Assembly (NCBI GenBank): GCA_947475525.1
Contig: CANJMI010000005.1
Coordinates: 1 to 64,000 of the forward strand
From: Polyangiaceae bacterium
Lineage (GTDB): Bacteria > Myxococcota_A > Polyangia > Polyangiales > Polyangiaceae
Direction: 5' to 3'
Length of the DNA stretch: 64,000 bases
Position numbers and translations under genes: made by a program
Notes under the pieces: generated by a model
Databases searched by the model: none
What the model was told of the DNA's origin: nothing
What the model saw: the letters and a program-made list of their open reading frames with translations, nothing else
In this document: positions 1 through 64,000 of the stretch, piece after piece
Layout: each line of letters opens with the position of its first letter
Position numbering within the stretch: position 1 is the first letter of the stretch

Positions 1-305
1 ATTGGCTCACGCTTCGCTAGTTCTAGTAGGGCGTAGTCGGCCGCGAACCGTCGGATGTCGCGGTCGGACCACGGCGAAACGCCAATGAAGTGCAGCAGCT
101 TATCGTGGACCGCGCGGCAGCGCTCCGGCTTGCCGCACACGCGCGCCGCATCGGCTCGATGCTCTTGCGCTCGCTGTCGCCGAAGAGGCCGCAGGCGTAG
201 AGCGCGAACGATTCTTTGCGGTCGGCACGACGTAGGATCGAGCCGATTCCGCTGAAAAACTCGTCGAGACGACGCTGCTCGGCGCCGTTGAGGATGTAGG
301 CTATG
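1..305 (-). pseudogene. IS701-type transposase, 5' relic, frameshifted, runs off the left edge
   Basis: Translating the minus strand from about 305 down to 150 gives DEFFSGIGSILRRADRKESF followed by a segment ending ERKSIEPM. This matches the N-terminus of IS701-family DDE transposases, which carry a conserved GERKSxEP motif. The frame then breaks; shifting by one base near 148-151 restores RVCGKPERCRAVHDKLLHFI and GVSPWSDRDIRRFAADYALL, also classical for the family. A single missing G after the ATG of EPM accounts for the break. No ATG precedes the homologous region and an in-frame TAA lies about 20 codons upstream, so the start has decayed as well. The rest of the element would lie to the left of the window. 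Family assignment is by motif recall. Confidence 0.72.
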
Positions 306-493
306 CTTCGAAAACGCTGGTCGCAGGGCGGCGGGCCAAGAAACGTGGGGCAGTAGTATTAGCCGTCTCGCAAAAGGCGGCGCGGCGGTGAACGCACCGA
401 ACTCACGCGCTGTTGAACGGCAACAGTATTTGTGTGGGTAGCAGAGTGTGTAGTTGAGGCGTGGGTGGCGCGAGGTCGAGGTGCGATGGATCC

Positions 494-1573
494 TCAGGGC
501 TTCGTCAGGATGCGCATTTTATCGTCGAGCCCGTTCACCTCGATGGTCCGGCGGCTCCCGAGGGGGAGTTCGTCAAACTCGGGCTGCGTCGGCGGCTTCC
601 ACTCGTGGTGCGCCTTCTTCTTGTTGTTTTCCTCGAAAACAATCCGATAGCTGGGGACGCGCGTCGCTCGTTCTTTTTCACCGGCTCCGCACGCTTTTTC
701 AAGGGCTACGCGTTCGTCGCTCGCCCATGTTGGCGGCTCGCTTGCGCCTTGATCGGTGATGTCACGTTGGTGGGCCCACCGCCACGCGCGCCACGCATAC
801 CATTCTGCATAGCGTGGCACGTCCTTGTAAACGGCCACGTCGCGGTAGCGCGTCTCCGAGCAATACTTGGTAGAACAGCGTTGGTCCCCGCTCGAACAGC
901 TTTCAAAGCCGTTTTTGTTCGATGTGCAGCGCACTGGACTCGTAGAACAGGTTTCACCGCACGCCACGCTCGCGGTGTAGGACTCCCTCCTCGTACCGTC
1001 TTGGACCTTATCGACGTGATGGACGCGCTGCCCTTGAGCGCTCGGGTTCATGGCATCGCTTGGTTTGGAGAAGCCTTCCTCGTCCACGATTTTGTAGCGC
1101 TCGACCGATACCGTGTGATTCCAGCTGCGCTCGACCACCTGAGCCTCGACTTGGCGCGTGCGGAACGCCCAGCAACAGCCGAGAAACATCAGGAGGAACA
1201 AGGCGCCACAGCCAATCCCGATACGCTTCCCTTTTGACAGCGGTTGGCGACCGTTGGGCGGGATGACCGGCGGCTCGAGGGGTGCGGGGCGCTCGGCTTG
1301 GCCTTGCTCCGCCCCGCACTCGGCACACTCGCCGCTATCACGGCGCTGCTGCGAGCCACAATACGAGCAGGCCCAGTCCTCGCCGGCCGTCGCTTGCTTG
1401 AGGAGCGCGGGGTCCGTGACGGCGTCGGCGAGGGTCGGCGTAGCTGTCCCTGAGCGGTAATACGCTTCGTCGCCTTTCGGCTTCCCACAGTTTTGACAGA
1501 CTTTGTAGCGACCCAGGTTGTCAACGCGGCACGTGCTGCAGCGCCAGTGCATTTCGACTTGAAATTCGGGCAT
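494..1573 (-). CDS. Double zinc-ribbon, single-pass membrane protein of unknown function
   Basis: A 359-residue protein. Near the N-terminus (about 10-32) is a RanBP2/zinc-ribbon-like knuckle, CSTC-x12-CQNC. A second ribbon at about 67-86 has CSYC-x11-CAEC. A proline-rich linker and a basic stretch (SKGKRIGIG) lead into one membrane helix at about 135-153 (GALFLLMFLGCCWAF). The remaining 200 residues should be outside the cytoplasm and contain a cysteine cluster (CGETC, CSSGDQRC, KYCSE) that could form disulfides. This gives a cytoplasmic zinc-binding sensor-like head with a periplasmic tail. The start ATG fits because the first ribbon begins directly after it. I know no function for this architecture. 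Confidence 0.75.
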   Translation of the reverse strand: MPEFQVEMHWRCSTCRVDNLGRYKVCQNCGKPKGDEAYYRSGTATPTLADAVTDPALLKQATAGEDWACSYCGSQQRRDSGECAECGAEQGQAERPAPLEPPVIPPNGRQPLSKGKRIGIGCGALFLLMFLGCCWAFRTRQVEAQVVERSWNHTVSVERYKIVDEEGFSKPSDAMNPSAQGQRVHHVDKVQDGTRRESYTASVACGETCSTSPVRCTSNKNGFESCSSGDQRCSTKYCSETRYRDVAVYKDVPRYAEWYAWRAWRWAHQRDITDQGASEPPTWASDERVALEKACGAGEKERATRVPSYRIVFEENNKKKAHHEWKPPTQPEFDELPLGSRRTIEVNGLDDKMRILTKP

Positions 1574-1635
1574 GGTCGTTCACTACAAAATCCGCGAACG
1601 CCGCGAGCGTCAGCGGCGAGGCGATGCTCGTCAGC

Positions 1636-2460
1636 TCAGGGCGCGTCCGCGGTGAAGAAGGTGAGCGCCGCTTTGGTCTTGGTCTCCTGCGCACCGCTCG
1701 CGTCGAGGCCGAGCTTCTTCAACAGCGCAGTGAGCTCTGCGAGGCGAGCCGTCGCGGCCTTGACCGACGCGCGCGTGGACACCTCGAGCACGCGCGCTCC
1801 GTCAGGCAAAGTCCACAACTCCACGTTGACGTCCGACGCGACTTCGGACCGGTGGAGCTGCCACGCTTGCACGGCCACCGGCCCAAGCACCTCGAGCTCG
1901 TTCCACGCGGGTGTCTCAGCGTAGTCGGCGAGGAAAAGCTCCTGAGTCGCGGCGTAGAGCTTTTTAATCGCCCGCCCGCCTGCGCGAACTTCGTCGATTT
2001 CGCCCGAATCTTGCGGCGAGGTCAGCGAGCAAGACTCGACCGACTTGTTACCGAAGCTATCGACCTCGCACTTGAAACCGTCCATCGCGAACCAAGACTT
2101 CTCCACCTCCCCTGCCGTCAGCGGGCGGAGCTTCACCGTCGAATCGTCTTTGGCACCCAGCTTTTTCCGGGCGCGAAGGATCACCCCGCGCTCGAAGAGA
2201 GCGAGCTCGTGCGTGTCGTAAAAGAAAACCTCGCGACGCTCCGCCTGCGACGCAACGAGCTTCAGGCCAGCGCGCGCCTTATCGATCTGATTCGACTTCA
2301 CGGTGATCTTCAGCTCGACCTGGGAGGGCGGCCGCGCCTTCAAGTCCTCCTCGGCGTGCTCGAGCGATGGCTCCGCGCAACCCGCGACGAGCGTTACGAT
2401 GGCCAGCGGAACCACCGAGCGCCGCACGCGTGAGAGCTTGGGGATGCGGTATCGAGACAT
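1636..2460 (-). CDS. Lipoprotein with CYTH-like (triphosphate tunnel) domain
   Basis: The start at 2460 gives 274 residues beginning MSRYRIPKL, with a hydrophobic stretch and lipobox LVAGC near residue 28; upstream codons would spoil this signal. From about residue 42 the pattern VELKITV, then FFYDTHELALFERGVILRARK and later STVKLRP resembles CYTH/thiamine-triphosphatase-type folds (ExExK-like strand, a D-x-L strand, RxR and KxR strands). CYTH enzymes act on organic phosphates, but a secreted lipoprotein form is atypical, so it may bind rather than hydrolyse. It is divergent from the DUF1592 gene, 52 bp away. Domain assignment is pattern-based and moderate. Confidence 0.68.
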   Translation of the reverse strand: MSRYRIPKLSRVRRSVVPLAIVTLVAGCAEPSLEHAEEDLKARPPSQVELKITVKSNQIDKARAGLKLVASQAERREVFFYDTHELALFERGVILRARKKLGAKDDSTVKLRPLTAGEVEKSWFAMDGFKCEVDSFGNKSVESCSLTSPQDSGEIDEVRAGGRAIKKLYAATQELFLADYAETPAWNELEVLGPVAVQAWQLHRSEVASDVNVELWTLPDGARVLEVSTRASVKAATARLAELTALLKKLGLDASGAQETKTKAALTFFTADAP

Positions 2461-2512
2461 CGCCGCCACGGTATCACACATCAACGAATAAGCTCGAAAG
2501 CTCGCCGAGCCG

Positions 2513-4186
2513 GTGTATCCTCGCGTCGTGCAAAGACGCCCTCTGCGCCCCCGTGCCGGCCTGCTTCTGGCCCTCGTTTTCAGCGGTTTCGTGGCCTGCG
2601 CAGGGGAGCTCGGGGATGGCCCGGCCGCACCCACGCCCACTCCCGAAGTGCCGAAGGCGAAACCCTTCGAGCCACCTGCGCCGACGATGCGACGGTTGCT
2701 CGCGCGCCACTATCGCAATTCGATAGGCGATCTACTCGGCCCCACCGCAAAAGCCGCGGCGGTCCCGCCGGCCGATCAGCCGCTGAACGGTTTCGATCTG
2801 GTCGGCGCGGCTCAGCTCAAGGTGGGTGATCTGGCCGTCGTCGAGTACGAGAAATCCGCGCGGCTCGTGGCCCGAGCGGCCGTGGAAGCCTACGAAAAGC
2901 TGGACGATTACCTCGCGTGCGTGCCCACCGACGCCGAGGACGCGGCCTGCTTGGAGAGTTTCCTCCGAAACTTCGGGAGCCTGGCGTTTCGCCGACCGAT
3001 CACCGATGTCGAAGCCAAAGAACTCACCCAGATCGGACTCGCGGCAGGCAAAGTCTATTCGTCTTTCGATTCGGCGCTCGAGTACGGGATCGCCACGATC
3101 TTGCAGAGTCCGAGTTTCGTCTACCAGGTTGAAGTGGGCGAGCCGGTCCCGGAAGCTCCGAGCTTCCGGCGGCTGACGCCCCGCGAGCTTGCGACCCGCA
3201 TGTCCTTCTTTTTGAACGACACGACGCCCGACCGGGAGCTATTGGACCTCGCCGACGCGGGAGGTCTCGAGTCCCCCGAAGACGCGCGTGCCGCTGCGAA
3301 GGTGCTCGTGGCGCGCCCCGCAGCCGAGGGGGCAGTCAATGCACTCTACGACGAGATCCTCGGCCTCCGACGGCTCGCAACATTGACGAAAAGCAATGAG
3401 CTTTATCCGGAGTTTACGCCCACTCTCGCGGCCTCGATGCGTGAGGAGACCTTACGTTTGCTCGCCGACGTGGTGTGGAAGAAAAACAGCGACTTTACGG
3501 AGTTTTTCAGCTCGGACCACACCTTCGTCAACGCCGAACTCGCGGCACTCTACGGCGTCAGTCAGCCACCCGCAGGAGAATGGCAGGAGGTTTCGTTTCC
3601 GGCGGACCAGCCGCGCGCAGGCTTCTTCGGCCAGGCGAGTTTTCTCTCGACGCAGGCTCACATCGAGCTGACCTCGCCCACCTTGCGCGGCAAGTTCATC
3701 CGGGAACGATTGTTGTGCCAATCGATCAACCCACCGCCAAACAACGTGACCACTGAGTTTCCAGACAACGCGAACCTGAAGACGATGCGCGAGCGACTCG
3801 CCTACCATCAGGAGAATCCGTCCTGCGCCGGCTGCCATTTGCTGACGGATCCCCTGGGTCTCAGCTTCGAGAATTTTGACGCGATCGGACGCCATCGACT
3901 CACTGAGAATGGAGTGACCATCGACCCTTCCGGCAACTTTGACAAACAAGGCTCCTTCGCGGACGGTGCCGAGCTCGCGCAGCTCGTCGCGGGCGACCCG
4001 GCCTTCACCGAATGCCTCGTCCGGAACGTCTTGCGGGCCTCGCTTGGGCACCTTGAAACCGAGGGCGAAGAGGGCGCCATCGAGGAGCTCAGCGGCGAGT
4101 TCACGAACGGAGGACGCCGCTTGAGGGGCTTTCTCATCCACCTCGTCGGAAGTGCTGCGTTTCGTTACGTGGGAGTCGAAAAATGA
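2513..4186 (+). CDS. DUF1592/DUF1588 lipoprotein with one haem c motif
   Basis: A 557-residue protein with GTG start and lipobox FVACAG near residue 30. The segments follow the planctomycete/myxobacterial multidomain order: DUF1587-like (RRLLARHYRNSIGDLLG, about 60), DUF1595-like (LRNFGSLAFRRPITDVEA, about 150), DUF1592-like (QSPSFVYQVEVGE then LTPRELATRMSFFLNDTTP, about 205-245), DUF1588-like (GFFGQASFLSTQAH, about 370) and a DUF1585-like C-terminus. A single CAGCH haem-binding site sits at about 443. Its stop overlaps the start of the DUF1552 gene (ATGA), which is the usual partner. The biochemical role of this pair is not established; a periplasmic redox or degradative function is inferred. 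Confidence 0.88.
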   Translation: MYPRVVQRRPLRPRAGLLLALVFSGFVACAGELGDGPAAPTPTPEVPKAKPFEPPAPTMRRLLARHYRNSIGDLLGPTAKAAAVPPADQPLNGFDLVGAAQLKVGDLAVVEYEKSARLVARAAVEAYEKLDDYLACVPTDAEDAACLESFLRNFGSLAFRRPITDVEAKELTQIGLAAGKVYSSFDSALEYGIATILQSPSFVYQVEVGEPVPEAPSFRRLTPRELATRMSFFLNDTTPDRELLDLADAGGLESPEDARAAAKVLVARPAAEGAVNALYDEILGLRRLATLTKSNELYPEFTPTLAASMREETLRLLADVVWKKNSDFTEFFSSDHTFVNAELAALYGVSQPPAGEWQEVSFPADQPRAGFFGQASFLSTQAHIELTSPTLRGKFIRERLLCQSINPPPNNVTTEFPDNANLKTMRERLAYHQENPSCAGCHLLTDPLGLSFENFDAIGRHRLTENGVTIDPSGNFDKQGSFADGAELAQLVAGDPAFTECLVRNVLRASLGHLETEGEEGAIEELSGEFTNGGRRLRGFLIHLVGSAAFRYVGVEK

Positions 4187-5601
4187 GCCGATTGATACTG
4201 AATCGTAGAACGGTGCTCCGCGGAGCTTTCGGAGCGGGGATAGCGGCGCTCGGGCTCCCGGTCCTTGAAGCGATGCTGAATTCCCACGGCACTGCGCTGG
4301 CTGGCGGGGCCCCCTTACCCGTTCGCTTCATGAGCTGGTTCTGGGGCAATGGTGTTCGTCTCGATCAATGGGTCCCTTCGGCGCCGCTCGCGGGCAACAA
4401 CCCGGACGGTGACAACCCGCGGTTCACGACCGGCCTCACCGAAGGCGACGCTTGGCAGCTCAGCGCAGAGCTTCAGCCGCTCCTGCTCGTCAAAGACCGC
4501 TTGTCGGTGTTGAGCGGCTTTTACAATCGTGCAGGCTCAGCCGGCCGTCGCGGGCATCATGACGGTTCCGCGGGCTGTTTATCGGGCACTCCGTTCATCG
4601 CCCTCGACGCCGCAGAAGGCAGCTATTCATCGAAGTTTGGCGGACCGACCCTCGACCAGGTGATCGTCAATCGCCTGCAAGCCCAAGGTGTAAACACCTA
4701 CATGCCTTCGCTCCACGTCGGCGTCTCCAAGCGGCTCACCCAGGGCGAGGGACCGTCGCTGTGGCACATCTCCCACAAGGGTCCGGATGAGCCCATCGCC
4801 AGCGTGCTCAGCCCGCAAACGGTCTACGACCAATTGTTCAGCAACTTCGTGCCGCCTACCGATCCATCCGGCAAGCTTCGGTCGGACATGCTCGATGCCA
4901 TCGCGAACGACGCGAAGCGCTTGAAGCTACGGGTTGGCAAGGCCGACCAGCTTCGCCTCGATGCGCACATCGCGAGCGTCGCGCAACTTCGCCAGCAGGT
5001 AGCCGCCCTGCCTCCCATCTGCACCGCGCCCGCAGCGCCGACGCAGACGAACGACGACGTGGACGGTAAGGAGCCGCTCGAAGAGGTCGCGCACGTGATG
5101 GCCGACCTGGTGGCCGTGGCTTTCAGCTGCGACTCCACGCGGGTGGCGACGTGGCAGCAGAGCGGCTCGGTTGGCGGCACCGTTTACTGGATGACTGGCG
5201 CGACGACCGAGGAACACGGACTCAGTCACGAGCCGGGTGGACAAGCCCTCATTCATGCGGCCGTGGTGTTCAATATGAAATGCCTCGGATACCTTCTCGA
5301 GCGGCTCCGCGCGACGCCTGAAGGCGACTCCAACCTGCTCGAGCGAAGCGCCATCACCGTCGTGAGCGATGCCGCTCAAGGCATCACGCACTCCAACTTT
5401 GACATGCCGTTCCTCGTGGCGGGCGGCGGCGGCGGTCGCCTCAAGTCGAATCTGCACTATCGCTCGTCGAACGACCGCAATCAGGCCAAAAACACGAGTG
5501 ACATCTTGTTGTCGGTGTTGCAGTGCTTCGACGAAGGAGCCACTGAAGTCGGTGCGGGCGCGGGCTATTCCAACACGCCGCTGAACGTCATCAAAGCGTA
5601 A
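4183..5601 (+). CDS. DUF1552 protein with Tat signal
   Basis: A 472-residue protein. The N-terminus has the twin-arginine motif NRRTVLRG followed by a hydrophobic segment and an Ala-x-Ala type cleavage site near residue 40, so Tat export is expected. The body matches DUF1552 by its FMSWFWGNGV, HHDGSAGCLSG-like and later GGGGGRLKSNLHYRSSN segments; the DUF1501/alkaline-phosphatase-like superfamily is the nearest structural guess. It overlaps the preceding DUF1592 gene by 4 bp, implying translational coupling. No catalytic mechanism is known for the family. Confidence 0.88.
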   Translation: MSRLILNRRTVLRGAFGAGIAALGLPVLEAMLNSHGTALAGGAPLPVRFMSWFWGNGVRLDQWVPSAPLAGNNPDGDNPRFTTGLTEGDAWQLSAELQPLLLVKDRLSVLSGFYNRAGSAGRRGHHDGSAGCLSGTPFIALDAAEGSYSSKFGGPTLDQVIVNRLQAQGVNTYMPSLHVGVSKRLTQGEGPSLWHISHKGPDEPIASVLSPQTVYDQLFSNFVPPTDPSGKLRSDMLDAIANDAKRLKLRVGKADQLRLDAHIASVAQLRQQVAALPPICTAPAAPTQTNDDVDGKEPLEEVAHVMADLVAVAFSCDSTRVATWQQSGSVGGTVYWMTGATTEEHGLSHEPGGQALIHAAVVFNMKCLGYLLERLRATPEGDSNLLERSAITVVSDAAQGITHSNFDMPFLVAGGGGGRLKSNLHYRSSNDRNQAKNTSDILLSVLQCFDEGATEVGAGAGYSNTPLNVIKA

Positions 5602-6632
5602 GGCGCGCGTTTTCGAGCGCGGGCAGGCAGCTCACTGGCCGTGCACAAGACGAGCGTGCCGAAAACAGCTCTACCTCCCTTGAGGAGCAGCAGGAGCAGC
5701 AGTGGCCAGCCCATGGCTAGGTCAACCAACTTTAGCCTCGTGCCGTCGCCTAGCAGCCCCAAGGGTGCTGAGCCGCGAGAGCAACACTCGACGCACTCGT
5801 CGCAAGCGTTCACTCGGAAGCCGCACCCCTGGTCAGCACACAGAGCGACTCGACGCCACACGCACTGCGGGCACTCGTGCCCAACACGTCGTGCACAATC
5901 GCTCGCTCGATCGGGAATTTCGTTCTGGGATCTATGGAGGGCACCACATGCTTCCATGCTTCGTCCTTGATTTCGTCACGACCACAGGATCATCGCAGAT
6001 TGTCATGCGCATCGTGCGCGAAGAACGAGCTGGGTGTCGTGAGCCACGGCGTCCGCGCGAGCTGCATCTGCGGACGATCGGGTCGCGCTGCGTCGTGCGA
6101 CCCGTGACGCCGTTTTTTGCTTTTCGCAGCCAAGCGGTCAGTGAGTCGAAATGGTCACTCAAGTATCGGCGGCACCTTTGCGAGCTGCTGGCGCAGGTCG
6201 ATCTCACGCTTGAAGTGCGACTTGATATTGGACGTGTCGTCAACGCTCAAACGGACGTGGAGTGGGAAGAAGCCATTGACCACAAGGCTTGAACGTCACC
6301 TTGAAGAGTATCGGCAAATCTGTTGCAAAATCAGTGCACTTGCCTACTTCAAAACTACCCGACTCAATAACTATTTTAACCACGTCGGGACGCGAAACTG
6401 TCGTGTCCGCAATCACTCCTTAACGGGCCATTCTGTTATGAGTTTAAATTTCAATCCCCTTGAAATAAAACGAGAACTAGCAGGTACGGCCTGAAAAACA
6501 CTTCGATGATTCCCTCATTACCTTCCGCCTCGCACCAACTCAAACACTTGCGACCTAGTTTCCAAGATACTTTTGCTACCTCAACAAAAAAAACACCGCC
6601 AACCAAAGGCAACCTAGCCTGGGTCAGTAGTG
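5602..6632. other. Gene-poor interval with an AT-rich half
   Basis: No convincing gene in about 1 kb. The first 650 bp are GC-rich with only short open frames of poor codon character. A minus-strand stretch at about 6150-6285 reads LVVNGFFPLHVRLSVDDTSN and on to a stop after about 44 codons; it looks coding-like but has no start and an upstream stop, so may be a decayed fragment. From about 6300 to 6630 the base composition drops sharply towards AT, unlike anything nearby. A GGGTCGC/GCGACCC stem at 6080-6103 is followed nine bases later by six T, too far for a standard terminator. On the minus strand, an imperfect stem and eight T follow the gene ending at 6633. Confidence 0.5.
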
Positions 6633-8054
6633 TTAAAAACTCACACACCGACGGACGTACTCTTCAATTTCGCGCTCCATGCAAGCTTCGTCCCAGTGAC
6701 AACGAAGTCCGCTATCAATACGACCTGTCTCGGCACCGCGCACGTCGCACCACGCTCGACTCTGCGCCGCTGCGCGGGCTCTCACGTCCTCTTCTCGCTG
6801 TCGCGCCGCTTCCCGCGCTTCCTCCGCCCGCTGCCGCGCGGCTTCTTGCGCTGCTTCCCGCGCCGCCTGTGCCGCCTCGGCACGTTCTGCGGCCTCCCGC
6901 TTTGCGATCATGGCTCGGACTTTTGGCTGCCCCGCCGCGAGTGCCGCTTTGGCCTCTTTGATGTGCAGTCCTGACGGGCGCGCCGACACGTAGCCCTCGA
7001 CACCGTCGCACGCGTTTTCGCTCGTCGCTTTCTTGCAGTCCTCCGCGCTCGCCTCGGCGAACGCCTTGTCGTCGCGCAACCGCTCGAAGGTCGGCTCCGC
7101 GTCCACGACCAGCTTTTTCGCTGCGATGGCGTATTTGCTTTCAGGGTAATGAGCGGCGTAACCCTTGATCAGCTCGCATGCATCTAAGCTGCCGGGGCGC
7201 TCGCAGGAACTTCGAGAGGTGTCCGCCATGGACGCCCACATCGTGTCATCCATGGCTTCGAACACCGGGGCCGAATCGAGCTCCGCCAGGAGAACGCCTC
7301 CTGACAGAAGCTGAATCCGTGGCGGTCGCGCCGCGCCTTGGAGCACAAGATCTGGGACGACCTTCGCGAGATCCACGGATACGAGCCCGTTTGGAACGAG
7401 CACTGCGACAGCCAATGCAACGGGCCTAGAATCGCCAAACTTCAAGTCGAGCGGGGGCAAGATCCCGTCCGCGCCTATCGCGACACCTGCAACCAACGCC
7501 GGCGCCGCGGCGCACGTTTCACCTTCCGCGACGACTGGCCCGTCTTCGCTGTAGAGGCGACGCTCGTCGCGCGCCTTGCTTGCACGAATGCCATCGACGA
7601 GCGGGATCGTCAGGAGGCCCGCGCCCAGTACGACGCCGCCAATGCCCAGCCCCAACGCAGTCTTCTCACCGATGGGGTTGTAGGTGGCCGCAGCATCGCT
7701 CGTGGCTGCGACGTTGCGTGAGTCCACAATGGTGTACGTGCCGCCACCCGCCGCGAGGGCACCAAGGATCCCCCACGTCACGTCAGCGGCGACCGAGTCA
7801 TTCTTGTTTTCGAAGTGTTTGATTTCCTCTTTCGCGAGGACTTTCCGCCTGGAGCACGCGTCTGCCGTGTGGAGCTCAAAAACATTGCCCTTCTGCATGG
7901 CGACCACGAGGAAAGACTTTTTGGCATCCTGGCGCTCGGTCGTCTTCAGAACATTGATGTCCGTTTTTACGAGGTCTTCACGCATCGTCGCGCAGCCGAA
8001 AACCGCTAGGCATAACGTCACTCCGAACGCACGCTGAACTCTATGCGACTTCAT
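6633..8054 (-). CDS. Lipoprotein with glycine-zipper segments and charged C-terminal helix
   Basis: About 473 residues from ATG 8054 (a GTG one codon upstream is also possible). The signal ends in lipobox VFGCA near residue 22. Two glycine/alanine-rich hydrophobic stretches follow, WGILGALAAGGGTYTIV (about 93) and GLGIGGVVLGAGLLTIPLV (about 135), resembling glycine-zipper membrane segments. The region around YAAHYPESKYAIAA (about 303) has a TPR-like flavour. Residues about 385-440 are a long Ala/Glu/Arg helix (EAAERAEAAQAAREAAQEAA) likely to be coiled coil. The start shares its A with the stop of the upstream gene, so the two are co-transcribed. Function not recognised. Confidence 0.72.
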   Translation of the reverse strand: MKSHRVQRAFGVTLCLAVFGCATMREDLVKTDINVLKTTERQDAKKSFLVVAMQKGNVFELHTADACSRRKVLAKEEIKHFENKNDSVAADVTWGILGALAAGGGTYTIVDSRNVAATSDAAATYNPIGEKTALGLGIGGVVLGAGLLTIPLVDGIRASKARDERRLYSEDGPVVAEGETCAAAPALVAGVAIGADGILPPLDLKFGDSRPVALAVAVLVPNGLVSVDLAKVVPDLVLQGAARPPRIQLLSGGVLLAELDSAPVFEAMDDTMWASMADTSRSSCERPGSLDACELIKGYAAHYPESKYAIAAKKLVVDAEPTFERLRDDKAFAEASAEDCKKATSENACDGVEGYVSARPSGLHIKEAKAALAAGQPKVRAMIAKREAAERAEAAQAAREAAQEAARQRAEEAREAARQREEDVRARAAAQSRAWCDVRGAETGRIDSGLRCHWDEACMEREIEEYVRRCVSF

Positions 8055-10885
8055 CACAACACCTCCACGAGCAGTTGATACGGACCGATGGTGGCGTCGT
8101 TGCCTTGCTCTTCGACCCGAATGGAATACGTGCCCGCGGCCAAGTTGGCGGCGAACGCATCGACCGCGGGATCGATGAGCGAGCAGCCCCCGGCGAGCCC
8201 ATCGTCATCGTCGAAGCCGAGTGCCGCGCCGTTCGGATCGTAGAGCCGGATGAGCGTGTTGCCGGGGCAGGTCGTCGCGTCGAAGAGCGTCGTCGTTCGC
8301 AGGCGGAGCGACTTACCGGCGGCAACGGTGATTTTGAAGTAGTCTTGGTCTGCGACCGGCGACAGGGTAGCCCCCCACCCGAGGTCAACTGTTGCGTTAT
8401 TGAGATAGTCCGCGCTCGCCTGGGTGTTGTTGCTCTCCGCTTCGGCCGCAATCTTTGTGGCGCTCGCCGCAAGCGTGGCCGGAGTGTAGTCGAGGATGGC
8501 GAGAATGGGATCGTACGCCGGATACTCGGTTGATCGAAACTGCTTGACGGTACCGTTGGCAAAAAGGACGTAGGGCCCGAGGCGACTTGGCCAAAGGGCG
8601 CTTCCGACCGCGTTCATCGGGGCGGTCCCGGCACTCGAAGGCAGTTCGTCGTCACCGATGGTGTTTGTGTTCCCGTACCCTAGATATCCTTCATAAGACG
8701 TTCCCCAACATTGCACGCGGCCATCGGTCAAGAAAGCGCAGGACCGGTTTTTGTTTAGGATTAATGAGGAAACCGTACCGCTGAGCGATACGGTGCCGAC
8801 GCTCGAAGGCAACTCGTTGTCACCGATGGTGATTGTGTTGCCGTAACCGAGTTGACCATAGTTGTTGCGGCCCCAACAACGAACGGCACCGGTCGTTAAA
8901 ACAACGCAGGTGTGACCATAAAAACCTCCGCTCGTCGCGATCGTCTTGGCGTTCCCTCCGAGCGAAACCGCGGCAACGCTTGAAGGTAGCTCGTTGTCAC
9001 CGATGGTGGTGGTGTTGCCGTAACCAAGTTGACCATAGTAGTTGAGGCCCCAGCAACGAACGGCGCCTGTCGTTAAGACAGCGCAAGAGTGACCGTAGGC
9101 GTAGTCGTCGCTTGAGGACGAGACTTGGTCGACCGTTCCTCCCAAGGACAAAGCAGCGACGCTCGAAGGCAGCTCGTTGTCACCGATGTCGTTCGTGTTG
9201 CCGTAACCGAGCTGTCCGCCGGCGCCGGCACCCCAGCAACGAACGGCGCCGGTCGTCAAAACGGCGCAGACAAAGTCTGCATAAGACGATGTGGAAAGGG
9301 ATTTCACGGTTCCGCCGAGCGAAACGACGGGGTTCGAGTCGGGCGTCTCGTCGTCGCCCATGTTCAGCGTGTTGCCGAGACCGAGCCGCCCGTTGGCGCC
9401 GGCACCCCAGCAACGGACCGAGCCGCTGGCGAGGAGTGCGCAAGAGAACGCGTTTCCCGCAACAATGTCGGTCGCAGCCTCGCCGAGCGAAACGAAGCCG
9501 GCGGCATAACTCGCGATGGTCAGGTCCGTGGTGTTGCCGTACCCCAACTGGCCGTACGAGGCTTCACCCCAGCAGCGAACCTTCCCTCCAGTGACCAAGG
9601 CACAGGTGTGGTCGTAGCCGTCGGCGACTTTGAGCACGTTGTTGACTACGCACGTAAGAGAGCACTCTCCGAGAATTGCGTTTTTTGTACCAGCGTCACA
9701 GGCCTCTGCCACGGTTTTGTAGCCGTTGCCACACGCAGGAAGCTTGCAGTTCGGATCGCACGCGTCACCCTCGGCAAGGTTGCCGTCATCGCAGGCCTCG
9801 GTGCCCGCCTTGATGCCATTGCCGCAAGCGGTCTTGGTGCAGTTCGAGTCGCAGCCATCGCCGTCCTTCACATTGCCGTCGTCGCAAGCCTCTGCCGCGG
9901 CTTTGTAGCCGTTGCCACACGCAGGAAGCTTGCAGTTCGGGTCGCACGCGTCGCCCTCGATGATATTCCCGTCGTCACAGACCTCGGTGCCAGCTTTGAT
10001 GCCATTGCCGCAGCCGGTGGGAATGCAGTTCGAGTCGCAGCCATCGCCGTCGACCACGTTGCCGTCGTCACAGGCCTCGGTGCCCGCTTTGACGCCGTTG
10101 CCGCACGCCGTCTCCGTACAGTTGGAGTCGCAGCCGTCGTCGTTCTCAAGGTTGCCGTCGTCGCAGACCTCGGTGCCAGCTTTGACGCCGTTTCCACACG
10201 CCGTCTTCGTGCAGTTCGAGTCGCAGCCATCGCCGTCGACCGCGTTGCCGTCGTCGCAGACCTCCGTGCCCGCTTTGACGCCGTTGCCGCACGCCGTCAC
10301 CGTGCAGTTCGAATCGCAGCCGTCATCATCCATCAAGTTGCCGTCGTCGCAGGCCTCCGTGCCCGCCTTGACGCCGTTGCCGCACCACGTCTCCGTACAG
10401 TTCGAGTCGCAGCCATCGCCGTCGACAACGTTGCCGTCGTCGCAGGCCTCGGTGCCAGCTTTGATGCCGTTGCCACAGGCGGTCTCCGTACAGTTCGAGT
10501 CGCAGCCGTCGTCGTTCTCAAGGTTGCCGTCATCGCAGCCTTCGAAGTCCGCTTTTGTGCCGTTCCCGCAAGCGTTGAGAAGAGGTACGGGCTCCGCCAG
10601 GGCACACCGGTAGGTTCCGGGGGTCTGCCAGCTCGCCTCACAGACGTCGTCCCCCGCAATGAGCTTGGTGTCGCACACCTTGTAGGTGACGGTCACTCCG
10701 TCCGAACAGCTTGCAATGACGCTGCCTTCGCAAGAGTTGATGCGACCGCCCTCGAGGGCCTCGCACGTGACCTCGTCGCCGCCCCGATTCAAGAGCGAGC
10801 AGCTAGCGACCAGGAAGAGGGCCGCGGCGAAAAGGGCACGCGTGCGTTTGACCGCGAACAACGATGCGTTAGCTGGAGGGCTCAT
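8054..10885 (-). CDS. Large surface lipoprotein: DUF4215 repeats, RCC1 repeats and PPC domain
   Basis: 943 residues from ATG 10885 (in-frame alternatives at 10903 and a TTG at 10912). This start places a signal peptide ending in lipobox LVASC near residue 30. Residues about 100-415 hold ten Myxococcus cysteine-rich repeats of 31 residues with the core ACGNGxKAGTEACDDGN and CDSNC; the tenth is degenerate. Residues about 420-740 hold six to seven RCC1 (beta-propeller) repeats with the signature CAVLTTGAVRCWG and GQLGYGNT. The C-terminal 130 residues (from ESNNTQASADYL) form a bacterial pre-peptidase C-terminal-like domain with Asp-rich DPNGAALGFDDDDG. No protease or lectin catalytic site is visible; an adhesive or surface role is inferred. 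Confidence 0.9.
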   Translation of the reverse strand: MSPPANASLFAVKRTRALFAAALFLVASCSLLNRGGDEVTCEALEGGRINSCEGSVIASCSDGVTVTYKVCDTKLIAGDDVCEASWQTPGTYRCALAEPVPLLNACGNGTKADFEGCDDGNLENDDGCDSNCTETACGNGIKAGTEACDDGNVVDGDGCDSNCTETWCGNGVKAGTEACDDGNLMDDDGCDSNCTVTACGNGVKAGTEVCDDGNAVDGDGCDSNCTKTACGNGVKAGTEVCDDGNLENDDGCDSNCTETACGNGVKAGTEACDDGNVVDGDGCDSNCIPTGCGNGIKAGTEVCDDGNIIEGDACDPNCKLPACGNGYKAAAEACDDGNVKDGDGCDSNCTKTACGNGIKAGTEACDDGNLAEGDACDPNCKLPACGNGYKTVAEACDAGTKNAILGECSLTCVVNNVLKVADGYDHTCALVTGGKVRCWGEASYGQLGYGNTTDLTIASYAAGFVSLGEAATDIVAGNAFSCALLASGSVRCWGAGANGRLGLGNTLNMGDDETPDSNPVVSLGGTVKSLSTSSYADFVCAVLTTGAVRCWGAGAGGQLGYGNTNDIGDNELPSSVAALSLGGTVDQVSSSSDDYAYGHSCAVLTTGAVRCWGLNYYGQLGYGNTTTIGDNELPSSVAAVSLGGNAKTIATSGGFYGHTCVVLTTGAVRCWGRNNYGQLGYGNTITIGDNELPSSVGTVSLSGTVSSLILNKNRSCAFLTDGRVQCWGTSYEGYLGYGNTNTIGDDELPSSAGTAPMNAVGSALWPSRLGPYVLFANGTVKQFRSTEYPAYDPILAILDYTPATLAASATKIAAEAESNNTQASADYLNNATVDLGWGATLSPVADQDYFKITVAAGKSLRLRTTTLFDATTCPGNTLIRLYDPNGAALGFDDDDGLAGGCSLIDPAVDAFAANLAAGTYSIRVEEQGNDATIGPYQLLVEVL
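9640..10576 (-). repeat. Ten tandem ~93-bp coding repeats (DUF4215)
   Basis: These encode the cysteine-rich repeats of the surface lipoprotein. Units differ mainly in a short variable stretch after CDDGN (for example LENDD, VVDGD, IIEGD), and several are near-identical at DNA level, which is a substrate for copy-number change by recombination. Repeat boundaries are taken from the recurring ACGNG codons. Confidence 0.85.
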
Positions 10886-11192
10886 GGTGCGCAAGAGCAC
10901 CATAGAAGCCAACGAGTCGCAACTTGCAATTCGTCAATTGGCGCAAGTCCGCGAGGTCGCGTCGCTGGTATCCGCCGTCCGTCGGAACTTTTCAAACACC
11001 AATCCAATTGCTCACAAATCGAACAATGGTTGGTAGAGCACGGCGGGGGGCAACTCCACCGAAAGAACGGACTCGAGCCGCTTGCGAGGAGGTGGACGCT
11101 CGCCGACGGCGGCACGCGGCTTGGTCGGCTTGGAGCGTGGAGACGAGCGCGCGCACGGTCGGTCCCAGTTCAGGCATGGTAGCCTCGATGGG

Positions 11193-11684
11193 GTGTTCAT
11201 CGAAGAGCTCGTGCGTGCCCTTTCGCGACACGGCGTGGGTTACGCCCTGGTCGGGGGCGTCGCGGTGAACCTTCATGGCGTGCCGCGGATGACCTACGAC
11301 ATCGAAATCGTCGTGCGGACCGACGAGTCGTCGCTCCGCGCGGCGGCCGAGGCACTTGGTGAGCTCGGGCTGCGCTGTCGGATCCCGATCGCGCAGCCCA
11401 CGCTCGCTGATGCGGCCAAGCGCGCGCGGCTGGAAGCAGAGAGAAACCTCATCGCCGTGACGTTCACCGATCCCGCGGACCCCCTGCGCGAAGTTGACAT
11501 CCTCGTCGCGCCGTCGGTCGATCCCGATGGTGTCGTCGCGCGGAGCGTCATCAGGTCCGCTGGCACCTTCGAGGTTGCGGTGGCCAACCTCGTGGACCTG
11601 CTCCGGATGAAGCGGTCGGCGGGGCGGCCGCAGGACCTCGCCGACGTCGTCCACCTCGAACGCCTCCAACGAGGCTCGTCGTGA
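11193..11684 (+). CDS. Nucleotidyltransferase-fold protein (AbiEii/MNT-like), possible toxin
   Basis: About 163 residues from GTG 11193. The N-terminal motif GVGYALVGGVAVNLHG followed by RMTYDIEIVV is the pol-beta nucleotidyltransferase signature (GG-x-A, then D-x-E/D metal ligands). This group includes MNT, DUF6036-type and AbiEii/MenT toxins. A third acidic residue is plausible in REVDILVAP. The C-terminus, VANLVDLLRMKRSAGRPQDL, is the helical tail typical of the group. The open frame extends 37 codons upstream to a TTG, but that extension is low-complexity and lacks the fold. The stop overlaps the next start (GTGA). The pairing with a tiny co-translated gene suggests a toxin-antitoxin or tRNA-modifying module; activity is inferred. 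Confidence 0.75.
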   Translation: MFIEELVRALSRHGVGYALVGGVAVNLHGVPRMTYDIEIVVRTDESSLRAAAEALGELGLRCRIPIAQPTLADAAKRARLEAERNLIAVTFTDPADPLREVDILVAPSVDPDGVVARSVIRSAGTFEVAVANLVDLLRMKRSAGRPQDLADVVHLERLQRGSS

Positions 11685-11887
11685 GCGATCGGTCGCAGGA
11701 GCCTCTCGCCTACGTCGTCTCGGACGAAATGCTGGCGCGGTTCGCCAGGAGCACCACCCTGCAGCGCCTTCGCTGGCTCGAGGACATGCGGCGCTTCACT
11801 TGGAACGCGGCCACGCCGGAGATCCGCCAAAAATGGAGTGCCGACCGCGACCGCGCGCGTGGGCTGCCTCCCGAGAGCGACGGCTGA
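11681..11887 (+). CDS. Small partner of the nucleotidyltransferase
   Basis: 68 residues, GTG start overlapping the upstream stop by 4 bp, so translationally coupled. The sequence has a helical feel, with RLRWLEDMRRFTWNAATPEI in the middle and a charged C-terminus. Small acidic/helical proteins of this kind often follow nucleotidyltransferase genes in bacterial genomes. It could be an antitoxin or accessory subunit; that is inference from position only. Confidence 0.62.
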   Translation: MSDRSQEPLAYVVSDEMLARFARSTTLQRLRWLEDMRRFTWNAATPEIRQKWSADRDRARGLPPESDG

Positions 11888-11931
11888 CCTCCCAGTTGAC
11901 GCAGCTGCGACTTTTTCCAGGGCGCAGTGGG

Positions 11932-12264
11932 GTGATAGGGTGCGCTCGCATAGCGCCGCCTTCCGAGAAAACTAAAGACCCGTTCAGCGGGTTTCGTTGG
12001 CTTGCGTCGCTCGGGATCGCGAGACCGTGGTGGGTGCTTGCGGTCGTAGCGGCTCTCTCGCTGGCGGCGGGCGCGTCGATCTACGGCATTCGGATCAGCA
12101 CCTCGCGTTACGCGCTCGTCTCGGCGAAGCACAACGCGTATCAAGCTCGGCTGCTCGGGTTTTTTGAGCGTTTCGGTATTCAGTTGTACGAAGATGACAG
12201 TGCCCGTGTGGGCTTTTTCGATGTTCTTCAATTCGCAGAGGCCCCGCAGATGCGCTTGCCCTGA
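11932..12264 (+). pseudogene. Truncated N-terminus of an MMPL/RND exporter
   Basis: From about 11976 the frame reads FRWLASLGIARPWWVLAVVA, then a transmembrane helix and GIRISTSRYALVSAKHNAYQ and RLLGFFERFG. This is the start of MMPL-family (RND superfamily) exporters, in which TM1 is followed by this ISTSR..LVS..NPYQ region. Homology ends at about 12174; the frame then runs into unrelated residues and stops at 12264. A full protein would have roughly 800-1000 residues, so only the first 6-8 percent remains. No further MMPL pieces appear before the opposing M28 gene at 12340. Confidence 0.7.
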
Positions 12265-12339
12265 CGACGCAGGGAGGCATTGGCAGGTGCGTTCCTATTT
12301 ACCGAAACACCCTGCTCGCTGCTCAAGGGAGCTGGGACG

Positions 12340-13830
12340 TCAGAGCTTTGGACGCAGCGCCTCGGGAATTCGACCGAAGCCCTCGGGGGCATCCGCTGCT
12401 GCATAAATGAGCGCGGCATACGCCGCCACGACGTGGTCGAGATTCACCCGATCCACCTTGTCGAGCGTGTCATTCGCGGTGTGATGCAGGTCGAAATAGC
12501 GCGTGGCGTCCTGTTGCAAATCGATGACGGGCACGCCCTCGTGCACCAGCGGCGAGAGATCGGCGCCGCCGTGCGCGGGAGCCGAATCGATGCGTATGCC
12601 AAGTGGCAAAAGCGCCGCGATGACTTGCGTAAATACGGGTTCGTATGTGGGCGCGCCGAGAAAGCGCGCGGCGTAGATTCGGTCCGCGCCGAGGTCGGCC
12701 TCGATGGCGAGCGTGTGTTGCCCGAGCTCTTGTGCGTGCGTCGCGGCGTAGGCCTTGGCACCTGCGAGGCCGTTCTCCTCGTTCGCGAAAAGCACGACCC
12801 GAACAGTCCGCCGCGGTCGCGGGACGGTCAGCGAAATTTGCCGCGCAGCTTCGATCGCGATGGCACATCCGGCCCCGTCGTCGAGCGCGCCGGTGCCGAG
12901 ATCCCACGAGTCGAGGTGGGCGCCGACGAGCACGACTTCCCGAGGACGCTCGCGCCCGACCACCTCGGCGAGCACATTGGCCCCTTCGGAAGCCGGCGCA
13001 AGGGCCCTGGCGCCGAGCGAAAGCCGCAACCTTACCGGTGGGCCTTTGGTGACCATCGCCGCCTGCACGAGCCGACTGAGCAGCTCGGCATCCGGGATCG
13101 ACAGGGCCGCCGCTGGTAGCCGAGGACCGCCCTCTTCGTAACGGACGGCACCCGTGTGCGCCAGCCTGTTCGAGTCGGTGCCGATCGAACGGATAACCAC
13201 GCCGAGCGCGCCATGACGACCCGCTGCCGCCGCGCCGCGCACGCGCACGCTCACGGCCTTGCGGTAGCCGGAGCCATCTTGAGAGCGCTCCATGACGCGG
13301 TTGAAAAATACGAGTTTTCCTTGCAAAGCGTCTGGACCGAGCGCCTCGAGCGCCTCGATGGAGCCCACTTCGACGACCTCACCCTCGACCCCTTCGGGAG
13401 CCGTACCCTCACTGCCACCGAGGGCCGTGACCACGAGTGGATGCCGATAAGGCGCGACGATCTCCGCACGCTCAGCGCCTCGCTCCCAATGCGGCGTCAC
13501 CACGGACTCCGCGTGGACATGCTCGAATCCGAGATTTTGCAGCAAGTCGAGGGCCCAAGCCACCGCGGCCGCCTCTCCCCGCGAACCCGCCAGGCGCGGA
13601 CCCACCTTGTCCACGAGCGAGGTGACCCATTCATAAGCCCGCGAGGTCGAAAGAGCGCGGTCACGCAGACTCGCGACCACGGGCGCCACCACCGACGAGG
13701 AGCTTGCGGGTTTTTCCAACGCGGCGGCGTGTGGCATCCGCGGCGCGCACGCGCTCACGAAGAAGCCGAGCTGCAGAGCCGACACGCAGCCGAACCACCA
13801 CCGAGCACCTGACGGTTTGTTTCTTTCCAT
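12340..13830 (-). CDS. Secreted M28 metallopeptidase lipoprotein (PGCP-like)
   Basis: About 496 residues from ATG 13830 (a TTG lies four codons upstream). Lipobox FVSACA is near residue 28. A PA-like insert (about 150-280) precedes the catalytic core. Zinc ligands of the M28 family are visible: His in VGAHLDSWD, Asp in TGALDDGAG, the Glu pair in FANEENG, Asp in IEADLGAD and His in DLHHTANDT. Length and order match plasma-glutamate-carboxypeptidase-like enzymes that release N-terminal residues or cleave dipeptides, acting in the periplasm or at the surface. It converges on the MMPL stump. Confidence 0.9.
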   Translation of the reverse strand: MERNKPSGARWWFGCVSALQLGFFVSACAPRMPHAAALEKPASSSSVVAPVVASLRDRALSTSRAYEWVTSLVDKVGPRLAGSRGEAAAVAWALDLLQNLGFEHVHAESVVTPHWERGAERAEIVAPYRHPLVVTALGGSEGTAPEGVEGEVVEVGSIEALEALGPDALQGKLVFFNRVMERSQDGSGYRKAVSVRVRGAAAAGRHGALGVVIRSIGTDSNRLAHTGAVRYEEGGPRLPAAALSIPDAELLSRLVQAAMVTKGPPVRLRLSLGARALAPASEGANVLAEVVGRERPREVVLVGAHLDSWDLGTGALDDGAGCAIAIEAARQISLTVPRPRRTVRVVLFANEENGLAGAKAYAATHAQELGQHTLAIEADLGADRIYAARFLGAPTYEPVFTQVIAALLPLGIRIDSAPAHGGADLSPLVHEGVPVIDLQQDATRYFDLHHTANDTLDKVDRVNLDHVVAAYAALIYAAADAPEGFGRIPEALRPKL

Positions 13831-13873
13831 GGCACGCTTCAACGTCTGCTCGCTTTCTCTGGCTCGAAGAAGC

Positions 13874-15307
13874 TCACTTCATGCACTGATCGTCGGGGGC
13901 ATTCGCCCAGCAATTTCCCGTCACGAGAGCACTCACCGGGGCGACGCCGTCGAAGCGCACGGCCGTCGGCATCGTCACCGGATCGACCGCTTGCACGTTG
14001 TCTCGAATATCCAGCTCATCCCAGCTCACGGTGCGCACGACCGCTGGCCAGATGCTCGTTTTTTTGAAAACGCCCGGGCCCACGTTGCGATTACCGACGA
14101 ACCGAAAGCCAGCCCTGGTGCCGGGGCTCGTGTTGCCGAGATCGACCGTCAACAGCCCGTGGTCGATCGTGTTGTCGACCAGCTCGAGGTGGTCCGCGGC
14201 GGAGGTGTTGGTGTTTCCGGAAAGCTGAAAAAACCCAAGATCGCCCGCCGAGCCCGTGTTCTTCGAGATCGAAACGTAGTGCCAGCCTTGCACCGCCGTC
14301 GGCTCGCAGTCGATGAGCAAGCGTTCGACGTTTCGCAGCTCGTTGCGCCGAATGACGAGATGCGTGCCACCGTGAAGAACCAGCCCCTGGCGACCGGCAC
14401 CTTTCATCGTGCAGTCCTCGATGAGGACGTCCTTCAGCTCACTCCCGGCCGCGGTCTTGGAGGACAGGTAGATGAAATCTCCGAACACCGATTCGATGGA
14501 GAGATGGTGGATCCAGAGGTTCTCGGTCGACGCCACGAGCGGATCGGCGTTCAGCCGTAGGCCCGTCCACTCCTCGAACGCCGGCTGGTAGTTGGCGCTC
14601 GGGTTCGGTCCACGCAGGGTGCCATGCGCGAGCTCGACATCGTGCGCGCCTCCGGTGACCAAGATGGGATCTCCCCAGCGTTTTCTGGGGTCGAGGACGG
14701 TCGTGCCTTTTTTGTAAGGGACCTTCGTGCGTTGTTCGAGCGTGGCTCCATTCAACTCGAGCCGCGTGTACGAACGGTCAAACGCCGGGACATCGGGCCA
14801 CATCGCGCCTTCGATCCCGCCCGTGCCGCCGTCGTTCCGAAGCAAAATCGTGTAGTCCACCCAGTAGGTGCCGCCCTTCGCAAAGCGAATCATCGCGGGG
14901 GCGAGTGCGCTGGCTGCGGGGAGCGCGGCGAGCCACGCCATGAGCGCCGCTGAAACCTCCGTAGCGCCCGTTGAATCGATGCTCAAAGGCACGTCGTAGA
15001 CGACCGACGGCTGCAGCGGATTGACGTCCACCTCACCCCAAAGAAGCTCGTGCTCCGGACCCGGAAGAACCGTTCCCCCAGTGCCCGCCACCGTATCCGA
15101 GCTGCCGGACGTCGCCTGGCCGGCTTCTGCGCCACCCGAGCCAGCAAGCGAAACCCCGTCGACGCATGCGAGCGGCTGTCCCGGCGTGCATCTCGCGTCC
15201 GGCGGCGCGACCTCGGAGCCACCGCACGCAGCTCCGAGCGCAATCGCGACGGCACCGACGACGACTCCCAGCGACCCGAACCCGCGACGCTTGCCGGTCT
15301 TCGTCAT
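13874..15307 (-). CDS. Lipoprotein with right-handed parallel beta-helix
   Basis: 477 residues. Signal with lipobox LGAACGG near residue 28, then a Gly/Ser/Thr linker to about residue 80. From about 230 the spacing of I/V-x-I/V turns with Asn and Gly, as in ELKDVLIEDCTMKGAGRQGL, THLVIRRNELRNVERLLIDC and DHLELVDNTIDHGLLTVDLG, is that of pectate-lyase-like parallel beta-helices. Such folds bind or cleave polysaccharides, but no catalytic triad can be assigned by eye. It lies 43 bp downstream-facing of the M28 gene's start region on the same strand. Confidence 0.75.
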   Translation of the reverse strand: MTKTGKRRGFGSLGVVVGAVAIALGAACGGSEVAPPDARCTPGQPLACVDGVSLAGSGGAEAGQATSGSSDTVAGTGGTVLPGPEHELLWGEVDVNPLQPSVVYDVPLSIDSTGATEVSAALMAWLAALPAASALAPAMIRFAKGGTYWVDYTILLRNDGGTGGIEGAMWPDVPAFDRSYTRLELNGATLEQRTKVPYKKGTTVLDPRKRWGDPILVTGGAHDVELAHGTLRGPNPSANYQPAFEEWTGLRLNADPLVASTENLWIHHLSIESVFGDFIYLSSKTAAGSELKDVLIEDCTMKGAGRQGLVLHGGTHLVIRRNELRNVERLLIDCEPTAVQGWHYVSISKNTGSAGDLGFFQLSGNTNTSAADHLELVDNTIDHGLLTVDLGNTSPGTRAGFRFVGNRNVGPGVFKKTSIWPAVVRTVSWDELDIRDNVQAVDPVTMPTAVRFDGVAPVSALVTGNCWANAPDDQCMK

Positions 15308-15485
15308 GTGACCACCTCGTGCCCCGCCACGCTACATCACCAAACCGTGGCCCGTCTCTGGTTCCTTGGCGTGTCCGCACCCCTGCTGTGCTGCGACGGC
15401 GCTACCAGGCCTGGGCCACACGCGCGCCGTGTTGCCGCTTGCGAACGCGGCGTTTTCCACGTTCGCTTTTCCTAGCCGCTTGATT

Positions 15486-15944
15486 TTACCTACGCTCACG
15501 CTCCCCAGGGGGTTTGCCACTTCCGCAAGATCCCTCGCAGCCACCAGCCGTACAGCGAGGGACGAAATAGCACGGCGGCGGCGAGCCAGGTGCGGACGGA
15601 AAATCGCCGGGAGCGCACCTATCCTGCTTTTCGTGGCAATGAAGTTCGACCCAATCGTGGAGCCATCGATCCCATGCATGGCTGTGCGCGTCGGCGAAGC
15701 CAAGGCAACATCGGTTCGAGGCTGAGGGATAAGGCGCGACCACGCAGTCGGTGTCGCGGACGCATGCGAGGCGATCGGGCTCCGGCGCGGGGGCGTCCGG
15801 CGTGATCGGCGTGACCGCTGAGGGCGCAGGATTCCCTTGGATGACGCGAGGGGGCGCGGGGGCGTCACCAGCAAGTGGCGTAGGTTGCGAATTGCACGCC
15901 AGTACACCGAGGGCCGTCGCGGCAAAAAACCACGCGATGTTCAT
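15486..15944 (-). CDS. Cysteine-rich small lipoprotein
   Basis: 152 residues from ATG 15944, chosen because MNIAWFFAATALGVLACNSQ is a perfect lipoprotein signal; the longer frame to 16052 lacks one. After a Pro/Ala-rich tether, the C-terminal half has about ten cysteines (LACVRDTDC, NRCCLG, ELHCHEKQDRC, PCYFVPRC, GGCEGSCG), suggesting a disulfide-knotted head. Similar short cysteine-rich lipoproteins are common in myxobacteria. Function unknown. Confidence 0.7.
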   Translation of the reverse strand: MNIAWFFAATALGVLACNSQPTPLAGDAPAPPRVIQGNPAPSAVTPITPDAPAPEPDRLACVRDTDCVVAPYPSASNRCCLGFADAHSHAWDRWLHDWVELHCHEKQDRCAPGDFPSAPGSPPPCYFVPRCTAGGCEGSCGSGKPPGERERR

Positions 15945-16236
15945 CGACACATGGGCAAGCTGTGCTCTCTCTCGGCGGGAGGCACCAGTGGTACTCAACG
16001 AGGAGCCAGCGCTCGTGACATCGACAGACCGTCGTGGCGTCTCGTTCTTCAATGCGGACCCTTGCGGCGAGAGTACATAACACTCATCCGGGTTTCAGGT
16101 GGCCGGATAGAATGCGAGGCCGCCGCATCGATCGCCTTCGGCACTTCGAGCTGGGTGTCTTCCTGCTTCACTTTTCTTTGCCGCACGAGTTCCGACTCGC
16201 AGCGGCACCGCGGATCGAGGCATCCTGTGACGAGCG

Positions 16237-18609
16237 ATGACCATTCAGACCGGCCCCTCGAGAGTCCAGTACCGGTTCATCGGCTCGGTCGATCGCACGC
16301 TCGACACCGTTGCGCGGCGCTACGGCACCACCGCTCAAGCGATCTTCGCGATCAACGCTCCGACGCCGACACCCGGTGTCACGCCGCCATTCCGGACAAT
16401 GCGCGAGTTCCTTCTCGCACTCGACGATGGATACCGTTTCGCGATTCCCACGCCGACTGTGGAGATCGTGCCGTGGGAATGCGTACCGATCACGAGTAAC
16501 GGTCCGACACTCGGCGCATTTTGCGCAACGCAAAACCGGGCCATCGGGCGTCGGGGGCAACCGGAAGTAAATCCCGCGATGCTCTGGTCGTACGCGGTGA
16601 ACGCACCTGCCCGTTCCGCTGCGCTCGCAGGCGCGGCTTCACCCGACCAGGCGCGCGAATGGGAAATGGCACCGGACTCCGCGAGGCTCGTGCCGGACAC
16701 GATCCTGTGGTTGCCGTACACGCAACTCATGGTCGGGCCGCAGGTTCCGTCCGGCCCCGGTGCTTCACACGTCGTTGTCGTCGATCCGCCCTGGATCAAT
16801 GCGTTTCGCCGGCATGTCGCGCGGATCCGAACGGAGACCGACCGGCTTCGCGCAATGAATAGACTCTTCCGTCGGGTAGAGAACCAATGCACGCGGCTTC
16901 ATGCTCGGGTCGAGTTCCTGCAGAGCTACTTCGAGCTGCTGCACGATGACTTGGTCGAAGTGGGTCATCCGGCTCCGTGGCTCGCGGACATCCAGACAAA
17001 GCTGCGCACGCTCGGTGAGCAGTCCGCGCACTATCTCGGCATCAATCCAGTGCAGTACGTCCGCCCGGACTGGGTCACCGAGAAAGACCAGTGCGCCCAC
17101 GGTCTGGTCAATCTTCTCTTCGACGCTTCGTTCGACGAATGGCTGCACACGATTCAAGTGACGCAGTCGGAATATCGCGACGGGCGAACGCTGCTCGCGG
17201 ACACGTACGAGAAACTCCGGGACGCAGTGCAGGCCCTCGGTGGCGCCCGTGTCGACGCGTTCGAACGTGTGCTTGCTGCGATCGACCCGCACTTGGAACA
17301 TCCGCGTCCCGCCGACGCGCCGCCGCGCGCCGAAGGAATGTCGCTTCGAACTGCGCTGGGCTTCATGTCCAGCGTTGCGGGAGCATCGGTCGCGAACACA
17401 CCCGGACCGGCGAGCCTCGTGGTGGCGATCGCGCAGTTCCATGTTTTCTGGAAGGTGTGGCGACACGGGCACACTCACGGCGGAGCGATCACGGGCCCGT
17501 GGATCCGAGAACTGGTTTCGGTTTATCGCCCGTCGGCGGCGGCACAGAGTGCTTTCCGAGAAGCGCTGGAAGGATTTCGACGCGGAGAACAAGGCGCCAT
17601 CCGACCTGCCGAGAGAGCCGCGCGAGCGCTCACAGGCGGCGTAACGCAAGGACCGGGATGGACCGGCCTTCTCCTTCTCTGCAACATCCTCTCGTTCTAC
17701 GCGATGACGTCGGACGATCCGGGCGACCGCGAGTTAAAATTGTCGGAGCTTTTTGGTCTGGCGAGCACCACGATTGCAACCGGACTGACGGCGACGCAAC
17801 TCGTGTCGCAATTCATCTCGAACCTGGAGCGAAACTCGCAAGCGACCCGGCTCGTCACGCGGGCTGGAACGAGCGCAGAAGGCTTTCTAGAAAGGGCGGG
17901 AGCGCGCGCGGGATGGGGCAACATCGCAGCGTTGCTTCAGGTGTTCTCGTCGCTCGCGGTGCTCTGCGACGCGTACGGCGAACCCGCAGAAGACCGCGAC
18001 TCGTTGCACATGTTCTCGCTCTGGATGCAATTTGCTGGATCCGCGGCGGTATTCGCCGGGAGCACCGCCGAGGTCCCGTTGCTCATGGCCGCAGGCGTAG
18101 TCGTGGGTCTGGTTGCAACGGTCGCCGCCAATTGGCAGGACCTCACCGACAGCAACGTAAAGCTATTCGCGAGGCAGCAACTGGCTTTGTACTCCGACGA
18201 GCAAACCAACGACGTCGCGTATCACCCTGTTTTTGTCCCGGACGGCCACGGCGGAGGCACGCACTCATCTGCGTTGTTCCGAATCGTAACTGCGATGCCG
18301 GCGATGCAACGCGCGCCCGCTCAGCCGCGCCCGCCCACCATGAACGCGCCCGTCACCCACGCACCCCGAGAAGCTACAACGCATCCGCTCGCGAACGCAC
18401 TCGACGACTTCGACTCCGCCCTGTTCGCGATTCCGCGTCTATTGCGGTTCATCTCCGAACCATCACGCCAGACCATCTCGATTCACGTGAGGCTTCGCGA
18501 TCGGCTGCATCTCGACGAAGATACGATCGACTCGCTCACGACGGGCCGCTTTCCGGCTCCCGCGACGGATGGACGACCACCGCCTGGTGGTGGACGTGAC
18601 GAGAGCTGA
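16237..18609 (+). CDS. Large LysM-like protein with hydrophobic pore-like core, candidate secreted effector
   Basis: 790 residues. Residues about 8-60 (YRFIGSVDRTLDTVARRYGT, then AIFAINAPTP) look like a divergent LysM module. A second sequence-specific block follows to about 175 (TILWLPYTQL). Residues 190-350 are helical and charged. Three hydrophobic, Gly/Ala-rich blocks follow at about 370-400, 473-490 and 595-632 (for example VPLLMAAGVVVGLVATVAA), suggestive of membrane insertion. There is no signal peptide. The next gene, 46 bp away, encodes LysM plus peptidoglycan-binding domains. In other proteobacteria such LysM pairs travel with type VI or contractile-injection cargo; no VgrG, PAAR or Hcp is in this window, so this is an inference. 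Confidence 0.7.
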   Translation: MTIQTGPSRVQYRFIGSVDRTLDTVARRYGTTAQAIFAINAPTPTPGVTPPFRTMREFLLALDDGYRFAIPTPTVEIVPWECVPITSNGPTLGAFCATQNRAIGRRGQPEVNPAMLWSYAVNAPARSAALAGAASPDQAREWEMAPDSARLVPDTILWLPYTQLMVGPQVPSGPGASHVVVVDPPWINAFRRHVARIRTETDRLRAMNRLFRRVENQCTRLHARVEFLQSYFELLHDDLVEVGHPAPWLADIQTKLRTLGEQSAHYLGINPVQYVRPDWVTEKDQCAHGLVNLLFDASFDEWLHTIQVTQSEYRDGRTLLADTYEKLRDAVQALGGARVDAFERVLAAIDPHLEHPRPADAPPRAEGMSLRTALGFMSSVAGASVANTPGPASLVVAIAQFHVFWKVWRHGHTHGGAITGPWIRELVSVYRPSAAAQSAFREALEGFRRGEQGAIRPAERAARALTGGVTQGPGWTGLLLLCNILSFYAMTSDDPGDRELKLSELFGLASTTIATGLTATQLVSQFISNLERNSQATRLVTRAGTSAEGFLERAGARAGWGNIAALLQVFSSLAVLCDAYGEPAEDRDSLHMFSLWMQFAGSAAVFAGSTAEVPLLMAAGVVVGLVATVAANWQDLTDSNVKLFARQQLALYSDEQTNDVAYHPVFVPDGHGGGTHSSALFRIVTAMPAMQRAPAQPRPPTMNAPVTHAPREATTHPLANALDDFDSALFAIPRLLRFISEPSRQTISIHVRLRDRLHLDEDTIDSLTTGRFPAPATDGRPPPGGGRDES

Positions 18610-18655
18610 GTTTTCGGGGGCCTAACACCGGTAGAATCCATTCAAGGAGCGAGCG

Positions 18656-19306
18656 ATGGGAACGCAGCCATATATCATTCGACAGGGTGACTTCTGGACA
18701 GGACTCGCGCATCGGCACGGCTTCGAAGCGGAGGAAGTCTGGAGTGGCGACGCCAATCGCGAGATCCGTGGCCGACGTGCGAATCCCGATCAACTCCACC
18801 CGGGGGACATCGTGTATCTGCCGACGGAACCCCTCGCGGGTCAGAGCGTTCGCGCGCGTCAGAAAAATGCGTTCCGCGCGAGAGTGCCCGCTACGTCGGT
18901 GCACATTGTCCTGCACGACACCGACGGACCTCTCGCAAACGAGCCCTATCGACTCGAGGGCCTGGGCGAAGTGCGCGAAGGTACGACCGACACCGATGGC
19001 AATGTAACCATCGAGATGCCCATCACGGCGACCGAAGTTTCGCTGGTTCTATGGCGCCGGCACACCGTGTACCCGATCCGCCTCGGGCACCTTGATCCGA
19101 TCGAAGAAGTGTCCGGCGTGAGACAGCGATTGGAACACCTTGGCTTTCACGGTTTTCGCACGGTGCGAACGTCGGACATCAACGCCGACGAGCAAGACTG
19201 GGACGCCGTCGCGGTGCGCGCATTCCAACGCGCCCACCGACTCCCCATCACGGGCGTCGTAGACACTGCGACACGTGATGCGATCCGCACTGCGCATCGG
19301 ACTTGA
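18656..19306 (+). CDS. LysM - beta domain - peptidoglycan-binding protein
   Basis: 216 residues, with a good Shine-Dalgarno (AGGAG) upstream of ATG 18656. Residues 1-58 form a LysM-like module (PYIIRQGDFWTGLAHRHGFE to LHPGDIVYLP). Residues about 80-140 look like a small beta-sandwich (VHIVLHDTDGPLANEPYRLE, then GTTDTDGNVTIEMP), similar to carboxypeptidase-regulatory-like domains. Residues about 150-215 form a PG_binding_1 domain (VRQRLEHLGFHG to AFQRAHRLPITGVVDTATRD). There is no signal peptide, consistent with a cargo or adaptor loaded in the cytoplasm. It forms an operon with the preceding 790-residue gene. Confidence 0.78.
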   Translation: MGTQPYIIRQGDFWTGLAHRHGFEAEEVWSGDANREIRGRRANPDQLHPGDIVYLPTEPLAGQSVRARQKNAFRARVPATSVHIVLHDTDGPLANEPYRLEGLGEVREGTTDTDGNVTIEMPITATEVSLVLWRRHTVYPIRLGHLDPIEEVSGVRQRLEHLGFHGFRTVRTSDINADEQDWDAVAVRAFQRAHRLPITGVVDTATRDAIRTAHRT

Positions 19307-19382
19307 GCGAATCATTCCAGTCGCGGTTTCTCGAGTGTGCTCGCCATGATCACTCTCATAGGGTGCGAGCCGTTCGCGGGCC

Positions 19383-21014
19383 TCACTGCGACGGGCCACC
19401 ACAGTGGGAGCAAGACTGTTGCGCAACTTCGCAGAAGTACGCCCAACCGCAGTAGGCACACGCCTTTAGGCGATAGCGAAGGTCTTCGTCGTCGAAGTCG
19501 CGGGGGAAAGCGTCTGCAAGTTTGGCCAGATCTCGGCTCCGCGAGAGGACAAGCTCGATGCCTCGTTCATGCGCGGCATGACCGAGACCCATCCCGAGAA
19601 AGCCGTCCTCCAACTGGATAGCGGCCTGATCTTCCTCGCCAAGACTTGTCAAAAGCGCCAATGCCGCCGCGGGAAGCGAAGCGAGGCGCGCGGCTTCTTT
19701 CGTTGTTCGTGGGCTTCCGACGCGAAGGTGTCTGGAGAAGAAGATCTTCCGATCCGACTCTCTCCAGACGTTTGCGGGGTCCTTCTCACCGCCCAGATCG
19801 TTCTCTCCCCAACCCAAGTTGAAGTGCCCACGTACTCCGGGCGCAGTCATGCCGATACCGACGCTCTCCTCCATAATTTTCACGCGGAAGCTTCGCCCGT
19901 CGAGCTTGTACTCCACAAAGATACGCGCCCGCTCGCGGTCCTCGCGAACACGAGGTTCGTCGACGAGCGGCAGGAGCGCGACAACGAGTGCTCGAATCCC
20001 TTCCATTTTCTCGTCGAGATATTCCGGATCGTCGATGCCGTCTTCGTCGATGGGGTCGTCGGCGATCTCGATCGGCGCGAGCTCGGGCATCGGGTCCGCG
20101 GTTTCGGCCGGCGCACCGCAGCCCGTGCACGACGGCGCGTCCGGCGAGAACACGAAGGAAGCTTTGCAGAAGCGGCACGTGCGCGCCTCGAAGAGCTCGG
20201 CCACATCTTTGGTAATCGAGGGTAACTGCTTGCCGAGGTACGCGAGCTCACTCCCGAGCGCGAGAAGCGAGGATGCGCCCCCCTGAGATTCGATGACGTC
20301 GATGAATTGAAAAATGTCGCCGATACACGCGGAGATCACTTCCTCGCTGAGCTTGATGAGCTCGACGTTACGCGTCGCTTCAACGAGGCGATCCTGGACG
20401 TTCTGCGGAAGCGTGCGGATGCGAGCGACCTCGTTGCGGAGCCGCTCACCGGAGACGTAGCATTCTCGGGTGAAATAGAACCGTGCCTCTCTCGTCGGCG
20501 TCTCGCCGTCAGCCGCAGCCCCGGATCGTGCGTCGTCCTCCGCGTCCGATTCGTCGTCGGGACAGGCGCGGCAGACATCGAACGCTCCGAAGATCCCCGT
20601 GCACTTCGTCTCGATCCAGGCTGTGAGCGTGACGTCGTCGTATTGATAGATGACGACCCGCGCGATGACACCTTGGTGGCCGTAGGTGACGCGAGCCAAA
20701 ACAGCGTCGTCGCGATGCGCGTCCGCGAAGTCCTCGAGCACCGCGCCGGGTACGAACTGGGCGAACATCCTGGCCACTGAGGTGGGCGTGTACGTTTTGC
20801 CTTTGTCGCGTTTAATGGAGATCGTCCGCTTAATCTGTGGCGAGCTCGAGGCCGTAGGTTTTGGAGCGGGTGCCGAGACCTCGGGCGGCGGCAGCTTCGT
20901 TCCCACCTCGGGCGGCGGCAGCTTCGTTCCCACCTCGGGCGGCGGCAGCTTCGTTCCCACCTCGGGCGGCTCACCGCCACCCAACGCCCCGAGTACGCGC
21001 TTGAACCAACTCAT
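19383..21014 (-). CDS. Two-zinc-ribbon protein with proline-rich repeat, unknown function
   Basis: 543 residues from ATG 21014 (MSWFKRVLGAL). Residues about 15-43 are a PEVGTKLPP tandem repeat (see the repeat entry). An N-terminal globular part (about 70-230) has a short CRACPDDE motif. Then comes a zinc ribbon CRFCKASF-x8-CTGC (about 300) and, at the extreme C-terminus, a second ribbon CAYCGWAYFC-x5-CSHC. The segment between contains FRVKIMEESVGIGMTAPGVR and LGMGLGHAAHERGIELVLSR. No signal peptide or membrane helix is seen. Function not recognised; zinc-ribbon repeats suggest protein or nucleic-acid contacts. Confidence 0.72.
   Translation of the reverse strand: MSWFKRVLGALGGGEPPEVGTKLPPPEVGTKLPPPEVGTKLPPPEVSAPAPKPTASSSPQIKRTISIKRDKGKTYTPTSVARMFAQFVPGAVLEDFADAHRDDAVLARVTYGHQGVIARVVIYQYDDVTLTAWIETKCTGIFGAFDVCRACPDDESDAEDDARSGAAADGETPTREARFYFTRECYVSGERLRNEVARIRTLPQNVQDRLVEATRNVELIKLSEEVISACIGDIFQFIDVIESQGGASSLLALGSELAYLGKQLPSITKDVAELFEARTCRFCKASFVFSPDAPSCTGCGAPAETADPMPELAPIEIADDPIDEDGIDDPEYLDEKMEGIRALVVALLPLVDEPRVREDRERARIFVEYKLDGRSFRVKIMEESVGIGMTAPGVRGHFNLGWGENDLGGEKDPANVWRESDRKIFFSRHLRVGSPRTTKEAARLASLPAAALALLTSLGEEDQAAIQLEDGFLGMGLGHAAHERGIELVLSRSRDLAKLADAFPRDFDDEDLRYRLKACAYCGWAYFCEVAQQSCSHCGGPSQ
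20880..20970 (-). repeat. Three perfect 27-bp tandem repeats plus a partial fourth
   Basis: The 27-bp unit begins at 20880, 20907 and 20934, with a 10-bp partial copy at 20961. It encodes PEVGTKLPP on the minus strand inside the zinc-ribbon gene. Exact identity of all three copies suggests recent slippage expansion. Confidence 0.9.
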
Positions 21015-21280
21015 TCGAAGGCAGAGTACTTCAGTTCCAGCCGGCATCAACTTCGCCCTAAATGCATTCTGTGCGATGGTTGTCAGGAGCAGCGTCAGCT
21101 TGTCGAAGAGCCCCCCGCCGTCCAATCGTCCCGCTCGCGGATCTTGCCCCTTAGCGTGGTGAACGCGTCGGACCTCAGCGACAAGGAGAGCGAAGAGGCC
21201 ATCGTGATGGCAGCGCGCGGACCGAAACGCTACGCTTGTAACCGCCGAGCGGCGGGGACGTACCTGCCGCCGAGGTCACC

Positions 21281-21745
21281 ATGCTTAGCCGTCTCGCATT
21301 CGCGCTCGCTGCACTCTCGTTGTTTTCGGCGTGCAGCGGTGAGAGCACCGCCCCTGGGCCATCGGGACCCTGTTCGGATGCGACCCTCGCGCCCGACGAG
21401 TACGTCGCAGGGCTAATGCGAGCGGGGAAGAACGGCACCGTCGGCGTGAAGCTTCTCGATGCCCTGCCCGCGCCGCCTGCCGCGGGCTCGAACGAGTGGG
21501 AGGTGCAGCTCATCGATGCGTCGAACGGGCCGCTTCCCAACGCGACCATCACCAAGGTGCGCCTTTGGATGCCGAGTCACGGGCACGGCAGCGGGGTCAC
21601 GCCGACGGTCACGCCGGGAGAGAACGGCAAGGCGACCATCAAGGCTCTCGAGTTCGTGATGCCCGGCGTTTGGACGGTGACGGTTTCCGCACAAAACAAG
21701 GAAGCGACCGATGAGGCGACCTTCGCCTTTTGCATCGACGGGTGA
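21281..21745 (+). CDS. YtkA/FixH-like lipoprotein
   Basis: 154 residues. Lipobox LFSACS near residue 18. The C-terminal 90 residues show the YtkA/FixH-like pattern: NEWEVQLIDASNGPLPNATI, then VRLWMPSHGHGSGVTPTVTP and EFVMPGVWTVTVSAQ. The WMPSHGHG element is the hallmark Met/His-rich loop, which could bind copper. First gene of an operon that continues with two c-type-cytochrome-like lipoproteins and regB at 3-4 bp overlaps or gaps. A weak RegA-like half-site pair lies just upstream (see findings). Confidence 0.82.
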   Translation: MLSRLAFALAALSLFSACSGESTAPGPSGPCSDATLAPDEYVAGLMRAGKNGTVGVKLLDALPAPPAAGSNEWEVQLIDASNGPLPNATITKVRLWMPSHGHGSGVTPTVTPGENGKATIKALEFVMPGVWTVTVSAQNKEATDEATFAFCIDG

Positions 21746-21748
21746 GCC

Positions 21749-22189
21749 GTGAGCCTAGGACGTACCTTTGCGGCTCTCGCGCACAGCCTTGCCATTGGGT
21801 GCACGTGCTCGCTCGGGCTCGGCGGCTGCTCCGATGACTGTGTGGCGGTACCGGTTGACTGCGCACCACTCTACGCGCCTTCCTTCGCCAACGTGTTCAC
21901 GCGCACCCTCGTACCGACGTGCGCGAGCGGCGGCTCGAGCTGTCACGCGCCAAGCGGGGGCCGCGGAGGGCTTGTCTTCGAGGACCAGGCCGCGGCCTAC
22001 GACGCACTCGTGGGGCATGCAGCCGGAAGCGGAGGCACCCGCGTGATCGCCGGCGACGCCGGATGCAGCCTGCTCGTACAGAAACTCGAATCCACCGATG
22101 AAGCATTTCAAATGCCGCCAGGCTCTCCGCTCTCCGCACCGGAACGCTGCGCCATCGAGCAATGGATCGCAGACGGAGCCGCACCGTGA
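21749..22189 (+). CDS. Small cytochrome-c-like (PSCyt1-type) lipoprotein
   Basis: 146 residues from GTG 21749, 3 bp after the previous stop. Lipobox LGGCSD near residue 27. The sequence LYAPSFANVFTRTLVPTCAS to SSCHAPSGGRGGLVFED resembles the planctomycete-type cytochrome C domain, where a C-x6-CH spacing replaces the usual CXXCH. The end, MPPGSPLSAPERCAIEQWIA, is the typical closing helix of this domain. Probably a periplasmic or surface electron carrier; haem attachment with this spacing is uncertain. Confidence 0.75.
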   Translation: MSLGRTFAALAHSLAIGCTCSLGLGGCSDDCVAVPVDCAPLYAPSFANVFTRTLVPTCASGGSSCHAPSGGRGGLVFEDQAAAYDALVGHAAGSGGTRVIAGDAGCSLLVQKLESTDEAFQMPPGSPLSAPERCAIEQWIADGAAP

Positions 22190-23529
22190 ACTCAACGCGC
22201 CAAGGCACCTTCCGGACGATCATCGCGGCGTCCCTCATCGCCTGCGGATCGCCGGAGCCGAAGCTCCTACAAGGCGAGGGACTCAAAGATCCGGAGTCCT
22301 GCCGCCAATGCCATGCGAGTCACGTCGACGAGTGGTCGGGCAGCATGCACGCGTACGCAGGAGACGACCCGGTCTTCATGGCGCTGAACGCCCGAGGCCA
22401 ACGCGACACGAACGGCGCGCTCGGCGACTTCTGCGTAAAATGCCACGCGCCCGTCGCGCTTCGCACCGGTGCAACGAAAGACGGCACGAACCTCGCGGAG
22501 CTCCCGTCGTACCTGCGCGGAGTCACCTGCTACTTTTGCCACTCGGTCGAGGCCGTCGAAGGCTCCCACAACAATCCGCTGACGCTCGCCGACGATGGTG
22601 TGCTCCGCGCCGCCATTCGCGATCCTGTCGACAACCCCGCTCACACGTCCGCGTACTCGCCACTGCTCGACCGCGACACGCGTGAATCGGCGAGTCTCTG
22701 TGGCAGCTGCCACGACATCGTCACGCCCGGTGGCGCGCACATCGAGCGCACCTTCTCCGAGTGGCAGGCGAGCCAATTCGGCAACGGAACATCCGCTCTC
22801 CTCACTTGCGGCAACTGCCACATGCCGGGAAAAAAGGCGCCTGCCGCCGACTTCGACGGCGTCAAGGTGCGCGAAGTACACGCTCACGACTGGCCCGCCG
22901 TGGACGTTGCGCTGACGCCATTTCCAAACCAAGACGCGCAGCGAAACGCCGTCGCAAAAGCGCTCTCGCAGACCGTGGTCGGGCAGCTTTGCGTGAGTCC
23001 ACCGCTCGCCGACGTCCGCATTGACGTGCTCCTCGAGAACGCTTTCGCGGGCCATGCGTTCCCGAGCGGAGCTGCGTCCGACCGCCGTGTGTGGGCCGAA
23101 CTCACCGCGTACAAATCCGACGTCGCGATCTTCGAGAGCGGGGTCGTCACCGCGGGCCAATCCGTCACCGAGCTCGATGACCCGAACTTGCTCCTCTTCG
23201 GCGACCGCACGTTCGATGCCGGTGGCAAGGAGACCCACCTCTTCTGGGAAACCGCGAGCTACGAGTCAAACCTGCTCTTACCTAAACCGGATCCGAATCA
23301 CCGCTTCACAAAAACCTACGTATTGCCTTTAAAAAGCGGCATTCCTGACCGTGTCCGCTTGGTCGTGCGTATCCAACCCATCGGCCTGGACGTGCTCGCC
23401 GAGGTCATCGCATCGGGCGATCTCGACCCGAGCGTCGCGGAGTCAATCCCGACCTTCGAGGTGATCCGGTTGGAGTGGCAGGCGCAAGACGGTTACGGCT
23501 GCGTCCCGAAAGACGCCTTCGCACCATGA
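22186..23529 (+). CDS. Five-haem c-type cytochrome lipoprotein
   Basis: 447 residues from GTG 22186, which overlaps the upstream stop (GTGA) and gives a signal ending in lipobox SLIACG. The frame runs 8 codons further up but that would bury the signal. Five CXXCH sites are visible: CRQCH, CVKCH, CYFCH, CGSCH and CGNCH, all in the first 230 residues, with VDEWSGSMHAYAGDDPVF between the first two as in cytochrome c554-like/multihaem families. The C-terminal half is beta-rich (AFAGHAFPSGAASDRRVWAE). Likely a periplasmic electron-transfer protein in the operon that ends with the redox sensor kinase regB. Confidence 0.88.
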   Translation: MNSTRQGTFRTIIAASLIACGSPEPKLLQGEGLKDPESCRQCHASHVDEWSGSMHAYAGDDPVFMALNARGQRDTNGALGDFCVKCHAPVALRTGATKDGTNLAELPSYLRGVTCYFCHSVEAVEGSHNNPLTLADDGVLRAAIRDPVDNPAHTSAYSPLLDRDTRESASLCGSCHDIVTPGGAHIERTFSEWQASQFGNGTSALLTCGNCHMPGKKAPAADFDGVKVREVHAHDWPAVDVALTPFPNQDAQRNAVAKALSQTVVGQLCVSPPLADVRIDVLLENAFAGHAFPSGAASDRRVWAELTAYKSDVAIFESGVVTAGQSVTELDDPNLLLFGDRTFDAGGKETHLFWETASYESNLLLPKPDPNHRFTKTYVLPLKSGIPDRVRLVVRIQPIGLDVLAEVIASGDLDPSVAESIPTFEVIRLEWQAQDGYGCVPKDAFAP

Positions 23530-24818
23530 ACCGAGCCGCGCGGCTGAACGACGTCGGCCCTCTCGCCATCAACCTCCGCTGGATCGTGCGCTTGCGTTGG
23601 GGAGCGGCACTCGGCCAGTCGGTGGTGATCCTACTTGCGCGACGAATCTTCACCCTTGAACTGCCGCTCGTCGCCTTGTTCGCGGTGATCGGCATCGAGC
23701 TTGGAAGCAACGTCGCGTGTGCGAGATGGCAGCGCGAACGAGCGGTGCGCGAGTGGATGCTCGCGGCGGTGATGGCGCTCGACATCGTTCTGCTCACGGT
23801 GCTTTTGCACCTCTCGGGCGGCAGCTTCAACCCGTTCAACTTCCTCTATCTCGTCCACATCGCGCTCGCCGCGGTGGTCTTACGGCCGACCTACACGTGG
23901 AGCCTCGTCGCACTGTCGCTCGCGTGTTTCGGCTCGCTCTTCGGTGGCGTCTTCGGGCTCCCGGTGCGCGCACACGACCACCACGCCGATCAGATGGAGA
24001 TGCACCTGCGCGGCATGTGGGTCGCATTTGCGGTCGCGGCCGCGTTCATCGTGTATTTTGTGGATCGCATTCGCCGCGCCCTTGCCGACCGCGACGGCGA
24101 GCTCGAGCGTTCCCGCCACCTCGCGACCCGCAGCGAACGACTCGCCTCACTCGGTACGTTGGCCGCCGGTGCCGCCCATGAGCTCGCGACTCCACTCGGG
24201 ACGATCGCGCTCGCCGCGGGAGAGATGCGCACGGCGCTCGACCGTGGTGACAGCGAGTCGGTCGCGGCCGACGCACGTCTGATCCAGGAGCAGGTCCAAC
24301 GCTGCCGCGCGATCCTGGATCAGATGGCCAGCGCAGAGGCCCCCGGAGAGACCCCTTCCCGGTTGACCCTCGGGGAGCTAGCGGAAAACGTGGTGGAGGC
24401 GATGCGGAGCTTCGGTCGGCTCGAGCTCGCACACGTGGGAGACTCCCACGCGCGAGCGGTCCTCGTTCCGCGCCGTGCGCTCGAGCAAGGACTGCGTGCA
24501 TTGGTAAAAAATGCCTGCGACGCAAGCCGAAGCACCGTGGTCACCGTTGGGTCTGGCCACGATTCCGAATGGGCGTGGCTCGACATTCGCGACAGCGGCG
24601 ACGGCATGCCTCCCGAAGTTTTCGCGCGGCTTGGCGAGCCGTTCTTCACAACGAAAGAACCCGGCGCAGGCATGGGGCTCGGTGTCTATTTGACGAACGC
24701 GCTGGCCGAACAAATCGGCGGTCGTCTCGAGTTCGAATCGACTCTTGGCCTTGGCACGACCGTGCGCTTCGTGTTGCCGCTCGCGCCCGACGAGCAGCCG
24801 ACCCGCGCGCAGCTCTAA
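23526..24818 (+). CDS. regB: RegB/PrrB-type redox sensor histidine kinase
   Basis: 430 residues from ATG 23526, overlapping the cytochrome stop by 4 bp. About five to six membrane helices lie in residues 15-180. The quinone-binding signature GGSFNPF of the RegB family is at 98-104. The H-box is GAAHELATPLGT with phospho-acceptor His218. The redox-active cysteine position of RegB is matched by EQVQRCRAIL (Cys260). The ATPase core shows N-box KNACDAS (about 328), DSGDGM (about 356) and GAGMGLG (about 380). It should sense quinone or redox state and phosphorylate the RegA-like regulator at 26235. RegBA systems are best known from Proteobacteria. Confidence 0.9.
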   Translation: MNRAARLNDVGPLAINLRWIVRLRWGAALGQSVVILLARRIFTLELPLVALFAVIGIELGSNVACARWQRERAVREWMLAAVMALDIVLLTVLLHLSGGSFNPFNFLYLVHIALAAVVLRPTYTWSLVALSLACFGSLFGGVFGLPVRAHDHHADQMEMHLRGMWVAFAVAAAFIVYFVDRIRRALADRDGELERSRHLATRSERLASLGTLAAGAAHELATPLGTIALAAGEMRTALDRGDSESVAADARLIQEQVQRCRAILDQMASAEAPGETPSRLTLGELAENVVEAMRSFGRLELAHVGDSHARAVLVPRRALEQGLRALVKNACDASRSTVVTVGSGHDSEWAWLDIRDSGDGMPPEVFARLGEPFFTTKEPGAGMGLGVYLTNALAEQIGGRLEFESTLGLGTTVRFVLPLAPDEQPTRAQL

Positions 24819-24828
24819 TTCACCCGCA

Positions 24829-25743
24829 CTAGAAAACGAACAACGCAGCCACCGTGGCACCTGCAACCGCGTTCTGATTCCGACCGAGCGACGAGGCGGG
24901 CGGCGTGAAGAACAACGACGTCTGAAGTCGCACGCGCGGCGAGAGAGGAACGACGCCGGATGCGCCGAGGTTAAGGACGCTTCGACCCGTGTTCCGCTGC
25001 TTCGCGCCATCGATCGTCGCATCACCTTCGCTCGACCACGAAGCCTGAGCGGCCACCGCTGCGAGGTTCAGAAACAGGTAGCTTGCGTTGATGAGTCCCG
25101 AGAACTGCGTGCCGAGCGTCGTATCGGTCCCTCCCACCGAACGCGGCAAACGCTGAGCCAAAAGCCCCGTTGCGCCGACGAGCCAATGGCCGAAACGTTT
25201 TTCGAGCGCGGCGGCGGCGTGCAGCTGAAAGGCGCCAATCCCGGTCGCATCCGTCGCCAATGGGCCACGGGCGAGCTCGGGTGGGCGTCCGACTGGAAAC
25301 GAGATCCCCGCCAGCAGCGCGACGCCGGGCCAACGCCGATGTTCGTCTTGCTGGACGAAATCGTATCGAGCGCCGAGGTTGAGGTCACCGAAGCCGCCGC
25401 CAAGTTCGGCACGGTTGGGCGTCACGCGCCGCGTCTCCTGCCACGGAACGACGCCCGCGAGCTGAAGGCGTTGCGTCACGCGCGCGGCGATGAGCAAGGA
25501 CTCGGCGAACCCTGTCTCCGACGCACCCTGCGGCGCCGCGGAGTACCTCCCATCAGCTCCGTACGACCCGACTACGGCCTGAACTCGCAGCTCCGTACCG
25601 ACGAGCACCCGCTCGCCCCGCGAGAGACGGGCCGGCGTGACCGCGCTCGCAGCGGCGCAACACGCCTGAGCAAAGACCTCCTCTGGAGCGAGGACGGCGC
25701 CGAGGACGAGAAGGCTAACGAACGTCGAACGAAAGCGTCGCAC
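24829..25743 (-). CDS. Outer-membrane beta-barrel protein of transporter type
   Basis: 304 residues from GTG 25743. The start is fixed by a clear AGGAG six bases upstream and a signal peptide ending VFAQ near residue 26; the open frame extends further but would bury the signal. The body alternates amphipathic strands and ends with Phe (AALFVF), the classic C-terminus for BAM-inserted barrels. The region RLQLAGVVPWQETRR, then FGDLNLGARYDFV and GVALLAGISFPVGRP resembles MetA-pathway/phenol-degradation-type transporters. A Cys pair (ACCAA) follows the signal. It overlaps the end of the upstream lipoprotein gene by 29 bp and so is co-transcribed. Confidence 0.8.
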   Translation of the reverse strand: MRRFRSTFVSLLVLGAVLAPEEVFAQACCAAASAVTPARLSRGERVLVGTELRVQAVVGSYGADGRYSAAPQGASETGFAESLLIAARVTQRLQLAGVVPWQETRRVTPNRAELGGGFGDLNLGARYDFVQQDEHRRWPGVALLAGISFPVGRPPELARGPLATDATGIGAFQLHAAAALEKRFGHWLVGATGLLAQRLPRSVGGTDTTLGTQFSGLINASYLFLNLAAVAAQASWSSEGDATIDGAKQRNTGRSVLNLGASGVVPLSPRVRLQTSLFFTPPASSLGRNQNAVAGATVAALFVF

Positions 25744-26131
25744 GCTCGTCTCCTGGCTCGATCGTCGTGCGCAACTCCCAAGTTCCAGCCATGAAGAGCG
25801 AGACCTCTTCCGCGCGGTAGTTGCCGCCCCCGGATTCGAGCACCGTCCCGTCATAAGGGGACCCGTGACCCATGGCAGGCATCCACGACTGAATGGCGAG
25901 CGCAAGTCCCGCCGCCGGCGCACCGGTGTCGAGTCGTTTTACGTGGAGCGCAACACCGTGAACACCTCGGACGACCGGCGCGCCTCCATCGACCGTAGCC
26001 TCGAGAACGTAAGAACCGAGCGACGAGATGGCCGTTGCGGAATTCGCCGCGAGCCCGTCGCTCGAATCCGTGGAGCCGCACCCAGCCAACATGACAGCAC
26101 TAGCGAGTAGGCACGGGCCGTGGGATCGCAC
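25715..26131 (-). CDS. Second YtkA/FixH-like lipoprotein
   Basis: 138 residues from GTG 26131. Lipobox MLAGCG at about residue 18. The core VVRGVHGVALHVKRLDTG, then IQSWMPAMGHGSPYDGTV and EVSLFMAGTWELRTTI is the same YtkA/FixH-like domain as the gene at 21281, including the WMPxxGHG loop. It is the first gene of the two-gene minus-strand operon that sits between regB and regA, and its promoter region holds the RegA-type boxes. Confidence 0.82.
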   Translation of the reverse strand: MRSHGPCLLASAVMLAGCGSTDSSDGLAANSATAISSLGSYVLEATVDGGAPVVRGVHGVALHVKRLDTGAPAAGLALAIQSWMPAMGHGSPYDGTVLESGGGNYRAEEVSLFMAGTWELRTTIEPGDERATLSFDVR

Positions 26132-26166
26132 GCCCTTGACTTACACGAACACGCCGGCACCGGGAC

Positions 26167-26181
26167 GCGGCATTTCGTCGC
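26167..26181 (+). promoter_or_regulatory. RegA/RegR/PrrA-type box, full consensus match
   Basis: The 15 bases GCGGCATTTCGTCGC match the published RegR/RegA consensus GNGRCRTTNNGNCGC at every fixed position. The site lies in the 103-bp divergent region between the YtkA-like lipoprotein (start 26131) and the RegA gene (start 26235), so it could serve both. Confidence 0.7.
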
Positions 26182-26187
26182 AGGGGC

Positions 26188-26202
26188 GCGACAAAGTGTC
26201 AC
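26188..26202 (-). promoter_or_regulatory. Second RegA-type box, opposite orientation, one mismatch
   Basis: Read on the minus strand, GTGACACTTTGTCGC fits GNGRCRTTNNGNCGC at ten of eleven fixed positions (C in place of the first T). It is separated from the perfect box by six bases and inverted relative to it, giving a two-site operator. Confidence 0.5.
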
Positions 26203-26234
26203 ATTGCCGAGAACCCGTCACCGCAGGAGAAGCG

Positions 26235-26801
26235 GTGACGACGGGACCCATGAGCGAAGCTGGCGCACCATCCATACTCATCGTCGACGACGACGAGGCC
26301 TTTCGCGATCGGCTCGTCCGTGCGCTTGCGCAACGCGGCTTCGACGTACGCTCGGCGAGTACGCCGCTCGAAGCTGTCGAACATGCCCGCGTCGAGTCGC
26401 CGGAGTTCGCGGTCGTCGATTTGCGCATGCCAGGTGGCTCGGGCCTCGAGCTCCTGCGCGACCTCAAGGGCATCGACGCGGCGACCAAAGTGGTTGTGCT
26501 CACGGGCTACGGAAGCATCGCTTCCGCGATCGAGGCGATGCGACTCGGAGCGACCCACTACCTGCCGAAACCAGCCACGGTCGACGATATCCTCGCAGCC
26601 TTCCGAAGAGACGACGTCCCACCCCTCACCGCCGTCGAGAGTGCTGCCGAGAAGACACCGTCGCTCGCGCGTGCCGAGTGGGAGCACATGAACCGCGTCC
26701 TCACCGACGCGGGCGGCAACGTCTCTGAAGCCGCCCGGCGACTCGGCCTTCATCGCCGCTCACTGCAGCGAAAACTCAACAAATACCCGCCTAAAACATA
26801 A
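26235..26801 (+). CDS. regA: RegA/PrrA-type response regulator
   Basis: 188 residues from GTG 26235; AGGAGA at 26225-26230 gives it ideal spacing, whereas ATG 26250 (183 residues) is the alternative by family length. The receiver domain shows SILIVDDDEAFRDRL, phospho-acceptor Asp in FAVVDLRMPGGSG, Thr in VVVLTGYGS and Lys in YLPKPA. The C-terminal 45 residues form a Fis-type helix-turn-helix, GGNVSEAARRLGLHRRSLQR, with the RR-QRKL ending conserved in RegA, ActR, PrrA and RoxR. Cognate of the RegB-like kinase at 23526. Boxes just upstream predict autoregulation. The next gene starts 9 bp after its stop. Confidence 0.9.
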   Translation: MTTGPMSEAGAPSILIVDDDEAFRDRLVRALAQRGFDVRSASTPLEAVEHARVESPEFAVVDLRMPGGSGLELLRDLKGIDAATKVVVLTGYGSIASAIEAMRLGATHYLPKPATVDDILAAFRRDDVPPLTAVESAAEKTPSLARAEWEHMNRVLTDAGGNVSEAARRLGLHRRSLQRKLNKYPPKT

Positions 26802-26810
26802 CAAATTGAC

Positions 26811-27344
26811 ATGCTCAACAAGTCCATCCTGAGCGCCCTAGCCTCCGCCGCGCTGCTGTTCGCGTGCTCGAAAGACGAGACCTCGAGCACGCCGGCGCCT
26901 ACCCTCGCGATGAAGGTCAATCCGACGTCCATCGCGCAGAACGGGAGCTTCCATGTGTCGCTCACCGTCACGAACTACACCGTCAGGGAGCCGACCGCCG
27001 AGGAGGAGGCTGCCGTCGAGGCGGGCACCTTCCCGAGCGATTCATCGGTCGGTCACTACCATCTCTATGTCGACTCGACCGACATGTCGCCACTCGACGC
27101 GGACGGCGCCGAGCTCGAAAAGGACGAAGTCCTCCCGTGTGCGCTCGAGAGCGCCATCGAGCCCGGCGAGCACAAGCTCATCGCGCGGCTGCACGGACTC
27201 GACCACAAAATCCTCCTTCCGGAGGTGACAGCCACAGCCGCGATCACGGTCACCAAAGGCGACTGCTCGGCAACGGGCAACGGGAGTGCGAGCGGAGCCG
27301 GCGGTGGGTCGCCGAGCGGCAGCGGCGGCGCCGGCAGCCACTGA
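26811..27344 (+). CDS. Lipoprotein with His motif, downstream of regA
   Basis: 177 residues, 9 bp after regA, so probably in its operon. Lipobox LLFACS near residue 19. A beta-sandwich-like body contains SIAQNGSFHVSLTVTNY, then GHYHLYVDSTDMSPL and HKLIARLHGLDHKILLP. The GHYHLYVD element and the second His pair recall small metal- or ligand-binding periplasmic domains (DUF4399-like motif GHHHLxID), but the match is partial. The C-terminus is a Gly/Ser-rich low-complexity tail. Third small beta lipoprotein in the redox locus. Confidence 0.72.
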   Translation: MLNKSILSALASAALLFACSKDETSSTPAPTLAMKVNPTSIAQNGSFHVSLTVTNYTVREPTAEEEAAVEAGTFPSDSSVGHYHLYVDSTDMSPLDADGAELEKDEVLPCALESAIEPGEHKLIARLHGLDHKILLPEVTATAAITVTKGDCSATGNGSASGAGGGSPSGSGGAGSH

Positions 27345-27355
27345 AGCGGCGCTCG

Positions 27356-27387
27356 CTTACTACCAGGCGCGAGGGCTTGGTAGTAAG
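27356..27387. promoter_or_regulatory. 10-bp perfect inverted repeat before the kinase-like gene
   Basis: CTTACTACCA at 27356-27365 pairs with TGGTAGTAAG at 27378-27387 around a 12-base loop. It ends 11 bases before ATG 27399. No T-run follows on either strand, so an operator or translation-control hairpin is more likely than a terminator. Confidence 0.5.
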
Positions 27388-27398
27388 GCTGCTCGGGC

Positions 27399-28463
27399 AT
27401 GGCGCTTATCTCGCGTAAGAAGAAGCCGTACCCAATCAGCGGGCGCCTGCGCACCTACTTGCAGAGTCATGGGCGGATAAAGACGCTGCCCGTCAGCTTC
27501 GAGATGCTCGGGAACTACCAGGACGCGATCACGCTCTACGACAAGCGTGGCCGCGACACCCTGTGGCAAACGGTGCTCTACCCGCCCAGCATCCGCGAGG
27601 AGATAGAGCAGTCCCTCGTCGAGACGTACGCGACCCTCAAAGTGTCAGGCCGCATGCAACTGATGGAGCACCTCGTCACCGACCGGATCGACATCTGCAC
27701 CTGGGGCAACACGGCGCCGTTTCGCGTACGCATCCTCAACAAGATCAACGAGAACTTCGACTACTTCTACGTCAAGCGCGCCGACGCCTCGCGAATCTAC
27801 GGCCTCGAACTCGAGCACGTGCTCTCGCCGAACCGCATCGAGTTTTTGTGCAGCGGCCACACGCTTGTCGAAGAGCACATCGCCGGGATCCCCGGGGATG
27901 ACTTCATCGCGAAGTGGCTCGACGGACAGCAACTCAGCGAGATTCGCCTCGCCAAAGAGTTCGTCAAGTTCAACGTCCGCTGCTTCGTGCGCCTGCTCGG
28001 CGACATGCACTCGGGCAATTGGGTCGTCGACATCACGCCGGACTTCGACGAGACGCACTATCGAATTCGCGCGATCGACTTTGACCAACAAAGCCACGAG
28101 GGGCGCCTGCGCGTTTACCTGCCCCAGTTCTACAAGCAGAACAACGCCATCGTGTTCATCGGCATCAAGTGCATGACGCAGGAGAGCTACGAGCAGTACC
28201 GCCAAGAGGAGCTAACCTTGATCGCCTCCCGGGCCGAGGCCGAGAAGGACCGACTCGCCGACCTTCTCGACACGATGAGCGGCGATAACCTCGGCACGCC
28301 TGAAAACGTGCGCATGCTCCGCACCGAACTCGCCGAGCACTACGAAGACCACCGGTTCCACTATTGCGAAACAATGGGGGACCTCGTTCGCGCCTCGCTC
28401 GAGCTTTTGCCAAGCCATCACGCGCTGGCGACCATTCCGCAGGCACGCAGCTCGCTGCCGTGA
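27399..28463 (+). CDS. Uncharacterised protein with atypical kinase (PKL) motifs
   Basis: 354 residues, no signal peptide. The central region carries, in the correct order, the marks of the protein-kinase-like superfamily: VK at about 125-126 (ATP-anchoring Lys), GLELEHV at 135-141 (helix C Glu), a hinge VEEHIAGIPGDDF at 157-169, a catalytic loop LGDMHSGNWVVD (Asp202, His204, Asn207; compare HGDxHxxN of aminoglycoside and ABC1-type kinases) and a metal-binding IDFDQ (Asp227, Asp229). The first 110 residues (YPISGRLRTYLQSHGRIKTL) are unrecognised. The last 80 are a helical, acidic/basic tail (EELTLIASRAEAEKDRLADL). Substrate unknown; a small-molecule or protein kinase is possible. Confidence 0.72.
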   Translation: MALISRKKKPYPISGRLRTYLQSHGRIKTLPVSFEMLGNYQDAITLYDKRGRDTLWQTVLYPPSIREEIEQSLVETYATLKVSGRMQLMEHLVTDRIDICTWGNTAPFRVRILNKINENFDYFYVKRADASRIYGLELEHVLSPNRIEFLCSGHTLVEEHIAGIPGDDFIAKWLDGQQLSEIRLAKEFVKFNVRCFVRLLGDMHSGNWVVDITPDFDETHYRIRAIDFDQQSHEGRLRVYLPQFYKQNNAIVFIGIKCMTQESYEQYRQEELTLIASRAEAEKDRLADLLDTMSGDNLGTPENVRMLRTELAEHYEDHRFHYCETMGDLVRASLELLPSHHALATIPQARSSLP

Positions 28464-28572
28464 GCGTCAACCGACTGACGTGAACGGGTCAGCTCGCCAA
28501 CGTCGATGGCGACGTAAGTCCACGGAATCGCACGCCTGAAAAGTGGCACTGAGGTTGCGTTAGGACGACCCG

Positions 28573-30645
28573 ATGCGCACCTTTCACCCCCGCCCGCTCG
28601 TGTCGCTCGTCCTGCCGACCCGAACCCGTCCCGCCGCACTACGACGCGCCGTGGAGAGCGTGCTCGCGCAAACCTACGAGAACATCGAGCTCATCGTGGT
28701 CAACGATGGCGGCGACTCCGTTGACGCGCTCCTCGGCGAGCTCGATAAGCTTGGGAACATCCTCCAGGTTCGGCTCCCACAGAACCGGGGCGTGGCTGCC
28801 GCGCGAAACCATGGCCTGCGCCTCGCACGCGGCGAGTACGTAGGCTTCCTCGACGACGACGACACCCTCGATCCGACGCACGTGACGACGCTGGTCTCGG
28901 CACTCTCCAACGGCACGACGCGCATCGCATATGCGAACAGTCGGCGCCAAGTCGAGGTCCCGGATGGCGACGACGTCGTGGTCCAACGCATCGATGACCC
29001 GTGCCCTGAGTGGTCCCAAGACCATGGGCCGGACGCGTTCCTCATTCACAATCCGCTGCCGGTCCAAGCGGTGATGCTGCACCGAAGCTGCCTGGAAGAG
29101 TGCGGCTCGTTCGATGAATCTTTGCCGGTGCTCGAAGACTGGGAGCTTTGGCTCCGACTTTCCAGAAACTACGCGTTTTTCCACGTCGAAACGACGACCA
29201 GTACCGTCAATTGGCGACCCGATGGCGTGACGCGGCGTCGCGGTCGTGACTTTCTCGCGGCGGCTCGGCGCATCCTCGCTCGCTACGCCGAGAGTGCGAA
29301 CGGCCGCCCCGACATCCTCGCCGCGCAGGAGACATTGTTGGCGAGCCTCGAGCGCCTCGCAGAAAGCCATCGCCCAAGTGTCTCGGTCATCGTGCCGTTT
29401 AAGAGTGAAGGCCGAGCCCATGTGCGCGGTTTCCTCGCGAGCCTAGGAGAGAGCCTCACGGGCACGTCCTGCGAGATCATCGCGCTCGACCGCGGGCTCG
29501 CCCCCGACGCCGCCGCCGAGCTCGTGACAGCAGGTGTGCGCTCACTCCAATGTGACGGAACCCTCGCACAAGGACTTGCACAAGCCACCGCGACCGCGCG
29601 GGCACCCGAACTTGCGCTCGTGCGCAGTGACGTGCTCTTCGAGAGCGGCTGGCTGAATGCGCTCCGCGCTCGCGCCGCAGCCACCGCGGGCCAGCCCGTC
29701 ATCATCGGAGCGAAGACCCTGTCGCCCGCCGGCTTGGTCGACCACGTAGGACTCGAGTTTCGCCGAATCGACGGAACGGCACGCTCGCTTTTCCGGGGCG
29801 TCGAGGCAAACGCAACCGAGCTCGAATTCGGAGGCCGCATCGAAGCCACGGCGAGTGGAGCGGTGCTCGTTCCGCTCGAGATCGCAAAAACCGTCGGCTT
29901 CGGCTCGATCGACGGGTGGGCGTGCATTGCCGATCTCTGCCTGCGTGCTCGCATCTACGGCATTCGGACGGAGTTCGCACCGCGAAGCACCGTCTACCGC
30001 CTCCCCGAAAGACGACCGACCAACTGGTTGACTGCCGAGCACAACGCGCTCCTCGCTGTCTCCGCGAAAGCGATGCACGCCGCCGTTCACGGCGCAGATC
30101 TTGTCCGCGCACGCGACGAACTCGGCCGTGGAAATCACGCGGAAGCCGAGCTTTTCTTGGAGAAAGCCGCCGCTAACCCGAGTTCCTCCAAAGAGGAGAT
30201 CGCGTTGCTGCGAGCCGTCGAGCACCTCGAGCGAGGCAATTGCCGCGAGGCCGTCGAGGTCCTCGAGCAGGCCTTCGCGAATGGACCCGAAGGCTACTCA
30301 GCGAGCCTCTCACTCGGTGTCGCGTACCTCGGGTTGAATCGTCCTGCCAACGCTTGGGCGGTCCTCGAACCGCTCGCCCGCCGTCACCCCGAAGACGACG
30401 TCGTGGTCCACGAACTCTACCGCGCAGGCCTTGCCATCGGAAAATGGCGCGAGCTCGCCGATGCCCTCGAGCGCTATGTCGCGACCCATCCGCACGACAA
30501 CGAAAAGCGCTACGCGCTGACCAGCGTGTCGCTACGGGCCGGACGAACCGACGCGGCGCGGGCGCACTACGAGCACTTGCGGACGACAGCCCCGACGCTC
30601 GTCGGACTCGATCTGCTCGGCCGGCGGCTCGCGCGGGCAGCCTGA
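28573..30645 (+). CDS. GT2 glycosyltransferase with second GT2-like domain and TPR tail
   Basis: 690 residues. Residues 8-230 form a family 2 glycosyltransferase: VSLVLPTRTRP, ELIVVNDGGDS, NRGVAAARNHGL, GEYVGFLDDDDTLDP (the DxD nucleotide-sugar site) and a catalytic-loop ED in LPVLEDWELWLRL. Residues about 275-480 repeat the fold in degenerate form (SVSVIVPFKSEGRAHVRGFL, then ACIADLCLRARIYGIRTEFA) without a clear DxD. Residues 490-690 are TPR-like helices (ANAWAVLEPLARRHPEDDVV). No membrane helices. It probably glycosylates a surface polymer or protein, and is not linked by operon to the polysaccharide cluster at 47.6 kb. Confidence 0.85.
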   Translation: MRTFHPRPLVSLVLPTRTRPAALRRAVESVLAQTYENIELIVVNDGGDSVDALLGELDKLGNILQVRLPQNRGVAAARNHGLRLARGEYVGFLDDDDTLDPTHVTTLVSALSNGTTRIAYANSRRQVEVPDGDDVVVQRIDDPCPEWSQDHGPDAFLIHNPLPVQAVMLHRSCLEECGSFDESLPVLEDWELWLRLSRNYAFFHVETTTSTVNWRPDGVTRRRGRDFLAAARRILARYAESANGRPDILAAQETLLASLERLAESHRPSVSVIVPFKSEGRAHVRGFLASLGESLTGTSCEIIALDRGLAPDAAAELVTAGVRSLQCDGTLAQGLAQATATARAPELALVRSDVLFESGWLNALRARAAATAGQPVIIGAKTLSPAGLVDHVGLEFRRIDGTARSLFRGVEANATELEFGGRIEATASGAVLVPLEIAKTVGFGSIDGWACIADLCLRARIYGIRTEFAPRSTVYRLPERRPTNWLTAEHNALLAVSAKAMHAAVHGADLVRARDELGRGNHAEAELFLEKAAANPSSSKEEIALLRAVEHLERGNCREAVEVLEQAFANGPEGYSASLSLGVAYLGLNRPANAWAVLEPLARRHPEDDVVVHELYRAGLAIGKWRELADALERYVATHPHDNEKRYALTSVSLRAGRTDAARAHYEHLRTTAPTLVGLDLLGRRLARAA

Positions 30646-30706
30646 CGAAATTCGCTCGTTTTCGTGACGCTTTCACTCGCAGACGGTCGTCGCTATAGCC
30701 TTGGGC

Positions 30707-32824
30707 ATGACGACGCGGGGGACACGCAACCTTCTTCGGTGGAGTGCACTCCTCCTCGGCTTTGGCTCAACCTCCGTCGCGAGCGCGCACGACAAAAACG
30801 AGGATGCCAGCGCCCAACGCGCGAAGGCCGACGAAGAGCACGCCCGCCAGCAAGCCGAAGCCGAAGCCGCCGACAGCGTCGAGGTCTTCGTGTCGGGTGA
30901 CCGCACCGAAGCCTCGGCCTCCGCGACCACCGTGACGGGCGGAGAACTCAAATCACGACCGAAGCTGCGCGTGGCAGACGTGCTGCAGGCGGCGGGTGGA
31001 TTGGTTGCCGTTCAACACTCCGGCGGCGGCAAGGCGAATCAATATTTCTTGCGCGGGTTCGACATCGACCACGGCACGGACCTACTTCTCTCGGTCGACG
31101 GGATCCCGGTGAACTTGGTCAGCCACGGTCATGGTCAAGGCTACGCCGATCTCAACTTCGTCATCCCCGAGCTCATCACGTCACTCGACGTTTACAAAGG
31201 CACGTACTACCCGCACCTCGGGGATTTCGCGACCGCCGGAAGCGTCGACATGCGCCTCGCGGATCTCTTGCCCGAGAGCTTCGCCCAGCTCGCCGCAGGC
31301 CAATACGGGATCCTTCGCGGCGTCGGCGGCGTCTCGCGCACGGTCGGTGACAGCTGGCGTTTCACCGTCGCCGGGGAAGTAGCGGCGCAGAACGGCCCGT
31401 TCAAAAACCCTGAAAAATACCATCGAATCAACGCCTACTTGCGGGCAACGCACGACATCTCACCTTCGAGCAGCGTGACGATGACGTGGATGAGCCACAC
31501 CGGTCGCTGGAACGCGAATGGTCAACTCCCGACGCGCGCCGTCGACCAAGGAATCGTCTCTCGCTTCGGTACGCTCGACCCAACGGAAGGCGGCACGACG
31601 CAGCGTCACATCGCCGCGATCCGCTACGACGCGCGGATCGCCGACGATGCCGCACTCGACGTCACCGCGTATGCGCAGCGCTACAGTTGGCGGCTCTATT
31701 CGAACTTCACGTATTTTCTCAACGATCCCATACACGGTGACCAACTCGAACAGACCGACGACCGCTGGTTTGTAGGATTGAACGGTGGCGCGCGTTTCCT
31801 TCATCGGCACTTCCACGGCGTGCAAATCGAGACCCGCACGGGGATTCAGGTGCGAAGCGACGCCATCGACAATGGGCTTCACCACGACGAGGCGCGGCGG
31901 CGTCTCAGCGCGCTCAGCGACGCGAACATCTCGCAAACGAGCATTGGCCTCTACGCCGAAGAGCGCCTCGCCTACCGCAATTGGCTCGCCCTGCGCGCGG
32001 GCTTCCGCATCGATCGCATGGATGCGATCGTCGTTGACCGGATCTCCCCCACCAGCGCCAACACAATCGACGGCACGGCTGGCGCGTGGCTTGCGTCCCC
32101 CAAAGCCTCGCTGGTGCTCGCGCCCCGCTCGGAGCTTCAGTTCTACGTGAACTACGGCCGAGGGTTTCATTCGAACGACGCGCGCGGCGCCACGCAAGCA
32201 ACCAACCCGGCCACGCTGCTCGTCCCCGCAACGAGCTACGAATTCGGCGTACGCGCGCGCCCATGGAAGCCGCTCACCCTCACCGCGGCCGCATACCGAA
32301 TCGATGTCGACAGCGAACTTGTGTGGGTAGGCGACGCCGGCACGACCGCTCCAAAGGGCGCGACGCGGCGGCTCGGGGTCGAGGTAGGCGGGCGGATGAA
32401 CCTGAATCGCTGGCTCTTCGCCGACGCGGACATGACGTTGAACCGCGCGAACTACACCGACAACGCAATCCATGGCGCCGTGGTCGCGCTCGCTCCGACT
32501 CGGACGCTCACAGCCGGCCTCGCAGCGAAAGCTCCGTGGGGCACCTTCGGCTCGCTTCGCGTACGCCACATTGGCGAGCGACCTGCCGTGACCGATGGCT
32601 CGCTCGTGGCGGAAGGCTTCACGATCGTCGACGCGCAGGTCGGTCACCGCCAGGGTCCGATCGAGCTCACGATCGACGTGCAGAATCTTCTCAACAGCAC
32701 GTGGCGCGAAGTGCAATTCGCGACGACGAGCAAGCTCAGAACCGACGTGTCTCCGGTAGCCGACATCAACTACACGCCAGGCTGGCCGCTCACGATTCGC
32801 GGCACGCTCGCAGCCTATTTCTGA
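30707..32824 (+). CDS. TonB-dependent receptor
   Basis: 705 residues from ATG 30707 (TTG 30701 is possible). Signal peptide ends near VASAHD. A charged linker (AKADEEHARQQAEAEAADSV) precedes a TonB-box-like VEVFVSG and a plug domain (KLRVADVLQAAGGLVAVQHS, QYFLRGFDIDHGTDLLLSVD, ITSLDVYKGTYYPHLGDFAT). The 22-strand barrel follows and ends in aromatic Phe (TLAAYF). The plug motif FLRGFDxDHGTD occurs in receptors near metal or small-molecule uptake genes. Ligand unknown. It is monocistronic in this window, with a possible TTTCAC-17-TATAGC promoter only a few bases from the start. Confidence 0.88.
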   Translation: MTTRGTRNLLRWSALLLGFGSTSVASAHDKNEDASAQRAKADEEHARQQAEAEAADSVEVFVSGDRTEASASATTVTGGELKSRPKLRVADVLQAAGGLVAVQHSGGGKANQYFLRGFDIDHGTDLLLSVDGIPVNLVSHGHGQGYADLNFVIPELITSLDVYKGTYYPHLGDFATAGSVDMRLADLLPESFAQLAAGQYGILRGVGGVSRTVGDSWRFTVAGEVAAQNGPFKNPEKYHRINAYLRATHDISPSSSVTMTWMSHTGRWNANGQLPTRAVDQGIVSRFGTLDPTEGGTTQRHIAAIRYDARIADDAALDVTAYAQRYSWRLYSNFTYFLNDPIHGDQLEQTDDRWFVGLNGGARFLHRHFHGVQIETRTGIQVRSDAIDNGLHHDEARRRLSALSDANISQTSIGLYAEERLAYRNWLALRAGFRIDRMDAIVVDRISPTSANTIDGTAGAWLASPKASLVLAPRSELQFYVNYGRGFHSNDARGATQATNPATLLVPATSYEFGVRARPWKPLTLTAAAYRIDVDSELVWVGDAGTTAPKGATRRLGVEVGGRMNLNRWLFADADMTLNRANYTDNAIHGAVVALAPTRTLTAGLAAKAPWGTFGSLRVRHIGERPAVTDGSLVAEGFTIVDAQVGHRQGPIELTIDVQNLLNSTWREVQFATTSKLRTDVSPVADINYTPGWPLTIRGTLAAYF

Positions 32825-32846
32825 GGGCTCTCGGCTCGAGCCCGCC

Positions 32847-34223
32847 TCACGTCGATGGGGATTCACGACGCACGAGCAGCACCTTCGGAAGGGACATCTC
32901 TTCGTACGCGTAGCGCACGCCTTCGCGGCCGACGCCACTTCGCTTAACGCCGCCATAGGGCATGTTGTCGAAGCGCAGCGTAGGAAAGTCATCGACGATC
33001 ACACCACCCACATCGAGGTCGCGGAACGCTCGTTCGATCCGCGCTTTGTCCTTCGTAAAGACGCTCGCGTGGATGCCAAAGCGCGAGGCGTTCACAGCCG
33101 CAAAGGCCTCAGCTTCGGTGTCGAAAGACGCGAGGCACACCACCGGCGCAAACGCCTCTTCGCTCGCGAGTCTGCAACCCTTCGGCACACCCTCGAGCAG
33201 CGTTGGAGTCACGAGGTCACCTTCGCGTCGCCCGCCGGCGAGCACCCTGGCCCCCGCGCTCTCGGCCTCGCTTATCCACTCCATTGCGCGGGAGGCTGCA
33301 GCGCCCGTGATCATCGGACCGCACACGGTGTTCGGATCGAGCGGGTCGCCGTAGGGGATAGCGAGCGTCTCGGCAACCATCGCCTCGCGAAATGCTGGAT
33401 AAATCGCGGCTTCGGCGCGCGCATGCTGCGCCGAGATGCACACCTGACCTGCGTAACCGTAACCGCTTGTCGCGATGCGCGACGCCGCCCATCCGAGCTC
33501 CGCATCCGCGAAAACGAGCGCGCTCGCATCGCCGCCAAGCTCGAGCACGAGGGGCTTGTCCTTCGCGACCTCGCGCACGCGAAACCCGACGGCCTCCGAG
33601 CCGGTAAAGCTTACGCACTTCACACGCGGGTCTTTGACTGCAAGCTCCGCCACGCCAGCGTCGCAGCCGACCACGTTCAACACGCCGGGCGGCACACCGC
33701 ACGCTTCGATCAGTCGGGCGAGCGCGAAGGTCGAGCGCAGCGCGAGCGGAGACGGCTTCAGGATCACCGTATTGCCAGCGGCTAGCGCCGGCGCAAGCTT
33801 GTGAGCCGCGAGATTGTAGGGCCAGTTGTACGGGACGATCGCGAGGACCGGGCCGAGACCGACGCGCTCCACGAAACAGCGGTAATTGGCGCCCCGAGCG
33901 TCGAAACCAAGGGGCAGCTCTTCGCGAGCTTCCGCGCCCGCGAGCTCAGCCGCGAGCTGAAACGTGATGGCGAGACGGGTCACCTCAGCACGGGCCCACG
34001 TCACAGGCTTGCGCACCTCGCGCGCCATCGTGTCCGCGAGAAAGTCGGCTTCGACGAGCACGCGAGCGGCGATCCTTTCAAGCAGCGCTTTGCGCTCGCA
34101 GCGGGGCGCACGCGACCACACGGGGAACGCCTGCGCGGCGGCCTCGATGGCGCGATCCATCATGGGCCAAGGCGCATCATCCGGCCCCTCGAGCCAACAC
34201 CCGCCGACAAGCACGCTGCTCAT
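32847..34223 (-). CDS. Aldehyde dehydrogenase family protein
   Basis: 458 residues from ATG 34223; the upstream in-frame extension runs through the tRNA and is not real. ALDH superfamily motifs: VLAIVPYNWPYNLAAHKLAP, NTVILKPSPLAL, CVSFTGSEAVG, LVLELGGDASALVFADA (general-base Glu), catalytic Cys in YGYAGQVCISAQHA, EEAFAPVV and PYGGVKRSGVGREG. The class fits succinate-semialdehyde/lactaldehyde-type NAD(P) enzymes. Its Shine-Dalgarno lies in the 3' arm of a hairpin between the tRNA and the gene (see 34232-34263). Confidence 0.9.
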   Translation of the reverse strand: MSSVLVGGCWLEGPDDAPWPMMDRAIEAAAQAFPVWSRAPRCERKALLERIAARVLVEADFLADTMAREVRKPVTWARAEVTRLAITFQLAAELAGAEAREELPLGFDARGANYRCFVERVGLGPVLAIVPYNWPYNLAAHKLAPALAAGNTVILKPSPLALRSTFALARLIEACGVPPGVLNVVGCDAGVAELAVKDPRVKCVSFTGSEAVGFRVREVAKDKPLVLELGGDASALVFADAELGWAASRIATSGYGYAGQVCISAQHARAEAAIYPAFREAMVAETLAIPYGDPLDPNTVCGPMITGAAASRAMEWISEAESAGARVLAGGRREGDLVTPTLLEGVPKGCRLASEEAFAPVVCLASFDTEAEAFAAVNASRFGIHASVFTKDKARIERAFRDLDVGGVIVDDFPTLRFDNMPYGGVKRSGVGREGVRYAYEEMSLPKVLLVRRESPST

Positions 34224-34231
34224 CGAACTCC

Positions 34232-34263
34232 CCCCCGCTGCAGAAGGCTGCGCAGCGTGGGGG
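34232..34263 (-). promoter_or_regulatory. GC-rich hairpin between tRNA-Ser and the ALDH gene
   Basis: On the minus strand CCCCC-AC-GCTGC pairs with GCAGC-GGGGG around a ten-base loop (arms 34263-34252 and 34241-34232). The 3' arm is continuous with the only purine-rich Shine-Dalgarno-like stretch before ATG 34223. It could end tRNA transcription, mask the ribosome site, or both; no U-tract follows. Confidence 0.4.
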
Positions 34264-34274
34264 ATGGGGCTCGG

Positions 34275-34359
<85 letters not shown>

Positions 34360-34416
34360 GGGGCGAGGCGTTCTTCTAGGCGAAGAGCGCCCGCCGGGCA
34401 AGCCTCGGTGCGTGAA

Positions 34417-35751
34417 TCAGCCACCCGCAAACCCGCACACGACGTCCGTCAGGACCTCGGTTCCCCAGCGTAAGCCGTCTATCGGGATGCGCTCGTTGTG
34501 CCCGTGGAACATGTCCGCGAAACGCATGTCCGGCGGCAGCAGCACCGGTGAAAAGCCGTACCAACGCGCACCGAGGCGAGTGAATGACTTCGCGTCGGTG
34601 AAGCCTGGAATCATGTAGGGGATGGGCGTCGCGTCCGGCTCGCGCTCGCGCAGCACCCCCAAAATACGGTCGTAGAGCGGCGAGGCGACGGGCTCCGTCT
34701 CGACGGGCGGTGCAGACCGCATCACCTCGAGCTCGAACTCCGGGCCCAGCACGTCACCGAGCTCCCGAAGGAAATCGGCGTCCGATTGGCCCGGCAGCGT
34801 GCGCCCGTCTATCTCGAGCTCGGCGAGACCTGGAATCACATTCGTCTTATTGCCGGCGCGCACGACCGTAGCCGATGCGGTGTTGGAGAGCATGGCCCCG
34901 AGCGCGCGCGCGACACTCGCATCGGGCAAGAGCTTCACGAGCCGCGGCAGGATGTCCGTCTTCGTTATCGCGGAGAGGATCGGCTTGACGAGCGCAGGCT
35001 GCGCCGAGGCGATGCCCGCAAGAAAGTCGGAGACGACGCGAGTCCGATGCGGCGGGAGACCCTTCGCAAGCCGGAGTACCCCTTGGGCTAGCTTGGTTAT
35101 CGCGGAGTCGTTCCGGGGCATCGAGCCATGACCCGGTTCACCTCGCACGCGCGCGCGGACCCAGCAAAATCCCTTCTCGGCCACCTGGACGGTGAAGAAA
35201 CGCTTGCCGCCGAGATTGAGGTTGAAGCCACCGCCTTCGCCGATCGCGTACTCCGCACGCACGAGGTCAGCATGGTTGTCGCAGAGCCACGCCGACCCGA
35301 ACTCACAGCCGGCCTCCTCGTCCGCGACGCCCGCAAAAATGATGTCGCGGTCGAGGCGAATGTTCTCCCTCGCGAGCCGGGTGACGAGCGCGACCGACAT
35401 CGCCGCATGGTTCTTCATGTCGATGGCCCCGCGGCCCCAAAGGCAGCCCTCCGCGATCACGCCCGAGAACGGTGGGTAGCGCCATTGCGACGCATCCGCT
35501 TCAACGACGTCGAGGTGCGCGGTGAGGAGAAGCGGCGGCTTCGCTCCGGTGCCCTTGTGCCGAACGACGACGTTCGCACGCCCCGGAGCGCTCTCGAGCA
35601 CCTTGGGGTCGAGTCCCGCGGCCGAGAATTCGGTGGCAAGCAGGTGCGCGGCTTCACGCTCGTTGCCGGGCGGATTGGTCGTGTCGATTCGGATCAGACG
35701 CTGGCAAAGATCGACCGCGTGGTCGCACATCTCGGAATCGGCGCGCAGCAT
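34417..35751 (-). CDS. M20/M25/M40 family metallopeptidase
   Basis: 444 residues from ATG 35751, 10 bp after the upstream stop; longer in-frame starts overlap the neighbour. M20 zinc ligands: His in LLTAHLDVVEAD, bridging Asp in WGRGAIDMKNH, catalytic Glu-Glu in GVADEEAGCEFG, acidic ligand in AIGEGGGF and the C-terminal His in MFHGHNERI. The dimerisation domain is in place (GEPGHGSMPRNDSAI). Resembles ArgE/DapE/CPG2-like enzymes, especially the carboxypeptidase-PM20D1-like group. Cytoplasmic; no signal peptide. Likely to hydrolyse N-acyl amino acids or dipeptides. Confidence 0.9.
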   Translation of the reverse strand: MLRADSEMCDHAVDLCQRLIRIDTTNPPGNEREAAHLLATEFSAAGLDPKVLESAPGRANVVVRHKGTGAKPPLLLTAHLDVVEADASQWRYPPFSGVIAEGCLWGRGAIDMKNHAAMSVALVTRLARENIRLDRDIIFAGVADEEAGCEFGSAWLCDNHADLVRAEYAIGEGGGFNLNLGGKRFFTVQVAEKGFCWVRARVRGEPGHGSMPRNDSAITKLAQGVLRLAKGLPPHRTRVVSDFLAGIASAQPALVKPILSAITKTDILPRLVKLLPDASVARALGAMLSNTASATVVRAGNKTNVIPGLAELEIDGRTLPGQSDADFLRELGDVLGPEFELEVMRSAPPVETEPVASPLYDRILGVLREREPDATPIPYMIPGFTDAKSFTRLGARWYGFSPVLLPPDMRFADMFHGHNERIPIDGLRWGTEVLTDVVCGFAGG

Positions 35752-35761
35752 CGCCGTGACG

Positions 35762-37321
35762 TTACCACGAGCGAGTAGCCAAGGCCGTCGGGTCACCGTT
35801 CGCGTCGAACGCCAGTGCATAGATGCGACGCTCCTCGTCTTGCAAAAACAGGATGCCCCGCTTTTGTCCGCCGACAGCACGCATCGCTCGCGCGTCAAGT
35901 CCGCCCGCCGCCGCGTCTTCGAAGACGACCTTCGGGTTCGCGCGGGCCTCCTTCGATGTCGAGACATACGCGCGCCCGATGCCGCCCGAGTCCACCACCA
36001 GAGAGACGAGAGCATCGCCGACCGGCACGACGACGACGTTTTCTGCGGAGGGTGGGACGCTGGTCTCGTTGCGGCACTCGTGCCCGTCGCATCGGCGCAC
36101 CTCGATGCGCGCTGAGCCCAGCCGGACGCTGCGGATCTGTCCGCCAAAACAGGAGAGTTCGCCGTCGGAAGGAAAGTCGTCGAGCCGAAAGCGCTTGCCC
36201 GCTCCGATCAGCAGCTTGCGCTTCTTCGCTCCCTCGAGAACGAGCGCATGCGCCTGCCCGAGGGCGCACCGCGTGAGGATCTTCGTTGGCGGCTCGAAGC
36301 TCCCGATGGTGCTCCGTCGCGTGAGCCTATCGCGCTCAAGTGCAGCAAAATACAAGGGAGTGTAACTTCTGTTCGGCTGCCACCACACGATCCCCGCGGG
36401 GAAGAGAAGCGCCCTCGAACCAACCGGCAGCTCGAGCAAACGGCTCTCCTGCGGCTGACCGGGTACGAGGCGCACAAGGCGCCAGCTGTCGCCCTTTTCT
36501 TCGTTCTCATGGGGTTCGGTTTGCAAAACCGTGGCCTCGCCGCTCATGCGCACAACCGCAAAAGCCTCCTCCGTAGGCGGACTCCAAATCCGCGTGCCTG
36601 CCGCCGCGTCGAAGAAGCCGAGTCGGCCCGCGACCCGACCGAACAAGAACTCGGGAGCCTTCGCTTCGGACCAGGGCATGCGCGGTGGGTTTGGCAGGTT
36701 TTCGCCGAGCGCGAGGCAGCGCAACTCGGGAGTCGAAGACTCGAGGTCGACGCGACACCACCGCGGCTCATCCCCGGGCAGCAAGAAGCGCAACGCGCCG
36801 TCCGCCGAGCTCCAATCAAACGTGATCGCGTCGAGCGAAAAGCCTGTGGCCAAGACCTCCATCCCGGCTCGTTTCAGCGCGACCACCGTCGGCTCAGGGC
36901 TCACGCCCTTCCACGAAGGTGTGCCCGCCGGGAGGCCCGCATCGCGGAGCATCGTCCACAGACGATCCACCGTGGCATCACGCTCGGTACTCGAAGCGGC
37001 GAGTGACACCACAAGACGCGGCGCGGTCGCGAACGAAGCGCTCAGAGGTGGGGCCTTCAAAGCCTCATCGAGTAGGCGGCTCACGTCGGCGCAGCGCTTC
37101 GGCCAACCGCGGCCCGCGTCGGGACCGAGGGCAATGGTGCGCATGCGCGTACTCGGTCGCGCCCCCGAGGCGAGGGCAGGTCCCACCAGGCAGAGTTCTG
37201 CATCCACCCACGCTGACGCCGCGGCCTGACGGGCGCGTTCATCAAGCGCTCGACCGGTCACGAACCACGCGACGACGCTCGCCAATGCGGCGAATCCGAG
37301 CGTCACGAGCCACCGGACCAT
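35762..37321 (-). CDS. Signal-anchored hypothetical protein, propeller-like
   Basis: 519 residues. An N-terminal membrane anchor (LVTLGFAALASVVAWFVTG, 5-23) is followed by a periplasmic domain. Repeated short beta motifs (RLGFFDAAAGTRIW, LLELPVGSRALLFPAGIVWW, AHALVLEGAKKRKLLIGAG, GILFLQDEERRIYALAFDAN) suggest a beta-propeller, but no named repeat fits. Four scattered Cys may form disulfides. It ends 10 bp before the M20 peptidase gene, so the pair is probably co-transcribed. No recognised family. Confidence 0.65.
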   Translation of the reverse strand: MVRWLVTLGFAALASVVAWFVTGRALDERARQAAASAWVDAELCLVGPALASGARPSTRMRTIALGPDAGRGWPKRCADVSRLLDEALKAPPLSASFATAPRLVVSLAASSTERDATVDRLWTMLRDAGLPAGTPSWKGVSPEPTVVALKRAGMEVLATGFSLDAITFDWSSADGALRFLLPGDEPRWCRVDLESSTPELRCLALGENLPNPPRMPWSEAKAPEFLFGRVAGRLGFFDAAAGTRIWSPPTEEAFAVVRMSGEATVLQTEPHENEEKGDSWRLVRLVPGQPQESRLLELPVGSRALLFPAGIVWWQPNRSYTPLYFAALERDRLTRRSTIGSFEPPTKILTRCALGQAHALVLEGAKKRKLLIGAGKRFRLDDFPSDGELSCFGGQIRSVRLGSARIEVRRCDGHECRNETSVPPSAENVVVVPVGDALVSLVVDSGGIGRAYVSTSKEARANPKVVFEDAAAGGLDARAMRAVGGQKRGILFLQDEERRIYALAFDANGDPTALATRSW

Positions 37322-37384
37322 CCCGCTGTCCTAGCGAGGCGGCGCACGCGCAGGCAAGAAAGGGGCGGACGTAGCCTGCACGCG

Positions 37385-38698
37385 TCATCCGAACGCGTCG
37401 CGAACGCCCAAAATGACTTCCAACCACAGCATCGCGCACACGGCCCACACGCAGAAGGTCAGCACGTCGGCGGCGCGCTCGCGTCGCACCTCGGCGACAC
37501 GCGCCACGCTCGCGAAGCCGATCGCGGCGACCACCCCAGGAGCGACGAAGAGGTAGCTCGCTTGAACGAACGCCAGCGAGACGACGACTCCCGCACCCGC
37601 AAAAATGGCCCAAGCCCGCGCGGCACGAACGCGCTTTCTCACGGCAAAAAGCAGCAACGCGGTCTCCGCTAACGCGAGCCAGACCGACCACGGCTCGGGC
37701 CACGAAACCACAAAGAGGGACAGCACGTCGAACCACACCGCCCGCGGCTCGCCCTCCGCGGCGCGGAGACGGGTGTCCGCGCGACCGAACACGCGCGTCA
37801 TGCCGAGCACGTTGTCACCGTGATGCTGAAGACTCTGCGAGGAGAGATGCCGGAGGTCGTCATCCCGTCGGTGGTAACGCTCGACTCCGCGAATAAACGC
37901 AAAGTTGAAGCCGGGAACTCCAGCGCGCCCGAACACCGTCAGGTCCGTGTCGTTCGGCATGCGCTCGTAGACCCCGCCGAAGAGTGAGCTCGTCACCGGA
38001 CGCGTGAGCGCCCGCGCCATCGCGCGAATGCCCCCGAGCCGCACGTGCTTGGTCTCGAACATCATGCTCGGCCCTTCGGTGCCGCGCGCTTCGACGTTGA
38101 TAACCGCGCCAATTCGAGCAAATTCACGTGAAGTTCGAACAAAGGCCTCGGCTCCTAGCATGCCTGCCTCTTCGCCATCGTCGAAGAGCAGCACAACATC
38201 CCGCTCGACGGCTCCGCCCGTGACGAGCGCATGGGCCACCTCGAGCAGCGTCGCGATGCCGGCGCCATCATCGCTCGCGCCGGGGCCCGTGGGCACCGAG
38301 TCGTAATGACACGCGAGAAGCAGGGCCTCGTCTTTGCCCGAAGTTCCGGCGATCGTCGCGACCACGTTCTCCACGTCCGCGCAGAATTTACCGGAGCAGC
38401 CCGTGAGCCTGTCGACCCGCGGCTCGAGGCCAAGGCGCCGCAACTCGGCTTCGATGCGTGCTCGCACCGCGCGGTTCGCCTCGCTGCCTCGAGGATGAGG
38501 CCGCTCGTCCCCAAGAACACGCCTCAAGACTTCGAACGCCCGACCCGCAGCGAACTCGCCATTCGGCGCACTCTCTCTCGCGACCGGCGCCTCAAATCGG
38601 CCGCGCACAAGCGCGAACATCGCGGCGAGCACGGCGGCGAGCACGGCGGCGTAGACGAGCACGCGCCGAGTCCTTGGATTCGCTCTGCCGATCAGCAT
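37385..38698 (-). CDS. M28 metallopeptidase with C-terminal membrane domain (Fxna/ERMP1-like)
   Basis: 437 residues from ATG 38698; the longer open frame is antisense to the HAD gene and is rejected. One N-terminal helix (VLVYAAVLAAVLAAMFALV) anchors the protein. The M28 core follows: LLACHYDSVPTGPGASDDGA (His, Asp ligands), LLFDDGEEAGMLGA (Glu-Glu), NVEARGTEGPSMMFET and the His in GVERYHRRDDD. Three to four membrane helices close the protein (about 335-430). The layout matches ERMP1/Fxna-like aminopeptidases. The active site should face the periplasm. Confidence 0.87.
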   Translation of the reverse strand: MLIGRANPRTRRVLVYAAVLAAVLAAMFALVRGRFEAPVARESAPNGEFAAGRAFEVLRRVLGDERPHPRGSEANRAVRARIEAELRRLGLEPRVDRLTGCSGKFCADVENVVATIAGTSGKDEALLLACHYDSVPTGPGASDDGAGIATLLEVAHALVTGGAVERDVVLLFDDGEEAGMLGAEAFVRTSREFARIGAVINVEARGTEGPSMMFETKHVRLGGIRAMARALTRPVTSSLFGGVYERMPNDTDLTVFGRAGVPGFNFAFIRGVERYHRRDDDLRHLSSQSLQHHGDNVLGMTRVFGRADTRLRAAEGEPRAVWFDVLSLFVVSWPEPWSVWLALAETALLLFAVRKRVRAARAWAIFAGAGVVVSLAFVQASYLFVAPGVVAAIGFASVARVAEVRRERAADVLTFCVWAVCAMLWLEVILGVRDAFG

Positions 38699-38731
38699 TG
38701 TGGCGGTGAGGATACCTGCGACAATCTCCGC

Positions 38732-39376
38732 GTGCTCCCCACCGCTCTCCGCGCGCTGATTTTTGACATGGACGGGCTGATGGTGGACAGCGAGCCTCTC
38801 TGGTGGCGGGTCGAGTACGCGCTGGCGGAAGCGCACGGCATCACGTGGACCGATGAGCTCGCGCTGTCGTGCGTCGGCGGCGGCTTGCCCAACGTGATCC
38901 GTACGATGCAGGGACACGGCCTCAGCGTGAACATCGACGCTGGCGTGACGTTCCTCGTCGAAACATTCATGACCCGCATAAGCGAACTCGAGCTGAAGCC
39001 AGGGTGCCTTGAACTCATCGACGCGGGCCGCAACTTCGGCCTCCGCCTCGCCGTCGCATCCTCCTCGACGGCGAACCTCATCGAGAAGGTGCTCGCACGC
39101 TTCGAGCTCAGGTCGCACTTCGATGTCGTCGTCTCGGGCGAAGCCGTCACCCACGCGAAACCCGCTCCCGACATCTTCCTCGTCGCGGCCGAGAAACTCG
39201 GCGTTGCAGCGCGCGAGGCCGTCGTTCTCGAAGACTCCATCGCGGGCGTACGCGCCGCGAACGCCGCCAAAATCGCTGTGATTGCGGTGCCCGAGTTCGA
39301 CCGCGAGCGTTTCGCATCGCTGACCCCCCACGTCCTCGCCGATCTGCACGAAGCGCGCGTGCTCCTCGGGCTCTGA
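38732..39376 (+). CDS. HAD-superfamily phosphatase (beta-phosphoglucomutase/phosphatase type)
   Basis: 214 residues from GTG 38732, 33 bp from the divergent M28 start. HAD motif I is LIFDMDGLMVDSE, motif II Ser in LAVASSSTANLIE, motif III Lys in HAKPAPDIFLVAAEKLG and motif IV VVLEDSIAGVRAA. The helical cap between motifs I and II is of the PGMB/CbbY type. A sugar-phosphate substrate is likely. No RBS is visible and no partner gene is evident. Confidence 0.88.
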   Translation: MLPTALRALIFDMDGLMVDSEPLWWRVEYALAEAHGITWTDELALSCVGGGLPNVIRTMQGHGLSVNIDAGVTFLVETFMTRISELELKPGCLELIDAGRNFGLRLAVASSSTANLIEKVLARFELRSHFDVVVSGEAVTHAKPAPDIFLVAAEKLGVAAREAVVLEDSIAGVRAANAAKIAVIAVPEFDRERFASLTPHVLADLHEARVLLGL

Positions 39377-39403
39377 CGACCGCGTGTGCTACGAGACTGC
39401 CGA

Positions 39404-40384
39404 ATGACCGAGGAGCCACAGGACCACGAGCGAGACCACGAAGCGCCGCGCCATCCGGGTGCGCGCCCGAGCGTTCACTTCGCGCTCTTTCTCGCGACTC
39501 TCGCGTCGCTGTTTCTGACCGGAGCGCTGCAGGTCTATCCGGAGAGCGAAGCCTTCAGTTGGCGTGGCCTCGTGCGACACTTGCCGGCGGGCTGGACCTT
39601 CGCGGTCCCGATGATGAGCATCCTCGTCTGCCACGAGTTCGGCCATTACTTCGCGGCGCGCTGGCATGGCGTACCCGCCTCGCTGCCCTACTTCATCCCG
39701 CTCCCGTTCTTGAGCCCGTTCGGCACGATGGGCGCCGTCATATCGATGCCCGAGCGCATCCGGTCGCGCAACGCCCTGCTCGACATCGGCGCCGCAGGTC
39801 CACTCGCGGGTCTCATCGTCGCCATCCCCGTCCTAGCGATCGGCCTCGCGCAATCGCCAATCGTGCGTCCAAGCGGCGGCTGGGTCGAAGGGCAGTCCAT
39901 CTTTTACTTCGCGCTCAAGCGGGTGATCTTGGGGCCCATCCCCGCGGGTCACGATGTGCTTTTGAACCCGACGGCGTTCGCCGGTTGGGCCGGGCTTTTT
40001 GTCACGGTGCTCAATTTGTTGCCCGTCGCGCAGCTCGATGGCGGGCACATCGGCTACGCGCTCTTCGGGCGGCACCAGAACGCACTCGCCCGCGTGATCC
40101 ACGCGACCTTACCGGTGGTATTTCTCTACAACCTCATCACGTTCCGCACGTTCGAACCCGGCATGATTTGGCTGGTTTGGTTCGTCCTCCTCGCGCTGCT
40201 CATGCGTGCGACAGGAGGCAACCACCCGCCTACGGAATCCGACACGGAGGCCCTCACGCCAGGCCGACGGGCCATCGGGGTCTTGTGTCTGATTTTGTTC
40301 GCGGTGCTGTTCATGCCAACCCCGATGCGCGAGGCAGACAAGTCCAACGTGCGGGATGCGGCCTCAGTCGAGCAAGCGAAGTAG
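39404..40384 (+). CDS. M50 site-2 protease family intramembrane protease
   Basis: 326 residues from ATG 39404 (GTG 39386 is possible). A charged N-terminus is followed by six to eight membrane helices. Zinc site: HEFGH (SILVCHEFGHYFAARWHG) with the third ligand in NLLPVAQLDGGHIGYALFG. The segment between (LPYFIPLPFLSPFGTMGAVI, then IGAAGPLAG) matches the EGY1/S2P-like group common in Planctomycetes and Myxococcota. Could cleave membrane-bound anti-sigma or regulatory proteins; target unknown. Confidence 0.9.
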   Translation: MTEEPQDHERDHEAPRHPGARPSVHFALFLATLASLFLTGALQVYPESEAFSWRGLVRHLPAGWTFAVPMMSILVCHEFGHYFAARWHGVPASLPYFIPLPFLSPFGTMGAVISMPERIRSRNALLDIGAAGPLAGLIVAIPVLAIGLAQSPIVRPSGGWVEGQSIFYFALKRVILGPIPAGHDVLLNPTAFAGWAGLFVTVLNLLPVAQLDGGHIGYALFGRHQNALARVIHATLPVVFLYNLITFRTFEPGMIWLVWFVLLALLMRATGGNHPPTESDTEALTPGRRAIGVLCLILFAVLFMPTPMREADKSNVRDAASVEQAK

Positions 40385-40416
40385 CCGCGCTGCTTGAAAC
40401 CAGCGCACGTCAGCCG

Positions 40417-40899
40417 TCAGCCGAATTTTCCCGCGAGCGCGGCGACGACGTTGGGCGGAACGTAACGGCTGACATCGCCATTGTGGCTCGCGATCTCGCG
40501 GACGAGCGACGCGGTGAGGAATCCGTACTTGCTCGCAGTCGGTAAAAACACCGTCTCGACGTCAGGCGCCATGTCCGCGTTCGCCTGTGCGATTTGGAGC
40601 TCGTATTCGAAGTCCATCGAGTGACGAAGCCCGCGAATCACGACGTGCGCATCGGCACGCTTGCAGAAATCGATCAGGAGTCCGCCGAACGAAGCGATCT
40701 CGACGTTCGGAAGGGGCACCGCCGCCTCGCGAAGCATCGCGATGCGCTCGTCGACGTTAAAGAGCGGCGTGCGCGTCGGGTGCACGCCGACCGCAACGAT
40801 CACACGATCGAAGAGCCTCGCGGCGCGGTGCATGAGATCGACGTGACCGAGCGTCACAGGATCGAAACTGCCTGCGTAAATGGCTGGACGCGAGCTCAT
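40417..40899 (-). CDS. coaD: Phosphopantetheine adenylyltransferase
   Basis: 160 residues, the usual CoaD length. The nucleotidyltransferase signature AIYAGSFDPVTLGHVDLMHR (T/HxGH) and VIRGLRHSMDFEYELQIAQAN are diagnostic; ISSTKI-like TASLVREIA closes the active site. It transfers AMP from ATP to 4'-phosphopantetheine, the penultimate step of coenzyme A synthesis, in the cytoplasm. Its ATG overlaps the stop of the upstream lipoprotein gene (ATGA), and it is the last gene of the three-gene operon 43105-40417. Confidence 0.97.
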   Translation of the reverse strand: MSSRPAIYAGSFDPVTLGHVDLMHRAARLFDRVIVAVGVHPTRTPLFNVDERIAMLREAAVPLPNVEIASFGGLLIDFCKRADAHVVIRGLRHSMDFEYELQIAQANADMAPDVETVFLPTASKYGFLTASLVREIASHNGDVSRYVPPNVVAALAGKFG

Positions 40900-42260
40900 C
40901 GCGCGAGCTCGCCGCCTTGGAGCAACGAGTCGCCAGGCATCCCCATCTCGTAGCCGCCGCCGTCGAGGGGCATCCCGTCCGGTCCGAGCGGGATAGGCGG
41001 CGAGGCGGGCACGGGCGGAGATTGCTCGAGCCAGAGCACGCGCCCACCGTCGGAGAGAGTCAGGCGAAAAGAGGCGAGAAACGCGGCACCGAGCGCGCCA
41101 TCCAGGTCGACCTCCAGCTCGCGCTCGAGCCTGTCGAAATTCGGTCCCGAGACCGCAGGAACGGATGGCACGGTGAACGCGCCGAGCTTCAACGCCGGCA
41201 CCGTACCCTGACGGACCTCTGGCCCCGGTACCGCGAGACGCTCGAGTTTCGTCGCGTCGAGACCGATTTTTTTCCAGCCGGCGTCATCGAGCGCCATCGA
41301 GAAACCCATGCTCGTGTCGACGAGGAGTGGAGAGAGCGCGTCGCGATCGCCGAGGTTGCCGGTGATGGTCATGCCGCCGCCGCGCAGGTACGCGACATCG
41401 AGTCGGCTCGCGATTGGCGGAGCCGGCGGAGAGAACATGCGGGCCACGAACTGACGTCCGCGAAAGTCGAGCGTCACGTTGAGGTGGCGCAGCAAGTTGG
41501 CACCCAAGAGCGCCTTTATCGGCGCACCGAGCTGCTGCGAGAGCCCGGAGAGATCCTGCGCGAGGGCCGGCACGTCCCGCACCTCGAGACGGCGGCCGAA
41601 GCGCAGCGACACCCACGAAGGCTTCGCACTCGAGCCCGAATCGAGCATCAACTCGGCCGTTCCAGTGGCCACGAGCGCGAGCACAGGTTCACCGTCGATC
41701 TCAACCGGAACAACGTAGAGCGGCGCGCCTCCGGGGGAGACACGCGACATCTCGACCGCGACAAGCGAGCCCTCGGTCGCACTCGTATCGAATGGTTTGC
41801 GCCCCGCGCCGCTGTGCGCAAGTGCACTTATCGCCTTCGCCCAGCCGTCATCGATCTCGGGATCGCTCAAGAGTTGGTCGAGCTCTTCAGCCGCGCGATC
41901 GACATCGCCACGGTACCAATGCGCGCGGCCGCGAAGCGACGCCGCCTGCGAGCCGGAAACTCCCTTCAATAACCGAAGGACCTCGTCGTACTCGAGCCGC
42001 GCGAGCGCAACCCGAGCCGCGAGCGTCCGCACATCGGGGTCCTCCTTGACGAGTTCGAGCGCGTGATGCGCGGAGTCGTGAGCCGCATCCATCGACGCCT
42101 GGCGGTACTCGGCAAGTGCACGCTGGTACCATTTCTCAGCTTTTTCTGGACGTTCGGCGCGCGGCGAGTTCACCGAAGGACAGCCGAACGAGCAGACCGC
42201 GAGTGCGACAGCCGCCGCCCGGAGCAACGGCGAGGAAAAGGAACGAAGGCGCGTGTTCAT
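40896..42260 (-). CDS. TPR-containing lipoprotein with two aspartic-protease-like lobes
   Basis: 454 residues. Lipobox CSFGCP at about 23-27. Residues 38-150 are TPR-like helices. Two related beta lobes follow. Lobe 1 (about 180-278) has AELMLDSGSSAKPSWVSL and ends KALLGANLLRHLNVTLDFRG, the standard retropepsin-like ILGADFLR-type close. Lobe 2 (about 283-430) has SPLLVDTSMGFSMALDDAGW and ends GALGAAFLASFRLTLSDGGR. So the two catalytic-loop positions read D-S-G and D-T-S. Many bacterial homologues have a single lobe and dimerise. It overlaps coaD and the exonuclease gene by 4 bp each. Confidence 0.78.
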   Translation of the reverse strand: MNTRLRSFSSPLLRAAAVALAVCSFGCPSVNSPRAERPEKAEKWYQRALAEYRQASMDAAHDSAHHALELVKEDPDVRTLAARVALARLEYDEVLRLLKGVSGSQAASLRGRAHWYRGDVDRAAEELDQLLSDPEIDDGWAKAISALAHSGAGRKPFDTSATEGSLVAVEMSRVSPGGAPLYVVPVEIDGEPVLALVATGTAELMLDSGSSAKPSWVSLRFGRRLEVRDVPALAQDLSGLSQQLGAPIKALLGANLLRHLNVTLDFRGRQFVARMFSPPAPPIASRLDVAYLRGGGMTITGNLGDRDALSPLLVDTSMGFSMALDDAGWKKIGLDATKLERLAVPGPEVRQGTVPALKLGAFTVPSVPAVSGPNFDRLERELEVDLDGALGAAFLASFRLTLSDGGRVLWLEQSPPVPASPPIPLGPDGMPLDGGGYEMGMPGDSLLQGGELAR

Positions 42261-43105
42261 GGCTTGGGGCCCGGAGCATTGGCGGGCTCTAAGCTCAGGA
42301 TTCGATCGATCCGAAGCTCACGACGACCGCGAGTGTGGCTGAGATACCCGATCACCATCGGCGGGTCGAGGTCCGTCCGCATGCCCGTCACATGGAAAGG
42401 GATCTCCTGGACAGACCGCCCCGCGGGCCGGTAGCGGAGCCGAAGCCCCGTGCCAGCCGCAAGCGCCTGCTCGAGCTCCGCCGTGAGTTCGGGACGAGCA
42501 TGCGCGAGGCCGACGCGCACATTCCACAAGTCGCGTGCCGTCGTGGGCGTCAACACGACGAGCACGTTTTCGAACAACTCCCGCAACACGCGCACGTCGT
42601 TGTCGGCCCGGTGCGCGGCAGGGCACGCGATCCCGAGCTCTTGTGCGAGGACGCTGAGCCGGTGACTCTTGAAGTTGTAGGCTCGTCGCGAGAGGTGGAG
42701 CGTATCGATGAAAAAGGGCGCTTCCCACGGGATGCCACACCGCGCGAATTCCGCCTTCAAGAACGCGAGATCGAATTTCGCTCCGTGCGCGATGAAAATG
42801 GCGCCCTCGAGAATCGTGCGAATGCCTGGAGCCAACGCGGCGAACGTCGGAGCGCCGGCCACCTCCTCCGCGCCAATTCCGTGCACCGCCGCGTTGCCGA
42901 TCGGCCCCTCGGGGTCGACGTAGGATGAGACCCGCTCGACAAGCGTCCCCCCGACGACGCGCTCAACACACACCTGGAGTACACGGTCGCGCGTCTCGTC
43001 GAGGCCGGTCATCTCGAGATCGACGAACACGAACGGCGTCCGCGCGAGCGGCTGGTCCCAGATCCCTCCGCGCGGCGGCTCTGCTTGACGTGGACTGCGG
43101 GACAC
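42257..43105 (-). CDS. DEDDh 3'-5' exonuclease fused to a WYL-like domain
   Basis: 282 residues, GTG start. Exonuclease motifs of the DnaQ/epsilon family: ExoI FVDLEMTG (Asp29, Glu31), ExoII HGAKFDLAF (Asp112) and ExoIII HRADNDV (His165, Asp170). Residues about 212-275 form a small beta barrel with LRLRYRPAGR, PPMVIGYLSHTRGRRELRID and RILSLE, the order seen in WYL domains that bind ligands or ssDNA. First gene of the operon with the aspartic-protease-like lipoprotein and coaD (ATGA overlaps). Proofreading-type nuclease with a possible regulatory or DNA-sensing module. Confidence 0.85.
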   Translation of the reverse strand: MSRSPRQAEPPRGGIWDQPLARTPFVFVDLEMTGLDETRDRVLQVCVERVVGGTLVERVSSYVDPEGPIGNAAVHGIGAEEVAGAPTFAALAPGIRTILEGAIFIAHGAKFDLAFLKAEFARCGIPWEAPFFIDTLHLSRRAYNFKSHRLSVLAQELGIACPAAHRADNDVRVLRELFENVLVVLTPTTARDLWNVRVGLAHARPELTAELEQALAAGTGLRLRYRPAGRSVQEIPFHVTGMRTDLDPPMVIGYLSHTRGRRELRIDRILSLEPANAPGPKP

Positions 43106-43149
43106 CGTTCGTACCTACACCGAATCGGGTCCTGCTACGATGTACCCCG

Positions 43150-43770
43150 ATGCCGGGCCGCTCCTCATTGCTTCCCCTTCTGTGGGCGCTCGCGGCCTGT
43201 CATGGCCGTGAACCTCGCGCGGGCACCCCCACCGCCTCGGCTTTCTTGGGACCTGCGGCACCCATAGCGGCCACCCCGTCCGCAGGCGCTGTCGCGCAAT
43301 CCACGCCCACGGACACGGCCGGCGAGTCGAGCGCCGCGTTGAGCTCCCCGCGCAATCCACTCGAAGCCAAGGCCCTCCTCGATTGCGGCTCTCCCCGCGC
43401 AGAAGTGATCCTGCCCGACGATCGGGGCCCCGTCTTCGACAACGCCATGACGACCCCCGAGGCCGGCCACGGTGACCGCACGCGTCCCGTGCTCGCAGCC
43501 CTACGTGAACAATTGCCCGCGTTTCGCTGCTGTTTCGAGCCTTGGGCCGAAACGTCCCCCCAAGAGGAAGCGCGCGTCATCCTCCGCATCGCACTCGACG
43601 CCGATGGTCGCGTCACGTCCGCCGACACCGACGCTCGCCGCACGACGATCGACGTACGGGCAACGCTCACATGCCTCGGCGAAGCCGCCCGACGAGGAAC
43701 TTTTCCTTCGTCTCCGAGCAAGCGCGCGACGCTCGTTGAGTACCCACTGCGGGCGCGGCTCTCGCGCTGA
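43150..43770 (+). CDS. Lipoprotein with AgmX/PglI-like C-terminal domain
   Basis: 206 residues from ATG 43150, which gives lipobox ALAACHG near residue 18; the frame is open far upstream but antisense to the exonuclease gene. A Pro/Ala/Thr-rich tether runs to about residue 75. The C-terminal part, LREQLPAFRCCFEPWAETSP, then ARVILRIALDADGRVTSADT and LGEAARRGTFPS, matches the TonB-C-like AgmX/PglI C-terminal domain known from myxobacterial gliding and outer-membrane proteins. Divergent from the exonuclease operon by 44 bp. Confidence 0.78.
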   Translation: MPGRSSLLPLLWALAACHGREPRAGTPTASAFLGPAAPIAATPSAGAVAQSTPTDTAGESSAALSSPRNPLEAKALLDCGSPRAEVILPDDRGPVFDNAMTTPEAGHGDRTRPVLAALREQLPAFRCCFEPWAETSPQEEARVILRIALDADGRVTSADTDARRTTIDVRATLTCLGEAARRGTFPSSPSKRATLVEYPLRARLSR

Positions 43771-43829
43771 ATTGCACAACCGCGCGTCATCGCCACGACA
43801 AGGCGTTTGCGCGTCAGCCGCAGGGCTGA

Positions 43830-43890
43830 AACAAAAAAACAGCGAGACACACGCCAGTCCACACGCCTCCCCTGGCGTGTGTCTCGCTGA
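43830..43890 (-). terminator. Strong intrinsic terminator of the histone-like gene
   Basis: Perfect 18-bp inverted repeat: arms 43841-43858 and 43873-43890, 14-base loop. On the minus strand the hairpin is followed directly by TTTTTTTGTTT (43840-43830). It lies about 210 bases beyond the stop of the histone-like gene (44102) and is the clearest terminator in the window. Confidence 0.9.
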
Positions 43891-44100
43891 CAGCTTGCGG
43901 GGGAGAACCCTTCGGTTCCTCACCCGACGCGGCCCATCGACGTTGCCGTCGTGGCGCAGACCGCGTTCCCATCGGCTCCCGATGGGGGTGGAGCGTTCGG
44001 AGCGCTTCGAGGAGCTTTACTTCTCGAAGGCGCTCCGCTCCTGAGCACCGTTTGGCTGAATCAGCCTCGCGGAGCCCGTTCGATACGGTAGCTGGTGACC
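43891..44100. other. Structured intergenic segment with three to four hairpins
   Basis: No gene. Between the histone-like stop and its terminator there are consecutive stems: GAACC/GGTTC near 43906-43919; CGACG/CGTCG around 43939-43952; CCCATCGG/CCGATGGG at 43968-43986 with a 3-base loop; and a 13-bp stem with one bulge, arms 43999-44011 and 44023-44036. This is either a structured 3' untranslated region or a small RNA processed from it. Confidence 0.55.
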
Positions 44101-44101
44101 G

Positions 44102-44553
44102 TCACTCCGACTCGTCATCCACCGAAAACTTCGGTGGCATCGGCAACACGGCGGGTGCTGCTGAATGAGCTGGGGTGGCCTTCACGATCGAAGCAGCAAC
44201 CGGCTTTGCGACCGGCTTTGCAACCGGCTTTGCGACCGGCTTTGCAACCGGCTTCGCAACCGGCTTTGCAACCGGCTTCGCAACCGGCTTTGCAACCGGC
44301 TTCGCGACCGGCTTTGCAACCGCGGCTTTTTTGGCCGCTGGCTTCTTGGCTGCTTTCGTCAGCTTGGCTTTCTTAGCGCGAGCGGGCGCCTTGGCCGCCT
44401 GCTTCCGCGTCGCGCTCAGGCTTTTTTTGCGGCCTTCTTGGGGGCGGCCTTCTTGGCCACCTTCTTCACAGCAGCCTTCTTGGGGGCAGCCTTTTTCGCA
44501 GCAGCCTTCTTGGGGGCGGCTTTCTTCGCAGCAGCCTTCTTCTTTGCAGCCAT
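44102..44553 (-). CDS. Histone-H1-like DNA-binding protein, read by apparent -1 frameshift
   Basis: ATG 44553 is fixed by AGGAGG eight bases upstream. The zero frame encodes a Lys/Ala/Pro-rich protein (MAAKKKAAAKKAAPKK...) and stops at TGA 44416 after 45 codons. Immediately before that stop is GCA_AAA_AAA_GCC_TGA, containing the canonical slippery heptamer A_AAA_AAA. Slipping back one base continues as SLSATRKQAAKAPARAKKAK, then ten KPVA repeats, and an acidic end PPKFSVDDESE, stopping at 44102: about 150 residues, typical of myxobacterial H1-like proteins that compact the nucleoid. Both frames are clearly coding in composition. A sequencing error or a real mutation in the A7 run would look the same. 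Confidence 0.82.
44196..44315 (-). repeat. Ten tandem 12-bp units encoding KPVA
   Basis: Units alternate between GCAACCGGCTTT, GCGACCGGCTTT and their TTC variants on the plus strand. They encode the KPVA arm of the histone-like protein. Copy number is a natural target for slippage. Confidence 0.92.
44422..44428 (-). promoter_or_regulatory. A_AAA_AAA slippery heptamer (recoding site)
   Basis: Seven A on the minus strand positioned in the X_XXY_YYZ register of the zero frame, followed by GCC then TGA. This is the best bacterial -1 slip sequence together with A_AAA_AAG, and the two flanking frames together give one continuous histone-like protein. Confidence 0.6.
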
Positions 44554-44644
44554 GTCTCAATCCTCCTGAGATCTGCAGCGCCAGGCTCGGCTCGCATGCG
44601 TCAGCGCATGGTTCGACGAGCAGGGTGTAACAGATGTTGCAAGA

Positions 44645-44674
44645 CGTATAGTGCCATCTATGGCAGAACGTCAA
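44645..44674 (-). promoter_or_regulatory. Sigma70-like promoter of the histone-like gene with dyad operator in its spacer
   Basis: On the minus strand TTGACG (44674-44669), 18-base spacer, TATACG (44650-44645). The spacer holds the dyad TGCCAT-CT-ATGGCA (44652-44665), centred where a repressor or a twist-sensing MerR-type activator would bind. Predicted transcript start is about 44638, giving a leader of about 85 bases. Confidence 0.6.
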
Positions 44675-44725
44675 CGGAAATGATGGCCAACTACCGATCA
44701 CCCGTTCCGTAGTTCTCCGCGGGCG

Positions 44726-44755
44726 TTGACTTCGGCACCCGTTCGGCCATATCGG
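44726..44755 (+). promoter_or_regulatory. Possible promoter of the OmpA lipoprotein gene
   Basis: TTGACT at 44726-44731, 18-base spacer, TATCGG at 44750-44755. The -10 is a poor match; the position 34 bases before ATG 44789 is reasonable. Confidence 0.35.
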
Positions 44756-44788
44756 CGGATTGATTTCGGTGTAGTGTGCTCGGCGCCT

Positions 44789-45601
44789 ATGAGCCTGAAG
44801 TCTCAGCTTGCCTCGCTCGCACTGGTGTCGCTCGTCGCGACGGGCTGCGGCTATTCCGAAGAGGAGATGCGCGCGAAGCTCCGCGAGGTTGACGCGCTGC
44901 GGCAACAGCTCTCGGCCGAAGGCGCCCAAAATAAGAAGTTTCAACGCGACCTCGACGAGTCCCGGGCCCAGATCGAACAGTTGAAGAGCCAACTCTCCGA
45001 CGCGAACGTCGATGTGGCCAACCTCAAGAGCGACGTAGAAGAGAAGGCCAGAGCCCTCGAAGAGTTCAAGCGACGGGCCGCACAGCTCGAGGAGATCAAG
45101 CGTCGCTTCGAGCTCTTGCGGGCCAAGCTCCAGGATCTCACGAAGCTCGGGCTCAAGGTGACCGTGCGCCACAATCGAATGGTGATCGAGCTTCCGGGCG
45201 ACGTCCTCTTCGACTCCGGCCGCGAAACCTTGAAGAAGCAGGGCGAGGACATCCTGGCCAAGGTCGCCGAGATCGTTCGGCGTGACGCCGCGCTGATGGA
45301 GCGCGATTTTCAAGTCGCCGGCCACACGGACAACGAGACCTACGGAGCCGGTGCGTTCAAGGACAACTGGGGGCTCAGCGTGATGCGGGCCCGCGAGGTG
45401 CTCGGCTTCTTGATCAAAGGCGAGGCAAACAAGGGCGGCGGACTGAGCCCCCAGCGCTGGAGCGCCTCGGGCTATGGGGACACCGATCCGGTTGCCCCGA
45501 ATGATACCGCGACTGGCCGTCAGTCGAACCGGCGCTGCGAGTTGGTGGTTCTCCCGAAGATCGAAGAGATGCTGGATCTCAAGTCGATCACTGGGGATTG
45601 A
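44789..45601 (+). CDS. OmpA-family lipoprotein with coiled-coil stalk
   Basis: 270 residues from ATG 44789, which gives lipobox VATGCG at residue 20. Residues about 25-120 form a long coiled coil (EVDALRQQLSAEGAQNKKFQ to EEFKRRAAQLEEIKRR). Residues about 135-255 form an OmpA-like peptidoglycan-binding domain: ELPGDVLFDSGRETLKKQGE, FQVAGHTDNETYGAG, WGLSVMRAREVLGFL, SASGYGDTDPVAPNDTATGR and NRRCELVVLP. It should link outer membrane to the cell wall through an extended rod. The next gene starts 3 bp after its stop. Confidence 0.92.
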   Translation: MSLKSQLASLALVSLVATGCGYSEEEMRAKLREVDALRQQLSAEGAQNKKFQRDLDESRAQIEQLKSQLSDANVDVANLKSDVEEKARALEEFKRRAAQLEEIKRRFELLRAKLQDLTKLGLKVTVRHNRMVIELPGDVLFDSGRETLKKQGEDILAKVAEIVRRDAALMERDFQVAGHTDNETYGAGAFKDNWGLSVMRAREVLGFLIKGEANKGGGLSPQRWSASGYGDTDPVAPNDTATGRQSNRRCELVVLPKIEEMLDLKSITGD

Positions 45602-45604
45602 GAC

Positions 45605-46549
45605 GTGAGCGAATCGAAGGCTTCATCGCCAGCGAGCCGCGTCGCCACGATAGACATCGGCACCAATTCGGTGCTGCTGCTCGTGGCCGCTCGTGACGGT
45701 AGTCACGTCCGTGCCCTCACCGAGTTGGCCACCATCACGCGGCTCGGCGAAGGAGTCGATGCAACCGGCGAGCTGTCCGAGGCCGCGGAGGCGCGCACGC
45801 TCGCTTGCCTCGAGCGGTACGCTTCGGAAATCGCCAAGTGGAGCGTCGACCGCGTGGAAGCCGTCGGAACGAGCGCCATGCGCGACGCTCGGGGCGGCTC
45901 GGCCTTCTGCGACCGCGCGCAAGCCATCCTCGGCGTGCGACCGAGCGTGATTAGCGGCGAACGGGAAGCGCAGCTCACGTTCGACGGTGCGTTGATCGGA
46001 CTCGAGCCGCAGGGCATCCTCGCGGTCTTCGACATCGGCGGCGGCAGCACCGAGATCATCGTCGGAGCAAGGGTCGGGCGAGGCCGCGGCACGCTGGCTC
46101 GTGCGGTCAGCCTCGATATCGGCGCGGTGCGCCTGACCGAGCGTCACTGCCACCACGATCCTCCCACCCGTAGCGAACTCGACGCCGTTCGTAAGGACAT
46201 TCGGCTCGCCCTCAAGCGCGCGCCCGCCCTGAAGGGTCGCCCGCTCGTAGGTGTCGCCGGGACCGTCACGACGCTGACCGCGTACGTTCACGACATCGCG
46301 CCCTACGACCCGAGGCGAGTGCACGGGGCCGTCCTGGCCCGTACCGAGCTCAGCGAGGCCATCGACCGACTCGCCGCGATGCCACTCGCGGAACGCCGCG
46401 GCTTGGCTGCCATCGAGCCGAACCGCGCCGACGTCATCGTGGCCGGCGCGCTGATCGCTGACGAAATTTGCGAGGCTTCAGGTGCGGACCGTCTTCTCGC
46501 TTCCGACCGCGGAGTGCGTTGGGGCCTCGCTGTGGAATTGTTCGACTGA
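45605..46549 (+). CDS. Ppx/GppA phosphatase family protein
   Basis: 314 residues, GTG start 3 bp after the OmpA gene. Actin-like ATPase fold motifs: ATIDIGTNSVLLLVAARDG (phosphate 1), VEAVGTSAMRDA, VISGEREAQLTFDGAL, ILAVFDIGGGSTEIIVG (phosphate 2) and VGVAGTVTTLTAYVH. The length of about 310 corresponds to the short Ppx/GppA form without the C-terminal HD domain. It hydrolyses exopolyphosphate and/or the pppGpp gamma phosphate in the cytoplasm. Confidence 0.92.
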   Translation: MSESKASSPASRVATIDIGTNSVLLLVAARDGSHVRALTELATITRLGEGVDATGELSEAAEARTLACLERYASEIAKWSVDRVEAVGTSAMRDARGGSAFCDRAQAILGVRPSVISGEREAQLTFDGALIGLEPQGILAVFDIGGGSTEIIVGARVGRGRGTLARAVSLDIGAVRLTERHCHHDPPTRSELDAVRKDIRLALKRAPALKGRPLVGVAGTVTTLTAYVHDIAPYDPRRVHGAVLARTELSEAIDRLAAMPLAERRGLAAIEPNRADVIVAGALIADEICEASGADRLLASDRGVRWGLAVELFD

Positions 46550-46615
46550 GGTCTCGGTTGAGTGATGCGCGCCGGGACGTGCCGGCTAATCGAACTCCGG
46601 TACGGCGGAAAGTTC

Positions 46616-46644
46616 TTGACGGATACCCCCTCATTTACTAATGT
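46616..46644 (+). promoter_or_regulatory. Sigma70-like promoter of cdnL
   Basis: TTGACG at 46616-46621, 17-base spacer, TAATGT at 46639-46644. The predicted start near 46651 leaves a leader of about 230 bases before ATG 46880, beginning with a CCGCGCT-A-AGCGCGG hairpin. The leader contains no other gene. Confidence 0.62.
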
Positions 46645-46879
46645 TCGCCGCGCTAAGCGCGGAGAACGTCCAGCGGGACCCGGTAGCAGGCTGCACGGCA
46701 GCGAGACCCCCCCACTATCCAACAGCGGAAGAGCCGCTTTCGCATCGCAAGCTCGGTTTCTGCCGGCCTTTCGATCGATGGCATCCCTCTTCGCCTAGGT
46801 TCAGCGCCACGCGCACTCCCGCGCGTGCATGACGGCCGTTCCCACCGCGAGCAGGCAATCAGAAGGAGAAGCATAGAAC

Positions 46880-47386
<507 letters not shown>

Positions 47387-47599
47387 ATTCGACTGGTGCT
47401 AGCGAGAGGGGCTCGTCGCGGACACACCCGCGATCAACCCTTCCGAACGACGGCGGTGACCGAAAGGCGCCGCCGGACGTGTTTTGTGGGCAGAAACCCG
47501 CGTAGCTCAGAGACCCACGCTAGGGTTCACGGTGGGGGATGTGGCATGCTGAATGTCACCCGCTCGCCAGGCATCAAATGCGGCTAGCGACCTCTCCCT

Positions 47600-49909
47600 A
47601 TGAACGCACCACAAGAGCCCACGTCACCTCCGCAGAAGGTCTCGCGACCCGGCGCGAGCGTCGGGCATATCGTCCGAAAATATTGGCCGACCGCGGTCAC
47701 CACCTTCGTAGCGGTCGTCACCGGAACGATTTTTTACACCCTCGGCCAGACCAAGATTTATCAGGCCGAAGCGACGATCCTCTTCGACCCGCGGCCACCC
47801 AAGCCCCTCGGCCACCGAGTCGAGACGATCGTCGACATGGGCACGGACAACTACTGGGGAAACCAAGAGTACTACGAGACGCAGTACCACCTCATTCGCT
47901 CGCGTCGCGTATCATTGACCGTAGTCAATGAGCTAGGCCTCCACAATGATGCCGCCTTCCTCCAGGACTTGCCGCCCGGAGCCGTGCCAAAGCCGATGGC
48001 CGACAAGGTCTCGCCCGAGCGCGCGGCCGACGAGCTCCGGAGCCGCCTCGAAGTGCTGCCGGTGCGTGACAGCCGACTCGCCACCGTTAAATTGAAGGAT
48101 GCGAACCCCGACCGAGCGCAGCGAATCCTCTCGTCGGTGGTCGACAACTTCGTCAATCAGAACCTCGAAGGCGCACTCGAAAACACGAGTACGGCAAGCG
48201 ACTGGCTGCGCAACCAGCTCGATACGCTGAACGGCGACCTTCAGACGAGTGAAGAGGCGCTACACACGTACAAGAAGACCAACGACATCCTCTCGGTCGC
48301 CTTCGACGACAAGTCGAGCATGCTCTCCGAAGAGATGAAGGCGCTGAATGCCGAGCTCACCAAAGTGAAGGCCCAGCTCCAAGAAACCGGCGCACGCAAG
48401 CTCGTGCTCGAGAGCGCGCCGGACAGCGACCCACGCTCGATTCAGTCCTCCGAGCTGATGAAGAGCATGCTGCTGAACGGGCTTCGCGGCCAATACGAGT
48501 CCGCAACGAGCGAGCGCGATGCCCTACTCGGTGCTGGCAAAGGGTTGAACCATCACGAGGTTCAGGCGGCCCAAAAGCGAGTTCAGGCTTCCGAAGTCGC
48601 GATCTTGAAGGAGATCCAAAACGTCAAAAAATCGGTCGGCCGCGACCTCGAAGCGCTCGGCAAACAAGCGGGCGGCCTCCAGGGCCTGCTGAACAAATCC
48701 AAAGAGCAGGCGCACGGGCTGAATCAACTCGAGATCGAGTTCAATCGGTTACGTCGCAACAAGGACAACACCGAGAAGCTCTACTCGCTCGTTCTCGAGC
48801 GCACGAAGGAAGCCGACCTTGCGCAGATGATGCGCGTGAACAATATCAGCGTCGTCGATCGGCCATTGCAGCCACGCTCGCCGGTCTCACCGAAAGTACC
48901 GCTGAATCTCGCGGCGGGGATCTTCGGTGGCCTCTTGCTCGGGATCGCGGCCGCATTCGTTCGGGGACTTATGGACCGAACGGTCAAGGTGCCCGACGAC
49001 CTCGAAGAGGAGTTCGGCCTCACATTCCTCGGGCTCTTGCCGGAGGTGGGCGGGGGCATGTTCGGCAACTACGGCTACCAGTACGGCTACGCGAAGAAAA
49101 AGCGCCGCCGCGGACAGCAGCAAAAGGAGGGCAAACCGGAGCTAGTCGTCCACGATCAGCCGACGAGCAGCGTCGCCGAAGCCTCTCGCGCAATCCGCAC
49201 CAACCTGATGTTCATGGCGCCGGACACCCCGCATCAGGTGTTGCTGGTAACGAGCGCGGGGCCCTCGGAGGGAAAGACCACCGTGGCTTGCTGCATCGCC
49301 GTCGTGATGGCCCAAACCGGCCAACGCGTCCTGCTCGTCGACTGCGATTTGCGCCGCCCGCGCATCCACCGCATCTTCGATCGCGGCTCCGAGACCGGCA
49401 TCTCCACCACGTTGCTCGGCGGTAACCTCGACGAGGCCATCTCGCAAACCGAGGTGCCGAATCTCTTCGTGCTGCCCGCCGGACCGATCCCTCCAAACCC
49501 AGCCGAGCTCTTCCACACCGACCGTTTCAAGCAGCTCATCGCGGAGCTGCGCACGCGTTTCGATCGCGTAATCATCGACAGCCCGCCCGTCGTCGCCGTC
49601 ACGGATCCGACCATTCTCTCGACGCTCGTCGACGGAACGGTGCTCGTCCTACGCGCGTTCAAGACGCGGAAAGAACTCGCGCGTCACGCGATTCGCTCGA
49701 TGCAAGACGTCGGCGGCAAGCTTATCGGTGGGGTGCTCAACGCCGTCGATTTCTCGAAGCTCGAGTACAAGTACTCGTACTATTACTACAAGCGCGACGG
49801 GTACTACGGCGAGGACAAGGCCGAGTCGAAGCGCTCCGACAAGCTGCGCGAAGCGCCACGCCATTCCTCGGGCGGCGGTTCAGCAGATGCCTCATCACAC
49901 GACGCGTGA
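47600..49909 (+). CDS. Polysaccharide co-polymerase with tyrosine autokinase (Wzc-like)
   Basis: 769 residues. N-terminal Wzz domain with TM1 (VTTFVAVVTGTIFYTLG, about 33-50) and QAEATILFDPRPPKPLG. A coiled-coil periplasmic part runs to about 420, and TM2 (LNLAAGIFGGLLLGIAAAFV) is at about 435-455. The BY-kinase domain follows: Walker A AGPSEGKTT (about 552), Walker A' VLLVDCDLRRPR, Walker B VIIDSPPVVAV. The C-terminus has a tyrosine cluster YKYSYYYYKRDGYYGED (about 720-736) for autophosphorylation. It controls chain length and export of the exopolysaccharide made by the genes that follow. The next gene starts 8 bp after its stop. Confidence 0.95.
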   Translation: MNAPQEPTSPPQKVSRPGASVGHIVRKYWPTAVTTFVAVVTGTIFYTLGQTKIYQAEATILFDPRPPKPLGHRVETIVDMGTDNYWGNQEYYETQYHLIRSRRVSLTVVNELGLHNDAAFLQDLPPGAVPKPMADKVSPERAADELRSRLEVLPVRDSRLATVKLKDANPDRAQRILSSVVDNFVNQNLEGALENTSTASDWLRNQLDTLNGDLQTSEEALHTYKKTNDILSVAFDDKSSMLSEEMKALNAELTKVKAQLQETGARKLVLESAPDSDPRSIQSSELMKSMLLNGLRGQYESATSERDALLGAGKGLNHHEVQAAQKRVQASEVAILKEIQNVKKSVGRDLEALGKQAGGLQGLLNKSKEQAHGLNQLEIEFNRLRRNKDNTEKLYSLVLERTKEADLAQMMRVNNISVVDRPLQPRSPVSPKVPLNLAAGIFGGLLLGIAAAFVRGLMDRTVKVPDDLEEEFGLTFLGLLPEVGGGMFGNYGYQYGYAKKKRRRGQQQKEGKPELVVHDQPTSSVAEASRAIRTNLMFMAPDTPHQVLLVTSAGPSEGKTTVACCIAVVMAQTGQRVLLVDCDLRRPRIHRIFDRGSETGISTTLLGGNLDEAISQTEVPNLFVLPAGPIPPNPAELFHTDRFKQLIAELRTRFDRVIIDSPPVVAVTDPTILSTLVDGTVLVLRAFKTRKELARHAIRSMQDVGGKLIGGVLNAVDFSKLEYKYSYYYYKRDGYYGEDKAESKRSDKLREAPRHSSGGGSADASSHDA

Positions 49910-49917
49910 CACACACT

Positions 49918-50874
49918 ATGAAAGTATTCATCACCGGTGGCGCCGGCTTCATTGGATCGCATCTGACCGAGGCCCTGCTCGAACAAGGTCACGAGGTTTT
50001 CATTCTCGACGACCTCTCCACGGGCGCGGCGGAAAACTTCCAGCCGTTCAAAACGCACGCGAAGTTTCACTACCACATCGCTTCGTTCACCGACGTTTCG
50101 CTCGTGAACGAGCTCGTCGACTGTGCCGATGTGACCTACCATCTCGCGGCCGCGGTAGGGGTGAAGCTGATCGTCGAGAGCCCGGTCCGCACGATCGAGA
50201 CCAACGTGCGTGGTACGGAGATCGTCCTCGCGGCAGCCGCTAAAAAACAGAAGCCGGTGTTCATCGCCTCGACGAGCGAGGTCTACGGAAAATCGACGGA
50301 GTTCCCGTTCCGCGAAGACGGCGACCTCGTGATGGGGGCGACGAGCAAGGGCCGTTGGTCGTACGCGTGCTCGAAGGCGATCGATGAGTTTCTCGCCCTC
50401 GCTTATTTCCGCGAAAAGAAGCTCCCCACCGTGGTTGGACGTCTCTTCAACACGGTGGGTCCGCGCCAGAGCGCACGCTACGGCATGGTGCTTCCCGGCT
50501 TCGCGCGGCAAGCGCAGTCGGGCGAACCCATCACGGTTTACGGCGACGGCACGCAGTCGCGGTGCTTCTGCCACGTGAAGGATACGGTGCGCGCGCTTAT
50601 CGGGCTTATGCAGAACGATCGCTCCTACGGCGAAGTGTTCAACATCGGCAGCACGCGCGAAATTTCAATTGAAGACCTCGCGAAGCTCGTCAAGAAAGAG
50701 GCAGGCTCTTCGAGCGCGATCGAGAAAATTCCGTACGAGCAAGCGTACGCCGAAGGCTTCGAAGACATGATGCGCCGCGTCCCGAGCATCGACAAAGTCC
50801 GCTCCCATATCGGCTGGGAGCCGCGGATCGGGCTAGAAGAAATCGTGCGCGATGTCATCGCCTCCGTCGCGTAA
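49918..50874 (+). CDS. NAD-dependent sugar-nucleotide epimerase/dehydratase (SDR family)
   Basis: 318 residues from ATG 49918 (GTG 49906 would add four). The extended-SDR features are VFITGGAGFIGSHLTEALLE (Rossmann GxxGxxG), ILDDLSTG, YHLAAAVGV, the catalytic IASTSEVYG and Tyr-Lys in WSYACSKAIDEF, plus RLFNTVGPRQ. The sequence is in the UDP-glucose 4-epimerase / UDP-glucuronate decarboxylase neighbourhood; the GVKLIVESPVRTIETNVRGT segment is typical of the latter-like group. It supplies a modified UDP sugar for the cluster. It overlaps the next glycosyltransferase gene by 23 bp. Confidence 0.9.
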   Translation: MKVFITGGAGFIGSHLTEALLEQGHEVFILDDLSTGAAENFQPFKTHAKFHYHIASFTDVSLVNELVDCADVTYHLAAAVGVKLIVESPVRTIETNVRGTEIVLAAAAKKQKPVFIASTSEVYGKSTEFPFREDGDLVMGATSKGRWSYACSKAIDEFLALAYFREKKLPTVVGRLFNTVGPRQSARYGMVLPGFARQAQSGEPITVYGDGTQSRCFCHVKDTVRALIGLMQNDRSYGEVFNIGSTREISIEDLAKLVKKEAGSSSAIEKIPYEQAYAEGFEDMMRRVPSIDKVRSHIGWEPRIGLEEIVRDVIASVA

Positions 50875-52084
50875 TCTCCGCGTCGCGATCGTCACTACGC
50901 ACCCGGTTCAATACCACGGGCCGTGGTTCCGGAAGCTTACCGCCGCGTCGGGTCTCGACCTCGAGGTCCTCTTCGCGTGCGACCACGGAACGAAGCCGAG
51001 CTTCGACGCCGGCTTCAACGCCACGTTCGCGTGGGACCGCAAACTCACCGACGGCTACCGGCACGAGTTTCTGCCAAACCTTCATCCGAAGCCAGGGCCG
51101 CAAGGCTACTGGAGCCGCACGAACCCGGTCCTTTGGAACCGCATTCACCCCAAACACGTCGACGCGGTCATCGTGTTTGGTTGGGGCTTCGCGAGCACCA
51201 TGATCGCGGTAGCCGCAGCCCGCGCGCACGGGGTTCCGGTGCTGATGCACTCCGAATCGAACCTCGGCCCGTTCACGCGGCCGCCATGGAAGACGGCGCT
51301 CCGGCGCGCCACGCTGACGGCACTCTTCTCACAGTGCGAGGCCTTCCTCGCCGTGGGATCCATGGGGCGCGAGATGTACCTCGCCTATGGGGCTTCGCCC
51401 GAGCAGGTGTTCCTCGCGAACTATTGCGCCGACAACGAGTTCTTTGGGGAGACACACACACGTCTCGCGCCGCAGCGCCATGAGCTCCGTGCCGCACTCG
51501 GCGTTCATGATGACCGCCCGATCATCGTGTGCTCCGGAAAGCTATTTCCAGACAAAGAACCACTCGAGTTGCTCGAGGCCTTCGCTCGTGTCCGCCGTGA
51601 ACGACCGGCGCGCCTCGTGTTTCTAGGGGACGGCCCGCTGCGCGGCGACGTCGAGCGCGTGGCTCGCTCGAGTGGGCTTGCCGACGACGTGCAGATTACC
51701 GGCTTCCGCAACCAGAGCGAGCTCGGCTGTGTCTACGCCGCCGCCGACTTGATGGCCTTTCCGTCGAAGCGAGAGACATGGGGCATCGTCATCAACGAAG
51801 CCATGCTGTTTGGTTTGCCGGTAATATGCTCGGATCAAGTCACCGCGCACCGCGACCTGGTGATTCCGGGCGTCACGGGCGACACCTACCCATCCGGGAA
51901 CGTCGACGCCCTCGCCCAGCTCTTGGCACTTCGCCTCGGCGATCCCGCGCGCATGCGAACGATGGGCACCGAGGGGCGGACTCGAATTCAGTCCTGGAAC
52001 TACGACGTGGCAACAGCGAACACCGTGGCTGCGGTTCGTTACGCCGTGAGCCGTGCGCGACCGCAAGACGGGGGCCGCGCTTAG
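50852..52084 (+). CDS. Family 4 glycosyltransferase
   Basis: 410 residues with an ATG start inside the epimerase gene (23-bp overlap). N-terminal lobe: RVAIVTTHPVQYHGPWFRKL. C-terminal GT-B/GT4 lobe: PIIVCSGKLFPDKEPLELLE, RLVFLGDGPLRGDVERVA, VQITGFRNQSELGCVYAAAD, and the donor-binding E-x7-E in KRETWGIVINEAMLFGLPVI. A retaining transferase that adds one sugar of the repeat unit at the cytoplasmic face. Confidence 0.92.
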   Translation: MSSPPSRNLRVAIVTTHPVQYHGPWFRKLTAASGLDLEVLFACDHGTKPSFDAGFNATFAWDRKLTDGYRHEFLPNLHPKPGPQGYWSRTNPVLWNRIHPKHVDAVIVFGWGFASTMIAVAAARAHGVPVLMHSESNLGPFTRPPWKTALRRATLTALFSQCEAFLAVGSMGREMYLAYGASPEQVFLANYCADNEFFGETHTRLAPQRHELRAALGVHDDRPIIVCSGKLFPDKEPLELLEAFARVRRERPARLVFLGDGPLRGDVERVARSSGLADDVQITGFRNQSELGCVYAAADLMAFPSKRETWGIVINEAMLFGLPVICSDQVTAHRDLVIPGVTGDTYPSGNVDALAQLLALRLGDPARMRTMGTEGRTRIQSWNYDVATANTVAAVRYAVSRARPQDGGRA

Positions 52085-52088
52085 CCGA

Positions 52089-53591
52089 ATGACTCAGCGG
52101 GGCTCATCGCCGTCGTCGCTTGGGCGGCTCGCCGTCTGGACGCTTCCAGTGTTCAACGTGCTGATCGCCGTTGCCGCTCAGATCCTGGTCCCGCGGCTCC
52201 TTCAGCTCGGCCTCTCGGAGCGAGACTACACAGTCTACGTCGCGTTGACGTCGGTGGCCGCCTACGTTGGGCTAGGCGAAGGCGGCGTTCTCATCTCGCT
52301 GCTGCGCGAGCTCGCCGCGCGTCATGGCGCCGGAGATCGGGCGGGCTTTTTGGTGGAAGCCCGGCGCTCGCGAAAGCTATTTGTCATCGCGGCGTGCCTT
52401 GGGGGGATCCTCGCGACGACGGCGCTCGCGACTCAACGCGAAGCGCTCGGGGGTCGCGGTGGCCTGTTCCTCGCCGGAGCGGTTGCGCTGGTCATCGGTG
52501 CGATGTCTGATCTCGCCTTCGGAAGTTTTCAGACGGCGATGCTGTTGTCCACGGGACGCTTCCTCATCGGGCAGCTCATCGGCGTCGCGACCGTCGTCGT
52601 GCCGCTGACCTCCCTCGTCATCGCCCTGCTCGTGACGAAGAATCTGACGACCGCCGTATGGGCCCAGGCCCTCGCTTGGATCCTCCTATCGATCGCGCGC
52701 GGCGTGCACGCGGCCTACGTCTACCGTGGGGAGACCGAAGGAGTCGAAGCCCACGGCGAACCCGCACCGCTCGTCACGGTCGTCGGCCCCGGAGCCTTGC
52801 TCAAGTTGGCCGAGGTCGTTCAAACCGCCTCGTACCCTCACCTGCTGTCGGTCCTCGCACCAGCGTTCGTTCCCGGCGCAATCCCGGCTCGCACGTACGC
52901 AAACGCGACCAAGCTCGTCACGCAACAGTTTGTGAATTTGCTGCAAGTTCACGTGACGCGCGGACTTGCAGGCAACGCCGAGCAGCGCGCGAATGCCCGT
53001 GACAACTACGAGCTCGCAGCCACGTTCCTCACCTCATCGCAGCTCCTGCAGATCGGCGTCGCGGCCGCCGTTGCACGACCCGTATTTCGCGCGTGGCTCC
53101 CGAATCAGGAGCCGTACATCGATTCGCTTCTCCCCGGGGTGCTTGCTTGGCAAGCCTTGCTCGCGGCCTGCCTACCCGCCGACATCTTGTTCGTCGCGGC
53201 GGGGCACCTTCGCCTTCTTGGCGTGATTCGTTTCGTCGCGACAACACTCGGGCTTGGAGCCGTCGCGCTCACGTTGGGCTGGGCGGGCCGAGGGGCACTT
53301 GGCCTGGGACTCAGCCTCTCGGCGATCCCGCTCTTCGTTTTCGGTCTCTGGGGTGAGCTGTCCCTGCTCGCCGATGTCGCGCCGCCACGCCGCCAGACAA
53401 TCCTACGTTACGGACTTTCACTTGGCGGGGCGCTCGCCTGCGCGACCTACGCAACGCAGCCATGGCTCGCGGCCGTGACGTGTTGCGGCGCAGGTCTCGT
53501 TGGCCTTCCGCGCTCGGTCCCGAAACTTTGGCGGTTGATTCGCCCATCGAGCGACGAGAGGCATCGCACCGACCACGACGCTCATTCGTGA
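52089..53591 (+). CDS. Wzx-type polysaccharide flippase
   Basis: 500 residues from ATG 52089, 4 bp after the GT4 stop. About 12 membrane helices with the pattern of the MOP/PST family; the start RLAVWTLPVFNVLIAVAAQI has the usual first helix. Loops are short and the C-terminus is cytoplasmic and charged. It should flip the lipid-linked repeat unit to the periplasm for the polymerase at 59945. Confidence 0.85.
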   Translation: MTQRGSSPSSLGRLAVWTLPVFNVLIAVAAQILVPRLLQLGLSERDYTVYVALTSVAAYVGLGEGGVLISLLRELAARHGAGDRAGFLVEARRSRKLFVIAACLGGILATTALATQREALGGRGGLFLAGAVALVIGAMSDLAFGSFQTAMLLSTGRFLIGQLIGVATVVVPLTSLVIALLVTKNLTTAVWAQALAWILLSIARGVHAAYVYRGETEGVEAHGEPAPLVTVVGPGALLKLAEVVQTASYPHLLSVLAPAFVPGAIPARTYANATKLVTQQFVNLLQVHVTRGLAGNAEQRANARDNYELAATFLTSSQLLQIGVAAAVARPVFRAWLPNQEPYIDSLLPGVLAWQALLAACLPADILFVAAGHLRLLGVIRFVATTLGLGAVALTLGWAGRGALGLGLSLSAIPLFVFGLWGELSLLADVAPPRRQTILRYGLSLGGALACATYATQPWLAAVTCCGAGLVGLPRSVPKLWRLIRPSSDERHRTDHDAHS

Positions 53592-53592
53592 G

Positions 53593-54084
53593 TCAGGGCG
53601 TCGGCACGCCGGTTCGTCTCACGAGCGGAGCCAGCTCCGGAAAGTTGAGATCGACGTGCCATAAGTTCTTCTCCCTGACGCACGGGATCTGAGCCGCCTG
53701 ATCCGCACTGACCCCGAGCACCTCGACGAGCGCGTACTTTCCCGCAACCTTCGCTTGGTAAGATTGCGGCACGAAGCGAAGCCGGCTCCGCGACGGGACG
53801 ATCATCGCCCATGCCGCGATCTGCCGACCGCTCGCATTGGAGTAACGCTCGGCACGCGCTTGGAGGTTTACCTGCGCACGCTCCGACAAAAGGTCATAAA
53901 CGGCGCGAGCATCGCCTTCACCACCATCGAGAGCCTCGAGGCGAGAGGTAAGCTCGCGAACCGCTCCTTCCGGCGTCACGTTCTCGGGCTTACGCGCGCA
54001 GCCGACGAGCATCGCGGCACAACCGACCAGGAACGCGACAAAACGCACGGTCGGGAGGATCGCGCACCTTGAGCATGCGCGCAA
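53593..54084 (-). CDS. Small lipoprotein of unknown function inside the polysaccharide cluster
   Basis: 163 residues (an in-frame GTG at residue 13 is an alternative start). Lipobox MLVGCA near residue 29. The remainder (EGAVRELTSRLEALDGGEGD, then AVYDLLSERAQVNLQARAER and RFVPQSYQAKVAGKYALVEV) looks like a small NTF2-like or LipL-type fold, but I cannot place it. It is transcribed against the flippase gene, ending 1 bp beyond it. Confidence 0.65.
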   Translation of the reverse strand: MRACSRCAILPTVRFVAFLVGCAAMLVGCARKPENVTPEGAVRELTSRLEALDGGEGDARAVYDLLSERAQVNLQARAERYSNASGRQIAAWAMIVPSRSRLRFVPQSYQAKVAGKYALVEVLGVSADQAAQIPCVREKNLWHVDLNFPELAPLVRRTGVPTP

Positions 54085-54096
54085 CGATCCTCGCCG

Positions 54097-55134
54097 TCAG
54101 CCGGCAAGGCCGAGCGCCGAAGCGAGCGCGCGTGCCCGCTGCACATACGTGTGTTCGGCGAGCACAAGGTCGCGGCCAGCCCGCGCAATGCGGCGACGAA
54201 GCGTCTCGTCGGCGAGCAACCTCCGTACCGACGCGACCAACTCGGTGTCATCCGCGGCGTAGAGAGTGTGCTCCTCGTGGCGAAAAATATCCGCCATCTC
54301 GGGACATGCCGTGTTGACGGTCGCGACGTCGAACAGGAAGTTCTCAAACAGGCGCATGTTGGCCGCAGGAAAGTTGGTCGGATCGATCAGATTCACGCAG
54401 ACGCGCGCGCAACTCGACGCGGTCGCGAGCTCACGCCCGTGGAGCTCACGACCTTGCCAATACGACGAGACGCGCTCCGGGTGACGCGCATTTTTCCGCC
54501 ACGGTGCGCCCCCCCAAACGGTGACGCGGATCCCGGCGTCGAGCAGCGCCACGATCGAACGCTCGCGCTCTGGGCGATGGCTGCCAACGAAGAGCACCTC
54601 GCTCTGCCACCGTTTGCGCGTCGCCTCGTCGAGGACATCCGCACGATGCAACTTGGGATCGGCGGCGAGCGGAATCCACTCCGTACGGCGCGCGCCAAGT
54701 CGCTCGAGCGGGCCTACCGAGTCACGTCCATACGACGCCACGACATCGTAGAGCGGCAAGCACTCGAGCTCCTCGCGACCGAGGTTCAGCAGCGTATCGG
54801 GCCAAATCAAGGCGAGGCGGGTCGCCGGGAGCGCCGCGAGTAGCTGGCTGAGCGCGCCGGCCCGCGTGCTCGCGTGACCGACCACCGCCACGATGTCGGG
54901 CTTCTTCGCGATGGCCTCGAGCAAGAGCTCACGGTTGGCCTTGCGAACCCAAGCCTCAACCGGGACGTAATCGTTGAAGCGCGCACCGAGCGGACCTAGC
55001 CGGGTATTTGCGCGCACGGCCGCGTCGAGGTCGAAGCTCGATGCCTGCCAACCCAGCTCCTCGAACGCATGGGCGTAAGTGGCCGGCAAATGATGCGGAA
55101 GCCCGGTTCCAACGCAGAGGACGCGACGCGCCAT
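54097..55134 (-). CDS. CgeB-type family 1 glycosyltransferase
   Basis: 345 residues. The N-terminal lobe VLCVGTGLPHHLPATYAHAF and the C-terminal lobe VLFVGSHRPERERSIVALLD, RVTVWGGAPWRKNARHPERV, VNLIDPTNFPAANMRLFENF with its CPEMADIFRHEEHTLYAADD close match the CgeB/Glyco_trans_1_2 group. The C-terminal half of the divergently encoded fusion protein at 55158 is of the same group, and their starts are only 23 bp apart, so the pair probably acts on related acceptors. Confidence 0.85.
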   Translation of the reverse strand: MARRVLCVGTGLPHHLPATYAHAFEELGWQASSFDLDAAVRANTRLGPLGARFNDYVPVEAWVRKANRELLLEAIAKKPDIVAVVGHASTRAGALSQLLAALPATRLALIWPDTLLNLGREELECLPLYDVVASYGRDSVGPLERLGARRTEWIPLAADPKLHRADVLDEATRKRWQSEVLFVGSHRPERERSIVALLDAGIRVTVWGGAPWRKNARHPERVSSYWQGRELHGRELATASSCARVCVNLIDPTNFPAANMRLFENFLFDVATVNTACPEMADIFRHEEHTLYAADDTELVASVRRLLADETLRRRIARAGRDLVLAEHTYVQRARALASALGLAG

Positions 55135-55157
55135 GGCTGGCAGTCTATCATTGTGCC

Positions 55158-57065
55158 GTGACGGATTTCCGGTCTCGATTCTACGAGCGCTACATCACGA
55201 CAGCCTCCGGCCCGGTCGGTGAGCACACCGCTGACGGATTGAAGGCCTACTGGGCGTGGAGCCGCCTCAAGATTCTTCCGCTCCTCAAGGGCGTCGACAA
55301 ACGCATGCCGGTGCTCGAGCTCGGCTGCGGCGCCGGAAACATCCTCTCGCTGCTCAAGACCGAAGGCTACGACCACGCTTCCGGCGTCGACATCTCAGGC
55401 GAGATGGTCAAGCTCGCCCATGCGCGTGGCCTCGACGTCGTCGAAGGCGATGCCCTCGCGGTGCTCGAAGGGGCGGGCGAAAAGTACGGGGCCATTCTCG
55501 CCTTCGACATGATCGAGCACTTCACGAAAGACGAGCTCTTGCGACTCTTGCCCGCGATCTACGAGCGCCTCTTGCCGGGCGGCGTCTTCGTGATGCAGAC
55601 CCCCAATGGGCAAGGTCTTTTCCCAAACCAGGTGATCTACGGAGACCTCACGCACGTGACGATCTTCACGCCCGATTCTCTGGGGCAGGTCCTGCGGCTC
55701 ACGGGCTTCGAGGACATCCTCGTCACCGAAGCCGGCCCCGCGATGAAGTCGCTTATCGGCGTAGCCAGGCTCGGCCTTTGGAATGTGATCAAGGTCGGCG
55801 CGAAGGCCGCGCGCATCATCGAGACTGGCAAGAGTCAGGCGATTTGGACGGAAAACATGCTCGGCCGTTGCCGCCGCCCGGGCAGACTACCCGAGCTCGC
55901 CATGCCGTCCCGTGCGACGCCGCGCGTCGAGCTCAGCGCACCGAGCGCGGCGTCGCCGTTGCGGTCACAAGAGAGTCGCCCGCGGGTGATGATCATCGGT
56001 CAAGCCATCTTCGACATGATGATGGACTCGTATCGTCGCGCGCTCGAGCCGCACTACGAGGTGCTCGTCGTCGATCCTTACTCGATTCTCGCCGACCTCG
56101 AGAAGCGCTTATTCGGGCCGCACTTCGGAGCGCAAGTCAACCGGGTCGCCGCGACGTTTGCGCGAGTGATGATGGGCGGAGAACTCGCACTCGCGGAAGG
56201 GCGCATCGTTCGCGAAGTCGAAGCCTTCAGCCCGAGCATCATCCTCACCGATAGCGTGCACGACTTGCGCCCCGAACTCATCGACCGGATCCGCCGCGCG
56301 AGCCCAAACGCAAAGCTTCTCGGGAGATTCGGCGACGCGCTATCGAATTTTGGACGCGGCTACTGCTTTGTCGCCGAGTACGATCGGCTGTTCTTCAAAG
56401 ACCACTACATCGTCGACAAGCTGCGCGCGAAGCTGCCCTCCAAGCACCTCTACTACCTCCCGCAGTCTTGCGATCGGCACATTCATCACCCGGTGCCCGT
56501 CAGCGACGCCGACCGCCGACGCTATGGCTGCGACGTTGGGCTTTATGGCAACGGCTACCTCTACCGCGCGGAGTGCCTAAAGCCGCTCGTGGGACGCGAC
56601 GTCAAGATTTGGGGTGGAGGCTTGCCGCGCTGGGCGACTCACGTGACGGCGCCGATGTTCACTGGGCACTACGTTGCCGGTGAAGAAAAATGCCGAGCGA
56701 TGCTTTCGGCGAAGATCGCTCTGAACCCGAATCACTACGCCGAGATCGCGGGCACGAACAAGCGCACCTTCGAGCTCGCCGCAATCGGAGCCTTCCAGCT
56801 TACGGACACGCCCGCCCTCGCCGACGTGTTCGACCCAGCCACAGAAGTCGCACAGTACGACACCGTGGATGACCTCCTCGAGAAGATCGATTTCTACCTG
56901 GCCCGACCCGAGCTGCGAGCAGAAATGGCCGCAAAAGCGCAGCGCCACGCGCACGCGGCCCACACCTACGAGCACCGCTGGGTCGCGATGCTCGAGACGC
57001 TCGGCTTACGCCCGCCGGAGGCTTTCCCCGTGCAGCCGGAAGACCTCAGTCTCCACGCCGTGTGA
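55158..57065 (+). CDS. Fusion of SAM methyltransferase and CgeB-type glycosyltransferase
   Basis: 635 residues from GTG 55158. Residues 1-240 are a class I methyltransferase: motif I VLELGCGAGNILSLL (about 52), acidic motif II GVDISGEM and motif IV-like ILAFDMIEHF, with LLPGGVFVMQTPNGQGLFPN. A Pro/Arg/Ala linker (about 245-275) joins a CgeB-type glycosyltransferase (about 276-620): RVMIIGQAIFDMMMDSYRRA, LGRFGDALSNFGRGYCFVAE, VGLYGNGYLYRAECLKPLVG and KRTFELAAIGAFQLTDTPAL with ADVFDPATEVAQYDTVDDLL. It could add a sugar and methylate it, or use methylation to cap the chain. Substrates unknown. Confidence 0.87.
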   Translation: MTDFRSRFYERYITTASGPVGEHTADGLKAYWAWSRLKILPLLKGVDKRMPVLELGCGAGNILSLLKTEGYDHASGVDISGEMVKLAHARGLDVVEGDALAVLEGAGEKYGAILAFDMIEHFTKDELLRLLPAIYERLLPGGVFVMQTPNGQGLFPNQVIYGDLTHVTIFTPDSLGQVLRLTGFEDILVTEAGPAMKSLIGVARLGLWNVIKVGAKAARIIETGKSQAIWTENMLGRCRRPGRLPELAMPSRATPRVELSAPSAASPLRSQESRPRVMIIGQAIFDMMMDSYRRALEPHYEVLVVDPYSILADLEKRLFGPHFGAQVNRVAATFARVMMGGELALAEGRIVREVEAFSPSIILTDSVHDLRPELIDRIRRASPNAKLLGRFGDALSNFGRGYCFVAEYDRLFFKDHYIVDKLRAKLPSKHLYYLPQSCDRHIHHPVPVSDADRRRYGCDVGLYGNGYLYRAECLKPLVGRDVKIWGGGLPRWATHVTAPMFTGHYVAGEEKCRAMLSAKIALNPNHYAEIAGTNKRTFELAAIGAFQLTDTPALADVFDPATEVAQYDTVDDLLEKIDFYLARPELRAEMAAKAQRHAHAAHTYEHRWVAMLETLGLRPPEAFPVQPEDLSLHAV

Positions 57066-57093
57066 GCGTGGCGCTCCGTGACTTAGCGCGAGC

Positions 57094-58719
57094 TCACCCT
57101 GGATCGACCGCGCGACGTGCGCCCGTTGCGACGGGGCCATTCGCGTAGCCACCCCAGATGATAACCTCGCTCGTTGCCTTGCCGGTCCAGACTCCCGTGG
57201 TGTCGCTGCGCTTCGTCAACGCTGCGTCCGCGGGGAAAGCCGACCACGTGCCGCCGTTCGCACCGGGGCGCCACACGCCACCATCACCGACGAGATCCGT
57301 GCAGCCGGCGCCAAGGCACCCACCCCACAGAAAAATTCCCGCGCTCAAGACGAAGCCGGTGTAGCGCGCGCGAGGCGAGGGTGCGGCAGGATCGCCCGCC
57401 TTCAGCTTGTACCAATAACCATCGGCCACGCCGTTGAGGACATCCCAAAAGTAGAGCGTGTCGCCGTAGTCGCCACCATTCCAGCCTCCAAAGAGGTAGA
57501 AACCAGAGCCTTGGGCGGGAGCTTGGGCGAATGCAGTTGCACTCTCAAGGAGCATCGCGGGCGGTGAGCCTCCGTTCGGTGGCGCACCGACGGTCATGTC
57601 AATCGCGGTCCATGCGTTCGCGACCGGATCGTAGAGCGCGCCAGTGTTGAACCAATCCAAGTTGTCCGTGCCTCCCCAGACGAACATGAAGCCGTTGGGC
57701 TTGAGGCCGGTCGGAACCTGCCAACCGTAGGAGAAATTGAACCGTGCTCCAGGCTGGGAAGCCGTCGCCATCGCCGCCCACGTGTTGGTTGCCACGGTGT
57801 AAACGCCGCCGGAGTTGATTGCGCCCGACGCGTTCCGGCCACCCCACACGATGATTTTCGTGCCGGTGTAAACCATGGCGTGTGCCTGTCGGAGGGCGGG
57901 CTGAGAAGCCGTCGCCATCGCCGTCCACGTGTCGGTCGCGGGATCGTAGACTCCGCCTGCAGAGGCATACCCACCGATGCCGTAGCCGCCCCAGACGAGC
58001 ATCTTCGTGCCGGTCCAAATAGCTTCGTGATCGTGGCGAGCCGCAGGGGCGCCGACGACGGACATCGCGGTCCATACGTCGGTCGCCGGATCGTACGCGT
58101 AGCCCGTGTTTTCCAGGGCCGCCTTCGCATATCCGCCCCACACGAGCATCTTTGTGCCCGTCCAGATTGCCGTGTGATTGTACCGAGCCGAAGGCGCGTT
58201 CACAGCCGAGATCGCGACCCATGTTTTGCAGTTGCCGCTGCCATCGCACGAGGCGCCCGTACCGCCGTCTTTGTAGCAGGCCGTAAACTTCGGTGCGGCC
58301 TTCAGCGCGCACATGTTCGCGGTGCACGACCAGCCGCAGCTCGGGCTGCCACATTCGGACGCAAGGGTGCACATGCTACCGCCACCGGTCGACGATGACG
58401 CCGTCGATGCGACCGTCGATGCGACCGTCGAGCTGACGGTGACGCTCGTCTCCGCCGTCGATGTGGTCGCGGCGCCACCCGTGCCGGGGACGCCACCCGT
58501 GCCGGGGACGCCGCCACTGCCGATGACCCCGCCACTGCCGCTTATGGACGTCCCCCCGAAGCCCCCCGTTCCACTCACGACCGCGCCGCCAACCCCGCCC
58601 CCCGATGTAGCGTTATTCGGGAACACGACGACGCTGCCGTTGTCGCCGCAGGCGGTGACCTGCAGAAAGGCGAAGCTCGCGAGGGCGAAAACGGAAATCC
58701 ATTGGACGATCGGGCGCAT
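57094..58719 (-). CDS. Kelch-repeat lipoprotein with Ser/Thr/Gly stalk
   Basis: 541 residues. Lipobox QVTACG near residue 24. A low-complexity Gly/Ser/Thr stalk (about 35-115, with GGVPGTGG copies) is followed by a Cys-rich linker (CTLASECGSPSCGWSC) and about six kelch repeats recognised by RYNHTAIWTGTKMLVWGGYA, AYDPATDVWTAM and similar blocks, a beta-propeller. Surface exposed. It interrupts the polysaccharide cluster and has no evident enzymatic motif. A carbohydrate-binding or adhesin role is inferred. Confidence 0.85.
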   Translation of the reverse strand: MRPIVQWISVFALASFAFLQVTACGDNGSVVVFPNNATSGGGVGGAVVSGTGGFGGTSISGSGGVIGSGGVPGTGGVPGTGGAATTSTAETSVTVSSTVASTVASTASSSTGGGSMCTLASECGSPSCGWSCTANMCALKAAPKFTACYKDGGTGASCDGSGNCKTWVAISAVNAPSARYNHTAIWTGTKMLVWGGYAKAALENTGYAYDPATDVWTAMSVVGAPAARHDHEAIWTGTKMLVWGGYGIGGYASAGGVYDPATDTWTAMATASQPALRQAHAMVYTGTKIIVWGGRNASGAINSGGVYTVATNTWAAMATASQPGARFNFSYGWQVPTGLKPNGFMFVWGGTDNLDWFNTGALYDPVANAWTAIDMTVGAPPNGGSPPAMLLESATAFAQAPAQGSGFYLFGGWNGGDYGDTLYFWDVLNGVADGYWYKLKAGDPAAPSPRARYTGFVLSAGIFLWGGCLGAGCTDLVGDGGVWRPGANGGTWSAFPADAALTKRSDTTGVWTGKATSEVIIWGGYANGPVATGARRAVDPG

Positions 58720-58811
58720 GCTACTAGCCAGTCTACAGGTCGGAGTTCGTTAGGCACAACCGAGATTGGTTGCGCCGCGTGTCCGCGTCTGCCGGTCTGA
58801 GTTGCAATCCC

Positions 58812-59948
58812 GTGCGCATCCTCCACCTCAACCCGACGTTTTACCCAAGCACCCGGGACGGCGGCCCGAGCGAAAGCCTCCTGCTACTTGCACGGGGGCT
58901 GCTTGCGGCAGGCGTCGATCTCGAGATCGTCACGACGAACGGCGACGGTCCCCGCAACAGTGACGTGCCACTCGGTATGACCACCGCCTACGAGGGGATT
59001 CCAGTTCGCTATTTCAATCGGTTTCCGAAGCTTGGCTTCGCACCGTCGCCGAGCTTGCTACGCCACCTGGGTCGCATCGCGCGCGACGTCGAGCTCGTCC
59101 ACGTGCACGCGCTCTTCAATTTCCCGTCCACCGCGGGCGCAGCGCTCTTGCGAGCACTCGGCCGGCCTTACGTGCTCTCACCGCGAGGCATGTGCGAGCC
59201 GTGGGCGCTCGCGCACCGCTCGTGGAAAAAATGGCCCTATTGGCGAGCGATCGAACGCCGAAACGTCACCGGAGCACGGGCTCTCCATGCGACCAGCAAC
59301 GAAGAAGCGGCGCATCTTCGCGCACTCGTTCCAGGACAAGATGTGTTCGTCGTGCCGAACGCCGTCGAGCTCCCGAGCGCGCCCCCAAACGTCGAACGGG
59401 CTGCGAAACGCATCGTGTTTCTTGGGCGACTGCACCCCGTCAAAGGCCTCGACATTCTCATCCGCGCGATGAGCTTGCTCGCGCAGCGTCACCCCGAGGT
59501 CGAGCTCGTACTGGCTGGACCAGACCACCATGGGGAGCTCGCGCGGGTCGAGGCGATCGCCGCATCACTCTCACCGCGACCCAACGTTCGCTGGGTAGGC
59601 GAAGTCCACGGTGACGCGAAAGCGCGCTTCCTCGCAGGTGCAACGGCGCTCGCGCTGACCTCGCACAGCGAGAGCTTCGGTCGGACCGTCGTCGAGGCGT
59701 TGGCCTACGGCACCCCGGTCGTCGTGAGCAAAGCATGCCCGTGGGCGATCGTGGCTGAACGTGGGGCCGGGTTCTGGGTCGACAACGAGCCGCGGGCCGT
59801 CGCCGACGCGTTGGCCCGTATCCTGGAAGCTCCAAGTGGCGGACGCACGATGCGCTTGGCGGCACGAACGCTCGCAAACGACTACGACGTAGACCGCATC
59901 GGACGGGCCATGCTGGACGAGTACCGACGCGTCCTCGCGGCGCCTTAG
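58812..59948 (+). CDS. Family 4 glycosyltransferase
   Basis: 378 residues from GTG 58812 (longer frame to 58770 is open but lacks homology). N-lobe: RILHLNPTFYPSTRDGGPSE, VHVHALFNFPSTAGAALLRA. C-lobe: IVFLGRLHPVKGLDILIRAM, LVLAGPDHHGELARVEAIAA, NVRWVGEVHGDAKARFLAGA and the E-x7-E site HSESFGRTVVEALAYGTPVV. Capsule/exopolysaccharide-type retaining transferase. Its stop overlaps that of the opposing polymerase gene by 4 bp. Confidence 0.92.
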   Translation: MRILHLNPTFYPSTRDGGPSESLLLLARGLLAAGVDLEIVTTNGDGPRNSDVPLGMTTAYEGIPVRYFNRFPKLGFAPSPSLLRHLGRIARDVELVHVHALFNFPSTAGAALLRALGRPYVLSPRGMCEPWALAHRSWKKWPYWRAIERRNVTGARALHATSNEEAAHLRALVPGQDVFVVPNAVELPSAPPNVERAAKRIVFLGRLHPVKGLDILIRAMSLLAQRHPEVELVLAGPDHHGELARVEAIAASLSPRPNVRWVGEVHGDAKARFLAGATALALTSHSESFGRTVVEALAYGTPVVVSKACPWAIVAERGAGFWVDNEPRAVADALARILEAPSGGRTMRLAARTLANDYDVDRIGRAMLDEYRRVLAAP

Positions 59949-61456
59949 TCGACTCTTCCGGGGATGATCACCTTCTCCGCGAAGAGCACGATCACCCGCA
60001 GCACAACGTAACTGAACGCCGCGGCTTGAAACGCGCCGACGAGCACATTGGCCGCATCCGACTCGATGTTGAGAAGCCCCGCGAGCGCCGCGGAGGCGAG
60101 CAGGAGCATTCCGTCCCCGCCTTGACCGTGGTTGAAGAGCGCGTAAAGCGCCCGGTAATAAAGGCCGACGACGGCCATCCCGGCGAAGACGCCGAACATG
60201 CCGAAGTTCATGTACATCTCGATTATCTGCGCGCAGTTGAACGAGGTGTCGTGATCGAGGGGGTTCAACAAGCGGTAGCGATGTCCGAACTCTTGGCCGA
60301 GGTTCTGAATCGGCCGACTCGGCGCGAGGATACGCGGCACGAAGGCCCAGAACATGACGCGGTAGGTGTCACCGTCGAGGTAAGGAACCCGACGGGGCGT
60401 CTGACTCATGACGAACGCGAACGTGCCGAGGTAGCTTGTGCGCTCGGTCGACGTGCGGGAAGCGTTCGAGATGAAGCGATCTCGATCCGTGCTCGCTTGA
60501 TCGAGCGTCAGCTCGAGAAAGAGGGCCACGCGATCGAACGGACCGACGTAGGTGTTGCGAACCTCTTTACGGAACGCGTGCTTGCTATGAGAAAACGGCA
60601 TCGAGAGAAGCATGCAGAGCAAGCCGGCGCGCCACGGGACGTTACCGCGCTCCGCGACGTAGACGAAAAACATCGGCACGAGCGCCCACGCGACCTGAGC
60701 CAACGCCCCGCTCGCGAGCGAGAACATCAGGTAGGTGAGGTAACAGAGGGAGGCCGCGATGCGCTGCGGCAGCCGGAGCTTTCCTCGCAGGTGAAGGACG
60801 AGCATTCCGCCGAGCAGCAAGAGCGGCATGCGCACCGACACGTTCGCAATCGCCTTGAGCGAAGGGGCGATGTCCTTGGATGAGGTGAGCACGACTGCGG
60901 AGAGCGCAACACCGACCGCGGAGACCACGATGCAATACCAAGCGAGCCTGTCGAGCTCGATGTGCATCTTCAGGTGAGGCAACGCGTCGACGATTTTTCC
61001 GAGCGGCGAGTAGAAGGCGAGTTGCATCAAGAGCAGGCCGCCGAGAGTCACCACCACCGCCGCCGTGACCTCCTCGGACTCGTAGGGCCGATTCTTCACG
61101 AGCACGGTGTCCAAGAACACGGGCAGCCCGAAATACATGAAGTAGAGGACGTTGATGATCGGAAAGAGCGGCGCCTGCTTCGGCTTGCGACGCACGACAT
61201 CGAACATCGGCAGCGTCGACACCCACAAGAGCGCGGACGCCGCGAGGAGCCTCCCGAACGGCTGCCGTGCGGGAGCGAAGTAGAGCAACACGAGGTTGAA
61301 CAGGCCGATGAGCGACACGTAGCTCGCGGCCAACGCCGCTGTGCCGAACGTGAACGCGAGGAGAGAATCGGCGCGCCCCTTGGCTTCGGTGCGCTTCGTA
61401 ACGGCGTCCAACACGTGGGGCTGGGGCTCGGTGGGGGGCGTGGCGGCGGTCGTCAT
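59945..61456 (-). CDS. O-antigen/exopolysaccharide polymerase (Wzy-like)
   Basis: 503 residues with about 11-12 membrane helices. There is a large loop between the later helices (SRPIQNLGQEFGHRYRLLNP with the following DHDTSFNCAQIIEMYMNFGM), the usual place for Wzy catalytic residues. Identification rests on topology, the loop and position in a Wzx/Wzc-containing cluster, since Wzy sequences are poorly conserved. Four bases separate it from the acyltransferase gene upstream on the same strand. Confidence 0.78.
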   Translation of the reverse strand: MTTAATPPTEPQPHVLDAVTKRTEAKGRADSLLAFTFGTAALAASYVSLIGLFNLVLLYFAPARQPFGRLLAASALLWVSTLPMFDVVRRKPKQAPLFPIINVLYFMYFGLPVFLDTVLVKNRPYESEEVTAAVVVTLGGLLLMQLAFYSPLGKIVDALPHLKMHIELDRLAWYCIVVSAVGVALSAVVLTSSKDIAPSLKAIANVSVRMPLLLLGGMLVLHLRGKLRLPQRIAASLCYLTYLMFSLASGALAQVAWALVPMFFVYVAERGNVPWRAGLLCMLLSMPFSHSKHAFRKEVRNTYVGPFDRVALFLELTLDQASTDRDRFISNASRTSTERTSYLGTFAFVMSQTPRRVPYLDGDTYRVMFWAFVPRILAPSRPIQNLGQEFGHRYRLLNPLDHDTSFNCAQIIEMYMNFGMFGVFAGMAVVGLYYRALYALFNHGQGGDGMLLLASAALAGLLNIESDAANVLVGAFQAAAFSYVVLRVIVLFAEKVIIPGRVD

Positions 61457-61459
61457 GCG

Positions 61460-62593
61460 CTATCCAGCGTTACGAGACGATGTCGCGCGCAGCCGGCGCT
61501 GGAGGGGCAGCTCGATCAGGCGGTGAGCCACCATGGACACCGAGCATAACACGACGAAGAAGAGCGCGAAGTCGACGCTCGGTGGCAAGCCTTCGACGCT
61601 CTTGCGCCACGTAAGCCAGAGCGGGGCTTGAAGAATGTAGAGGCCGAAGCTCGCCTCGCCCAATCGCACGAGCACGGGAGCCGAAAGCACGCGCACCAGA
61701 GAAGGCGCCCCCAGCGCGACGGCGAGAATCACCGCGCCGAACGCGGGGCTGAGGAGGCCGTTGTGAATCAGCGGATAACTCGAACCGAGGGGCCTCGTGA
61801 CGACGAGCACAATCGCCGAAACGCCAAGACCACCGAGGACGAGGCGCGCGCGAACGAGGCGCGAGCGGGAAGGCGATTCGAAGAGCTCCGCAAGCACGAT
61901 GCCGAGGACAAATGTGGGCAGATGAAAGAGCGGCCCGTACTTGACCGCCGCCAGCGCAAGCTCCCCGGACCCGGACCACACGTAAAGACTCGGCACGACG
62001 AGCGAGCCCAACCAGGCCGCGAGCGCGAGTCCGAGGCGCGATCGTTTCGAGTTGAGCAAGCGAGGCAAAACCCATGGAAAAATGGCGTAAAAAAAGGCCT
62101 CGACCGAAATCGACCAGCCGGGCGGATTCCACCATGCGGTCGCGCCTGGGATCCACGCTTGAACGAGGCCAAGCGACACGAATGCGGCCGCTGCGAGCTT
62201 GAGCGCCCGAACGACGGGCGAGGCATCGGTCGCGAAACGATGCGCAACCACGAACGGTGCCGCGGCAGCCCAAGCCACGAGATACATCGGGAAAATCCGG
62301 GAGAAGCGGTTCCACCAAAACGCGCGAGCCGTGCCGCGCATCGCGACCGCGGACGGCGACCGCTGCACGTAATTGTAAGCGAGGATGAAGCCCGAAAGCA
62401 GGTAGAAGAAATTCACGCCGACGTAGCCGTGGCTCACAACATTGCGAAGCGCAGAGGGCGTCCCGGCAGGCAAGGCTGCTCCCGCGTAGTGGTAGAGCAC
62501 GACCCAAGCGGCAGCGAAGAATCGAAGCCCGGTCAACGCGTCGAGCGGCTCGCGCTTCGCGGCGTTCATCGCCTGCCGAACGTCATCGCTCAT
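61460..62593 (-). CDS. Acyltransferase family 3 (OafA/YrhL-like) membrane protein
   Basis: 377 residues from ATG 62593; the longer frame is not supported. The start of the domain, LDALTGLRFFAAAWVVLYHY, contains the R/K-x10-H element and is followed by VGVNFFYLLSGFILAYNY and FWWNRFSRIFPMYLVAW, then GWSISVEAFFYAIFPWVLPR. About ten membrane helices. Transfers O-acetyl or another acyl group to the polysaccharide on the periplasmic side. First gene of the pair with the polymerase. Confidence 0.92.
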   Translation of the reverse strand: MSDDVRQAMNAAKREPLDALTGLRFFAAAWVVLYHYAGAALPAGTPSALRNVVSHGYVGVNFFYLLSGFILAYNYVQRSPSAVAMRGTARAFWWNRFSRIFPMYLVAWAAAAPFVVAHRFATDASPVVRALKLAAAAFVSLGLVQAWIPGATAWWNPPGWSISVEAFFYAIFPWVLPRLLNSKRSRLGLALAAWLGSLVVPSLYVWSGSGELALAAVKYGPLFHLPTFVLGIVLAELFESPSRSRLVRARLVLGGLGVSAIVLVVTRPLGSSYPLIHNGLLSPAFGAVILAVALGAPSLVRVLSAPVLVRLGEASFGLYILQAPLWLTWRKSVEGLPPSVDFALFFVVLCSVSMVAHRLIELPLQRRLRATSSRNAG

Positions 62594-62672
62594 CGTGAGC
62601 GAGCGTAGCGGCGCGTAGCATCGAATGCCGCTTTTTTTGTCGTTGCGCAGGTGCGTGGCATCGTGCCCGCAA

Positions 62673-63590
62673 ATGAGCGAAGTCGCACGCGCAGAAGCCC
62701 CGATCGCCGTGCGGCTCTGGGAGGGCGACAACCTCGCAATCCTCGAGCGGCTCGCGAACGATGGCGTGCGGGTCGAGCTCGCGTACCTCGATCCACCCTT
62801 CTATACGCAGCGGTTGCACTTGCGCACGGTCCGCCGCGGGCGGGGGGCCGAGCTCGAGCGCACGCAAGTGGTCGCGTTCGACGATCGCTGGTCTTGCTTC
62901 GACGCGTACCTCGAAGCGATGGAGGCGCGCATCGTGCGCGTGCGTGACGTGATGGCCGACGTGGGGTCGATGGTCTTGCACGTCGATCCGACGACGAGCC
63001 ACTACCTCAAGGTGATGTGCGATCGCATCTTCGGGCGTGACGCCTTCGCGAGCGAGATCATCTGGCGCTACCGCCGATGGCCAGCAAAAACCCGTAATTT
63101 TCAGCGCGTGCACGATGTGCTTCTGCGCTACGTGAGAAACTCGAAGGTCGAGCCGCGCTTTCACCAACTCTACGAACCGCTCGCCGCATCGACCGTCGCA
63201 ACCTGGGGCCACACCAAGCAACTCGCGGCCTTCGGGCCCGATGGGCGTCGCGTGCGCTCCACTCGCACCGAAGCGGATTCGCCCGGCGTGCCGATGGGGG
63301 ACGTGTGGGAGATCGGCGTCATCGCCCCCGTCGCACGCGAGCGCACCGGCTACCCCACACAAAAGCCGGAGGCGCTCTTGCGGAGGATTGTCGAGAGCTG
63401 CAGCGATGCGGGCGACACGGTGCTCGATCCTTACTGCGGCAGCGGGACAACCCTGGCGGTCGCAGCGGCCCTGGGTCGCAGCGCCATTGGCATCGACGCG
63501 AGCGCCGAGGCCCTCACCGTCACGCGGGCGCGCCTTGCCGCAGCCGGGCGCGAGGTCGCTTTCAAGACGTTTGCGGTGAACCACGCGTGA
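62673..63590 (+). CDS. Orphan DNA methyltransferase, beta class (N4/N6)
   Basis: 305 residues from ATG 62673. The catalytic motif LAYLDPPFYTQ (DPPF, motif IV) comes before the AdoMet motif LDPYCGSGTTLAVAAALG (motif I), the order of beta-class N6-adenine/N4-cytosine methyltransferases; the segment PTQKPEALLRRIVESCSDAG is the usual lead-in to motif I. No restriction enzyme gene is nearby. Candidate for epigenetic regulation or remnant of a restriction system. Specificity unknown. Confidence 0.9.
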   Translation: MSEVARAEAPIAVRLWEGDNLAILERLANDGVRVELAYLDPPFYTQRLHLRTVRRGRGAELERTQVVAFDDRWSCFDAYLEAMEARIVRVRDVMADVGSMVLHVDPTTSHYLKVMCDRIFGRDAFASEIIWRYRRWPAKTRNFQRVHDVLLRYVRNSKVEPRFHQLYEPLAASTVATWGHTKQLAAFGPDGRRVRSTRTEADSPGVPMGDVWEIGVIAPVARERTGYPTQKPEALLRRIVESCSDAGDTVLDPYCGSGTTLAVAAALGRSAIGIDASAEALTVTRARLAAAGREVAFKTFAVNHA

Positions 63591-63808
63591 CGCTCACCGC
63601 ATCGGTGCTTGGCCCGTCTCGATCTTGCCCCAGCAGATGAGCTTGTCGTCGCGTCAATCGAGGCAGGCTTGAGTCGAGTGTTATGAGCACGGAGCGCAGC
63701 TATGAGGTCGGGCCCTGTGCCCCCGCAGCTGCGAAGGCCGGGAGAAGAGTCACGAACATCGCCGCGCGTATCCCCCAGCGTGCAACAACCTCGGCCGCCG
63801 CTCATTTG
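63591..63808. other. Short interval without a recognised gene
   Basis: Contains one 66-codon frame from 63683 of poor quality that runs over the VapC gene on the other strand. No promoter or terminator stands out. Confidence 0.4.
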
Positions 63809-64000
63809 TCAGGATTTATTTGGTCGCTTGGACCATGTCTCTATTTGCAATCCTTGGAACTGTCTGAAATCCCGAATATTTAACGTCACGAGCGTGAGGC
63901 CCAGCGTGACCGCGATGGCGGCTATCTGTCCGTCAACGAACGGAGCTGGCTTGCCCGCCGCCTCGAGCCGCGCGCGCTCGCTGCCGTGCCACGCAGCAGC
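63809..64000 (-). CDS. VapC-like PIN-domain toxin, C-terminal part, cut by the window edge
   Basis: Minus-strand translation from 64000 gives 63 residues ending at TGA 63809-63811. GKPAPFVDGQIAAIAVTLGL followed by LVTLNIRDFRQFQGLQIETW is the conserved second half of VapC toxins: D in FVDGQIAAIA and the N-x2-D-F of LNIRDF are the third and fourth acidic/metal-site positions of the PIN fold. VapC toxins cleave tRNA or rRNA and pair with an upstream antitoxin, which would lie to the right of this window. Confidence 0.85.
   Translation of the reverse strand, partial: AAAWHGSERARLEAAGKPAPFVDGQIAAIAVTLGLTLVTLNIRDFRQFQGLQIETWSKRPNKS

Follow-up and report, generated by a model that had tools for sequence, protein, structure and literature searches.

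Apart from insertion sequences, only a small number of bacterial housekeeping genes are known to use conserved recoding, among them dnaX, magnesium chelatase, copA, and prfB. The gene described here, which lies in a 64,000-nucleotide stretch of Polyangiaceae DNA from a lake myxobacterium analyzed as a whole (hereafter the window), would share with dnaX a -1 slip at tRNA-Lys codons within an A-rich heptamer, a putative downstream stem, and two predicted products with a common N-terminus. The two genes are unrelated, however, and the shift would here be needed for the longer protein; the dnaX (tau/gamma) arrangement also has a reversed form, with the zero-frame stop immediately after the site of the shift (PMC5009743). 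The heptamer in the window is A_AAA_AAA, whereas the A_AAA_AAG type is found only in relatives. Frameshifted magnesium chelatase genes likewise combine a -1 shift on a poly-A run, of species-variable length (A7, A9, A11), with production of a fusion, and in E. coli this family gives about 10% shift at A7, about 40% at A9, and about 63% at A11 (PMC3711429). Their protein is again unrelated, and the shift there is a measured one, whereas that of the present gene is predicted. The orfA/orfB pair of the IS3 family also has an A-rich X_XXY_YYZ motif followed by a structure (PMC4066793); the present gene differs in being chromosomal, in conserved synteny, with no transposase or mobile element.

With respect to its product, the gene resembles AlgP (PMC9239181), the chlamydial proteins Hc1 and Hc2, and the NCBIfam family hist_H1_lk_Burk, all of which are rich in Lys/Ala/Pro with KPVA-type repeats, disordered, and very basic, but it has an acidic tail and scores below the NCBIfam cut-offs. 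The fusion reached 16.4 of the 80 bits set for NF038053 and 12.8 of the 135 bits set for NF038052, and no Pfam family was found above its cut-off, a match to the Pfam 'PT repeat' falling below it as well. The term histone-H1-like is used as a description by composition (short, very basic, with Lys/Ala/Pro repeats) of what would be a disordered protein of DNA-binding type. A frameshift is not mentioned in the AlgP paper (PMC9239181), and a literature search found no recoded gene for an H1-like, nucleoid, or histone-like protein.

The arrangement in the window is summarized in the table below. An earlier note on this DNA had described a zero frame of 45 codons led by a Shine-Dalgarno sequence and joined by a -1 slip to a frame of 106 codons with the same Lys/Ala/Pro composition; its coordinates, register, and composition are right, and the predicted fusion of 150 residues was confirmed from the sequence. 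The zero frame is Lys/Ala-rich and ends GCC GCA AAA AAA GCC TGA, placing a slippery X_XXY_YYZ motif, in register with the zero frame, just 5' of its stop. The extension opens AGC CTG AGC (SLSATRKQ...), the first base of its first codon being the last A of the A7 run, which is read twice, and continues with Lys/Ala/Pro-rich (AKPV)n repeats to the tail LPMPPKFSVDDESE. The junction peptide of the fusion would be ...KKAAKKSLSATR, or more fully ...KKAAKK-SLSATRKQAAKAPARAKK..., and the net charge is +19 for the short form and about +39 for the fusion. Runs of at least seven A or T number only seven in the whole window; together with the scarcity of A7 in unsplit orthologues and the recurrence of the split in relatives, both described below, this indicates an arrangement that exceeds chance.

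Table 1. Features of the candidate recoded gene and its divergent neighbor (window coordinates).
Feature	Position	Strand	Remarks
Shine-Dalgarno sequence AGGAGG	44562..44567	minus	8 nt 5' of ATG; from sequence
Zero-frame ORF, 45 codons	44416..44553	minus	ATG at 44553, TGA at 44418-44416; MAAKKKAAAKKAAP...KKAAKKA, then stop
Slippery heptamer A_AAA_AAA	44422..44428	minus	register GC(A AAA AAA)GCC TGA; identical in G003 and G001
Spacer GCCTG, 5 nt, heptamer to stem	44417..44421	minus	includes first two bases of zero-frame TGA
Putative stimulatory hairpin, 5' arm AGCGCGA-C-GCGG-AA-GC	44401..44416	minus	invariant in three species
Loop or weakly paired apex	44388..44400	minus	differs between species; 3/5 third positions vary
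Hairpin 3' arm GC-CCGC-TCGCGCT	44375..44387	minus	invariant in three species
-1-frame extension, 106 codons and stop	44102..44421	minus	TGA at 44104-44102
OmpA-family lipoprotein gene, divergent	44726..45601	plus	anchor for orthologous loci

Within the extension, near-perfect 12-bp tandem repeats (AAGCCGGTNGCN) at 44207-44315 encode AKPV, and the window differs in their copy number from its congeners G001 and G003, in the manner of length-variable H1-like genes. A match to an Rfam group II intron domain over these repeats was rejected as chance (21.2 bits against a gathering threshold of 49).

Orthologous loci were located through the divergent OmpA-family neighbor, and a protein search with the low-complexity extension returned mostly noise beyond the genus. 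The locus is present in three of the four other genomes of the genus (G003, G001, and G004) and is split alike in all three; the fourth, G002, which is 67% complete, lacks it. In G003 and G001, the A7 run and its 35-nt surroundings are identical to those of the window, while G004 has an A9 run, GCA AAA AAA AAC TGA, after which the -1 frame reads KKKLSSSRKAPAKK. In the neighboring genus g55, the gene is split at AGT AAA AAA AAG TAA (A8) in G076 and at GCA AAA AAA AAG TAG (A9) in G075, the tail lying in the -1 frame in both; the G075 gene has its two ends on separate contigs, and its full length is not visible. A zero-frame stop at the run with a -1-frame tail is accordingly common to all six species (G000, the genome of the window, with G003, G001, G004, G076, and G075), that is, to every readable orthologue of the genus and its neighbor. 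In the OmpA tree, the six group in a single clade (support 100/99) that also includes G077, whose histone-like gene is not assembled; the G077 contig stops short of the gene, and a search there for the tail motif gave no match. Five neighboring genes are syntenic in four of the split species.

These comparisons bear directly on the alternative that an indel has interrupted a gene that is truly one open frame, an event that the earlier note had placed in the read or the cell and that might also lie in the assembly. The site is indeed a homopolymer, and one added base would open the frame, but the split orthologues come from independently assembled metagenome-assembled genomes with different isolate names and accessions, three of which share an A7 run in identical 35-nt surroundings and three more of which are split with other run lengths. 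Sequencing error is effectively excluded, since five related species retain the split and a second family shows it again, and the probability left to an indel of any origin is negligible. The earlier note had named relatives with A6 or A8 and an open frame as grounds for abandoning its reading; no related species with an uninterrupted frame at the A-run was found, and the A8 relative G076 is itself split. Retention of the split with A7, A7, A9, A8, and A9 runs instead supports the programmed -1 frameshift that the note had raised as a possibility. On the evidence of these genomes, the split is shown to be real and conserved.

Among the other genera of the family, which also includes Sorangium and Polyangium, and of the order, more than 60 distinct orthologues adjoin the same OmpA gene as single open reading frames. 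Some are long (about 100-150 aa) and end in acidic DESE, DDEE, or DGEE, whereas short ones (37-67 aa) close with ...KKAAKKA or a similar sequence, resembling the zero-frame product. The recoded clade appears to make from one gene both of the forms that other genera encode singly. Among the -1-frame ends of the split clade are PPKFSVDDESE in the window, PPNFSVDDDSE, PPNFGMDDEAE, PPNFGPYGDESE, and PPRFGPYGDESE, and these are matched by unsplit genes of genus g43 that end PPNFGGGDESE. The PPxF...DESE-type motif ends most, not all, of the split-gene tails, that of G003 lacking DESE and ending ...STPSTNA. Lysine codons in the unsplit orthologues are AAG in 1973 cases and AAA in 127, and A7 runs occur in two of 66 of these genes, so the AAA AAA that follows GCA is not a matter of codon preference.

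The short-only version is found in several genera (loci L089-L106; g13, g21, g44, g58, and others), so some lineages can do without the tail. This lends some weight to a reading in which function has been lost, only the 45-residue peptide being made and the downstream frame being what is left, in decay, of an older long gene. Such decay is nevertheless improbable, since the -1 frame is open in six of six species with a conserved tail motif and since a remnant would not retain an A run and its frame relation across two genera. It is also opposed by the pattern of substitution. Differences between the window and G001 in the extension fall 9/14/28 on the first, second, and third positions of the -1-frame codons (p=0.003), the pattern of a frame that is read as protein. 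In a comparison of the three A7 species, third positions vary in none of the 17 codons that cover the slip site and both hairpin arms, in 3 of 5 in the loop, and in 49 of 84 in the remaining gene (0/17 vs 52/89 when the loop is counted with the rest; Fisher p=3.5e-6). At the level of sequence comparison, these counts show coding constraint on the -1 frame and, for the slip site and stem arms, constraint that goes beyond the protein sequence, the slip site and the -1 frame alike being conserved across species.

Two separate proteins might also be produced by termination and reinitiation, with no fusion, as the zero-frame stop is near the start of the second frame. This was rejected because the extension lacks usable starts: in the window, G004, and G076, the first ATG, GTG, or TTG comes only at codons 78, 83, and 70 of extensions of 106, 96, and 93 codons, respectively, with no Shine-Dalgarno sequence, and reinitiation is accordingly given very little credence.

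The earlier note had suggested looking for a stem 5-9 bases 3' of the heptamer, and a putative hairpin with invariant arms begins exactly 5 nt after the A7 run, within the 5-8 nt reported for bacterial stimulatory structures (PMC4066793). Its folding energy is -22.5 kcal/mol, with a z of -0.25 against shuffled sequence and, in a second calculation on the A7 species, z values of -0.9 to -2.2, so that the notion of a thermodynamically exceptional stem is unsupported. The hairpin is no more stable than shuffles because the gene is G+C-rich throughout, and the case for the stem consequently lies in its position and invariance. The three A7 species are close, for which reason no compensatory base changes are visible. 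In the A9 relatives G004 and G075, the window-type hairpin is missing or takes another form, no clear stem being found 3' of the run in G075, and a strong structure (z -3.2) lies 3' of the A8G site in G076. Put simply, lengthening of the run may make a stem unnecessary.

The preferred explanation, in which we place high confidence, is programmed -1 ribosomal frameshifting at A7 that would shade into transcriptional slippage at runs of at least nine A, and very likely the cells obtain two proteins, one short and one long, from this single gene by slipping one base back. Most ribosomes would translate the zero frame and stop at the TGA two codons past the slippery site, yielding an all-basic peptide of 45 residues. 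Some would slip back one base with tRNA-Lys on A_AAA_AAA, aided by the hairpin, and proceed in the -1 frame, adding about 106 residues of K/A/P repeats and the conserved acidic tail. Slippage presumably occurs with an efficiency like that in the E. coli reporters of another gene, and both forms would be expected to bind DNA, with different effects. At runs of A8-A9 (A9-A10 in the second family), the two products could arise by ribosomal slippage, RNA-polymerase slippage, or both.

The strongest competing account is transcriptional slippage throughout, in which the polymerase adds or drops an A and mixed mRNAs yield both products without a ribosomal shift. Such slippage is evident from about nine A in many bacteria (PMC1088944), a length reached by the A9-A10 runs of G004, G075, G168, G170, and G169, and the A9 run within the window's own genus favors at least a partial role, as does the lack of a clear stem in G075. 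The window, G003, and G001 have only A7, however, which is below about nine A/T, their run and the stop lie in exact X_XXY_YYZ register, and a hairpin with constrained arms 5 nt downstream suits ribosomal slippage. The A7 run and stem of the window are thus best fitted by slippage on the ribosome, while the A9 relatives could use either mechanism (PMC3711429; PMC1088944). As a full explanation, slippage of the polymerase is regarded as unlikely, if still a serious competitor.

The second family, f10, emerged from a phylum-level pattern search of 377 genomes, in which one genome matched in another family of the same order. This genome, G170, has 42 codons ending GCC GCA AAA AAA AAG TAA (A9), with KKKVSKRAPLKAKGSAKKAAK...TFSSSN continuing in the -1 frame, and its congener G168 has the same A9 arrangement with the stop TAG. 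G169 (locus L215, CTACGACCATAGGAGGGT site) carries an A10 run from which the conserved tail is reached by +1 or -2, not -1; this other frame would be easily served only by an indel-type mechanism, which favors transcriptional slippage, and the A10 run may be either an assembly error or a sign of polymerase slippage in that lineage. The tails of G170, G168, and G169 are mutually related. Only the short form is present in G172 and G173, of another f10 genus, which suggests an independent origin in f10 and not inheritance, and the f10 split probably arose independently of that in Polyangiaceae. A wider proposal, put forward tentatively and with more doubt than conviction, is that recoding of an H1-like nucleoid protein arose at least twice in myxobacteria and that its efficiency, through run length and stem, would set the ratio of tail-less to acidic-tailed forms, perhaps in response to growth via lysyl-tRNA supply. 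If slippage does set the ratio of two DNA-compacting isoforms, the A7, A8, A9, and A10 genes, with or without a stem, are natural variants of it, and they offer a comparative series for the origin of recoding signals and the trade-off between run length and structure. Automatic annotation would cut such recoded genes short.

The surroundings of the gene provide further observations. Between two convergent gene ends, at 43841-43888, there is an inverted repeat with perfect arms of 17 bp (AGCGAGACACACGCCAG / CTGGCGTGTGTCTCGCT), of which the genome holds no other close copy except one match with three mismatches. The arms are species-specific in sequence with pairing retained, and the 14-nt loop has a GTCCACACGCCT segment in common with G003 and G004; the repeat is possibly a terminator with a conserved loop. 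On the other side, beside the OmpA gene, the gene at 45605-46549, whose product can be read from its sequence as a probable PPX/GppA-type phosphatase, is syntenic in G001, G003, G004, and G076. The H1-like AlgP of Pseudomonas organizes polyphosphate granules (PMC9239181), and with such a phosphatase gene nearby it is conceivable that the H1-like protein is connected with polyphosphate.
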